Source: Branchiostoma floridae (Eukaryota; Chordata; Leptocardii; Amphioxiformes; Branchiostomatidae). From it: a stretch of DNA of 64,000 bases. The stretch is taken from the NCBI RefSeq assembly GCF_000003815.2, contig NC_049982.1:21818701-21882700 (forward strand), read 5' to 3'. Under the pieces are notes generated by a model. It did not search any database and was not told the origin of the DNA. It saw only the letters and a list, made by a program, of their open reading frames with translations. This document shows, piece by piece, positions 1 to 64,000 of this stretch. Each line of letters begins with the position of its first letter. Within the stretch, counting starts at the first letter, position 1. The position numbers were made by a program, and so were the translations under genes.

Positions 1-214
1 AAGACGTATTTTACCAGCGCTACATAACAAAATACATGTACAAGAAATAAATGCAAATCAATCAACATAATAGTGCGCCAAATGAATTGACTTGATTTGT
101 GCAGAGACGTGACGGGGTAAAAGGGGAACCAAAGATAAGAATGTATTGCCCAGCCCTTTCCTTTTACAAAACACGATAGAAAAAAATCCCATACCTTTGT
201 TGCCAGCACCACAG

Positions 215-3200
215 ACTTTGCATGGCAGTACCGCTGTATCACTGTTTCGGCATGGTGTTGGCCTCCATGGCAGCAGCTGTCTTTGGTACAACGATTGTCT
301 CTCCTTCACCCAGCTTCGAGCCAGAACCAACTTTACAGGCCATACAAGAAGAGAGGCAAGTAATAACGCTTACTAGGACATTAGAGAGTCGTTTTTCTTA
401 TTCCAATGGATGTTTGATGTTTGTTAATCGGATGATTAAATCATTCTACATTTCAAGAGAGCCTATTATCCTTTGTATTGTGGTAACTGTGTAACTGTTA
501 TCGCTATGGAGGCATACGACTATGAAGATGGTAATACACTTTCCTTTTGTTTTTCACGTTATGTTACACCATATTTTCTAGATGCACATCCATATATGGC
601 ACCCCGACTATGTTTATCGACATGCTTCATCATCCGAACTTTGACAAGTACAGGTTGACAAGTCTAAACACCGGTGAGAAGTTGGAATTCGTAATCATAG
701 AATCCTAGAAATCACTGACAGATCAAACATATACACCAATGAGAGATTAAGATACTAAACCTCAACAACTTCGACTTCAACGAGGAACATTACATCCAGA
801 TCCAAGGCACGGCTATGGGTACAAGAGTGGCCCCATCCTACGCCAATATATTCATGGGGAACTTCGAAGAACGACATGTTTACAAAAGAACCCCAAGACC
901 ATGGATATGGTGGAGGTACATCGATGACATCTTCGCAGTCTGGACAAGATCAGAGGAAGAATTAAAGGCCTTCATCCAGGACCTTAACGAAGCCCACAGG
1001 ACAACTAAGTTCACAGTGGAAACATCCAAAACCTCGATCAACTTCCTAGACGTCACCGTCATCATTTCGGAGGGGGAAATTACAACAGACCTCTACACAA
1101 AACCGACAGATAAGCACCAGTACCTACTCAGAAACTCTTCCCATCCCAAACACTGCAAGCAGGGGATTCCCTACGGTCAGTTCCTACGTCTAAGACGCAT
1201 CTGCTCAAGCACACCCAGATTCAAGGAAAAGGCTGCAGAATTCCGGCAACACTTCCAGCAAAGGGGCTATGAAGAAGCCCTACTGGACGACGCCATCACG
1301 CGTGCACAAGAACGCCCCCGCGAAGACACACTGAAGGAAAAGGGGCCGACACCACCACAAGAACGTACAGTCCTGGTCACCACATACAGTCCACACCTTC
1401 CGCCACTACAAACCATCATCAGAAAATACTGGCACCTTCTGCAACTCTCCACAAGAACCAAGGACATATTCAAAGATTCACCACTGTTTGCCTATCGCCG
1501 CAACAAAAACATAAAGGATCTCCTAGTAAGAGCCCAGATTCCGAAGGAGGACAAGAACTTCCTGAAAAAATTCACTCCTTCGGGGTCCTTCCCGTGCGGA
1601 AGAAACAAGTGCTCCACTTGTACCCACATCAAGAAGATCAACTACTTCACAAGCCACCGCACGGGAGAGCGTCATCTCATCAGGAACCACATCAATTGCC
1701 AAAGCAGAAACATCGTCTATCTCATCCAATGCAAGAAATGCGGGCTACAATATGTGGGCGAGACCAAACAAACGTTGGCCAATAGACTGAACGGCCATCG
1801 ATCATCCATCAACACGAAGAAGGACACTCCGGTATCAGCCCACTTCAACCTCACAGATCACAACATTGCAGACCTTGAAGTTCTTGGAATCGAAAAACTA
1901 CGCTACACAGGACATGAAGACACCACAAGACAACGCCGCCTGCAACGGGAGTCCTACTGGATTCATCAACTCAGAACACTACATCCAGAGGGCCTGAACC
2001 AGGAGTCCTTAGAGATCACCAGGGTTTGAAGAGCAGCATCTCGTCGTGACCGTCACCCAATGAACACTGTTTCGGCATGGTGTTGGCCTCCATGGCAGCA
2101 GCTGTCTTTGGTACAACGATTGTCTCTCCTTCACCCAGCTTCGAGCCAGAACCAACTTTACAGGCCATACAAGAAGAGAGGCAAGTAATAACGCTTACTA
2201 GGACATTAGAGAGTCGTTTTTCTTATTCCAATGGATGTTTGATGTTTGTTAATCGGATGATTAAATCATTCTACATTTCAAGAGAGCCTATTATCCTTTG
2301 TATTGTGGTAACTGTGTAACTGTTATCGCTATGGAGGCATACGACTATGAAGATGGTAATACACTTTCCTTTTGTTTTTCACGTTATTTTACACCATATT
2401 TTCTAGATGCACATCCATATATGGCACCCCGACTATGTTTATCGACATGCTTCATCATCCGAACTTTGACAAGTACAGGTTGACAAGTCTAAACACCGGT
2501 GAGAAGTTGGAATTCGTAATCATAGAATCCTAGAAATCACTGACAGATCAAACATATACACCAATGAGAGATTAAGATATGAAACCCGGTGAGAGATTCA
2601 CGTATGTGAACACAAGTGGGAGATCCATATGTATATTTGCGTTTAAGGTCAGTGGATACATTCCACATGGTAAAACCACATTATTATAATTGAAGGGTTT
2701 TGTATGCCTGAAATCAGTAGTTTCTGCATATTTGCATGTGACGTCACAGCCACTATGCTGATTGGTTGATCCTACTTGTAGACGTAGAGCAAAACCTGTA
2801 AATTTACACGTCTAGAATGTCATCTTTACATAACCTTATTTGCATAGGTCTATGCAAATTCAAATCTACCCAACAGCATGGCGGATGATACGTCATAAAC
2901 GCTTGAGTGCAAGCCTCCTCTTTACTCACGTTCTGCTGTCGGTTTCCATAGGATTAATCGGAGGGTCATACTGTCCCGCAGAACTCATGAAACAAGTGGT
3001 GTCCCAAATGCACTGCCCTGAGATCTGTGTAAGTAAAGTTGATTGTCAAAAGATCCTTCCCAATTTTTGAGATTGCTAATTCGCCAATACCAGATGCACG
3101 GTATAATAGCTTAAATAGCCTAATAGCAAACATTCGCGTTATGTACTTTGTATCACTAGCTTTGATAAGTATTATGTGAACATGACAGTTTTTGTAATAG

Positions 3201-6200
3201 TTGCCAAATCCTAAATAATTCATATGAACAGATCAGTGGTATTCAATTGCTGTCCACCGAATCTTTTGATCTGCTCCATTTTCTCGTTTTCTTATGGTGT
3301 CTATATGCGACGGCACAGTCACAATACTGTTTGAACGAACCCTTAAGAATCAGGTGTAATCTTCGATGTGTAACAATAATGTCAAATTAGGTAACTGATG
3401 GAAATGAAAGATTTCCTGGCAATTTCCAGGTGTAATCATTCATCATGGCGAACAACACCTACATCATAGCGATCTGAGTACAAACACCTACTTTGCTTGT
3501 CAACTCGTTGTTTTTGTTTTCAGATTCCTTACGGCACCACTGAGAACGGCCCCCTCACTTTCTTGGGGCACAAGTGTGACAATCTGGAGAGGAAATGCAA
3601 CACCATAGGACAACCTTTACCTCACGTAGAGGTAGGAGATTTCTTATTCTAAAGTCGCTGTGTAAGCCACACCCATAACTTGCTTTTCAGATGGAGAGTA
3701 TCATGTGAGTACTCTGGAGAGCACCATTTCAGCACTCTAGAGAGCACCAATTCAGCACTCTGGAGAGCACCATTTCAGCACTCTAGAGAGCACCAATTCA
3801 GCACTCTGGAGAGCACCATTTCAGCACTCTGGAGAGCACCATTTCAGCACTCTGGAGAGCACCATTTCAGCACTCTAGAGAGCACCAATTCAGCACTCTG
3901 GAGAGCACCATTTCAACACTCTGGAGAGCACCATTTCAGCACTCCGGAGAGCACCATTTCAGTGCTCTGGAGAGCACAATTTCAGTGCTCTGGAGAGCAC
4001 AATTTCAGCACTCTGGAGAGCACCATTTCAGCACTCGGGAGAGCACCAATTCAGCACTCTGGAGAGCACCATTTCAGCACTCTGGAGAGCACCATTTCAG
4101 CACTCCGGAGAGCACCAATTCAGCACTCTGGAGAGCACCATTTCAACACTCTGGAGAGCACCATTTCAGCACTCTGGAGAGTACCATTTCAGCACTCTCG
4201 AGAGTAACATTTCAACACTCTAGAGATTACCATACCAGCAGCACATTGTTGTTGTTGCTATTTTTGCCAACCCGAAACGTGATGGCCCTTAGCATGTTTG
4301 AGAAGTGAAGAGTGCATGGGGCGTAGATACCGTCCTTGTTGTACACTACGTTTAGCAGTAACGTTACCTTCGTTTTCCCATGTTGTCTCGAAAATGGTTT
4401 CAACATGTGTTTTAAAGTATAGCTAAGTGCATCAACTCATCATTTCTTCAGTACATAATTTTGTGTGTGTGTGTTGCAGGTAAAAATCGTGAACATCAAT
4501 GGAGAGATAACGCCTGTGAATGTGCCCGGCGAACTGTGGACACGAGGTCATGGGACCATGCACGGTTATTGGGGCGACCGTGACAAAACTACTGAAGTCA
4601 TTGGGCCTGACAGGTGGTACAGAACCGGGTACGTTTGTTTTTATTAACATCTTCACTGGCGATTTCTCAAATACTAATTGTCTGGAGAATAAAGAGTTTG
4701 ATCATCCAAGCATGTGACTCAAGTAAATATGGATGTGTTGTAGAGACGTAGCTGTGTTGGACGAGCAGGGCTACGGGCGGATTGTGGGGAGAATTAAGGA
4801 CATCAGGGGAGGAGAGAACATATACCCCAGGGAGATAGAGGAGTTTCTGCACACACATCCCAAGGTGAAGGATGTACAGGTTAGTGATACAGAAGTGAGT
4901 GGAAATCATTCAGACTGTGGAGGTACCCCCTGTAGTATCCAATGACCCTGTTATATCCCTGAATGTGCAAAGACAGGAGCACATCTTGGAATATTCTAGT
5001 GTGTTTCAGTCACGTTTTGGAATACATCGTGTTCATCAATAAACTTACCATTCCTTGCTCATGCACGTTTTGAAATGGTAAAGACCCAGCTAACTGATGG
5101 CCCTAAGTACGCCTTAGTGGCAGATCAAAGTTACTGAGCAACTGTCAAGTTTGAAGGAAACTGTAGCTAAAAACTCAACAATGTCGTTTTAGAAAGTACA
5201 GAGAGAACTTTTTTATGATGTTATAGTTGAACACAAAAATGTCGCTGCACGTTACAGTTACACATTAACGTTACATCTTGGCCAATGTAATAATTCATTA
5301 TGGCAATAAGGTTACAGATAAGGGGATAGATTTTAACAAAGTGTATGTATTGATAGTAAATTATGAGTTATGTTTTCACAAATGCCACAGGTGATTGGAG
5401 TACCAGACGAGAGGATGGGGGAGGAAGTTTGTGCTTGGATCAAACTGAAGGAGGGAGAAAATATGGTCGAGAATGATGTCAAAACATTCTGCAAAGGACA
5501 GGTGGAATTTTGTCATACACTTTGCACCTTAAGGGGGTGGGATGTCTTTTATACTTGGTACTACATACCAGAACTATTAAACCATTGTGGGTACATCACA
5601 GCATCTACTATAATGCATTAAGTTAACAGGGGTTTTATTTCGCAGCAGCGGAAAATATGGAGTGTTCAGTTATTTTGAGTTTGCGGTAGAGTCATATACT
5701 GTTGTCGCATACTGTAGTGGAAAAATGTTTGCTGTGGCCTTGAGTTTGCGGTGAAGCGGCCAATGTGAAAACTGAATTTCAGAGCACTGTGAACATTTCT
5801 GTATTTACAGTTTCCCCCAAACCTGAAGACAAATAAGTGGCTATCTTTAGTGGACCAGGTAATAAAAGCCGCTGAATAAAGCTCTGCTTGCAATGTTTAA
5901 AAATTACACAAGGCAACACTGTGTTGTCGAATATAAATTTTTCAATGTCCCAAAACACAGCCAGCAACCCCAGAAAATGGGAGACTAGTATCCACATTTT
6001 GGGTGTTCAGTTTCAGAATATGGATGATTTTGCCCATTTCACTTTTGCTACTGTCTTTTTTAGTATGTGAAAATGCCCAATGCCTGTTTCACCTTTTTCA
6101 GATTTCACATTTTAAGATCCCTCGCTACATCAGATTTGTAGAAGAATTCCCACTGACAGTAACCGGAAAGGTGACATTTTCATCCTTTTTTCTGTTAAAG

Positions 6201-6649
6201 TAGTCTGAAAAATGTTCTATTGAATTTAATTTTTGTTGTGTGACTAATTCTATGACATACTGTTACATTAGCCTATAATTGTTGAAGGGGGTTAATGCAT
6301 GCTTAGAGTATTCTTTTACTACCATGGACAACATGCTACTCGTGAAAAATAGCCTACTTCTAACTCTGAAGCATGTTCCATCATTCTAAGTTATGATTTC
6401 TATAAAACTGAGACATGAGTGTCTAAAATTGGAGGAACTGACAAGAAGTTCAGATTTGTTGCACGGTGTATTTTTGGAGTGGAATTTAAATTGTTTTGTA
6501 TGTTAGACATTTAGGTGTTGAACAGAATGCATTTTGTTGTGTGTATAACATTTTGTTGCAGAACATAATTCTATTGTATGCCACCTATTTAGGTGCAGAA
6601 GTACAAGATGCGGGAACAGATGGTCAAGGAGCTTGGTCTGCAGAGATAA
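215..6649 (+). CDS. ACSF2: Acyl-CoA synthetase family member 2, C-terminal half (partial, multi-exon)
   Basis: Activates medium-chain fatty acids to acyl-CoA using ATP; the family acts in mitochondria. Coding exons are 215-355, 582-673, 2952-3028, 3524-3631, 4480-4628, 4744-4879, 5391-5501, 6102-6170 and 6593-6649 (TAA at 6647). Together they encode 312 residues in one frame; the 5' half lies left of the window. ANL-superfamily motifs read in order are [27 protein letters not shown] (A5), [23 protein letters not shown] (A7), [19 protein letters not shown] (A8) and [16 protein letters not shown] (A10, with the catalytic lysine). The intron after 355 appears to use a GC donor (AG|gcaagt), which is the only junction that keeps frame there. 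A8 is two residues shorter than the usual KDMIIRGG form. The first two exons are partly duplicated around a Penelope-like insertion, so splicing over 215-2579 may be disturbed. Family assignment is firm; correct splicing of this allele is not. Confidence 0.9.
240..754 (+). repeat. 515-bp direct duplication, left copy (contains ACSF2 exon sequence)
   Basis: This segment recurs at 2065-2579 with a constant offset of 1825 and no indels. I see one mismatch (position 563 versus 2388). The left copy holds most of ACSF2 exon 215-355, the whole exon 582-673 and the intron between. It ends exactly where the Penelope-like element begins. Confidence 0.95.
755..2064 (+). mobile_element. Penelope-like retroelement, 5'-truncated, RT plus GIY-YIG endonuclease
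   Basis: An open frame runs from the element's left edge at 755 through an internal ATG at 815 to a TGA at 2027-2029. It opens inside the reverse transcriptase fingers/palm ([17 protein letters not shown]) and carries the catalytic YIDD box (residues 35-38 from the ATG). A linker with a Cys-rich knuckle (CGRNKCSTC) follows, then a C-terminal GIY-YIG nuclease domain (about residues 298-395) with IVYLIQC, QYVGET and the Arg/His segment NRLNGHR. RT plus GIY-YIG in this order defines endonuclease-containing Penelope-like elements. The N-terminal half of the RT is missing, so this copy is dead for autonomous retrotransposition, yet the rest is open with no stops, which suggests a young insertion. 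It lies in the ACSF2 sense orientation, between two copies of a 515-bp host segment. Confidence 0.93.
2065..2579 (+). repeat. 515-bp direct duplication, right copy
   Basis: Near-identical copy of 240-754 that starts directly after the Penelope-like element. It lacks the acceptor and first codons of the first ACSF2 exon. It keeps a complete second exon (2407-2498) with intact acceptor and donor. Using both copies of that 92-bp exon would shift the reading frame, so the transcript must skip one. Confidence 0.95.
3709..4230. repeat. Minisatellite, 23-bp unit, about 22 copies, in an ACSF2 intron
   Basis: The unit is close to CACTCTGGAGAGCACCATTT followed by CAG. Copies alternate between CTCTGG/CTCTAG and CACCATTT/CACCAATT variants. 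The array sits in the intron 3632-4479. Because 23 is not a multiple of 3, the array creates long repetitive open frames in several frames; they are not genes. Units are contiguous with no unique spacers, so it is not a CRISPR array. Confidence 0.95.
5655..5830. repeat. Degenerate MITE copy ('tttgcggtgaag...tttacagt' family)
   Basis: Contains gagtttgcggtgaagcggcc and ends near 'gtatttacagt'. This matches the body and end of the better preserved copy at 28511-28710 (aagtttgcggtgaagtggtc). It lies in the ACSF2 intron 5502-6101. Confidence 0.55.
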
Positions 6650-6814
6650 AGATTTGAAAACAACATCTGCATTTTCAAAAGCAACAAAACCCGCTGGTGA
6701 CACTACTGTCCATAGTTTTCCCTGATATTGTTGTATAAAGAGTTTTGGAAAGAACGTTGAGGCCAAATAGGAAAAAAAAACATCGTTGTCCACAAAATCA
6801 CAGTACTTTGTTCT

Positions 6815-6820
6815 TTTATT
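6815..6820 (-). terminator. Candidate polyadenylation signal (AATAAA) of CFAP206
   Basis: TTTATT on the plus strand reads AATAAA on the minus strand, about 375 bases downstream of the CFAP206 stop codon. This places the CFAP206 3' end within about 170 bases of the ACSF2 stop codon. I see no canonical AATAAA for ACSF2 between 6650 and 7193. Confidence 0.5.
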
Positions 6821-7193
6821 TGTACAACGTTTTACTATTGGACAAACTATGTACCACTAATCATTAAGAGCACAGCAGACCATAGAAAATAACATTTGCA
6901 TATCACACACTTTATAATATCTACAGATCATAAAACTCACAGGCACATGACGATGACTCTTTTTGCCATATAATCTGATTGAATCCCACAGTAAATATAC
7001 ACCACTGTATACATATATTTGTGTAGATTTGTTTCCATAAAGAGACATCCAAGCTGTGTTATGCTAGCTTCACAAAGTTCCGACTATAACTGACTGATTG
7101 TAATGAACAACAGATGATTCCGTCATAACAGACAGTTGATCCACAAGGTGATTAATTAAGAAGCTTGTTTTTCTAGTCATTTGACTTTGACCT

Positions 7194-10100
7194 TTACATG
7201 TCCTCATCCACGTCCCTGGTGAGGTCGACCTTGACCATTTCTGTGGGCTTGACTCCGCCCCCTCGCAGGCCGGCCAGGTACACCTGTGGTTTGGGCACGT
7301 TGGTGCCGTCCTCTGTCTTGGTCTGGGAGCCTTGGTCCCTGGTGAGAAGAGACATGTGGGTTAAAATAAGTGACAATGGTAAAGGAAGTGATACTGAAAT
7401 TTGACTTTAGATTTCAAAGTCACATGTTAGAAGCCTTATTACTCGGTTTCACTGGATATACTTGTGGATAGATGTAACAGAAGTATCATATTGTAAAGGG
7501 ATGTGTTTACTGACTTGGGCAGGTAGACTTGAGTGACGTTGTCTCTTCTCATGTTGCTCAGGTTGGTCTGCTGGGAGTGGGTCACCTTCTTCCGCAGGTT
7601 AGCCTGGAACAATGAATCCAACAATTTCAGACAATATCACAACGCTGTCATATGTTTCTTCATTTGGAACTAATATTTCTGGTGTCATGAATTTGCAGAG
7701 GAGAGAGAACTGCAAAAGTGTCAAGATTTACTGTATTAGTAGTAAGCGTATTTTCTGAATATTTGCAAGTCAGTCATAATAGCATTGTCTTTTATTTTAT
7801 ATGATATTACTCCTTCACAAATGTTATTGTACTGTTCGTTGTTTATGTTATTTTCATGTGAGGGAGGTTAATTGTAGAGGACGCTCTGGACCTGCTATGC
7901 CCTCCCCACTTTGTGATGAATTCAAATAACCATACTCAGAACCTCTGCCCTGAGGCATTGCCAAAAACTGGTTCTTATGCCATAATCTTGGAGGAGGCAA
8001 CAGTGACGGTACCAGTTTGATGGCCTTCCTGCGTAGCTCCCACTCGTTCCACTCGTACGACTTGACGATGTTGGACTCCATGAAGTGCGTGTCCGTCTGT
8101 GTGCCGCTGTCACACTTCGTTACCGGCTTCTCAATCATTCTGCCCTGGTCTCCCTGGAAACACAGAAATAAATCTGGTCACGCTTTTCTCTTAGAACTCA
8201 AGAAAATACGGTAAAAGAACTAAATATAAATCTTGCCTTTTTTTCCCCAGTTTTTGTTATGACCTATCTACTGTAATTTTTAAGCTCTGCAAAGTTGTGT
8301 ATCTACAAACAAACATACGAACACACAGATCCAAACGCATAATTGTCTTTGAGGAGGCATAAAAAACAAGTTGAAGGAGATTACAAACCTGTGCATAAGG
8401 AGTGATGGTGGCAAACTGTTGGTGGAGTTCCAGTAGTTGGATCAACTCTGGGGACTTCTTGGCACACTCTGCCACCTGTAGGATAAAACTGCAGGAAAAA
8501 GGTGACATGTAAGCTGATATAGCACAAAATACTGTCATCTTTGCCTTAACTCCTAAAATGTACTCTTTAAAGGTTAGAAGTTAATTTCATCCTTCTGAGA
8601 TGGTAACAAACTTACATGTCAGGATCCTTGGCAAACTCCAGAGCAGCCTGTTTGGAGGTGAAGACGTAGTAGTTCTCGCGATAGTGAAGAACACCGATCT
8701 CCGGGTTGCCTGGCAACAGCAGACGGTCGTTGGCAACCAGCGTGAAACCACAGTACCCCTGCAACAGGTGGATGAGATTTTGTCAGTAAAAGGAAATCTG
8801 AAATTTAACTCATCAGTATATCTAGAGAGAGGAAATTTTCACCTAGGCAGCACAGTTTCCCCTGATCTGAAGTCACATGCTACTTTCTATAATTCATCAA
8901 GTCATGAGCTTGACATCTGCAGTGTTTGACAGGATCATTGGAGGATGCTGTAAAGATAATACACACACTTTCATTGATGTAACAAAGGTGAAAAAAAAGT
9001 CTTGTTCTTGCTCTCAATTGAATCACTTTACTTGTTCCTTGGGCTAAGACCTATCTACACCCAAAATGCTATATCAATAGATGAAGCAAATATTGTAAGT
9101 GACAAACAGGGTTATAAGTCTTACCCTATACTGGAGTGGCAGCTTCTCAAAGTTCTTGGTTGTCTCTGGGAAGAGGAACTCGATACCCTCCCTGATTCTG
9201 AACTCAGACGGGTCCACTCTGAACTCCATACCAGTGGTCTGGAAGTGGAGACATTCAAAATATAATCATTACAATTGGACCAGCATGTTCAACAAATGGA
9301 TCCATCTTTAATGCATTAGAGCAAATATAATGGGATCAAATATGAAACCCATCTTAAATGTGTATTATCTAGATGCCTCAATGCATACCTATATCAGTAT
9401 ATACATTGTATATACAGGGCTCGAAATACTGGGTGCATGTGCACCCAGGTGCACCCAAAATTGGAGCTGTGCACCCAATTATTTTCTGTGGGTGCACAGG
9501 GGGCACCCAACTATTATCTTGGCTTTATGTATGTAAAGATATCAAAGTATACTAGTATACATCATATATTTCCCATACACCCATATTTCATATACACCCA
9601 TAATATTCTTAACATCTGGGTGTTAGATAATAAAAATGTCTGTCATGGTACTTGTTTAAGAATTGATAGCATGTAACTAAGTTTTGTTATTAGATTTTTC
9701 TGACATTCTACTTAAATTTAAGTGGGGCACCCAAAATTGTTTTGCTTGAGTACTAACTGCTTTTTGGCATATCTTATTACCTGGATGTCTAACCTACATC
9801 GACGTATCATAGGATGATATACCTTAAAGATGGGTTTAGAGACAGGTCTCACCTCTCGGATCCTCTGCTCGTCACCTCTGACCTCCACGTCTCCCAGGAA
9901 GGGCGCCAGGACCTCCTCTGTGAACATCTCGCGGTGAGTCTTGGTGAAGGGCTCCAGGCTGGCCAGGATGTTACTGAGCACGCTCAGTAGGACCATCTCG
10001 TCCTGGAAGCCGCTCCACAGGTGGGCCAGCGCGATGAACTGGGGCTGCAGGGCAGCGGGGTCAGAGGTCAAATTACTCAGAGCACTGGCGGAGGAAGCTT

Positions 10101-13100
10101 TCCGAATTGGCATAATTGGCATTGACGTCTTGATATAGAACACTGTAAACTTGGTACAGTACATGACTTCGCTCCAATGCCTACTTGGAGGGAAGAAATA
10201 ACAGCCAAGCTTCAAATTGTTTAACGATATAGAAGTTTTTGGCGACACCACTTGGGGTGGAGCCCACAGTGCCTTCATGAGAAAGTGACTTACATAGACA
10301 TGAGAGGTGGGGACAGCAGTCTTGGAGCGCACTGTGTCCTTCAACTGTTCCATCCGGGTAGCCAGCTGGGACTCCAGAAGTTCCACTTGCTGGGCACAGC
10401 CAATCACATCATTCTGTGTGGGACAGAGTAGATCAACATCAGTAGTAATCATTTGCCAGTCTTGCATAACTATGGATAGTACATAACTACGTATATTCTA
10501 TTGTTGAGTAAGTTTTCCTCACTAGAATACAGATTAACATTACACTGTCTACTAAGTGTACGCATCAAAACTATACTTACATTTTTCAATGAAGCTGAGG
10601 TCATACATTCAATCATGTGCTTTGCAACAATTACAAATTGTACAAAGCTGTGCAAGACAGGTGTAGTTGTCTCCACATCCACAAGTATAACAGTTACTGC
10701 AACTCAGGCTGGCCTCAGCTAAAGTCATAGTCATTTGTCAGACTGACAGCCAAGGGAATGGATGAGACAACCAAATTTCCTTTCTTGATAACTTGTATAT
10801 AGGACAGTACAACAGTACAGTTTCTGACTAACTGTTAACCAACACTGGAAACATTTATGTTCCGCTATTTATAAGAAACTTCCATGTTAGAGGTTTGTAG
10901 AAAAGACAGGGCTGTACCAGTAGAATCCTGAGGAAGGCCTCGTGCTGCCGACTGTTGATGAGAGACTCCTTCAGCAGCTGTAGGGAGGGGCCCTCCAGGG
11001 TGGGGTCAGCCTGCATCTTCTCTATCAGAGCTATATCACAGGAAAAGCACAGGAGAAATCAGTTTCTGATGACAAATTTACAGTGTACAGACAAATGAAG
11101 CTATGAATTTCATTGTTGCACCTCTTAAATGCCTACTGCTACATAGTTCAGCAAGTTTCCTTTCTGTTTCTGTAATAGGGTATATTTTTACAGGGAAGGA
11201 TTGCTAACATTGTAACATGCTTGAGGCACCTCCTTGAACACAGGACTCCCATTTGACATCCGTATCAAAATATGGTACTAACAGGATATACTTATACATA
11301 TATTTCACCCAGCTTTCAATTACACATTCATGTGACACTTGCTGGGTTGAAGTCAGCTATGATTCAAAACTGATAGGAATCAGTATATATCTGTATGAAT
11401 CAGGAACATGCTGAAAATCTCTGCTTTATCGTTAGAACACAGACCCGTGTATTTGTGAGCCATCCGTGTGGTGATCTGGATCTCTGCATCCACATTCTGT
11501 GTGGTCGCTGGGACGGCTTCATTCAGGATGGCAGGCACTGGGGGAAACGTACAATTACAGGTCAAAACTCACCAAGAGAACCACTTGTGGGATCAATAAA
11601 ATCTGGTCTATGTCAACTATTATCAGCTCTGAACAATGATATAATAATGCAATGAAACCAATCCTCCTTGTTTGGTTTGTAATGAAGTTAACTTTAGTTG
11701 CTGTTAATATGATCATGTTACCAATCACACCAGCCAATATCACACAGTTAGGGGAGGCTATGTTCTTGCCTCCTACACATGATTAGGATGTTGAAGATGA
11801 AAAATCAACATCACAAAGACAAGCTTACAATCATCGATGCCCTCTCCGCCCTTGCCACACTCCTTGTTGAAGAGCCGGATCCCGGTAACGATAAGAGTCA
11901 GCTCCTTCAGCTGGCGCTCCTTGTCTCTCTTCACCAGCGACATGAACGTACCCAGCTCTGTCTGGGGGAACACACTCTGCAGGGCAGCTGGAAAACATTT
12001 AAAATTCCCATTTATACAAATTATGTGATTTACGTCAATCAATACATGTACATAAAGTCTTCATAGGATATTTGCACAAATGGGAACATGCCAGAATAAA
12101 GAGACTCTGTGATTGCTTTATTCTAACCAACGTTTTGGTGATCGTCTGTCACCTTCTTCAGGGCAATGCATTCTGACTGGTTCATATTGTACTGCAGGAC
12201 AGGTGTCGCTGATCACAGTCACAGTTCAGATGAAGTCCCCCAAAAAAACTATTCACGGATGGTAGAACACACCTGTTGCCTCTCTGACAACAGCGATATC
12301 TGTTGGAGATCCCAAGCCTGAGCGGAGCAGCACAGCGGACACAATCTTGCGGTACAGACTCTCCAGCTCCTCCCGCGTACGTGCACGGCTGTCCGTGATG
12401 TCACGCACCACGGGCTGCAGACGCTGCTCCAGCACCCTGCGATGCTCCTCCAGGAAATCAGCTATGAAACACAATAAGATGTTACAACTTTTCTTCTGGA
12501 TAGAGATGGAAGAACTTGATGATGACTGATACAGTTTAGGTATCTACTGTAAGATTAGAAATTTGCTCATGCTCTGAGTCTGAAAAAATTCCATGTACCC
12601 AATTATGTATTCCACTGATGCCTGATAATATGAGGCTCTGAATGGGAAATACCCACGTATGCATATAAGCTGGATACACAGGATTTTCTGCCAACCCTGA
12701 GTACTCCTTCCTTACCTCTGGTGGTGTAGTTCATGTCAAAGTACACCTGCATCTTGACTGTGTCCAGTGCAGGGGAACGGGTGTCCAGTAGTCGTTCCAC
12801 ACAGATCTACAGTGAAGGCAGGTAGTATAATTAATAAGTATAAACCAGTTTGTGGTTACCGTGCATGTGTAGCAAGATGCATTGTAGTCCAGCAGCATAA
12901 CTTGAAAAATCAGACTAATTATGCAGATTACTGATTTTACAGTAGTACAGTAACAGCATTACTATGACTATCGCGTCGGACCCGGGCAGCCAACCTCCAA
13001 AAACCAACCACCCAACCGATTCAGCCAAAATGCCTGACAGGCTAGGCGTTTAGCATGGTCGGTTGGCGGTGCTTGAACCCCACTGTTACACAATACAATG

Positions 13101-13699
13101 AAATAAAATAACGTTAGTACAATAGAATTTTGATCAAAAACAGTTTGAGCACTGCTTGTATTAACTTCTACCAGCTGTGCCCTTGTGTTTGCAGCACCCG
13201 TGCAAAGGATACAGCAAAGAGGGTTAATGTAGACGTGAAGACTAACCTTGATAAGCTTCTGCACATCATCCTTGGTTAAAGTTCTGTCTACATTGAATTC
13301 ATTGTTTGGGTCCAAAACCACTGCTTTCACCTGGAAAAAGAGCAAGAATTATTTGTGAGAAGTATGAAAAATGTACAATCCAATATATCTGATTCTCTGG
13401 TTATTTCCATTGGGTTTAGATTATCTTGAATCTGGGAATGTGTGGCATAAATGGCTGATGACATACAGTGAAGCAAAAAGCAAAGTTAACATAATATAAA
13501 AATGTTGTCAAGAGCCTGCTATGGGTCAGGGTTAACTATGACTATGAGCACGTTGGCCAGGGTGTTACCATCCTCACATACATGAACCTACCATAAAAGC
13601 CACCAACGTCTCCGAGACTGCCTGTCCCTTACTGGCGCACTCCTGGGCTATCTCTCGGATGATGTTCTTAATGACACTCTCTGCCTGTGCTCGAGACAT
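7194..13699 (-). CDS. CFAP206: Cilia- and flagella-associated protein 206, complete, 15 coding exons
   Basis: Axonemal protein of the DUF3508 family. In ciliates its homologue docks radial spoke RS2 and an inner-arm dynein on the doublet microtubule. Coding exons in transcription order are 13592-13699 (ATG at 13699), 13247-13330, 12716-12806, 12273-12461, 11829-11987, 11445-11537, 10918-11030, 10294-10413, 9853-10044, 9125-9238, 8616-8758, 8389-8488, 8013-8153, 7515-7603 and 7194-7338 (TAA). They sum to 626 residues, close to the vertebrate protein (about 620). Recognisable blocks include MSRAQAESVIKNIIREIAQE, VYFDMNYTTR, LRSGLGSPTDI, KERQLKELTLIVTGIRLFN, SKTAVPTSHVY, LLLPGNPEIGVLHY, YEWNEWELRRKAIKL and the C-terminal PQVYLAGLRGG...VDLTRDVDEDM. 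All phases agree. The first exon has an acceptor-like CAG just upstream (13715-13717), so a non-coding leader exon probably lies further right. Identity is firm. Confidence 0.96.
9414..9500. repeat. Possible transposon end with 'tgcaccca' repeats, in a CFAP206 intron
   Basis: Starts 'cagggctcgaaata', a sequence resembling hAT-type termini, followed by several direct and inverted copies of ggtgcaccca/tgggtgca. I could not find a matching inverted terminus or target duplication, so this is a weak call. Confidence 0.3.
12127..12163 (-). repeat. Degenerate hammerhead-ribozyme-like motif, probable Penelope-type relic
   Basis: On the minus strand this reads CCTGAAGAAGGTGACAGACG then ATCACCAAAACGTTGG. 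It has the layout of a hammerhead core: CTGANGA, a helix II pairing GGTGAC with ATCACC, then a GAAAC-like segment. Two core positions differ (CTGAAGA for CTGATGA, AAAAC for GAAAC), so it is probably inactive. Hammerheads of this kind are known from terminal repeats of Penelope-like elements. It sits in the CFAP206 intron 11988-12272. Confidence 0.45.
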
Positions 13700-14740
13700 G
13701 GTGTCTCCTCTTATCTGTAACAGAAGAGATGAAACATTTTAATTTTTTAAATAACATATGGAACGGCTTGTAACACGTTACTTTATTTGCTTATAAATAT
13801 CATAACTGTATAGGGAAACTGTATAGTCTTCAGCACAAAGACTGGTCATTACTGTGTCATTATGCAATAAAATTCCCGAGAAAGGAACAAAATTTAGTCT
13901 AGATGAGCAGCAATATATAGCATATTTACTTGGGGCACAACATCATGGGGAGGGGGGCATAACAAATTTTAACGAAAAAGTCTGTGCATGCTATTTTGCA
14001 AGACTTGTTAAAGCAAAAAGAGTGGCCGAATGTAACTTGGGATGAGATAGAAAAGTTGTACATAAGCTGCTGTGTTTTTCTAAGCTACAACTTTAAGTAG
14101 AATTTCTTCTTGATCATATTAAAGTTAATAGATGAATCGTATGTTTTCGTCACCACGAGTTTTGCATCTGAGTTGTTGTGATTCCGGTCACGATGATTCT
14201 TGTGACGTTACTCAGCATTACACACATTTAAGTCCAAAAATCCAAAGCAATATCTAACCTCAACTCATGACTTTAACACACAGAGATGTAAACATACAAA
14301 ACTGACCTAAAAACACGAAAATCTCACCTAAAATTGGAGAATCTCTCGTAAAAACGCCGTAACCACCGGGTGTTTATGCGGCGGACATGGAAACTGATTT
14401 GCAAGGCCCTGATTGGTCCAATTTGACCCATGACGTCTTTCATCTCGTGCCCAGGACTACGTACAAACAGCTCTGGGCACGAGTCGGGATGACAACAGGT
14501 GGGCGGAACTCGAGTGGGCGTTTAAACTTCGTCTGGAAACTACGTAAAGGGGAACTACCCCCCAAAACACATGGGCACCATTCTGTGACAATCCACGGGC
14601 AGACGTCTTCCAAGGACGATTAAGTCCTTCCAAAGGGAACATAGTGCACTGTTCCAAACTAAACTGCCAGCATATGTAACTGACATGAACGGTCCTAAAC
14701 CTGACATAAACCTAATCCCTAAGTAGTTTGGATGTACTGA

Positions 14741-14916
<176 letters not shown>

Positions 14917-15016
14917 NNNNNNNNNNNNNNNNNNNNNNNNNNNNNNNNNNNNNNNNNNNNNNNNNNNNNNNNNNNNNNNNNNNNNNNNNNNNNNNNNNNN
15001 NNNNNNNNNNNNNNNN
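14917..15016. other. Assembly gap, 100 N
   Basis: A run of exactly 100 N, a conventional placeholder for an unknown gap size. Confidence 0.99.
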
Positions 15017-15540
15017 ACGGGCAGACCTCCAAAGACCTTACAACTTGTGAGGAATGTAGTGCATTGTTTCTAACTATACTGCCTGCATGGCTTGCATTCA
15101 TATGTAACGTTAACATTAAACCTTAAGGCACAAAAGGTCCTAATGCTAATCCTGACATATAGTAATCCCAAAGTAGTCCGGAAAACCATCGTTAAGTTCC
15201 GTAAATGTATTGTGATATCGCAGTACATTGTAATATCAAATATGCTTCACAACAGTCCACACAGTTATTTGAACTAGACTGATCTATCATGATCTATTTT
15301 CGTCATACTTTTTATTTTGCACACTTTAGCTTATTTTTCTTCTGTCTAACCCATGATCATTTCATCTATGTATATATCTTACTATATCTTGTAGTTCCCT
15401 TGTTTATTAAACCCAGTGGATCTCACTTCCCCCTTTCGACGGGCCCTGCCTTATCCACTGAAAAGGTTTACAATGGAAGTCGCCGGTCAACTTTCAGTCA
15501 CATGGCCATGAGCGGAAGTGCGCAGTTCACGTCCCTTCAA

Positions 15541-15615
15541 TATAAAAGATCAGAGAGAACTACTGTAATTCAGCAGAGACAAAGAAGCGACGAGACCCGT
15601 TGGTTGCTTTCACAG
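15541..15615 (+). promoter_or_regulatory. TATA-box promoter candidate with a possible leader exon
   Basis: TATAAAAG at 15541-15548 is followed about 25-30 bases on by an initiator-like 'attcag'. A donor-like CACAG|GTAGGA follows at 15615/15616. This could be a non-coding first exon spliced to the acceptor at 17874 of the gasdermin gene. No transcript evidence is available here. Confidence 0.35.
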
Positions 15616-17040
15616 GTAGGAAAGAATGCTCTTTTATTGATGTTACTTTCAATGACGCTTTAGAGAGACCTTTACGTGTGAATCGAAGTGAATGAGTGTC
15701 TGTCTCATAGTAGTGGTGCACCGGTGATGGTCTCGATCTTAAAGGAATTTTATGGGGGCGTATTGCACCGGGAGTAGATGTCTTAAGAGAAACTTGTAAG
15801 GGCAACTCAGCATCAGAGCAGTTCTTAATAGACTGCCATGTACGATATTTGTGTCGTGATTCCCCTGGTGTATTTTTCAAGCGTCTTGTTTCTTGGTACT
15901 ACTGTAAAGCTTGTCACAGACTGCCGTACGGCATTATGCAATCTAACTAAACCTAATCGTTAGAAGCATCGCAGAAATTTCACGGAAAAAGTATGTCGGC
16001 ACGAGCAATCGAAACATTCTCGACCGCGCAGACGGGAGAATTTGTAAAGGTAGAAGCTTTGAAAATTGCAGTTATTCTTCAAACAACAAGACTCCCGTTG
16101 GCACCTTCATGTACTTCACCAGCTTTGATTTACAAAAGTGTGTTTTGGTACAGCTTCAAATCTTTCGCATAGTAATGTACCATTTTTATTTTACGAGCAA
16201 AGGACGCCAGAAGTTAACCATATGTAATTGTTGTGACAAGGTTAACGTTTGTGTGAGCCAAAAAACACGTCCCCATTCTTTCAGTTCCTTGCTATCACAT
16301 GCGTAGAATACAGTGATGTCACCACGTGAAACTGTATTTCAGTTGGTAACGTTTCAGGGATAAAAGGTGTTTGTCGGCCTGAAATATGTGTAGCTCTACG
16401 CCAAAGGCATTTTGGGCTTTGCGTATATCTATGACTCTTAAAAGTCCCCGAAAAGCTTCCGACACTGCTGCATTTGTCATAAACATACTACAATATACAC
16501 CTTGGCTATTAAAAACAGCAGCTGCTAGCGATTTTTCCATGCGAGCAATCTCCAAGCAGATGCTCAGGCTGGGCGGCAGTTTGTGACAAAAAGGGGCAGC
16601 TAAAAAACCGTAGCGATTTGACCTTGCCCGTATATGTGTTAAGAGATTAAACGGCGTGAGTTCTTCTCATGTAGATTTTGTACTTCGATAAGCGATAAGG
16701 CGAAAGGGGTTTGTACGTGTGGGATTTTGTCCGTCACTTGAGTTTGTTTGGGAAACAGAACACAAATTGGCACTTCCGCTTCGGACACAAAGATAAGAGA
16801 GGGTTAAAAAAGGTATTTCCCCGAAGTATGGTGCGTGGGTGTTTTGCGGGGATTGGTTGTTCGTTACACAATCAGGTGTGCATGTTACCGCTTTTCGCAA
16901 AACTTTTTCCCAAGCGAGACACATTTCTGAGTATTTGGCGTTCAAGTAGAAAAATATGAGTCATGGGAAATCTTTTGTGTTCTTGATCTAAAGTTGAAGT
17001 TTTAAGTGCTACAACACACAACCACCTGTCGACATTGCCA

Positions 17041-17075
17041 TATAAAAGGTACAGGTGTAGACTCTAGTTCACTAG
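17041..17075 (+). promoter_or_regulatory. Second TATA-box promoter candidate for the gasdermin gene
   Basis: TATAAAAG at 17041-17048 lies about 25 bases upstream of an initiator-like TTCACTA. It is 0.8 kb upstream of the first gasdermin coding exon, and GTTAGT donors follow within about 100 bases. The spacing fits a core promoter better than chance, but I cannot tell which of the two TATA sites is used. Confidence 0.4.
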
Positions 17076-17873
17076 GACCAAGATGAAACTTCCGTCGTAC
17101 TTAGCGTGGTTTGGGGCGAATCGGCAAAAAATGAATGGACGAACACGGGTTAGTCAAAGGTTAGTCGCTAATTCTCGTGATTTCACATAGATACATTATA
17201 TAGAATCTATGTTGGGTGACTAGCCCTACATATAACAGGTATTCAATTTTAAAAAAAATGCGTTCATAAAGGATAGACATCTAGGTAAACGATAAGATAA
17301 AACAAATCAACCTCTTCAATTGGACTTTTCAAGTGGCATCCACCACTCTTCTACAGCATTTAATACTTGGATGAACTGACTGCAAGCCAGGATATCATGT
17401 GCAAGTAGCGGCCTTTCGTATGTTTTCATATCAATCAATATGTAACGTTGCACGCTTGCACGGCATGCGGTCAAAGAAAGACAACGTGGTGTTAGAACAG
17501 GACAATTAACGAAAGAGGAGGAAAAGACGAAAAGAGAAAAAAGTTTGACTTCGTTTTCAGCTGGCTGTAGGAAAAAAGAACCTACATCTCGTCATAGAGC
17601 CTGCATATGCATCGTCACTGTAAGACGTAAACGAAACAAGGAAACGGCTGACGGGAAGTGACTAATACTGATCCATGGCACCAAGGCGGCTAAGGTTAAG
17701 AAAGTTGCGGAGGCGGGGGGACTTCCCAGACATTTGTCGACCTGCCAATGATCAAAGTTCACCTCCTTATCGCCAGAGAGTTAGGTACGACCAGTGTATG
17801 TATAACACGTAATGTTCTAAAAATATCCACCGCAGTGTGCTCACTATTGCATCCATTTCCTTTCCTGCTTCAG

Positions 17874-20800
17874 ATCTGCAGAGAAAGCAAGGAAGATGGC
17901 GATCCCACGTGCTGTTATGGAGAGATTCCTCGCTTCTAATTTCGAGGGCGATTACAAACCGGTTCCGCTCAACCACCAGGGCAAGTACCAGCTGCTCACG
18001 GTCATGGCGGAGGACAGATGCGTGCTGAGAAGGTCAGAATCATCAATCATCTCTCAAACAAGAAATCAAAGACTTCATAGATAATACTTCCGTGAAATAT
18101 TTAGTTTTGTGACTTACTTCTATTGTTTATTGCAAATTTTCGCTGATTCTGTCAATATGTGCTTTTTTTCACTGGCTCATATATAAGGACACAGACGGGC
18201 ATATAGCAGGAATGTACATGTGATGAAGACTAGACAGAAAATCAGATAAGTTTCTATATATATAGTCTGGGATCTTTGAGAGCGACATAAAGACGCACCA
18301 AACGTTTTACGTAGATAAGTAAGGTTTCGAACCTTTTGGTTTCTTGAAGTTAAAATTATTTTATCATTCACTCCTAGATACAATTTCATTACCATGCAAA
18401 CCCTTTTTAACAGGTGGAGAAAAACGCCCAAACTGCGTCCAGTCGGCGTCTTGGAGAACTATTTCGTCAGCGCAGTGTTTAACGACAAGCTGAAGGAGGT
18501 TATCCACGAGCAGAGAGGCTACCACGGACAGGGAGAGCATGTGGGGACGAACCGTATTGCCGGGGGAGTAGAGGTAGACTCGGTCGTGGACCGAGTCAGC
18601 GTCAGCGCGAGCAGCTTTAGCCAGGCAGAAGCAGACGAACCAGACGGAGCCGGGGCGGGAGTTCATAAGGAGGTAATGTGGAGTTGATCGGAAAGTGTGG
18701 TATGTTACATTTCTGGAGTTACGTAATCTGTAATCTCTAAGCAGATGTTGGGGGGCTAAATCGTAATCCTTGGATACCTGCTGGGATCATCATCATCAAC
18801 TTGACCATGTCTGGCGTCCGATCAACTTGGAAAACAGAAATTACTAGTATCTATGCACTGAGACATTCAATGACCCTACAAATGTATTGATGGACAGAGA
18901 TAAAATGCATCTTAAAGTTTATACATTGAAAAATAAATACTTATTGAAGATAGATAAGAATGACAACAATAATAATGTTGCTTATCATTGATGGTTTCTT
19001 TGCGTCTGTAGGTAGTGATCCCTCCCATGAAACTTGGTCGCGTGTGGCAGACGTGGATTGAGGAGGAGGACCTAGCGGACAGCATCAGGAACGTCAGGAC
19101 CTCACTCACAGACAAGGACAAAAGGTGGGATTGTCAAATGTTCAATGCATCTTTTGCCACATAATCATTGGAATAAGGCCACGTTTTTGATTATATGGAT
19201 GGCATCTTCTGAGAACCCCAAAACTGATGCGAGCATGGGAATTAAAAAAAAGTTTGGCCTAAAAAATGTTGCCTTCATTATAAAATCAAATCTACTCTCT
19301 TTATCTACTACCAAGTCACAACTTTTCCCACATGCTTATTTAGTCTATGGTAGAACAACAGGAAATGATCAATGGACAAACTTTTTTCCTTATTTCTTTC
19401 TACAGGCTCTACCTGATCAACGACCTGTTCCACAGCCAGTGTTTCAAACTTCTGGACCAATTTGAAACTTCCATGGGCATAAACGGGAACGTAAGTCACA
19501 GTCTATCTTTAAAAATCAACATTAGAATTTTTTTTTTTCATTTCACATCAAAATTATTTTAGTTTCACATAAAACTTTTGATAAACTTTTGGCAATTACT
19601 TTCCCAAAGGTTTCTGGCTTTGCAAAGCTCTTCAGTGCTTCAGCTAAGGCTTCGAGGGAAAGCACGTCTGCAACCATCCTGGAGCGAAAACACGAGGCAC
19701 CCATTGCCTTTGGCTGTGTACGAGTAAAGGTAAGAAAATATTATCATCCCAATAAATATCTGACATGTACATTTAATCTTGGGCAACTCCTCAAGATTGA
19801 AACAGTTCTAGATGTGATATCAACCTGGATTCTTTATCGCTGTGAACATCAGTCCAATAGGAGCTCATGATTCTCTGTCACCATGGTAACCAATCATCAC
19901 AACCTCTGACATTTGACCATACATGAATCATGTTGATCCAAGTTAGTTCATATGCATAAATTAGGAGGATTACAATGTTTCCAATTCTTTGAGTGCTGAA
20001 AGGCCACCGAACTTCTAGAGGTCTGACCAGCGTAAGGGCTCCTAGGAGCATGATTTATTCAGGCTATTTCATTGTGTGGTGATTGATGATGTTACAAATG
20101 AACTTTGTGAATGCACGAGTGTCATGCAAATTGCACATTTTACAACATGTTTCATTGTATGCCCAAGGAGGTTATATTCACATCTGATATAACCTCCTTG
20201 GTATGCCTAATATCTAGGTCCAAGAAGATGGAACCCTGATGGTGGTCAGGACAAACTCAGTGTCCGGAATTGTGGACCCTACCCGAGGACCCTTACTGCG
20301 GCCACGAGGAGTGGACAAAGGTAAGACAGCAAAAAAAAAGGTGGCTTGTGGGCTCATATGCCAGGGATGTCGCTTGTTTTACATACATGCTGTGGGTCTG
20401 GCATGAAATAATGAACAGGAGTGGTTACAATAACATATCAAAACTTTTTAAAGGAGACAAGAAGAAAAAGTATTGGTTGAAGGGAGTCTTTTGAAAATGC
20501 CAACCTACTTTTAAGGAAACATCCTAACATTTAGTCTTTGTCACATAGGATTGGTGCATCACATAGAGCTGGGGAGGCTGGGCAGTGAATCCCCATCTCC
20601 TCCTGCAAGTGATGAAGAAGAGACAAGCCCAGACTGCCCACAAGGTACGGTATATATTGAAATGTTTGGGCTAGTCTTATTTTTGCAGTTTTCAGTGAAC
20701 TCTCGGAAATCATGACACTGTGAATATATGTTTCCATTCTATTACTACTGTACTACAGCAACGTTAAACTCCAAAAACCTCCTTTCCTGTCCTACCTCAT

Positions 20801-22882
20801 AAATGAATGAATTTACAGTATTTCTTCATACAACCAAAACAATGCTTGCTTGCTTGATACTTGTGTATTGTACATGTACCTTGAATTTGCTCTGTAAGAA
20901 CCGACCCCCAGGCATTTATTTGTGGGAAGAACCACTGAAAGAATTTTCAACTGAATGAATGTGGCTAATATCTTGATAATGAGTGCAGACAGTCTATGTT
21001 TTAGATTGCTTACTTATCAGAGTCTTTCCATAGGCCCTTCAAGTATTACATTATGTTGCATGTATTTCCACAGGATTTGTGCGCAGGAAGGACGTGAAGT
21101 CCCTGGGGACCAGGGAGGACCCCACCCTGCTGGAAACCTTCAGTAGACTCCAGGCCCTGGCACCTGTTCTGCTGGAGGCACAGACACCTGAAGATCTCGT
21201 GCCCCTTGTGGAAATTGTAAGTACTGCAGGTCACTATAAAATAATCAATACAATGCAACACACATGACTATAGCAGGAGAAAACTACCTGTTTTGTACAG
21301 CTGTACAACAAAATAAGCTGTTTTGTACTTAAATTCTTCATGACGCATCATTCACGTTATCTATGAATCATTCAAATTCTAAATTTTCTTATCTGCCATG
21401 ATTTTTTTTTGCAGCTGGACATTGCGCACTCGGGAGAGATTCCGTCCATGGAACTGGACGCTGTTCTGTCGGGAAACCAGCGCCTGTTGCTGGCGGAGTG
21501 CGGCATCAGGGTGGCGGACAGGGAGGGTAAAGTCTGCGCCCTGTACATCACAACAAGCAGCGAGCCAGATTTCCCAAAGGCCGTGGCTAAGATTGAACAG
21601 TATGGAGAACTCCTGGAGGATATCGTAGGTCAGTTATCAGCCTGTTGTCTCATACACGTTGTAGTTAATGATACAAATTTGGTGGGTTGACGAGTCCACA
21701 CCAGTGGTAGGTAAAACAAATGTAACTCTGATCATGACCAGGAGTGAAAGCTGGGGTAGTTTCTCCATGTCTTATACATCTAATACAAGGGGCGTGCAAT
21801 AAGTAATGGTCCTGACCCACTTCCAGTTGTCTGATCTAAATGAAATTTTGTATGTGTAATAATTCATATCTCTATGGGTTATGTTGCAAAAGACAGCTCT
21901 GAACTAATTGTGGTTTCTGATTTACTGGTGTTTGAACTTAGTCAGGTGTGAAATGGACCAGGTGTGAAATGGAACCAGTTGAGTGTCGCGCAGTGATCCG
22001 GTTTTTGTATTTGAAAGGACGCACACCAAAGAAGACTTTTGATGAAATAAATGAAACTTATGGTGATGATGCCCCATCATATGACCTTGTAAAACGCTGG
22101 CATCCTGAATTCAAACGTGGCTGGAAGTCTGTGGAAACAGCTCCCAGACCTGGTCGTCCCTCTTGTGCCATTGATGAGGCATCAGTTGGAGGACCAACCT
22201 GGGGTGTCCTACAAAATCGGTGTCCAGAGCTGCATCAAACGATGGGAGAAATGCATAACTCTGGGTGATTCCTATGAAGAGAAAGACTAATAACTGTGCC
22301 AAGTTTCATTAATCTCCTGCTATGGGAAATGGGTCAGGACCATTACTAATTGCATGCCCCTCGTATATACCAGTAGTTTCTATTTTGGGGAGTTGATCTA
22401 AAGTAAAGAAACTCATATATTATATTTACACATCAATAACTACCAAATTCTCATGGTCTCAATTAGACCACTGGTAAACAAAAGTCTTAAGAAACCTTAC
22501 TGTGATATGATATTGGGGCCTGCATGCACGCTTTTACATACAGTGTAAATAGTCAGCTGAAATGCCAAGCTTGACAGTTTAAATCCAACGTTTCTGTCAT
22601 AATTAGTGCCTGAATTTAGCATAAAGCAAAGCCAGACTGCCAATATTATTGTAATACACAGCCTTGCTGAATTTCATGTAGAGCATTGATGCTATCTCCC
22701 ATGCATGCCCCATGTAACACTTAGGCTAGTATACAAACGTTTGACTACTGTTCACTTTGGATGTTACAGAAGAGGGAGAAAAAGTCTTGCCGATTCTCAA
22801 AGACGTCTTGAAGGGAATGGAGATACAGCAGCTGGCTGAAGGAGTCGACAGCATGGATGTACATCATTCTACAACTCAGTAG
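17874..22882 (+). CDS. Gasdermin-family protein (GSDME/pejvakin-like), 10 coding exons, with 5' leader
   Basis: Gasdermins hold an N-terminal pore-forming domain in check with a C-terminal domain; proteolysis of the linker releases membrane pores in pyroptosis. Coding exons are 17896-18032 (ATG 17896; exon begins at 17874), 18414-18672, 19012-19124, 19406-19490, 19610-19729, 20218-20320, 20549-20644, 21074-21216, 21415-21628 and 22770-22882 (TAG 22880), giving 460 residues. The N-terminus fits the family: an amphipathic first helix (MERFLASNFEGDY), then KYQLLTVMAEDRCVLRRW and PVGVLENY. Later LYLINDLF and PIAFGCVRVKVQEDG occupy the positions of conserved strands. Residues 285-301 form an acidic Ser/Pro linker (SESPSPPASDEEETSPD), followed by a helical C-terminal part (PTLLETFSRLQALAPVLLEA). 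DEPD at 120-123 and PASD/TSPD in the linker could be caspase-type sites. It is convergent with RNPC3, 311 bases away. Family assignment rests on pattern, not alignment; the subfamily is uncertain. Confidence 0.72.
20163..20201. repeat. Palindromic hairpin, stem CCAAGGAGGTTATAT, 9-base loop
   Basis: Perfect 15-bp inverted arms at 20163-20177 and 20187-20201, in a gasdermin intron. The stem core CAAGGAGGTT recurs at 38847 and 51282. Confidence 0.9.
20660..20820. repeat. Degenerate MITE copy ending in 'gaatttacagta'
   Basis: Contains 'actgtactacagca' and ends 'aatgaatttacagta'. It is similar in order to copies at 34803-34990 and 37783-37950. Borders are approximate. Confidence 0.4.
21786..22363 (+). 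mobile_element. Mariner-type DNA transposon, internally deleted, with intact TIRs and TA duplication
   Basis: Terminal inverted repeats of about 34 bp start CAAGGGGCGTGCAATAAGTA on the left and CGAGGGGCATGCAATTAGTA on the complement of the right end. Both continue into ATGGTCCTGACCCA and are flanked by TA (21784-21785 and 22364-22365). An open frame (about 21960-22200) encodes the transposase N-terminal helix-turn-helix region (ECRAVIRFLYLKGRTPKKTF, PSYDLVKRW, APRPGRPS). It then jumps to a C-terminal-like tail (CIKRWEKCITLGDSYEEKD), so the catalytic DDE/D core is deleted. It lies in the last gasdermin intron and is a non-autonomous relic. Confidence 0.92.
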
Positions 22883-23010
22883 AGACTTAGATCCCTTCTG
22901 ATAAGAATACAAGTTACTTACTTATAATGTATATATAGAGAGACTTTCACTCGGAGGCTTCCATGTACGTAGTAACACTACTCATACACGGTTGAAAGTT
23001 TGCAAGAAGA

Positions 23011-23016
23011 TTTAAT
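23011..23016 (-). terminator. Candidate ATTAAA polyadenylation signal of RNPC3
   Basis: TTTAAT on the plus strand reads ATTAAA on the minus strand, about 180 bases downstream of the RNPC3 stop codon. No AATAAA is visible between the two convergent stop codons on this strand. Confidence 0.35.
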
Positions 23017-23193
23017 TAATTAATCTGCCCTGATATATTGCGGAGAAAAGAAAAATGCAAATGAATTTAAGATATGTTTTATGCAGTAATGAGAGGTATA
23101 ATTTTTTACGTAAAAAATATTGCAGTGAAGTATACAGTTCATTGTACATAGAGATTTTGCTTCTACTAAGTACTGTAAAAGACAAATTGTACA

Positions 23194-26100
23194 TCAGCTC
23201 TTCTTTCCAATCTTGCCCTTGCCATGGTCCTTGCTGTCTGCTTTCTCCTTTGGTTTTGCTGACCTTGCAAATTGCTGGTAAAGAGGTTAAGGAAAATGTA
23301 TTGACCTATTCCGAAGTATTCATTAGCATACAAGCATACACATACGGTAAGTAGGAGCTTTCTCTCACTCACACATGCAATGCTAATAAATAAACAAACT
23401 GTCAAAGAAGACCACCCAAGGGACCAATATAATCTGGCACATGTGGACAGGTGGTCACTATAGACAGGATTGTTTCAATGGGAAAATTATGTAAGGAACT
23501 GCCAAGTAGTCACGTCGCCAAGTATTCCTCATGTAGAGGTGGTCACCTGTACAGGTTTCAATGTAGTGGTTTTTGCCCTTTCCCTGAAACCTAAAACAGC
23601 TAAGAATTCATCCACTCCAATAAAATAGACTATTCTAGAGAAAAGAAAACTTTACCACAGTGAACAACAAACCAGAAAGGATACCACAACAAGGGGTTTG
23701 CCGTTCAACTCAAACCCGTTGGTGTCTCGGACTGCTTTCTGCGCCACCTTCTCAGACGGAAGGCCGATGAACGCCTGGCCCTTCATCCGACCTTCTTTCA
23801 TTAACCTGATGTCAAACCTGCAAAACCAATGACAGCAAGATGTTTATTATGTGCAATGTCCAACAATATATAGATAAAAATCAGAAATAGAATGGAGACA
23901 AATATATTACTTACATTTCCTTTTCAATGTCATCGTCAAAGTTGACATATCTGCCATAGATGAATCTCAAGTCCTACAAAGTAAAATAAACTCTGTCAGA
24001 GTTGTATATAAATGCAATAAAGTTTATGTATATATATATAAGGAGAGGCTGGATAGAAAAAAGGGTAGATCAACCACATCAGCAACTTTCATTTGAATGA
24101 TAGATTACACATGTACTCTTACTAGCTGGCATGAACGTCTAGCTTGCATAACTAGAGTTAGGAGACCTCATACCTCCATGAAATATATAGAGGTTTTAGA
24201 AATTTCTTCTTTTATCTTGTCTCACTGATTATGCAAATGATCTCTCAGACCTCCAAAATAAACTATGGTGTATGTCACATTGTGTAAAAGTCTGTTCCTT
24301 TAGCAGAATCCCACTTCACAAAAGTTATTCTGCCAGACACACAAGCACTAACCTACACACAGGATCCATGTCAGAGTGAAAACTATACTCCATTGTTTAT
24401 ACAAGTGTAAATGCTCCATAACTACCTTATGGTGTGACTTTGTGGAACTCTAGTTTAAATAAACCTTTGTCATGCTGTAATTTGACTTTACCAACCTTTT
24501 CCTCTGTTTGTTTAGCAACGTTCTTGATGTAGAGACGACAGTTGGGTTCTCCTGCCGAATAGTTCTTAAAGACAGAGAGCTTCCTTATATCTGTGTAGAA
24601 AAAAACAACAACTGCAATTAACAACTTTGTATGTATGATGAAAATTAAACAAAACTGCTAATTCATGATGTAATCCTATTTTTTTTCATGGTAAATTGTG
24701 CTTCGTAGTAAACTTGTAGTAAATGCAAATGATTTTTGTTGCACTTTCTTTACAATCTGCTAGAGGGCGCCTACCATCATGAGAGAGTCTGCCCCTTCTC
24801 AGCTCCCTGCTGGAGATGAAATCTGTGCTCTCATCCTCCGGCTCCTCCTCCTCTTCTGTCTCCATGACAACGGGCGGGGGCTCAAACTTGCCAAAACCAG
24901 ACATTTCTGAAGTATCCTGATCAGCTTCTCCTGCTACTCTTTCTTCATCATCTGCCACAAGAATCATAATTCATACATTAATACTTGAATGTGTATACAC
25001 ATGAATAATGAAAACCACCACTTTGGTAAATGTGCCACAATTTCCATCATTTCAAATCATCACTGTACCTAGGGATCTCTTATTTGCTCCTTACGATAGA
25101 GACAAAAAAATGTACATATAAATACTACCAGAGGGTAGCAAACGAATATAACATCGCTACATAACTAGCCTTCACAAACACGAAATGTCTACATTATACA
25201 TATGGTTGTGAGTGAGTACCTTCTTCAACCTGTCTCTCAGCCTCGATTGCTGAGGGTAGGTTCAGCTCAATCTTCTTCACCCCCACCCCCTCAGGCTGCT
25301 CAAACACCTCCCCTGGGGCAGGGGCAGGTTGGGTGGAGGGGCGGGGCTGCACCAGGGGTGGGAGAGCCTGTAGTCTGGGTCTCTTGTGAGGTCTCCTCTT
25401 CTTTGCGGCAGGCCTTTTCACACCCTTTCCTTGTGCTTGGCCGGGGATCCTGGAGTAGGAATTGTGAATGTTAGTTTGCACTTTTTGTTAAGATTCCATT
25501 GTCACTTTACATCTCATTTATGCTCTTGAAATCCGGGTTGATACAACTTTCCATAAAGTTGCAAACATCTAGTTGAACAAACAAACAAAAGATAATGGGA
25601 TAAATAGAAAATAGAATACTCTACTTCATTCTTGAAATAAGTTTCAATCTCAAAAAAAGTGTGTTCAGGTCTCAAGAATACATGGACACACTTCATTCTT
25701 GGCTCTTACACACACATCGCTTGTGTCAATATACAAACTGAGACACATTGGCAGAAAGTTTCAAAAAAGGTATGCAATACAGCTTCAATCTTTTATAAAT
25801 TCATATGTGGGGATTACATTTTGCAGTAGGACTAGGAGTGCAATTGCCCAAATCTTTATCTCCATGGTGCATTTTGTAGTCTGGGAAGAAGCATTCCTGG
25901 GTTGTTGTCTGTTAGCACATTGTTAGGAAAAGAGGGACGGTGAAATATAACCAAAGAAGGCTGGTTCTGAGGCTGATCATGACTCAGCATCACTCACCCT
26001 GTCTGTGTTTCCTCATCGCTCTCCAGCTCAGACTCACTCTCGCTCATCTCCTCCTCAGCCAGGTTATCATCTCCCACATACTCCATCTCTGTGGCCTGTG

Positions 26101-28399
26101 GGGAACAGGGACCGCTCATGGCTCAACATACCGTGTAAAGGCCTAGTGGATAGAGCACTTGCCTTGTTTTTGAAAGGCCTGGTTAGGGATTCAAACACTG
26201 CTGGGCCATATGGAAGCCTTCAAAAATTAACTATTGGCTTAATAGAGGTGCAGATGATCATACAACTATATCAGATAGGAGTTCCATTCAACACTAAAAT
26301 TAACAAGTTTACTTTTGATTTCCTAATTTAGTAAAGCTGACATATTCCAAAATTTATTTATAAACATGTCTGATTTCATACAATGCATGAAATCTATAAC
26401 CTAAAACTGCATAATTAACATAACTTACCAGCGGTGGATGTTGAGTAAGAGGTCCAAAAGGGGCAGGTAGGTTCATCTTATTCATCAAATGTAGAACCTG
26501 GACAGGAATGAAATGAAGAAGAAATATTTCATAGCTACTTATCAACCTTTTATCTATCATTCTATCTATTATTTACTATAGAGGTATTGATTTCAGCCAA
26601 GGGTTTTGTCCCTTACATTGTATGATCCTAGTACAATTGCAAACTGTGGATCTTCTTGGGTGAAAATGTTGTACAAATTTCAGCCGTCCTGTTTCAAAAA
26701 AGGCTGTTTTAGATGCTTTTCAGTGGTGGATTCAGTCTCAGTCTGTATGTAAATTCTGTGACATTAAGATTGTACCACAGCCAAATATGATAGCTCCCTA
26801 AGGAAAAAAATTTTGTTTGGTCTAGAATGTTGGAAAACAAGGCAGTTACGTTTGTGTGATGATGCTACAGTAGGCACTGACCTGGACATAGAGTTTGGGC
26901 ACAGCAGCCAGGGTGTTGGCAATGTTGTTAAGGATGGAGGCTGTGGGAGGGGGGTACAGGTAATGCAGTCTGGGGTTCATCACATACTGCAGTCTGAAAA
27001 AAAAGAAAGACTGGAGGATATCTGACCAACCCTAACATAACCTTTCTTATTACATGTACAATCATACTTTCCCATTATTGCCGACCAACAAAAAAGAATT
27101 CCACTAATAAAATTAAGCAACCCGCATATCAAGTAAATTTGTCTTCCACTGCTTTAAAATAGGAAGTCTCATCTAACAAACTGCTTTGATGTCTATACAT
27201 GTAGTTATCATTAGACATTATGTGTATTATCTTTTTGCCTTGGTCATCTTTAAATAATTTTCTATTCTTTTACTCACCCAAGAGAGGAAGCAATTGCTGT
27301 TTGGGGAAGTGTTCCTCTTTGGTTGCTTTCTGCTGGTTTCTTGTCATCTGTGCTATCTGCAGATTTCTTGTCTTTCTCTTCCTTGATTATTGTCTCTTCA
27401 TTGTCCTACATTGTCCATCAACAACAATAAAGCATTTAAGTGATAAAAATTCACTGGTAAAGATAAACTAAGACATCACAGGATCACTCTGATTGGATAA
27501 AAGTTATGTGATCATCACCTAGCATTGATCTTATTGGATGACAGTCATGTGATCACCAACTTTACATACCTGATCTGATTGGACAACGGTCATGTGTTTC
27601 TTGTGCTGTTTCTTGGCAAACTCCACTACAAGTCTTCTGCCAAGTACTTCCAACTGGTGCAACCTTGTCAGAGCCTGGTGCAGAAATGGACAAAAGTGGT
27701 GTTTAGTATATTAGTCAAAGCTATTAGTATTATTTGATTTCAAACCAAGTCAATTATTTCAGAAGTTGGTATGCTGTTCTTGTTCTGTTTAACTGTTTCA
27801 TAGTATGATAGTGTTTGAAAATGAAAACAGGAATGTTCCTGCTCAGTACAGCACAGACTTATTTGCACATATTGAGCTTCAAAACACAAACCTTTTCAGC
27901 TGTTTGGTGGCCAGTGAATGTTGCAAAGGCAGTGTGTTTCTGTAGAGAAATTGTAAGACACGATAAACCCCAAGAGACATTGTACTATGAATATCTGAAC
28001 AGAAGATATCAATTTCTGAATTAAAGTATTATGAGGATTTGGAAGAATTTGAAACTTGACCGTCAGTCAATACTGTAAAACTTGAAATCTTTGGGGCAGT
28101 TTGTGGTGCCTCCCCACTGCAAAATCACGACACAGTGAGTATGTGTTTTTGTGCTAGCATCAGTATTGTTTCAACCTCAAACTTAAAACACTTTAAAAAA
28201 TCTCCTTTCCTCTCCTTCTGTTAAATCAAAGAAATGTACAGCAGTTTTGTAAACTCACCATCCTGCCCTTGTCTGACATACACTTGACACTCTCAGCACC
28301 AAAGTGTTTCAGTAGATCCTCCCTGTCTGCAGGACTCAGCTCGGCAGGTAGGTGGCGCACTATTAGGGTGTTGGACGTTTCCTCATTATCCGGCCCCAT
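23194..28399 (-). CDS. RNPC3: U11/U12 small nuclear ribonucleoprotein 65 kDa protein, complete, 13 coding exons
   Basis: Core protein of the U11/U12 di-snRNP of the minor spliceosome. In the family the N-terminal part contacts U11-59K and the C-terminal RRM binds U12 snRNA. Coding exons in transcription order are 28259-28399 (ATG 28399), 27892-27939, 27570-27674, 27278-27405, 26882-26993, 26429-26497, 25998-26095, 25220-25449, 24775-24951, 24496-24590, 23915-23973, 23685-23817 and 23194-23274 (TGA), giving 491 residues in phase. RRM1 is at about residues 10-85 (TLIVRHLP, KHTAFATF). The middle is Pro-, acidic- and Lys-rich with VLHLMNKMNLPAPFGPL. RRM2 is at about 383-468 (RLYIKNVAKQTEEK, FDIRLMKEGRMKGQAFIGLP). 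A basic tail ends GKIGKKS. The last intron is U12-type. A leader acceptor at 28415-28417 suggests a non-coding first exon. Head-to-head with SH3PXD2. Confidence 0.96.
23275..23684 (-). other. U12-type (minor spliceosome) intron in RNPC3
   Basis: The 5' splice site reads GTATCCTTT immediately after exon 23685-23817, matching the U12-type consensus RTATCCTTT. The 3' end contains TTCCTTAAC (plus-strand 23286-23294), an exact minor-spliceosome branch-site consensus. The branch adenosine is about 12 bases from the terminal AG, and there is no clear polypyrimidine tract. It interrupts RRM2 between GKPLVV and QFARSA in phase 0. Confidence 0.93.
23385..23390 (+). terminator. Candidate AATAAA polyadenylation signal for the gasdermin gene
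   Basis: The first AATAAA on the plus strand after the gasdermin stop codon (about 500 bases on). Use of it would make the gasdermin 3' UTR antisense to the last RNPC3 exon and to part of the U12-type intron. Confidence 0.35.
28060..28200. repeat. Degenerate MITE copy in RNPC3 intron 1
   Basis: The run 'aatactgtaaaacttgaaat ... gtttcaacctcaaacttaaa' has the same order of short blocks as 34803-34990 and 37783-37950. Borders are approximate. Confidence 0.4.
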
Positions 28400-28414
28400 G
28401 CTGACGATACCACA

Positions 28415-29804
28415 CTAGAGAAAGAATATAGAATACCAATATTACACGTGTATCATATCCATATACTAAAATATTTGCCCTACATTGCTCTGGGCAGTCT
28501 GGCTTACCGTATTACTGTAAATGCATTTAATTTCGTGGTAGCCGGGAAAGGGACTTTTTGCGGCGGTTTTAATTTCGCGGTAACACCATAGACTGCATTC
28601 TAATACCATAATAGAAAAATTTTCGAGGTGGTTTTAAGTTTGCGGTGAAGTGGTCACCACGAAAACCGCGAACATTAATCCACTGCGAACACGTCTGCAT
28701 TTATGTATGTAAAGAGTCTGCATGGTTATCACAACAAATACCTGCAATTGAATTTTAACATACTCTGAAAGAGTAATTATGTAAATATGTACACAGGATC
28801 AATCAAAACAAGGCAACAAAAACAAAAGACTAATAGAAGAAAACAAGCAATTTGGAGACTAGAAACCCTACCGCAAGGCCCTGAAGAGATATGAAAAAAT
28901 GAAAGCTAGATGTCGCAAAGGGGAGGTTCAGAGACTATGTCATAGTATGTGCAACAAAATATGTGCTTGTAGTAAAGATGCAACCAAGGAGCTTTTATAA
29001 ATCTTGATAACATGTGGGGAGGGGGGCATAATATTTGCTCCAACAAGATGACAAACAAGCGCCCGATCACTTCTCATCCTAATGACGCTGCTATATACTG
29101 CAAAAGGATTTGTTTTTTACACGTATGATACGACTGCAGGATGCAGATACAGTACCTCAATAGCGCATATGACGACGAAAATAGACGACAGACGATCAAC
29201 TGGACATGGAGGCCGCCATTTTCCACCACTAGTTGGGTTTTTAGCGCCCCCTGTTGACTTTCATAAGCTTTGCACGCCCAAAAGTTTTATAGCCTGTAAC
29301 TGTAACTGATAAAAGCTCCTTGGGAAGACTGGACTGATCACCAAATGATGCTCAGATAAGTCTGACATCTGGTTAATGATGTTGACATGAGTAAACGCCG
29401 CCCCAGGACGGCCTAACCTGTTCCATGTGTGATTCACAATCTGTTTATTTTATGAATGTCACATTGACTTCCGGTTTTCACAGTTTTCTCCGCCTACTAA
29501 AAGATATGACCGCATTGATACGTAAAATGATACAAATTTACGAAACGCATTCATCAGATTACGACAGAATCATAAATATTTTCATACTGATATAATTATT
29601 CTGTAATGAAAAGCTAAGTTTTAATACTATTTGGCCAAGAGAGGACGACAGATAATGTTTTTACAGACGTAAAGTTGTTTGGGAGCGCAGGCAAACCGGA
29701 AGTGTAATGTCATTTAGGCCGAGTCAAAACACAGACCAGATTTCTGCACACCGGAGCAGAGGGATCTATCAAATATCAGATGTTTTAGACAGGCCAGGGC
29801 CGCG
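28415..29804. other. Divergent intergenic/promoter region between RNPC3 and SH3PXD2
   Basis: The two start codons face away from each other across 1.4 kb. The RNPC3 side carries a MITE (28511-28710). The middle (28.8-29.1 kb) shows no conserved coding sequence. The SH3PXD2 side (about 29.4-29.8 kb) should hold its promoter and leader. No TATA box is obvious next to either gene. Confidence 0.6.
28511..28710. repeat. MITE with 'attactgtaaatgcattt' terminus, best copy of its family
   Basis: The left end 'actgtaaatgca' is imperfectly complementary to the right end 'tgcatttatgt'. Inside are alternating 'tttcgcggt/tttgcggtgaag' blocks and 'accgcgaac', giving fold-back symmetry. Related fragments lie at 5655-5830. 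No transposase is encoded. Confidence 0.65.
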
Positions 29805-32800
29805 ATGCCGCACAGAACGATCTTAGAGGTGAAGGTGGTGGACGTGGAGAAGAGGAGGGTCCCCACCAAGCATTACGTGAGTCCCGCGTTTCCTTTTTCT
29901 AAGACATCTCAGTTATTCGGGAGTTGTGGATGTTTGACTATGGCAGCCGGCATGTTCCTGCTATGTTGACTTTGTGTAGTGCTGGGTCGTCTGGCTTCGG
30001 CTGTGGTTGTTACACGCGCCCTGCCCTTTTCCTATAGAACATCTCTCTACATGGATTATAAAGCAGATCTGCATTCTAATATCCCAGTTCTTAGCCAAAT
30101 CAGCTTGTATTGTAGCTTACCAGGCAAACAGCAGAATTATGTATCAAAATGTGATCTATGTCGATCTGGCTTTATGAATTATTGATGCATTTTTTCCTGG
30201 ACCCACTGATATCCTAGTACAAATTGATTATACAGTTTTCCTGCATTTATTTATCACAGGTTTCCTCACTTTGTTTGTAGGCATGAGTTACATAATTTTA
30301 CTCAAACACTGCACACATAAAGCGAGAGAACATGCACAGCCAGTGGAATTTGTGTACACAGATGAAAACCTTCCGTGTCTGCCCTGTCCCAACCCTAGTC
30401 CATCCTCCCACAGACTTCCTCCTGTGGTTTCTGCATCCCTGCTAGCAGAACAGACGCCTGCTTTCATCTTGCCTAGTAATGTGGTGAAGAATTTTCCGTC
30501 TACAAAACTTGCTGTCTGCTTCTGTTATTCCTCAAACATCCATGTTTAGGATGATTCACTTCATGACATCCTGTTACAACTCATGATATGTCCAAAAAAG
30601 TACTTTTAAGTTTTTAAGAAGGTTGACGCTTGATTTTGATTTTATGGGGGCAATTATCATAAGTATTTGTTTTGAAATATTGTAGAATGGAATAACATTG
30701 TATCTTTTGGAATAGTTATGAATCTCCTTAAACTATGGTTGACTTAACTATGCTTTACAAATTAGAATTATTTCCAAACCTCTCCCCCAGAAAAAAATGA
30801 AATGAGCCATTTCAATATTTTTTTTCTCCCTCTTGGATTCTTTTTTCACAGTTTTATTGTAAACTTGGGTTCAAGGCTGCCTTGATGTCAACTGCCATTC
30901 AAGCTATTCCCCATGTCTGACTGACAAGGTTGAATGCTTACTTACACCCAGGGGTCCAGAATCAGAAATGTGGACATTTTCTGTGAGACCTTGTAAAAGC
31001 AGTGGCATTGAAGCTAAAGCAGCGTGTGGCCTTGCAAACCTTGCGCCGTTCGTGACCCGTTGCTGACTGCTGCTTTGCTGCGTGATGAATTGATTGGATG
31101 ATTGCGTTGATTTCAGGTGTATGTAATCCACGTGTCCTGGGCCGACGGTTCCAACTCTGTTATCTATAGAAGATACAGCAAGTTCTTCGACTTTCAGGTG
31201 AGCAAAATATATTTTCAATCTTCTTAGATATAATATCCCTGACAGGGAAAACACTGGTGCGTATCTTTTATTTATTCTTCTGCCACTAGAACAATCAGAA
31301 CATTAAACTGTGTCAGCAAATTAGTCAAAATGGTCCAAAAAAACAAGTAGACGTAGGTTTTCTTTTTTACTCGTACACTAATGATATAAAGTAGTATTAT
31401 GTACAAGAAGCTTGACCAAAGGGTACAGGGAGAACATTCTGCATTTGGGCCTTTCTAGTTGTCTACAATATTGCCATTCTGTTCCAGCTCTTAGACATTA
31501 TATCAAAGATCTCTGTCTCCATGTTATAACTAATTGGAATGGAAGACAAGCCTCTTCTTTGATAAGGGCTGCAACTTCTATTAGAAATCCTAGATTTTCA
31601 TATTAGAATTTGCACTAAATTAAAGACATTACCGGTATCATAAGACTTCAGCTATAAAATATCCTCGACTGGTTGTAGTTTTAATTTGCTGTCACATATA
31701 ACAAATAGAAGCAATCAATGAATTCTGATTCTGTCTGTCTTTTTTTGGCAAATAGTTTATTTTAATCAGTGTTGAAATGTTCCAACTTTATTTTGGGCTT
31801 TGTTGCAAATACAGCAGTGGCTTATCATTAGAGCCTATAGAGTATATAGACTGTCATCTTTCTTTAAAGTGCTTAAGGCCACTTGTATTGAGTAAACAAA
31901 AAGAAACTCAAAACATACAAGAATTTTTATCAGCAAACCCTGTCTATTAATAATACTCTACAGTATATGTAGTACATTTTGTATATCTAGAGTTACGATC
32001 TTTTCAACTTTACAACATCTCCCTGCTTGTAACAGTGATTACCCTCTTTCATGTAAGATTATACAGACATAAATGTAACACATGTGGAAGTCTTTGCCCT
32101 TGATTATTCCAGTCCTTTTGATCTTCCCTCCCGATACTGATCTAGCAGACACAACTAAGACCCAAAAGTGCTTTCTGATCTGATAAAGCCTTTAGCCAGT
32201 TCAGGAAAAGGAAAACAACTGCAAGTAATCAGATACCTCCAAGTTTACTTAGATCTTGACGTTATCAGTTTTCCTCTTAGCCCTTGATTGCCTAGTTATA
32301 TGCGTGTACTCTAGACTTACATGTGCCCTTGTAAAAGGATTTTGTGTATATCTTTGCCATAAATTGGTTGTCCCTAAAATGGAGGTATGTTTTGAGTAGA
32401 AGTTTACACTGTAACAGTATCATCATGAGAGATTTGGTAGCACAAGCCTCTGGGTATGGAGAGAACAAAGAGAGTATTGAAGTCTAGGGATTATTTAGGC
32501 TTCCTCCAAAATAGGTAAAATGTTATTGTGAGGAAGAACTGGTGAAAGATGCTAAACATGAACTGTTCCGTGATTTGTTTGAAACCCTAGTATGCTCACT
32601 CAAGTGAACATTGTTGTGTATTGTATATATGTACATCCTCAGACTCAAGATCAGGTGTCTGTTCAACAAATAAAGGTAGATGTTTAGTCTCCTGAAAACC
32701 CTTAATTTTAGGAGATTTTTAAAGGCCATTTTAACTAACTGTACTTCTGAGTTGTAAAAGTGGCACTAAAACGTTTATTCAATCTTTTATGTCAAATGTT

Positions 32801-35800
32801 ACTAGACATCAATGCTTTTAATTCAGGTTAATTTGCTAAGCTATTTGGGGTTCTGGAGGCTCACTTGTTAAGTTTTCCAAGCTGCTCTTTTCTATGCTCT
32901 TTCCTGGACACAGAAAAGGGTATGATTTAGTGTCTCCAATATCTGCTCAGAGAATAGTTAGATGTGACTTATGGCTGGAGCTGTAAAAGGCATCAGTACC
33001 TAATGATTTTTTGATCTGGTGACACACTTGCACAGACACTCCATGAAGCCACACTAAACACAAAGACCTGCCGGGCATCTATAGAAGATGAAAAGCCCCT
33101 AGAACAAGGACCACTCATGGAGGCAGACAAGAAACGTGGGGGCTCCTTACATGTGTTCAATTAGTCAGACACCACACACACTCCAGGATTCTACTCAAGT
33201 CCAGCAGGAATGAATTTCTGAACTTTCTCCACCAAGTGAACATCTTGTCATTCGTGATGCATGATACTTAATGATGAAAGGACTTTATGGCCATTTTCAG
33301 CCAAATCTGGGAAGTAAAGTTGTAAGTCCCAAATCTCCTGATGGAATAAACAGGTACTACAAAATGTTACTATAGATGTTGAATGTGTAAGGAATACTGT
33401 CTATACCAGTAACTGGCCTCTTGCTCCTCTGTGATAGGTTTCTGACTATACCAGCAACCATGCATTGTCTTGCAATTTTCAGAGCTCATCATAACTCGTA
33501 CTCAGTTTAAACTAATATAATGGCAAATAAGTTCAAGAAAACTTCGGAAAACTTTTTCCAGAATGTAGGCAGTTGATCAACAGGACCATGTTCTGGATAA
33601 GATACTTTAATTGAGTAATTCTTAAATGACTACCAGTATGTAATTTCCATTCAGTTTTTTCAGTGTTTAGTCTCTGTCATTACCTACCTAGGTAACGGAA
33701 GGGCAACAGAAGCTACCGTGGTTAATCAATGGACATGAAGTCAAAGGAGAAACCCTCTCTTCTCTCAAACGTCTTGAACTTGAACCCTAGGGTGGCTGGG
33801 GACAGATCTGTAACAGGCCGGATTTATCTCCCTGTCTAACAGTCTATTCATCACCTCCTGGTTGTTTTGGGGATGAAGACTTTTGTGTAGACTACTGGGG
33901 TACCATGTGCTTTCCTCACTTCAGGGTGTTGTCTTTTGTGTGAACTTTCCAGACAAGCCCTTGACTTTGTGGCAAGTGACATGATACACCCTTGTACTAA
34001 GTTGTAGCCTTGGTAATCAGCCAATGTAGGGTTTAGGGTCTGTCAGGAGGACCTGCAGACCAAAGCATGGTGGTATACTGTTGAATATATTTTACCAGTC
34101 CAGAATTCACAAATTGGAATGAAAAGTCTTTAAGTCATTCAACAGTAGAGTGTAGAGGACCCTATGTTTAGATCTAAGTATCTATATATGGTATTTTGGT
34201 GCCATTCAAGTTATTACATATTAATTGTAAGTGCCAAGAGTTCAATAAAATCACAACAATATGCTTCAATTCTAAAGCCAGAGCACACAATGGATTCCCC
34301 GAACCTTAATTCATATTTCCCTAAATTTCTATTATGCTGTAAATGCAGCCATGTTTGCATTGGTTTGATTGCATGTTAGGGTTGGATATAGCATGCTTCA
34401 TGGCATTTTGAGGTTTGCAGCACAAAAGCATACATTCATATTGGCAGGATTTTGCAATAGAGAGGTATCGCAAAAATTGATATTATCAAGTCAAGTTATT
34501 TCAAGATTTACAGTACGTAAGAATCATCTTGGTACCTTTGCTTTTCAGTCCATCATTAGATATTGCTTGCCTTTTTTCTTTGTAAACCTGTGCAAAAGAA
34601 TTTCAAAAGTAATTTTTATTTCAATTGTACTGGAAATTTCTCTTGTACTGGAAATTTTCTCCTGATAACTGCACTGTGGTATCTGGACATAGGTATCAAG
34701 CTGTGTTCCTATATCCCAGTGTTTGTCAACATTGCCCCATATGTGTTTTGGCTCCATACTGAACACCCTAGGGGTCTGCATGCCTTTTTCCAAAGTAAGG
34801 TGTAATCAATCTTGAAATATTGCAGTGACTTTGCGTTCACAGTTTTGCAGTGATATCGTATTGAGTAATCATGGCACATTGAACTTGTATTTTGTATGTC
34901 TGCTGTACTACAGAATTATTTCAACCGCAAGCTTGAAATACAGAGGAAAGAACTATTCCCAGTCCCCTTTTACCATGAAATTAGTAAGAAAATAATGAAT
35001 TTGCAGATTGTTAATCATAGTACTTTGTAGCCAACTCCTTTTAATAAAACATCGTATAATGTGTAGAGAAGATTTTTCTTTTTGCATAAAATGTGGTCAG
35101 CCCTCCCAAATTCACTGTAATGAGAAACTGGAAACCTCCATGTAGACCCTCCCCACCCCATGTTTAGAGAGAAAGCCAAAAGAGTCCAGAGGAGACAGAC
35201 TGGTGACAGAGGGTCTACTCACAGGGTCCTGGAGGACAGATATGGTAATCAAATAAAAACAGGGCTTAAAAAAACTAATTAGGACTGGAGCTATGGGGAT
35301 TTCCTCAAGGGACAGGCCACTTCAAAACTCTTCCCTTAGCTCAATTTAATACAATGAGCAAATTGTGAATTGTGTATTAATGTTTTGCAGGTGTCGACAC
35401 TGTAATAAAGAATGTCAGTGATCTATGTCCTTTGCACTGAAGAGATAAAAAGTTGGTGTTTTGCACTTGAGCTGCAAAATGAAAAGCTGAATTGACTGTA
35501 TTTTCCATTTTGCATATGAGAGCCTTTAAATTGGGGCAAATATCATACTTGTTCAACAATATCAAAATCTGTACTTGGCTGCTTACACCATCTTTAAGTG
35601 GTACTTATAACATTGCAGTTTTCTTGGGACTTCTATCATTGTTAGACCATCAAATAAATGTAATGATTTTTCAGACAGTATGCATGTGTACAATCAAGCA
35701 CCACTTAAGCTTATTTTATGGTTGTTAAAACATTGAAAGGCCAAGAGGTCAATTAAAAGTACATTGACACTGTCCATGAAAAAAAGCAAACATAAATGAT

Positions 35801-38800
35801 GCTTTCCTCTAGCAGTCTAGCCTGAGGTACTCAGCTGGCTACTATAGATCATGCACAGTACATGTAGCCTGATTTAAACTCGCTTATAGCAGCCCGACCA
35901 ATATCCGCTGGCCTCCTTGTAGCCTTTGCGGGGAGGGGTCAGTTACAGCCCTGGACAGCAGAGTTTGTGTCACACAGATTACAGTACATGTACGTAGGAG
36001 GGAAGGTACATGTAGGGAGAGACACACACAGTGTTGTTGTAGTGTCTTTTGTGACCATAATGAAAAACATGCTACAGAGATATATGTTTTAAAAAGGTAC
36101 TGCACTGAAAAGAACACTGTTTGAATGAAATACTGTCATCAAATTGTATCAGTGTAAAATTTCCTTCCGTATGTTGCAGTGAGTAAATATGAAAAAGACC
36201 AAAATGTATCCAATTGAATTTATATTCAAGCTATGTCCCAGGAAAACAGCCCAGTCTTCCAGAAACAGTCCTCCCTGTCTGAAGAAATGTGATTTGTGTG
36301 TCTGATAGATGAAACCTACTGTGACAATCAGACAGATTAAATCTCCCTGCATGCTTCCTGTACAAACTCCAGGGACTGTGCACTGTGTTCAGGGACTGTT
36401 CTGTAACATTGTAGGGTGGAGAAGCTGTCAGTCACCAGGATTGGTGGTCATATTCAATCCCCTGTTGTTACTTGTACCTTTCAAATGTCATGTTCACTCT
36501 TTTTGAATGTTCAAACAAGAACAAAAAGGAAGATTTTCTAATGTTATGTGTCTTGGTTGACCTTACACCAGTAAATTGCTGAACATTACACAACATGAAA
36601 CCAAGTGACCCTTTCACACTTAAGACCTAGTGAGACACCATGTGCCCATAATCAGACTCTCATCCAAAGGCACTTACCAGCTTGACCTTGACATACAGCT
36701 CCGTTCAACTCATTAGGAGGTGATCTCTGTGATGCAATCCACTCAAAGTACTTCCTGTTCTTAGTTAGGAAAAATTTACTCTATGTAACACAAACTCCGC
36801 TGTCCAGGGCTGTAACTGGCCCCTCCCCGCAGTGGATGTTGGGCGGGCTGCTATAAGTGAGATTTAATCAGGCTAGGAAAAATTGGATGCCAGTTTTTTG
36901 GGGGGCTATGAGGCTGTGTAAAGGCAATGAATCAAAATGGTTGCACTGTGTTGGATAGCATGTCAATATATGTGGGAATAATCCAGTTTTAATGTGTCCT
37001 ATATATGCAGTTCTAGATTTTTTGTAAGGACTGGGGATAGAATCATTACTGTAGAGTCGATTCCATATTACCGAGAGGGTGTTTCTTGCCTTTTGTTCTA
37101 ACAATTTGGAAATCTTTGTAACAATCTAACTGTGATAGGTAACTGTTTAGAACTATTTACAACATCTATGTGACGTTCTAAATGTTTCTACAGTATTCAA
37201 ACATGTTAGAAACAGTTCTAACATCAAATGCATTATTTCTGTTACTTTCTAAACTGTTCCAACATAGATGCATCATTTGTGATCACATGTTCGAACATGG
37301 AAACAATATGATGAAACTGGGTCAGTGGGCTGGGAAGAGGGCAATTCACACATCCCTGCCAAGTGCAGGAAATTATGTCTGTCTGCCACCTTCTCACAAA
37401 AGACTCACCAGTGTATACTAAAGAAAATCTAAAAATAGAAGAGCCAAACAAAGGACCAAGCTTAGCAGCTTTGTTTATGGGGTCAATAAAAGTTTTTATG
37501 GAGGGAAAAAATGACACAAAATGTTGGAACATGTTGGAACAATAACAAAAACACATAGATGTTTGAAAATTGTTCTAAATAAAGAGATAATGATATCATT
37601 ACTTTCCCAAATGTTCCAACAAATATAAAAAAGGTTCAAACATGTTCAAACTTTAATTTTGAAATGTTTGAACAATTTCAAACTTTAGTGACTGAAATGT
37701 TCTTTTACTCAAAATAGTTGTAACTTATTACAAATATTATTTCAAAACCATCTCGGTGACTTGGAATTGACTCTACTGCAAATCTTGAAATGTTTGCAAT
37801 GACCTCTACACTATAAAATCATGCCACCGTAAATATGGATTTTAATTTTTTTGTATAATGTAATACAGAATTGATTCAACTGCAGTGCAAACTTAAAATG
37901 CATCTTCCCCTATGAATAAAGTTCCCACGAAAATAAGTGAATTTACAGTATATCATCTAGACTACTGACTCCCACTGTTCACAAAACCAAACATGATAAA
38001 TGTTTTGTTGTCATTCTTTTCTTTAAGATGACAGATCTTTATCAGTTCCAGACAGACCAAGTTTCTCCAGCTTGCAAAGCACTTCTTAAAATCTAATTTG
38101 TAAATCAAACAAACATGGTGGCTTTATTTGCCAACATGTGTCAAATACTATATTTATATATTTAATTACAATGTACATTTTTATGCATGTCTGAATGAAT
38201 TGGAACTGGCTTCTCGAAAATAGGTCGTAAGTCAATCTGTAAAGTAATGTACTTTGATGTTGCAAAAATAACATTACAGAAATATTGATGTAGCCTTGAA
38301 GATAAGTGCTGGACAAACTTAAGATCTGAGAGCTGAAGTGATGTTTTCTTGTTCATTCACTAGATAACGTAACATAGTCAAGGCTGAAGTTAGACATTTT
38401 GGAGTCAACAAAACATTATTGACCTAGTTATGTACAGAACATGTTTCCATACATCATATATACTAGATATAGCCTGTAGGCTGTATAGCTCAAATGCAGT
38501 TGCTGGACTTATGTCAAGTTATATAAAAGTCATGCTCATAGAGGAACAGTTTGGAAATCTCGTGAAAACTTTAATCCTAGGGACCATCTTAACGATTTTT
38601 TGGACATTTCTGGTACCAAAAATAGATTTTGATCCAAGCCTTTTTGTATCAGACATCAAGGCCTACTGCAGTGCCGTTTCCCATTGGGAATCAGTGAAAG
38701 CAAACATTCCTGGTAGGAGGCAGCACTTCCAGATAACATTTTGTGAGGAGGAGCGCTTGTCAAAAGGAGTAAGAATGACAAAGCCAAGGTTTTGCAATGG

Positions 38801-41800
38801 TCCTTGACTCCTTGCTGTACCAGGCTCTTTGAAATGTTTGAAAAATCAAGGAGGTTTCTTTTTCAACCTCCTTGGAATGTCTGACCTATGCCAAAAGTAA
38901 GGATCGAAAGTATAACAATGTTTAAGAAACTGTATTTGTATTGTGTACATCTGTATCATCAATGTGTGAATACCTGAGCATATGATGCAGATGCTGAACA
39001 AAGAAGCATACTATCAGTGCCACTAGTATTTGAAGAAAATACCAGTTTGGGTGGTGGGAAGGGGTGAGGGCATCTTTCAAGCACCTAATTCGAGCCTGGA
39101 ACACATTTGTAGCAAGGTTGAAATTACACCAAAGCTGCAATGTTCCCAAAGGTTCCTATAGACATCACCTTAATCATCAGTGACATCTCAAGAATTCAAT
39201 AGGCCTCTACCTTTTCCCCAAGAAAGCAAGATTTCAATAAAGTTTCACATGGACCTTGTTAGTACAGGCCACCCACATCCTTGTTTTACAGAATACATGT
39301 AATGAGGACCAGGACATCTGTAATCTTACTCTCACTAGGGACAGTTTGTGGGTCCAGACTTACAGTAGAGGTGGACTCTAATCATGGCCTGCTCAGCTAG
39401 GGTCAAGTCAAGCAGATGTTGGAAGGTTTTAACTTTTACCATCTTACACAGTCCTATTTATTTCCTGACTCAAAATGCTCTTCCCCACATGTGCTTGGCG
39501 ATCAAAGTGGAGTCTTTATTATAATATTATCCTGGAAACCAGACATTAAGCCAAGACGGCAGATAATTTGTTCGGAAGTCAAGGCAGGTCTTCCCAAGGA
39601 CCTTTGATAAGCATGCATGAATGACATTGAGAAGACCTGTCTTGGCTGTCAAACAAATTCTCTGCCTGCAACTAAAAGTCTGGTTTCTAGGGTATTTCTT
39701 TACCAAGAGGTCATCCTAGGTGGACAACCTTTGACACCAAGCAGAATCTGTAAAAAAGATCTGCATAAAAGATAACATCATAAGTTTTATTAATTGTTAC
39801 ATGTAGTTAACAAATATGTTGAAAACAAAGTTGCCTCCCTGCAGTAGCACTAGCAGGATATGTGTGTATCCTTTCTAAGGCTGCTGGTCTTTCTCAAGAC
39901 TTCCTGAGGTCCTGCCCTAACTGCAAACATTCAGTGATATGTGGGGAATGTAGGTCTAAGATAGGAAGGCAAACAGGGAGCCAGAGTTTCCCCAGTGCTA
40001 CTAGGACCTACATTTGTATAGGGTCATCTGGACACTTGTACTTAGCGCTGGGATACTTTTTAAATCCTTGCCGAAGTTTTTTTAGTCTGGGCTTTATAAT
40101 AGTGTGGATATGAATACTTGAGTAATGAAAATTGAAATTAAAAAAAAAATGAAAATAAAAACTGTAATAAAAGAAATTTAGGATTTGACAGAAAATGTCA
40201 AGATTGTCCTAAATGCTCATATCATTTTTCTTATTTACATTTCTATGAGAATAAGATCCATTATATGTAAGACATTGATCTTTTAGCAAAGATGCAGTCA
40301 TAAAAGAACATTGTACGTCATAGTTAGATTTCCAGTCAGTTGGCACATGTAAACAATGCTACTATCTATAGAATGTGTTTAAGATAGAAAGTTAAACAGA
40401 AGTGCTACTGGCTGAATGTGCAGAATGTGCCATGTACAGGACAGGCATGTGGTGCCCTGATATGGGACAGGAAGTTCTGAAACATGAACTGGAACATGTT
40501 ATGTTATTATCAATATTCATGTCATCTCTTATGATGGCAAACATGTATTTTACTATACAATTGATAAGGAATTCATAAAAGTACCCACAATCCATTAAGA
40601 ACCCCAAAATTATATCGCTCACTTTGGTATTTCTCAAAAGTTAAAAAATATTATGATTGCAATCTCAACACATGTAATTCTAGATAGACATTTTCAGAAT
40701 GATTTTAATGAACCTTTTACATTTACAGCACAAATGCAATTGTATAAATAAAATCAGGTAAATTATTGAATGATTAAACTCTAACCAGTTCTCCATTCTA
40801 CGTTCAATGTTTATATGGTAGTGTGTGTATGCGGAAGGTACTAAGGGTAACCAACCAGGCAATTTTTCCAAAAAAGTCATGTGTGAGAACATACATGTAT
40901 TATGAGAACTGAACAAGCATCATACAACTTCAGATCTTGACACCATAATTAATATTTTATTATCACTATAGCCTACAAGTACATTATAAGCGTATTTTTC
41001 CAAAGTGATTGACTGATTTTTGATGATACAGGCTTGTATTGTTGATCACTGACGATGTCTTTATGTACACTGTACCTTCTCCAGGTAACTCTTCTAGAAA
41101 AGTTTCCAGACGAGGGGGGAAAGAACGACCCACGACAGAGGATCATCCCATTCTTACCAGGTAGGGGTGTGTGGATGGTTTTTAGGGGTACGAAGACAAT
41201 TACTCAACCAGTGGTGACACTTGTGATACTAGAAGATGTCTGATACATACTAAGGTTTTGATCTTAAGAGCAAACAATTTACGGTGTGCAATGATCATGT
41301 AAGGGCATTTCTTAAGACTTTATGGAGTATTTGCAGTTAATGATTCCATGAACACTCTAAGGACCTAGAAATGTATGTACATTGATAGATATGTTCAGAA
41401 CTTAAATTGTGATTAAGTAGTTTTTTTGTTTCATTTGGTTACTTTCTAATGATCAACTTAAAATATGTACCCTTTATTATGCTCGATTGCTTGTCAATTT
41501 CTACTAACCGGTAAGTTTGTGTAAAAGACCCTGGGAGCCTACATACCCTTTTAGGTAAAAAAAAAAGTAACTCTATAATATGATTTGTAGCTGGACTGCT
41601 GAAAATTAGCATAGAGAATTATGTATGGTATAGAGTAGGGCATGTATCATAACTTAATATAATATAATAACTTGGTTTATTTCCATCGCACCAACATTAC
41701 TGTACAATTACAATCTAAGATATGAGTGGACATCTCGCAGCCGTAGGCTGAATTGCATGTAAGCCACTATGTTAAAACAATTTGCTCCATCAATAAATAC

Positions 41801-44800
41801 ATTAAAAAGTTCAGTGTAAAGCCAAGCAAGCCTGCAGAATTTGATGTAATATATAGCTGCTGTTTGTTGTATAATGTGAGTACATAGACTTAACTTCAGT
41901 TAAACTGCCTAGAACTTAGAGAGTTAACCTTCTCCTTGCTGAGGTACCTGGTTTGGGTTGGAAGTACGTCAGCAGGGGAAGGTTACAAACCTTGGTGTTG
42001 CTGTGTTATAAAAGGCCTGGGAAAGGCCAGGAAGGAAGCCAGTCTCTCCCTGACCACCTACGGTACAGCTTCAGTCGCAGGGAGAACACATGTAACGTTC
42101 GGTAGGCAAAATCAGTCACAATCCAACATCACTCACAAGGGGGGGAGTCTCATGATCAGGGAATACCATTTTCCCAAACCTGGGTTGCTTTTAACGCTAT
42201 AGTGTTAATTATAAGTTGAAAGTTATGACAGACAATGAGCCAATGATAATCATAATGTCCAGAATCTTACCATAACACAAATTTCAAAACTACTTAAGCT
42301 AATAGAGTATATTGCAACACTGTCTTTGACATATTTTTTTCTAAAATGTGAAATAAACTCAATGTATTGCTTTGTAAAAAAAAACTCAAGAGAATGTAAT
42401 GTTCCCACTTACAGGTGAGACTCTAAGTTACAGGATTCACCTCCAATTGACCTGCCCTTTGGCTATACATAAGGGCTGGAGCTCATTGATCTGTATCCAC
42501 ACATTCTTGTGTTCCTTGACCGGTCAAGCCATCCTACTGCCTGGAGGCCAGTCTCCCTCTTATTGAGTTAGACATGATGAACAACCAGAGATAATTGTTA
42601 GGAACACTGACCTCTTGTGAAGTACAGGCCACATGATTCTATTAGACATCCATAGGGGATGTTTCTCGAATGTAATTGTGGGATGTTCTCATTTCTAATT
42701 GTCTACAACTACAGGTGGTTAGTAAAATCCTAAAATCTCAAAATTTAGATCTGAGAAATATAACCAGCCACTACAAAATCTCAAAGTTAGAAAATTCTGA
42801 TAATTTTTTTGTTTTGAAATACATTGTAATTGTAACCTACAATTAAAATCTGCACAGATGTCACAACTTTCTTCTGAATAGTTGTGTCTCATTACCTGCC
42901 CTTGGACAGAGGAAACAGGTGTGAGAGGAATGCTTTGTGCAGACATGTGGAGTGAATGATGATAGGAGACCAATTAACTTGTCACGAATATGCAAATAAG
43001 ATCCATGTAAGCAAGCTGTCACATATGAGTAGAACTGTACAACAGAATGTGATGATATTTTTCCATTATCATGCCCTCACATATATAGTAAACCTAGATT
43101 AAGTTTCTTTTTTATTACATTCAGTATATTTCTAGACATAGATATGATAGATGACAGTTATACGGTAATTTAAAGTAAAATTATGAGAGCATAAGGGTGA
43201 CCAATCAAATTAGGAAATGACATAGACCTTGAATTACAAAGTTGAAGGTCTNNNNNNNNNNNNNNNNNNNNNNNNNNNNNNNNNNNNNNNNNNNNNNNNN
43301 NNNNNNNNNNNNNNNNNNNNNNNNNNNNNNNNNNNNNNNNNNNNNNNNNNNCTTTACAATGGTCAGATGCGGCATGAGACAAGTACTCTTTTTATGTTGA
43401 CAGAAACATTTTTGGGCGCCAACATGAATCAAGTAGAACACCTTGCTGATATCTTCTTCTTACAGCAAAACCTAACTGCCTCTCTACACAGCTGAAATCT
43501 GAAGTTCTACTGGTTATATCTAGTAATACAGCATAATTTCATAAGATTAGTCCTGCCCCTAGACCAGAAAGGGAAAGTGCATTTCAGTAATACTTTTTTA
43601 TTATTACTAGTAAAAATGATAAATAATTCTAGTAATCATACGGAAAGGAGCAAGGGGTCAGTCCCTGGACTAAGCATGCAGGCAGGCAGACTTTTTAATT
43701 CAGCATGGTCTTGGCACAAATTTCTTTCCACTCTAAGGCATGTACGAGAAGACTGACGTCACCCGTTTCATGTTAAATTACTTGGGATATGTGCGTGCAC
43801 GGTGATCCCACTACGTTCATTTCTTGTGGTAGACTTTAAATCAGTTGACTTGTTGGTTGGTAGTGCAGCAGAATGGATCCATCATTTAAAGCACCTGCCA
43901 GAACCAATGGTTTCTCCCTGGTCATTTTCCCATCTGGTTGGATAATCTAAGCCATACACCTTGCTCTGCCTTAATCCATGGCTAATCCTACATAAACCAG
44001 CTTTTCAGTGCTCTCTAATAAGATTTTCATGGGAAATGGTTGTGTAACCTACCAAATACCAACTTGAAATATAAGTATGGTTTAATACCTTACATGTATA
44101 CAGAAGTTTAACAAAGTGGAAAAACTGTGTAAATTCAGGTAAATCAAGACTTGAGGGATTGAATTGAATTAAAGCAGGTGGTTTGTTCTAGAGGAAGGTG
44201 GTGCTTAGTTGTCAGAGTGGCATAAGATGTCTGTTTTTTCCTTCCTAGTGGATTACACATGGCTGTATGTCTGATGCTGCCAAGCTGGACTGTCTAACAG
44301 GAAACACAGCCGATTTGTAGAGAAAACTCTGCTCTGGAGTGTTGATAGACTATTTCATGCTGTTCTACATGTGACTGGTAGACATGAAATTAGGGCTATT
44401 CTAGATGGAGGGCCTAGTCAGAAGTCATTTCCAAACTGAAACTGAGCTTTTGCCAAGGGATTTTAAGGTTAAGAAAATACCATATGAAAGAAAAAACGTA
44501 CTAACTGGCCTCTTCGCAGTTTTCCAGCTATAAACTGTCCTCTTTGCAGATGATAGCATATAGAAGCCATTGATGTTGAGTGTTAGTTTTTTCTTCACAA
44601 AATATATATATAGATGTTAGTAAACTTTCATATCCAAAGAAAAATTTGAGTCAGTCCATATGGTCAGACTATTTCCTTCCTGATGAAAACAGCATCAGTA
44701 TATCATATGGCTCTCTCAGATAGTCAATAATGATTCAGGCTTCAGTATGTCTGTGAGTATTGGCAAAGAAGGTAACTAACTGGTACTCTCTTTGTCTGCA

Positions 44801-47800
44801 AGTTTAGCATAGACAGGAATGAATGTATGAATGAATGCATACATGTAAATGATAGAAAAGGGAAACCTTTTCTGATATTTTCACAGCAGGCATGAATAGT
44901 TGGATTCTTACTGAATTCGCTAATGTTTACATGATGATATGTAACTATATGATGAAATGTATACCACCTTTAAGTGTCACCATTCCGCTTGAAATAATGG
45001 ATCATCCCTTAGTCTTAAGGGCAACTTTCCTATCCCCTGGGAGGTAGGAAGGAAGGTAGTGTGGCGTGGTGTGGTGTGTAGAATTTAAATATGGAACAAG
45101 GAAGCCAACATCACCTCATAGATATGATGTCATTCCTGTGGAAGTGTGGCTGAAAAACGGCCAAAAGTTCTCAGCTGTCAGTCAAATAAATGTTAGAAAC
45201 AACAACATTTATAATGCCTATCTTAACCGTTTGGAACTGTTTTAACAAGTATTTTCAGGTCAACAATTTTTCGTTCATATCTTTATATTCTGGCAATTTG
45301 TTTCATTCCCAATTTTTCAAATCATCAAACTGTTTTTCAGGAAAGAAGCTGATTGGTCGCAGCCATATAAGGGAAGTTGCAGTGAAGAGACTGAAGCCTA
45401 TCGATGAATACTGCAGGGTGAGACCCAAATTCATGAATCTGTAAATAATGTCATACTAATTTTCATTAATAAGGCACAAATTTATCCAATTAAATACCTT
45501 GCCAATTTATGAATCTTAAACTTAAAGTGAAATGTGAATGTATCGTGATACAATATACTTTAAAAAAATCATACCTTGGAAGTTGGAGTGAATATGAGGT
45601 AGTCATTGAAAAATACAGCAACTTTTTTTATAGTCATCTTGTCCAAATTGACTTTGTTTGCTGTTGGTGCTGGATAATGTTGCTTCTCCAAAGGGGGTCG
45701 CCAAATTTATTTGCTTCACTGTAATCCGATTTGTAACAGTAGATTGACAAATTTGTCTGAGCAGTCATGCACGTTCATCCTTCAAAGCCAAAGTAATGTC
45801 ATTTGTATTCAAACAATTTAGAAGGAAGGTCACAGTAAGAAGGACAGTTCCTATGAGAGTATTCCGACATGAATGGATGCTGAAAGTACCACTAGCTGAA
45901 AAACAGAACATGTTGATGCAAAATTTAATACACCTGTAGTGGCTGTGTTCAGTACAGATGACGTCAACATGTGGTGTTCATTGAAAATCTTGTAGTTGGC
46001 TTAAATAGGAAATAAACAGAGACTTGAACCGGAAAGTTTTGTCAGTGGCTTATGTACAACTTTCATTTGTTTTTTATTGTTACTCACTTGTTAAGGATGT
46101 TTTATGTCAGATGAATATCAAATATCAGTGTCTTAAATGTCTTGTTCCTCTTCTTAAGGCTTTGATAAGACTCCCTACCAACATCTCAGAGTGTGGGGAG
46201 GTCCTCAACTTCTTTGAGACGACCAGAGAAGACATCGACCCTCCCAAGGAGGAGTAAGTCTGGACTTATTATATATGGGCTTATCTAAATGTATACAAAA
46301 TGTACAAGTGAATGCATGCTGTGCTATTGCCATTTACAAATTAGTTGGTAAGGTTCCAAAAGTTACCAGCCTCTTTACTTGGAGTTTACTCATCACCTGT
46401 GTTTTCCCCATCAGTGTCTCTGGTACTGCTTGTTATAGTTTTAGTCAAAACAAATGAGAGTCTTTCTCCCAACAAAGTTGTAAAAGACCTTTATTTTCAC
46501 AGCTCAAACCACTTTGCTGGAACAGTTGAGAGTGTGACTGGTACTGTAACGCCTTCTATCAGGTACATGATGTACTGCAGGTGGATCACAGGTAGATGCT
46601 TGGGATGGCGAGGTTTAGAGGTTAAGCTGTTTTGCTTCAAATGCCTATTTTGTTATGTAACAGGCTTGGCTTTTTCATTCTTTTTAAAGAGTTTTGTACT
46701 TCTGTTGGGATTTATATTAAAGATGTTCAGTAGGGGAGCTGCTGATCCTTCAACTGTCCTTGATCTTTTCACTGGATATGTCCAAACCTCTCAAGTTACA
46801 CATGAAGACGTGAGGGTGTCTGAACAGCAGCAGATGGCGGATGGTACTAAAGAAGCTTTTGTTCCCAAGCAGGAAAAGACTTCAAGGAAGGAGCATCACC
46901 AAATGGCTTTTGTCCAGAATTTTTCCTGTCTTTTCTTTCTGGCTTCCAAGCCACCGATGCTGGCAACTCTTCTGTTGCATATCCATTGAAAGGCTGCGGA
47001 TACAACTTTCTTATATTAGGTCATTCCTCTGCCAAGCATGGATATCCTACTGGATGTGCGGAAAAGGGGACTGCATTTTGCAAATCCTGCATATGTTGCT
47101 GTTACGATACAGTAAGGAATTGATTACCCAGAATATTGAAGCTTCAAACTTTGTACTTACACCATGTGTGAGGGTAGATATTTACTAGAATGACATTAGG
47201 AGTTCAAAAAATTTAATCTGGCAGCCTGGCAGTTTGTTTTTTTAGTTAGGGTTGTTTGATGGCTATCTGAAGTGTGCTCTTTGAATGAATACTGTGTCAG
47301 GATTTTGAAATACATTACATATTTTACTCCCTTGATTTTGATGTTTCACCCACTTCTCAACAGGACACTGGGAGACAGTGACTGAGGAGATAAGATGTTC
47401 AAGTGTTACTGCATTTTTAAAAATATCATTATTGCTCTTCCTCAAAGACTGCTATGAGCAAGCAGGAACCAGGTTTGAGCCAGGCCAACCGGCAAATTTT
47501 CACACATTATCTCAATGACCAGTAAGGCAGATTATGACCGCTGTGTGTACTTGATTTATGTCATCATTCTGTCCCTGCTTACCGGCTCAACCCCTGCTCA
47601 ATGGCCTCAACATCAAGCAGATGCACATTTCTACACTGGTGCTATACTTACCACTGTTGTTGAATTCTAGTAACATGAAAGAGAAGAAGAACAAGAAGAT
47701 GGCAGAATCCATCAGCGAGCCTCTCCTACTGGACCAGTACATCGTCATTGCTGACTACGAGAAATCCCAGCCGACAGAGATGAGCGTGACGGCCGGTACA

Positions 47801-50800
47801 ACAGTGGATGTCATCGAGAAAAACGAAAATGGTGAGGTGTAGTAACAGATTGGCTGTGATTGCATTCTTTATTGAATTTGAGCAGAGATTTTACAGGTAT
47901 TGGTTTGTTTATTGCTTTTTCAATTCAGTTGTTTGTTTGAGGAAGAAGAATGGTGTTTTTCCAAAGCTGATACTGCAGTGCAGCTTTGCTACAACTCGTA
48001 TGTTATATATTTACCCAAGCACGCTGGGTCACCCCTACTCTTCTTGATAAGCGTAATGGGTTCTTTTACATGCAGAGGTTTGACACTAGAGGCTTCCGTC
48101 AGAAGCTCCCTCAACCAAGCGGTTGCTGTCTTTGCGTCCTCATATGAAATGACGAATACAATCCCTTATAACATATTGGAGCTGGAGCCAACCTAGGATT
48201 GAATCCCTGCCCATTGTTCCACAGACTTCAATCCATTAGTGAAACAGTGGTATAGCATGACTGCTTGCATCACAGGGACATGTCTTACGTTGATATATAA
48301 CAGTGTTCATACATGATACCAACTAGTGGATAGTTGCAAACATTGAAATACACTAAATGAAGTTTTTGATGCCCTACCAGGCTGGTGGTTTGTGACAGTG
48401 GAGGATGAGCAGGGGTGGTACCCGCCACCTTCCTGGACCGTGCTGACGGACTCACAGAAGAGATCACTCGGAGGTCAAGGCCAGGAGAAGGTCAGAATAT
48501 AATCATGTTTTGCATATTGGGTTGGTAGAAATACTTTCAAACAAATCCTCTAAATCGTTTAATTTTGAAACAATACCATACCATAGAACATATTACACAC
48601 GATTATGATTTCGTGGTAGAGAGGTGGAAATAAAACCAAAAAGGACATTTCAAGACTTACAGTACATCTATACATCTGTAATGTTACTTGGTATTGTATA
48701 TATTCAATAGTAAATTGATTACCATGCCCCCCCCCCCCCTCCCCACCCTCTACTAGGAGAACAGTATGTCACCACCAATGCCTACAATGCTCGGGGTGGT
48801 GATGAGGTGGGGTTTGACAGGGGTGTCAATGTGGAGGTACTGGAGAAAAACCTGGAGGGGTGGTGGTACATCAGGTGAGTTGACTCTGCAGTGTACATAC
48901 GCCCTCTATAGGAACTGATCAGTACTGCAGGTGATACCATGCAAATGACATTATTGTCAGTACTGTCAGCATGTATTTTGAGCTTTGTACCTTGCTACAG
49001 ATTTTTAATACTTTTTCATGTTGGATGCCGAAAAATCACAATCTATATCAGTCAGGAGAACATTCCATTTAGCAATCTCTAAAACTAGGTGAGTAATAAA
49101 CACTTAGTCTAGCACATTAAAAGTTGCACTGCAGTATGTAGTTTTGTAGTCATTTTGTTTATAATGTTAACACAAAGTGATGATGCAAATGAGTTAGCAA
49201 AACTTCATGTTTTTTAAGGTATGAAGATGGCTTGCAATGGTCTTATTATCTTTGACAAACAGATATTGATGTTTTATCTTTGATGTATAATTTTTTGTTT
49301 AGATACCAGGATGTGGAAGGCTGGGCCCCCAGTACATATTTAGAAAAGCCCCGAGACAAAAGTGCTGTCAGCATGGTTCCCACTGAGATCATTGGAAGTG
49401 CCCTGGAAGTGAGCAACCTGCCTAACCTGGCCAACCACAGGAGAGCTAGCAACGATGCCAGGTCTGGAAGTTCCGGCTCCACAACCCCTGAGAAAGGCAG
49501 TCCCCGATTGGATAACAGGAAGAGTGCTGCAGAGCTTTCAACCAATGAGAGGAATGGAAACCATGAGACAGCCAATCAGGAGATAGAAAGAACAGTCAGG
49601 TCCAGGCCTACTGCTCTTCCACTCAAGCCATCTGAGAACAAAAAGAAAGACAAACAAAGGGGAAAATCTCCAAAAAGTGAGTAAAAATGAAACTTTTTAA
49701 TGTTGACGCGAGAGGCTTTACATGTTGTCAGGCCTTGGTGCTACATCAGTCAGTAGCTGTGATAAAGAGCTACAGGTTTGTCTATTCTATATCTGTGTTC
49801 CTGTTGTCTTATGTTGTATCATTTGCATGTGGATGATGAGATAATTACATGTACTCAATGTATAGTTGCTTTTGTGCATTATGTGGGTTGTCAGCTTTCT
49901 TAAAACCATATTGCTTTGTGGCCGAGAATGATGTGATGATTTAGGTGCCGTGGCTTCTCAGAGGTGAACTATTGTCCCGCTACTCACCTCCCCTGTTGCC
50001 AATATTTTCTACCCCCTTGTCTCTAGGAAAGAGGTTTTCCTCTCTCAGAGAGTCTTTCAGAAGGCTTAAAGGCAAGTATTGCAACAGATAATACTGCATG
50101 CCCATCTGTTGTGCTGGCAGATAGAGTCAAAGATGTCCATGTGGTGTCTGTCCTCTGGGCTGAACTTTGCAATATAGTCACTAGGGGGCTCTTTTTGCAT
50201 GCATTTACTGTTGAAAGATGTCAGAACATTAGCATGTTCAATTGTGGCACTGTCGTCTTAGTAAATTGTCACTTAATGATAGTTGATAGATAGATAGATC
50301 ATGTTGTAGCAATAGAAGCATGATTATGAGCACAAAGTAGGTTACTGCACGGTAATAAAAGTAGTGTTTTGTAATATTACTATAAAATAGAGTCTGTGCC
50401 TTTTTTTGTTCAGGACCTGGTGTAGTAAAGCGGAAGGAACCACCTCCGAGGAGGGATTCAATTGCAGTAAGTCTCTCTTGTTGTTGATAACTTCCAAGTA
50501 CTGTAATCTTTTTGATGAAGCAAGAAGTACACATACATGTTTCTTGTTTTTGTTATCGTTTTTCCTATGTGTTGGTATTTTTGTACCATCTCAGGGGTGA
50601 GCCTGTTAGTATTGTTATATCATTTCACTTCCCCTTTGTTGTGTATCTCTGTTCTCTTCTGTTTTGTTAACTATATTCCTGTTTCCTTTTTTATCTTTTG
50701 GCTTTCTCTTTGTCTATCTTCCACTCTCTAGTTTCTACTTATGGACTTTCTACATGAAATATCCCTCTTAGAAATTGGATGGTGGTGATTTTTTGTTTGT

Positions 50801-53800
50801 GTTCTGTTTGTCTGTTACGTACGTTCTTGCCTACATATTGTTTGACTGTATTTTGCAGCTGCAACCCCCAGACCACCCTCCCCCCCGACAGGCAGGTCAT
50901 TAGTTTGTAAAACTTTATTTCGTCACACTGTGCAGTGGTGACTAACTCTATAGCAGCATGTGTCATCTACATGTAACTTGGGTGTTTTGGCTGGGAAGAC
51001 ATCCTTATGTACTAGCAAATTTGTACATTTCTTCAGAGGTTTTAAATTATTTTTCTAATACACTAAAGCTCCATTAGAAAATATTGGCTTAGATGATAAT
51101 GTTTTTTTTCTGAAAAGAAGGCAAACATTGCAGCCAGGTTTTGTATTTTGTCTGTGCCTAACAAGCATCTAAAAGTACATTATATTTCTTAGTAGGATAC
51201 CGGTTCATGCCTTTTGAACCTCTAATTGAATTCTTCAGCCAATGTTGTTTTCCATTTTGGTGACTCTTGATTTTGAGTTAGACCAAGGAGGTTTTCAACC
51301 TCCTTGGTTCGACTTATAGCTGTAACATCATTTGAATAGTACCAAATGTTTCTCCACATACAAATGTTTTTGGTCGATTTTCTATAAATGAAATGAACGT
51401 ATTTCTTGACGTTTGAAATAGAAATGTTTACATGGGATGTTTGACATCTAATGTAGATGTTTATGTTCCCCTCTGTCTGTGCTGTTGCCCCTCCTGTGTT
51501 GATGGAAAAGCAACCCCAGGTCACAGAGCAGGTAAACTGTAGAATTCCCCCATAGGTTGTAAATTATAGACACAAACTGCAGAACGGACTTGAATCATCA
51601 TTAGTGAAGTCGCATGTTTTAGGATGAGAGAAAAATGCATGGTTCTGTTTTCCCACTGGGCATGTTTGGATCCAAATGTATGCTGATACAATCTAACTTG
51701 GACTGAAAAGTGTATACATCAATGGTAGGTACATGTAGTTGTGCCTGCACAATCTAGACTACTGTCATAATAAGTGTCACACACCAGATACAACATTTTT
51801 TTTAAATGTTGATGTACATGTTGGCCCTACATACATGTATAAATACATCAGTGGTTATCATGCTCATGAGACCAAATCTTGGTCCATGTATCACTTTGTT
51901 CTGTCTATAAAGCCTTATTTCATCTTGTTCCAAAACGTACTGTTACCTGAATTATGTGCTGATTTTTATCGTACCCGTTCCCCCGCAGAAGCGTCCCCCC
52001 GTAAGGCCCCCGCCGCCGCAGCTGGAGAAGGAAGTGGAGTACGTGACGCTGGCAGATTTCCAGGCCACGATGCAGGACGGCATCAGCTTCCAGGAAGGCG
52101 AAAAACTCAAGGTACATTTTTGTATTGGCAGGAACAGCACTGATATCCACCACTAGGGGGCACTGTTGAGAAGTGCAAGTAACCGCATTGGTGTTGCGTC
52201 AAAGGGAGAACCAGCTCCAAGTTCAAAGTGGTACTAACTGGTTGAAAATGAGCAATACAACAAGTCATAAGCAAGTTCTATTTTGGAATGACTCCTTGAG
52301 AATGTTTGGCAATTTTATTTTTACGAATTGGAATTTTTGTTTGGGCGGGACCTTTTCGTTGTAAGTCTCAAAAATTCTAAGTTCATATTGGTAAAAGGAT
52401 TAGATATAATCAACACGAATTGTAGATCCTCACTTTTAATTTTAAGTACAAATAGATTATTTTTAATGTACACATTGTTTGTCTTTATGGGCCACAGTGC
52501 CTGAAAATAAACAAACAAACAAACAAACAGAATTTGATATATGTCTAGTGGAAGGGTCTGTCAATCATATCTTTCAAATCATCACACAGCCTCCTGTATC
52601 ACTTAGTCAGGTGTGGCTGCTCACGATTGTGTCAGACTCCCCCTCCGATGACGTAAATCTGTGAGCCAGGCAGTTGTCGTAATTTCCGCGCTGTCTGACT
52701 CCAGATGGTAATGTTGGGGTTGTACCACTCCCAGGGGAATAAAGGAAACAGACCACAAATGATTTATAACTAACATTGTGGCAAAGATAGGTATCTTGTT
52801 CCTTGAACACAGGAGGATGTGGTTCCCTTTTTAGTAGAGGGACAAAATTTTAGCATTGAGTAAGCCTTTCTTCTACCCGACTGAGTGTTCTTAATGATTT
52901 TATTTCCTCATAGCCATAAAATGAAATACATGTAAAAGCCAATAATTATTACTTGTAACACTGTTTACAAGTTTTTAGAATGTATAAAAATGATAGATTT
53001 GTGGAAAATACATGTCAGTCATCTTTGTTAAAAAAAGATCATGGTTTCATTTTCAGTATTTTGAAACAGGAGTTCAGTGTCTCCATTTACCCTCACCCTC
53101 ACATTGTAACTCATAGCTTTGTTTAACATGACTGGGTTTGTCTCAGGAGACTGAGAGAAATAGCAGAGCTATATTTGATGCCACAGGAGTGTGACAGAAA
53201 TAATTTCTCTCCATCTGTACCTGTAGAGGCCTTGAGGTTCACAGAGCCTGAAAATTACAGCAACTGATAATTAATTGTACCAAGGTATCGTTTCGCACTG
53301 GTGACATCAGTGGATACGTAAACTGTGCACAACTATGTATGATGCATAACAATTTATTTTGGGCCAATTCTTGTGGAAATGACGCATGAGGCACCTACAT
53401 TATGTGAAGACTGCGTGGCACAGTGGTATTGTGTTCACCTCGTAACCGAGAGGTTGCGGGATCGAATCCGCCTGCCGTGCTGCCAATCTTGAGCCCTTGG
53501 GAAAGGCACTTTACATGACTTTCCTCACTTTACTCAAGTGAAAATGAGTCCTCCCTCGGATAGGACGTTAAATGGAGGTCCCGAGTCTGGGGAGAGCCAT
53601 ACCCCGGGCACGTTAAAGAACCTGCCATATGTGCGATGGTGCGGTGTGAGCGGTTCAAAACCTACAGTACCTTGGCCGCACCTGGGGCAATTACTGTCGT
53701 ATTGAGGTCACCTGAGTGGCGCCGAATGGCAGCTCGCTCCAGACACTTGCGACAGTTGTATTGAGGTCACCTGAGTGGCGCCGAGTGGCAGCTCGCTCCA

Positions 53801-56800
53801 GACCCTTGCGATTTAGCCCCGCCTATTGTAAGCTCCTCGCAATTCAGCCCCTGGCTGCAAAGAGTGAGTAGTCGGCCCACCCAATAACAACAACAATAAC
53901 AACAAATTATAGAACAATGCACTGGTAGAAGTGATAGCATTTTTTAGTTAAATTTTAAGTTCAATGGTTTGGGGAACTGTTTCTGACAAGCCTTGTTGTA
54001 CAGCAATACACATCTTGCCATTGATGTTAGTATTCATTTCAATGTTGCAAAAGCAATACATATGTAAATTGAGTATGGGCTTTCCTACATATTTGCCCAT
54101 TTTTCAAAACTCGATATTCTGTATTTTATTTAGTATTTAATGAGGATAATGGAGTGTGGGTGAAAGTGTTGCTGCTAATGAGGACATGCAGCTATTGCAT
54201 ATAATCTTCTTTGGCCAACTTTTTACTTTGCAATTCATCAAAACAGTCTATCCAATTTTTCCCTTTTCCTCCTAAACCCACAATAAAGTATATACATCTC
54301 AGATGGACCATCCCCATAGAGTTCTCCCTAGCTTGTACCAGAAAAAGCTTTCTCCCAGCTTTGTCAACCCAATACTTTTTCTAACCTCTCCAGGTGATTG
54401 AGAAGTCCCCCAGTGGGTGGTGGTTCGTGACTACGGGGGAGGCGGGCACTGAAGGATGGGCACCCGCATCATACATCGAGAGACGGGAACGACCAAAGAA
54501 ACCACCTCCACCAATCAGCAATGCAACAGCAGTTCCAAAACCCACCTTCAGTCCTCCAGTGTCACCAGTAGCAAAGATAGTTCCTGCTTTTGAAAAACCA
54601 CAGTTGAAACGGACACCGAGCGATAAGAGCACGGTTGTGAAACCCAAGTTCAGCCCTCCTGCTCCCCCTGTCACCCAACAGTCAGGGAGAGAGAAGGACC
54701 CCAGTCCCGTTAACGGGAGGAAAGCTTCACCTGTACTCCACATCAAAGAAACTCACCAGACATCTCAGGAGGATCGACTGTCTCCGAGTGAAGATGACCC
54801 GATCTTACCTGCCATTGGGCAGACTGATATGCTTAGTGAGATTCAGCAAGTTCTGGCCTCCAAACAGAAAAATATAAAGAAAAGTTCCCCTGTTCGAAAG
54901 AGCTCCCCTGTAAGAAAAAGTTCTCCTGCTAGAAAAATTTCTCCTGCTAGAAAAAGCTCCCCTGTCAGAAAAAGTTCCCCTGCTAGAAAAACCTCCCCTG
55001 TCAGGAAAAGTTCCCCTGGGCCAACCAGGCCAACTCATCATCCACCGAAGGCTCCTCAAACAAAAGGATGGATAGAAGGTGACAGCAAAGACCTGCCGTC
55101 ATCTTCCGAACAACACACAGAACAGGGAGAAGACATGCTCAGTGAAATTCATAAAGTCCTCGCTGCAAAAGCAAAGCACGTTCAGTCAGAAACAAAACAC
55201 AAAATACACAGAACTGAGGTTTCAAAACAGAACGATGAAGAAGAAAACAACAATAGGCAACAGAAAACAAAATTTGTAGGGATCTCAGCAAAGCAAGCTA
55301 GGATATCTGCCAAGGAAGGGGAGACAAATGCAAAGCGTCCCACAAATGGGATTCCCACAAAGTATGAAGGGGAAATAATCCAGGACGAAGAGGGAATCTA
55401 TGTCACATGTGAAAGATATGAAAGGCAGGACACCAAAGAGATCAGCTTCTCAAAGGGACAGAAGGCAGAAGTGTTGGAGAAGAACACATCAGGATGGTGG
55501 TTTGTGAGAATAGGGTCCAAAGAAGGGTGGGCGCCCTCAACATACCTTGGACATGATGACAAGGTAGAGGAAGAAGAGGTCAAATATGAAGATGTGGTGA
55601 AAGCTGTACCTGCCAAGTTCAGAAATGGGAATGACGTCACAAAACACTTGCCGTCAGAAAACAAGAAACCAACTACAGTATCATTCCAGAAGAAGGCCAC
55701 GCCCCCAAACAAAACAGCCACCAAAGACTTAGAAATCAAAAAGCAGACAAGGGTTACAGAAGTCAAGGCAAGGTATTCTTTGCCTGTTAAGAAAACCCAA
55801 AGTGAATCCAATGTTTCCCAATCTCTTCCACCCAAAGAAAGCATTCCACAGGCCACGAGTACAGAGAGTGTGTTACCAGTTAGAGAAGGGGTCACCAAGT
55901 TTAAGGCAACGTCTGCAAGAACAAGTAGTCCTAAAGGCTTCCCAAAGCAGGACATAAGAAAGGGAAGTCCCAAAGCTAAAGTTCTCCCCAAGTCAGCATC
56001 GGACCATAAAAGTGGGAAGATAGAAAGAGTTCCTTCCTTAAAGGAGAGGATGGGGATGCTGATGGAGAAGACAGGAGGTGAAACAACATCTTCATTATCC
56101 AGGATTCCTAAGAAGAGACCAGAAGAGACAAAGGCTTCAAGAGCTAAGAGCATTCCAGATGACATCCACCAAACAGACGGTGAGGAGAGATTCATCTCTG
56201 TGAAGGAAAGACTGGGCATGTTGCAGGGGAAAATCGGTCCAGCAGACACTGCTGCCACAAAGTCAGGAAAAAGATTTGGCACAGTGGATGCTAAAGGACA
56301 GGCCAGACCAGCGGCTCCAACAAAGGCAAAGCCCCAACTTATCCGGAACAAACCAGCTGGAGCACCGGCAAGGCCAAAGCCACCAGTGTTCGGGAATAAA
56401 CCAAGTGTGCCTCAAGCAAAACCTGCAATCCAGGCAAGTAAACCGATAATTCCCAACAAGAAACCCGCATTAACACAAAGTAAGCCAAAATTGACTCTCA
56501 ACCATACAAGATCTTCTCCACCATCTCTTAAAATAGTAGGAGGTGGGGAATTAACTAGTGTTAGTCCAGATGTGCCCTCCCCCTTTAGACCAAAATCTCT
56601 GACAAGAATGGATTCTGAGACGAGTAGTCTAACTTCAGAGTCAAGTTCGCTGACGACGGTAACGGCGCTAGACGGGGATGAGCACATCTACGAGAGTGTG
56701 GATGATGTAATGGGTCACGACGGCACCATAGCAACAGAAGATAACATTTACATCGCTGCCGCTAGTTACCATAGTGATGATGCAGAGATGCTGAGTTTTG

Positions 56801-56922
56801 ATGAGGGGGAGGAGTTAGAGGTTTTAGAAATGCACTGGAACGGCTGGTGGTACGCTGCAGTGGTAGGGGGGGAACATTCAGGATGGGTGCCTTCCAATTA
56901 TTTGGACAAAAAGGAGATGTGA
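29805..56922 (+). CDS. SH3PXD2: SH3 and PX domain-containing adaptor (TKS5-like, five SH3 domains), complete, multi-exon
   Basis: TKS proteins are Src-substrate scaffolds of podosomes/invadopodia and bind phosphoinositides through the PX domain. Coding exons are 29805-29876, 31117-31197, 41085-41160, 45341-45417, 46159-46253, 47671-47831, 48381-48490, 48757-48874, 49303-49676, 50414-50466, 51989-52111 and 54394-56922 (TGA). The PX domain spans about residues 1-130 ([33 protein letters not shown]). SH3 domains lie at about 152-208, 226-283, 415-476, 775-835 and 1229-1286 (each with GWW...GW.P..YL). Five SH3s match vertebrate SH3PXD2A rather than SH3PXD2B, but a pre-duplication ancestor of both is equally possible. 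Exon 48381-48490 is one base short, which breaks the frame in this assembly; with that base the protein would be about 1289 residues. The final 2.5-kb exon holds a Lys/Ser/Pro-rich linker with repeated motifs. Introns reach 9.9 kb (31198-41084). Two candidate cassette exons lie at 50027 and 50859. Confidence 0.94.
34803..34990. repeat. Degenerate MITE copy in SH3PXD2 intron 2
   Basis: The series 'cttgaaatattgcagtgac ... gtactacagaattatttcaa' followed by 'ccgcaagcttgaaat' parallels 37783-37950. Borders are approximate. Confidence 0.45.
35865..36875. mobile_element. About 1-kb element with ~100-bp terminal inverted repeats, no coding capacity seen
   Basis: The left end (tagcctgatttaaactcgct, 35865 on, through 'ttacagccctggacagcaga') is repeated in inverted orientation at 36780-36875 ('ccagggctgtaactggcccc' to 'gatttaatcaggcta'). 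Arms share tagcctgatt, cttatagcagcccg, cggggaggggycagttacag and ccctggacagcrgagtttgtgt. The internal 800 bases show no transposase. It is probably a non-autonomous DNA transposon in SH3PXD2 intron 2. No target duplication could be settled. Confidence 0.75.
37048..37780. mobile_element. Element with ~35-bp TIRs and an internal array of GTTCNAAC-like palindromes
   Basis: The left end 'actgtagagtcgattcc...ccgagaggg' is an inverted match of the right end 'ccatctcggtgacttggaat...tgactctactgca'. Between them are many copies of gttctaac, gttccaac, gttcaaac, gttcgaac and gttggaac in both orientations. This looks like a non-autonomous DNA transposon rich in short motifs that could bind a transposase. 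No coding sequence is present. Confidence 0.6.
37783..37950. repeat. MITE copy ending in 'gtgaatttacagta'
   Basis: Begins near 'cttgaaatgtttgcaatgac', contains 'aatacagaattgattcaact' and 'gcaaacttaaaatgc', and ends 'cacgaaaataagtgaatttacagta'. It directly abuts the previous element. Confidence 0.5.
38847..38874. repeat. Palindromic hairpin, stem CAAGGAGGTT, 8-base loop
   Basis: Perfect 10-bp inverted arms in SH3PXD2 intron 2, with the same stem sequence as at 20163 and 51282. Confidence 0.88.
39531..39691. repeat. Fold-back MITE, ~60-bp inverted arms
   Basis: The left arm 'cctggaaaccagacattaag ... ggcaggtcttccc' pairs with the right arm 'gagaagacctgtcttggctg ... agtctggtttctagg', leaving about 40 bases of loop. 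There is no coding sequence. Confidence 0.8.
43252..43351. other. Assembly gap, 100 N, in SH3PXD2 intron 3
   Basis: A run of exactly 100 N between exons 41085-41160 and 45341-45417. The joined exons stay in phase and give continuous PX sequence, so no coding exon need be missing here. Confidence 0.99.
46345..46989 (+). other. Unexplained 215-codon open frame inside SH3PXD2 intron 5
   Basis: A stop-free frame in sense orientation between exons 46159-46253 and 47671-47831. It starts right after a TAG at 46342 with TTG, so it has no initiating ATG at its edge. The first half is hydrophobic. The second half (about 46735-46910) is hydrophilic, with [20 protein letters not shown] and [20 protein letters not shown] recognise no domain. 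Donor-like sites inside it (for example GAC|GTGAGG at 46809) do not match the phase of the flanking exons, so I do not call it an exon. Confidence 0.3.
48381..48490 (+). pseudogene. SH3PXD2 exon 7 with a one-base deletion frameshift
   Basis: The exon completes the first SH3 domain. It reads [12 protein letters not shown] up to about 48418, and then the expected SH3 ending appears only in the next frame ([12 protein letters not shown]). The exon is 110 bases, whereas flanking phases need 111. The run 'ggggtggta' at 48412-48420 is where one G seems to be missing. All other exons of the gene are intact, so a sequencing or assembly error or a rare allele is more likely than a dead gene. Confidence 0.85.
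50027..50071 (+). CDS. Candidate 45-bp cassette exon of SH3PXD2 with a GC donor
   Basis: Acceptor 'ttgtctctag' and donor AAAG|gcaagt bound 45 bases that enter and leave in phase 1, the phase of the flanking junctions. The insert encodes the basic peptide [15 protein letters not shown]. It lies between exons 49303-49676 and 50414-50466, in the linker after the second SH3 domain. Inclusion or skipping both keep frame. Confidence 0.5.
50859..50891 (+). CDS. Candidate 33-bp proline-rich cassette exon of SH3PXD2 with a GC donor
   Basis: Acceptor 'gtattttgcag' is followed by 33 bases encoding [11 protein letters not shown] and the donor CAG|gcaggt. It is phase 0 on both sides, matching exons 50414-50466 and 51989-52111. 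The GT donor four bases on would break the frame, so only the GC site works. The surrounding linker is also Pro/Arg-rich. Confidence 0.4.
51282..51308. repeat. Palindromic hairpin, stem ACCAAGGAGGTT, 3-base loop
   Basis: Perfect 12-bp inverted arms around 'ttc' in an SH3PXD2 intron; third copy of the CCAAGGAGGTT hairpin in the window. Confidence 0.9.
53411..53907 (+). mobile_element. tRNA-derived SINE
   Basis: The head resembles a tRNA gene: A box TGGCACAGTGG at 53416-53426 and B box GGATCGAATCC at 53459-53469. The body contains 'gggcacgttaaagaacctgcc' and a tandem duplication of about 60 bp ('tgagtggcgccgaatggcag' repeated as '...ccgagtggcag' near 53713 and 53772). It ends in an (AAC)n/(AATAAC)n tail at 53883-53907. 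It lies in the intron before the last SH3PXD2 exon. Confidence 0.9.
54883..55020 (+). repeat. In-frame 18-bp tandem repeat encoding SSPxRK, about 7.5 copies
   Basis: Within the last SH3PXD2 exon, units read [42 protein letters not shown], then a partial SSPG. Each unit contains S/T-P-x-R/K, a proline-directed kinase consensus. The repeat has stayed a multiple of three and free of stops, so selection on the protein is likely. Confidence 0.95.
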
Positions 56923-57443
56923 TTCTGTTTATTATTCTCACAACATCACCACATATGTATTTCAAAATCAATCTATAATATTTGTTTTAATCTGTGTAGT
57001 TAATTTACAAGATGTAAAACATCAGGAAGTGCCATCTCTTTCAGCTTGGGATATGTTGTTGTTTAGCAGTTATAAACCATTTCTGTAAACTAATGGTTGT
57101 TACAGAATGTACATGTTGAACAAAATTGATCCTGCAGATAATTTCTCAATATTTATATTAGGACAATGTGGATCTCATATTGTGATTGACAGTTGTCACA
57201 GTGATTCTATGTACCAAATCTTCAGATATTAGAAATTGTGTTGTAATGTTTTTAAATACCAATATGTAATGTTAGTCATTAGCTAGCCACTACAAAGAAA
57301 TTTGATGTGTAAATCATCGACAATGTCATGATTTCTTGCCATTTAAGGGGCAATCAGGAACAGATCACCAATGATATAATATTGAAATGTGCGAATCAAC
57401 AGTAAACAGTTTCAGGTAAATGAATAATTACAAAGACCTAATC

Positions 57444-57449
57444 AATAAA
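57444..57449 (+). terminator. Candidate AATAAA polyadenylation signal of SH3PXD2
   Basis: The first canonical AATAAA after the stop codon, about 520 bases into the putative 3' UTR. Long 3' UTRs are common for this gene family, so a more distal site may also be used. Confidence 0.4.
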
Positions 57450-59011
57450 AGACACTGTTAATCTACTAATCATAATGTAATTACATAAAAGCTTGGAAAA
57501 ATCAAATGATACCTGTTTTCAGTGTCAAACAGTCTAGAACATCACCATTTTGTCTCCCATGCAACAGTGACCACTGCTGACCACCAGGGCAACCACCTGT
57601 TGGATGCAACACTAGGCTGCAGTTCACTCCATAACCACTAGATGGCCATAGCCTTGAGAACATGCATTGAAGGTCTTTGCAAAATTGACCCTTTTCTAGA
57701 AGGAAGTGTAAGATTTGAAAAGCATAAGGTGAGAAAATGTGAATCACCTTATGATTGATGATCTGTGAGTGATTGCTCCTGGATGGTATAAACCTGAAAT
57801 ATTTAGAAACATAGTAATGAGATTGACTTAAAAACATGTCATAATATTTTTGCTGTTGAAAATTCCTTTTTTTGCTCTGAAGAAAATATTTTAGCATTAT
57901 GTAAGATAGATGGATAAAACACTTCTCCTCAACGAAGCTCTCAGCAGCATTTTACACTAGAAGACAGAAATCTTCAGTCCTGACTTCACTACCCAACCAT
58001 CAATATTTAATCAAATCTTTTGATGCAGCCTCATTTTTCACTGTGTATCGTGTTGCCATAGCTACTAAACTTATTAGTCTGACTTTATTTAGTGCAGACG
58101 TCATGACATAGAAGGAATAACATCATCTCTTTGTTCTGAGATTCTTCCTTTTGCGAGTCAAATTCCCTCGATGATTTGTCTTTGTCAAAATTCAGATGTT
58201 CATGCAATCATCTAAATCAACCAATCAAATCTCTTTGTCTAAGATGAGACAATTGCTGACCTTTGATAATCAGTGACATTTATGTATGACAAAGTGATGG
58301 ATCAGGTATCTCACATTTTTTTTGCAGTGCGATTCTTTTGACAATCTCCTTTCACAATCTGAAATTATCTTCGAAGGGTGTATAACTGATTTTTCCCTTG
58401 GTTTTTTCCTCCCTTTAGTGATAGATAATATTGTACTTGTAGGATTGTACCTGTAGTTGTGTTGTCAATAGTCTAGTAACCCAAGTACACCCTTGTGCTT
58501 TAGATGATGATTGTCTTACATTTAAAGTAACATTGTATTCTGTTTTATTCCTCTCAGGAGTTAGACTGTATGATTTTCTATAGACAATTATTGTACACGA
58601 GATGATGTATACAACAAATGATGTATCATTTTTCGTAGCAGATTTGCAAAGACAGTCAGAGCCCCTTGTTAACAGTCATTTCATAAATGGTTTAATATGT
58701 TCGCATGACATGGTAGTGACTAAGTATTGCATACTCAGCAAGATAACATATTGCATAATTAACATGGCTACTTCTTGAAAGGAGAGGAAAAATGATACAA
58801 AATTTAGGTACGACTGATCTTAAACTGACCTAGTTTACCCTTTTCGCTTTTAATGGAACCTGACTTATGAGTTATCTGTTCATCTTTGCGTACATTCAGC
58901 CTATTGTTATATTTAGGTCAGCCTTTGGTATAATGACAAAATGTATAAATAATTAACTTACCCAGTCAATGACTTATGAAGTTACTGGTATGTTGCCCTG
59001 GGTGTGCTGAT

Positions 59012-59454
59012 TAGGGGTGGGTACCGGTACAGAAAATTCAGGTCCAGGTCCGGTTCAGGTCCAGAGGATAAGGTCCAGGTTTGGACCTGAACCTGGACCT
59101 GATTCAGTACGTAAGAACTTGTGAATGGACGATACTCAAAATAATGGTCCATTTTGCAACATAAACATCTGTTTTGTGGAGTATTTGACTCCCAGTGGCG
59201 TTTTAAAATCCTACAAGGCTACTACCTCTGTACGATTGGCTGTAAAACTTGGTAGAATGACTATAGACTATACTCTACTTCGCTGTTGCTATTTCCTTCA
59301 CCGGTAAGCCCCGAAACGTGTGAATTATAATGTGTTCATTTTCCAATCGGTCCAACATCTGGTCCACCCAATTTTTTCAGGTCCGGTTTTTCTGGACCGG
59401 TCCAATGAGAAAAAACGGTTTTGTACCGGTACATCGTACCGGTACCCAGCCCTA
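59012..59454. mobile_element. hAT-type MITE, 443 bp, with perfect 8-bp target duplication
   Basis: Terminal inverted repeats are TAGGGGTGGGTACCGGTAC on the left and the complement of GTACCGGTACCCAGCCCTA on the right. The flanks GTGCTGAT at 59004-59011 and 59455-59462 are identical 8-bp duplications, the length typical of hAT insertions. Inside are repeated 'ggtccagg/ggacctg' and 'ggaccggtcc' motifs in both orientations. It encodes no transposase. Confidence 0.95.
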
Positions 59455-62400
59455 GTGCTGATTCATTTATTGAGGGATATTCTATTTCATCTGCGGGAGG
59501 ACCATTTTTATATGAAAGGAGAACTGGAAGTGATTGGGCATTGTAGGTAGAAGCTTTTGATATACTAGTACTGTATGTTTCTTTCAGTTAGATTTTGTTT
59601 ATACAAGTACTGTCATGATATGAAAGTGTAACGTTATTTTCAATACAAATACAATTCATTTCATCTGGATAAAGCACAATGCTCTGCAAGAGGAATACGC
59701 TATTAGGATTTTACTCCTTATTTTTATGACAGGTGTAGGCAAATGTCTACCAGAAGACACTGAAATGTTTAAAACTGTTACCTTCTCAGAAATGTAAGTT
59801 GTCTAAATTATGTTACTGTAACAATTGTGGATCTGAAATATTTACCAAAATTCTCAAATGAAGTGTTTGATCTGTTACAATGATTTTTCTCATTTATTCT
59901 TACTTATGTTGGGTGCTAATATACATAAACATTACTAACACTGCATTTTATTGTAAATATACCTCATATTGCCACATAGAGAATAAATTATTGGTTTTAT
60001 TAAATTTTGTTGTCTCTCGGCTATCTTTTTTCTGTTCATTTCCTACCATGTATATTTTTTCATGGTCGTGACAACTCAAGGGACTATGGAAAATGATTGC
60101 TGAGGGACAAGCAGTGCCACTTCCTGTCTGCGTACACCTGGTCCACCCCTAGCCCCTTCCTAATTGATTCCATCCCCTCTCTCTCTCCTCCTATCACCAT
60201 TCTAGATCATTCATAGCCTCATCTTCTCACATTTGGGCTGCGTTTATTGTCTTTACAGTACTGTGCTCTATGATCTGTTGATGATAAAAAATATGGCAGT
60301 ACATGTACTAGAATTTTCTTTACAATTGGCTTGATTATACACATTTTTTTTTTCTTTTCTGACAACCTCAGAAAATCTTTTCAATGGGTTTTATGCTATG
60401 CAGTGCACATATTGGCATAAAGAAATTTTTTCTCTGATTTGATAACTTGGGTAGTCAAATTGAAGAAGTGAAACTCATTTGAAGGAATACCCTCTCACTC
60501 CCCCTACACACACACACAGTTATTTTGCTTCAGAATAGTTTGCTGAAAGAGACGGTTGCTAGACTTGAGGGTGTGCAGCCTCCAACTGAAACCCAAATAA
60601 ACGTGGGTGTGCCCCCTAAACACGTTCTGAATGAGGCATGACAAGAAACCTTGAAGAAGTCACGAATGTACCAGCACAAAAGCAAGCCAGCGCTTGTCAA
60701 TACTCACATGCTCACGCATACATTCATGACGCAATGAACATAAAAAGTTCAGTAAACCTAAATTATGAATCAATGCAATGGGAACTAAAATGAACATACA
60801 ACTTAATAATGTCCCATCCACCTGTATTATCAAGTAAGATTTTACACAAGAGTTTCAAAATTGTATTCCCCAAATCAAGCTACTGTTGCACAACCTGTAC
60901 CAGACAAATTGATCATGAATTTTCATGAAGCCGCCCAGGAGTATTAAATAACAGGTGGTTGGTGCGACAACACTGAGTAATTCCTGGAATTGGCCTCAAA
61001 TAGTTCCTAGAATTGGCCCCCCGGGAAGTGACTAGAGTATATTTACAGACATTACATGGGTATCAAGTTTAAAGGCTGCCATTAGTGTAAGAGGTTGCTG
61101 TGACTGATACTGGATTTCACGTCATCAATGTGACAAGTTACCCCAAGATTTATAGACATGCAACCGTCGGTAAAAATGTCACAAGGTATACAAAGGTCTA
61201 AAAGGAAGTAAGTAGGGGGCCATGCACTCAATACATATTGGAAAAATCTGACCATTTTCAAGCAATATACATGGACAGGAAAAAACTAGATAGGATATTG
61301 CTAAACTTGTGTTTTATTTCTTCTCAAAAGGCTCTGAATCTTTCTGTTCAGACATTTTTTACAGAGCAGTTGAGGTCTAAATGCCTTGCCTGCAGCCATA
61401 GTTGTGCGAAACAACAAAACTTTTGTGGCCAACCAACTTTTATGCCTGATGAACAATTTTGATTCTGTGTTATGTTGACCCTTCAATTTCGTCTTTTCAG
61501 CCATTCTATTAAATAATTACTATAAAGCATAAAAGCATATTTGGATCAAAGCAGCTTTAAGCACTTGTCAGAGAAAGATCTATGACACTACGCACCTTGA
61601 AGCTTCAATCCCAGGTGTTATAGAATCAGGTCATCCCATTGTCTGCAGCATCCTTATTGTCCAGAATGATCAGGGACATGACATCAGTTGTCATGACATC
61701 AAAAGGCACAAACAAAAAACTGCTGTGGCTTTCGTAACATTTTGTAATCCATGTAAAGCTGTCAGATGAAAATGGCCCCTATCTCCTCCTTTTCATTGTG
61801 AACTGGTTTTCTGGTGTCTGTTGTGCTCTGAAAGGTTCTCAGTTGTGGACAAGAGTGCCTTTGATGTCTCACCTGCAGTTGCAGCTAACATATTATAAAG
61901 GCAGATTGTGTTCATTCAGTCTTTTGTTACCTTTGACATAACTACATTTTTTAACCATGTGAACCTTCAAGTTTAATTATTGAAACCTGAAGGCTTAGTC
62001 GCATTCCTTGTATTATTTAGGGAATTCTTTGGACAGAATTGAATATTGGGTAGTGAGTGTTAAGGAGCCCCAGTAGAAAATTAGGATGGTACCCAGGCTA
62101 TAATGTTTTGTCCAGCAGTTTTGTGAAACTATATGTTGCCGTAGACTCTTGTCATTTAATAGTTCTACCAAAGGTAACATAGGATCAGTGAAAATTGTAC
62201 CACCAAAAATTTTTTAAAATGACCAGCACGCTAAGATATTGATTACAGCCGCGTGAGCCCAAATCTAAGTATGATTTTGAAAATAAGTTACACCAACAAA
62301 TATTTGGGCTTCACCATCGGTAATACACAGATTATGCAGAAGAAACAGTTTTGTGTAAGAGTCCCACGAGATTTCTCAATCAGCAACTGGATGTCTTTTG

Positions 62401-64000
62401 TCTTGTGTGACAGACAACCCTAATTTAGATACAATGATTGACTATGGAATGAGACATACCAAATATAGCTCAGGCACAAACCCTTGTTGCTATGTCGAAG
62501 ACAGCAGCTATTACGCAAGTGATTGACAGGCATTAGAAAAAAATGACCTACAGAGCACTAAGTGATTGACAGGTAGTAGAAAGAATGACTTCCAGTTAAA
62601 ATTGAAACAAACACTGAACATGGAAGACATAATATTATATTCTTATCTTCAGCTAGAAATTTTAATATCAACTTGAAGGAATAACTATTTTGTATTCAGG
62701 GAAAACAATTCAATTCCTTGATCAGGAATTTGAAATATGAAGTGCATGAATATGTATGTCACATCTTACATGTAATGTTAATAGCCTGTTTGCATCAATT
62801 TCCATCGCTAACATACTTTTTGCTAGCTTTCTCACTCACATTTCTTTCGAAACTCTTCAGAAGAAATGCAATCCACCATCCATGGAAGAAGTTCCCAATT
62901 CACCGTCAAATTTTCAAAATTAGTGTCAATGACATCGTCAGATTTATCTTTTATTTTCGTTGTGACCGATGTAACATGTTTTCTAAAAAAAATCATTACA
63001 AACATCTGCTTGGAAACAAGATGTGCCATTCCCTGAGGAGGTTAGCTGCACTGTATATTTTGTGACATCAGTGTTTCCATAGCAACCTGCCCTAAGGCGA
63101 AAGGTGGTGGAAGCCTGATCTAGCTTGTACACCTGTCTGGCAGAAACAATCAAGTGGCCCCATGTGTATGGTACTTTTGTCCCTGTTCAGGAGGCTTCAT
63201 ATTTGGTCCTGTTTGTATGTGTAGATCATAGCTTGGGACGACCAGCACGATTTTCTTTACACTTAGGTTTTGGTCTGATCTTGGCGCAACCAGCAAAACA
63301 GTTTCAATGTTAACATTGAACATGTAACAGTTAGAAATGTATCATGCAAAAGAAAATTTGCAAAAGGCTCCCTGTACAAAAAAATTACCAGTCGAGCAAT
63401 AATAGATGGAGTTTTTATGGAGGTACTAACTCCTAGTGCACAGACATGCCTTGATACATGTAGCTGGCTTATATGGATTTCCTTTTTCCTGTACAAATAG
63501 CTCCATCTCTATGTTGTGATACCCCAATGTTCAACCGCCCTCTGACCCTAATCCTAACATAGGGGTATTGGAATATAGGGCTGTCCCTGAACAAATAATC
63601 CTCATCCTTATACCTCTAATCCTGCTGAGCCTGTAAGCAACAAGAGTATTGACTCAGTGGGAGTTTCAGCTGCTATCCTGGTCACTCTAAGCCCGACCAG
63701 AGAGTTGGAATTGACCAGTTGTGCAAAGTGATCACCTTTGTATAAAGGTAACAGGAGCAATGCTGACCGTTTGTTCTACTGCAGCTTTATAATCAGCTTA
63801 TAATTGAGTCTTAATGGCCTCCTGTCTCAATCTAGGCCATACAGGCACAACCTGCCAGGTGTTTTGTTGTAACCTGTTCAGTGCCTTGGCAACAAGGACC
63901 TGGCCAGCTTCTTTAGTTGCTTAATTGGGCATGAAATGTCTTGTAATATTTCTTTTCTTCCCCTTTTCTCTGAGTGCAATGAAGGTGGTATACAAAGAAC

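Follow-up and report, generated by a model that had tools for sequence, protein, structure and literature searches.

The window analysed here is a stretch of 64,000 nucleotides of Branchiostoma floridae (C4:21818701-21882700 of the assembly searched, which holds 513,431,437 bp in 431 contigs). Its left part carries, on the plus strand like the host copies and the element described below for this locus, a host gene which we take, from its resemblance, to be ACSF2-like (acyl-CoA synthetase family member 2). Its splice sites and frame were assigned by hand. Exon A (215-355) is overlapped by an ORF with a partial Pfam AMP-binding match (23.1 bits, below the cut-off of 29.9), and an AMP-binding match above the cut-off is found at 4459-4647. 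Exon B (582-673, 92 nt) has AG/GT borders and exon C lies at 2952-3028, with a donor GTAAGT at 3029 by eye; the A-B-C reading frame is open (taken to 3029). As judged by eye, a GC-AG intron follows exon A (355-357, donor AG/GCAAGT). An intron of the same gene holds a minisatellite (3692-4240) with about 24 units of 23 bp, open in all three forward frames.

The duplicated host segment and the inserted element

Self-comparison of the window showed that positions 240-754 (copy 1) and 2065-2579 (copy 2) are direct copies of 515 bp, identical at 514 positions. The count of one mismatch agrees with the preliminary description; we place it at 563 (G) and 2388 (T). After border ambiguity the length of the duplication is 509-515 bp. 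The duplicated DNA comprises the last 116 nt of exon A (240-355), an intron, the complete 92-nt exon B and the start of the next intron. The preliminary description, which had spoken of a duplication of host exons, was right about the exon sequence inside, but the segment also includes intron and only a part of exon A. Copy 2 starts inside exon A, whose remnant (2065-2180) lacks the first 25 nt and the splice acceptor, and contains a second exon B (2407-2498), identical to the first and with both splice sites kept. Native host junctions are retained on both outer sides of the duplication. Elsewhere in the self-comparison only the minisatellite and repeats of at most 107 bp were found.

When the 513-Mb assembly was searched, the best candidates, the only ones scored, placed the host segment at two sites only, both at the window locus. 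The three further matches listed in that search (77-80 bp, 79-81%) all correspond to window positions 1-82, outside the duplication. No empty allele with a single host copy was seen among the best candidates of this assembly, which keeps one haplotype. Several trivial sources of the repeat were rejected: chance, by 515 bp at 99.8%; a paralogous gene, since the other genome matches listed all lie outside the duplicated segment; and a pLTR or LTR of the element, since the repeat is host-specific and was not found with other copies among the genome candidates scored. As far as the assembly can show, the 515-bp duplication bracketing the element is real.

The gap between the two copies is filled by a 5′-truncated Penelope-like element (PLE) of 1310 bp (755-2064), so that the exact bracketing described previously holds, with borders ambiguous by a few bases. 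The element contains the last 424 codons and the stop codon of ORF2 (RT end and GIY-YIG), followed by a 35-nt 3′ UTR. The ORF at 743-2029 matches Pfam GIY-YIG (PF01541, 6.8e-08, 33.1 bits, cut-off 22.6) and, over the remaining part of the domain, RVT_1 (7.7e-07, 29.5 bits, 0.1 below the curated cut-off). We take the RT to be of the PLE type from its motifs and from the RT/GIY-YIG domain order. These features point to a PLE with a predicted C-terminal GIY-YIG endonuclease, and the two Pfam matches back the Penelope-like identity first proposed. No second copy was found in the window (one 20-residue tblastn match, E 0.55). Searches of PDB and of plasmids gave no match, and none of eight pattern matches in IMG/VR was confirmed as a relative.

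The duplication may bear on the product of the host gene. By the exon model used here, A-B-C is open, whereas A-B-B-C stops within the second B. Inclusion of both exons B would thus frameshift the ACSF2-like gene, and the allele would make a normal protein only if one B were skipped.

Some features lie apart from this locus. At 14743-15016 a TA microsatellite of 87 units runs on into a gap of 100 N; another gap of that size is located at 43252-43351. An 845-aa ORF (54385-56922) resembles by eye an SH3-domain adaptor (SH3PXD2-like) and carries an 18-bp in-frame repeat at 54880-55018.

The element family and its target duplications

The PLE family is represented by 43 listed genome matches, 72-100% identical. 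Six long copies differ from the 1310 bp of the window at 4-9 sites (one of them without the first 31 bp), from which we conclude that the family is young; one variant occurs in the window copy alone. In longer copies there are two overlapping stop-to-stop ORFs of 353-358 and 895 aa, the latter being ORF2 (L033 and L035). A pLTR of about 839 bp is present in copies on C5, C13, C12, C8 and C14, a partial tandem on C12, and a 31-bp repeat also occurs in the family. Inverted 5′ segments, with a short tail, were observed in L004/L003, L011, L012, L014 and L017. pLTRs, partial tandems and inverted 5′ segments are described as features of PLEs (PMC3846280). Searches of the literature for amphioxus together with Penelope returned nothing on this family; a Repbase PLE of B. 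floridae appears in an alignment (PMC11167929).

Family members have two alternative 3′ ends, either AATGAA(CAC), 35 nt past the stop codon, or the end of the pLTR 839 bp later. The window copy is of the AATGAA(CAC) type and is cut at its 5′ end. Counting the window copy, 27 of the 43 genome matches end at this same base, and six of the 27 continue into the pLTR.

Other loci of the family displayed arrangements of their own. L011, L012, L014 and L017 are truncated and carry inverted pieces of the pLTR end at their 5′ ends, which is what priming of reverse transcription by both target 3′ ends would produce. Two copies lie head to head inside one 14-17-bp target duplication (L033/L034, C13:3076001-3089000), and a two-unit tandem has one 19-bp duplication (L036/L037, C12:17317001-17334000); both were probably single events inserting compound elements. 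Insertion pairs with common flanks or boundaries on one contig (L018/L029 on C6 and L011/L012 on C12) are probably older segmental duplications carrying a PLE copy. A hammerhead-like CTGATGA...GAAAC motif is located in the pLTR of L036, near 3921 on the minus strand (its second half recognized by eye); Rfam gave no match to it at E<=1.

We measured the flanking direct repeats, microhomology included, of 25 insertions, the window copy among them. These derive from 30 loci: L003, L006 and L020 were merged into insertions L004, L008 and L015, while L012 (an N run beside the 5′ flank and a cut 3′ end) and L026 (without 3′ end) were left out. Thirteen more of the 43 matches were not assigned to loci. 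Flanking repeats of 12-31 bp were found in 17 of the 24 other insertions, with 1-5 mismatches in 6 of the 17. Two others had repeats of 7-8 bp, which may be due to chance, and five had none. The full-length C1 copy, the C13 inverted pair and the C12 tandem also carry ordinary short repeats. At L030, diverged matches of 47-70 bp on both sides, far from the element ends, were taken as unrelated repeats. Two of the 17, C6-22.13 and C6-22.14, probably go back to a single event that was later duplicated along with its flanks.

A long duplication was observed in none of the 24 other insertions measured, and self-comparison of the 30 loci with 1.5-kb flanks revealed no other repeat of at least 100 bp bracketing an element. 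In length the window repeat exceeds the next longest by a factor of more than 16. The preliminary description had judged such a length unusual and suggested setting it against the duplications of other copies; by this comparison it is unusual indeed. These 24 insertions rule out that long duplications are a trait of the family. With 509-515 bp, the window copy departs from the short duplication of 17 others. This was not used to exclude it from PLEs because duplication length varies among them; one Adineta vaga case has no target duplication (PMC3846280).

The two junctions were examined against the same set. At the 3′ junction the target sequence is CTGTAT/CACTG. Copy 2 begins with CAC (2065-2067), common to the element end and the target; of 17 other copies stopping at this 3′ end, 13 likewise continue with CAC. 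On the 5′ side, the last three bases of copy 1 (ATA, 752-754; host 2577-2579) are also found directly upstream of the truncation point in a longer reference copy. Such overlaps are usual in the family: in 15 of the 17 short-repeat insertions the repeat extends 0-5 bases into the element, and in the two others it ends 1 or 3 bases short. As read from the sequence, each window junction by itself appears ordinary for the family, and only the distance between the cuts is abnormal. The insertion is recent, well bounded and unusual.

Origin of the long duplication

A single aberrant retrotransposition is, in our judgement, the probable origin of this structure: ordinary target-primed reverse transcription (TPRT) in which the far end of the cDNA joined a break in the top strand 509-515 bp downstream. 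The first nick, by the PLE endonuclease, would fall in the bottom strand near 240-243, where the top strand reads CTGTAT/CACTG, and the freed 3′ end would prime reverse transcription of the PLE RNA from the normal 3′ start point of the family. The cDNA would halt after about 1.3 kb, giving the 5′ truncation, and its 3′ end would pair via ATA with a 3′ end of the top strand that lay 509-515 bp downstream, where the usual distance is 10-30 bp. This distal 3′ end could belong to the same duplex or to the sister chromatid, at a remote nick or break, and fill-in on both sides would leave the 515 bp in two copies.

The canonical 3′ end of the element lies at the first cut, as in a TPRT insertion, and direct host copies adjoin both element ends with the outer native junctions intact, as for a long target duplication. 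We favour a very long target duplication because ordinary family insertions have the same 3′ end, cut site and kind of 5′ microhomology. The model starts from what is observed, namely the structure, both junctions, the family norm, the near identity of the copies and the lack of a third host copy among the candidates of the assembly search; from these we infer the order of events, the origin of the distant 3′ end and the chromatid carrying it. One mismatch in 515 bp translates into about 165,000 generations, with a very wide error, at a mutation rate of 5.89e-9 per base and generation (PMC12862219). The mismatch fits two copies of one chromatid followed by later mutation. Against the model, this is a single case beside 24 other insertions with short repeats or none, and no empty allele was seen in the one-haplotype assembly. 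In addition, the 515-bp duplex between the nicks would not melt by itself, so that an extra step is needed.

An assembly artefact, in which a host segment that is single in the animal gained its second copy through Sanger reads, a chimeric clone or the merging of haplotypes, was considered unlikely. The element, at 1310 bp, exceeds a Sanger read and has near-identical copies elsewhere in the genome, both of which would favour misassembly. So would the history of the sequence: the chromosome assembly was made from about tenfold Sanger coverage with ARACHNE, merged with HaploMerger2, one haplotype being discarded, and ordered by Chicago and Hi-C into 19 chromosomes (PMC7269912). However, the two separate host-element junctions share only 3-4 bp, too little for an overlap join, and the presence of both on one element forces a duplication. 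Each 515-bp copy is presumably short enough for single Sanger reads to reach unique flank, and there is no N run in the surrounding 10-kb stretch (L031). Chained alleles would also leave their mark: at the heterozygosity of 3.2-4.2% reported in sequenced amphioxus species, two alleles are expected to differ at about 16-22 of 515 sites, and the Poisson probability of at most one mismatch is about 1e-6 or less, uniform diversity being assumed. Only one was observed, which makes collapsed or chained haplotypes unlikely and upholds the same argument made in the preliminary description. Likewise, the element variants form no obvious mosaic of any two among the six other copies compared, and one of them is private.

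Copying of host DNA primed by the cDNA is similarly unlikely; it would give the same product without a second nick 515 bp away. Here, following TPRT at 240, the cDNA end would invade the sister chromatid at 754 via ATA, copy back through 240 and rejoin, by a microhomology-mediated template switch or synthesis-dependent repair. A related step is part of a model for L1 tandem duplications, where the cDNA pairs with a downstream 3′ overhang of the sister chromatid (PMC7058536), and host spacers of 0.9-1.5 kb are captured by Pen1, one of the PLE families of A. vaga (PMC3846280). Invasion would have to rely on 3 bp of homology only. A distal nick and copying from the sister chromatid cannot be told apart by reading the sequence.

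Far less probable is unequal exchange between two ordinary family insertions, at 240 and at 754, on homologous chromosomes. By eye, a CACC at 734 would give an insertion ending at 754 a normal 21-bp duplication, but by a rough estimate a CAC occurs by chance in about a third of such stretches. This scenario requires two independent insertions in the same orientation within 515 bp by a family with 43 matches per 513 Mb, and copies from different homologs should differ by 3-4%.

Break repair yields tandem duplications with filler DNA, but a 515-bp duplication so formed with PLE cDNA as filler, independently of the endonuclease, or an older tandem hit later at its junction, is highly improbable: the element begins at the canonical 3′ end beside CAC as in ordinary insertions, and a later insertion should have left a short duplication of its own at the junction, where none was seen.

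Co-insertion of host pre-mRNA with the PLE RNA was ruled out, copy 2 being continuous into the native right flank, a continuity not to be expected of newly inserted sequence.

The preliminary description had offered two kinds of mechanism, a target duplication of great length on the one hand and template switching or unequal exchange coupled to the insertion on the other. The former is now favoured, and unequal exchange disfavoured by one mismatch against about 16-22. The simplest reading is TPRT whose second end was misplaced. Ordinary at both ends but with 515 bp between its cuts, this young copy suggests separable steps for the two ends of a PLE insertion; the later steps of PLE insertion were left for validation by the 2024 in vitro study (PMC11167929). 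The locus shows a way for a retroelement to duplicate an internal exon together with intron. If found in living animals, it would provide a natural allele for the study of splicing and of loss by recombination between long repeats.

Comparison with known systems

A long target duplication is a rare outcome already known for LINEs, and the kind of event is not new. The R9 element of bdelloid rotifers reportedly has an exceptionally long target duplication, in likeness to the window copy; for R9, a site-specific rDNA element, it is a regular property, whereas the window case is a single event. L1 has an APE-type endonuclease and a poly(A) tail, unlike the window element, a PLE with GIY-YIG. L1 large-duplication insertions are otherwise similar, in that direct host copies of hundreds of bp bracket the element, and exon duplication was noted as possible (PMC5223499). 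Duplications of more than 100 bp accounted for at most 10% of L1 events in HeLa cells and for 57-91% in three NER-deficient lines; the target duplications in NER-deficient cells ranged from 5 bp to 5.3 kb (median 1495 bp), and a distal unrelated nick was proposed (PMC5223499). Most long L1 duplications come from NER-deficient cell lines, in contrast to the reference-genome copy described here.

ZfL2-2 in wild-type DT40 chicken cells gave one insertion in 25 with a 1228-bp duplication (PMC2666801), a rare long duplication in cells without repair defect; ZfL2-2 is a LINE, studied in a cell-culture assay, unlike the window PLE. L1-mediated tandem duplication in tumours also has an element fragment between two direct host copies, but is somatic and on a 22.6-Mb scale (PMC7058536).

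For PLEs, no insertion with a duplication of this size was found in the literature searched, which covers few subscription journals and includes PMC3846280 and PMC11167929, and we make no claim to a first report. The purified PLE protein of an anole can cut both strands as well as extend them, and its reverse transcription begins at an internal point of its RNA (PMC11167929). PLEs of A. vaga have target duplications of 8-10 bp or none, unlike the window copy, but share with it or its family RT and GIY-YIG, pLTRs, 5′ segments in inverted orientation, a 5′ junction with microhomology and the capture of host DNA (PMC3846280). On a doubtful and bolder reading, PLE integration, with a protein able to cut and extend both strands, might produce long local duplications by a route of its own. 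The end of the cDNA would then leave the target and join or copy host DNA hundreds of bp away, with exon duplication as part of retrotransposition. Were this true, the window locus would be linked with the 0.9-1.5-kb host spacers captured by the PLEs of rotifers.
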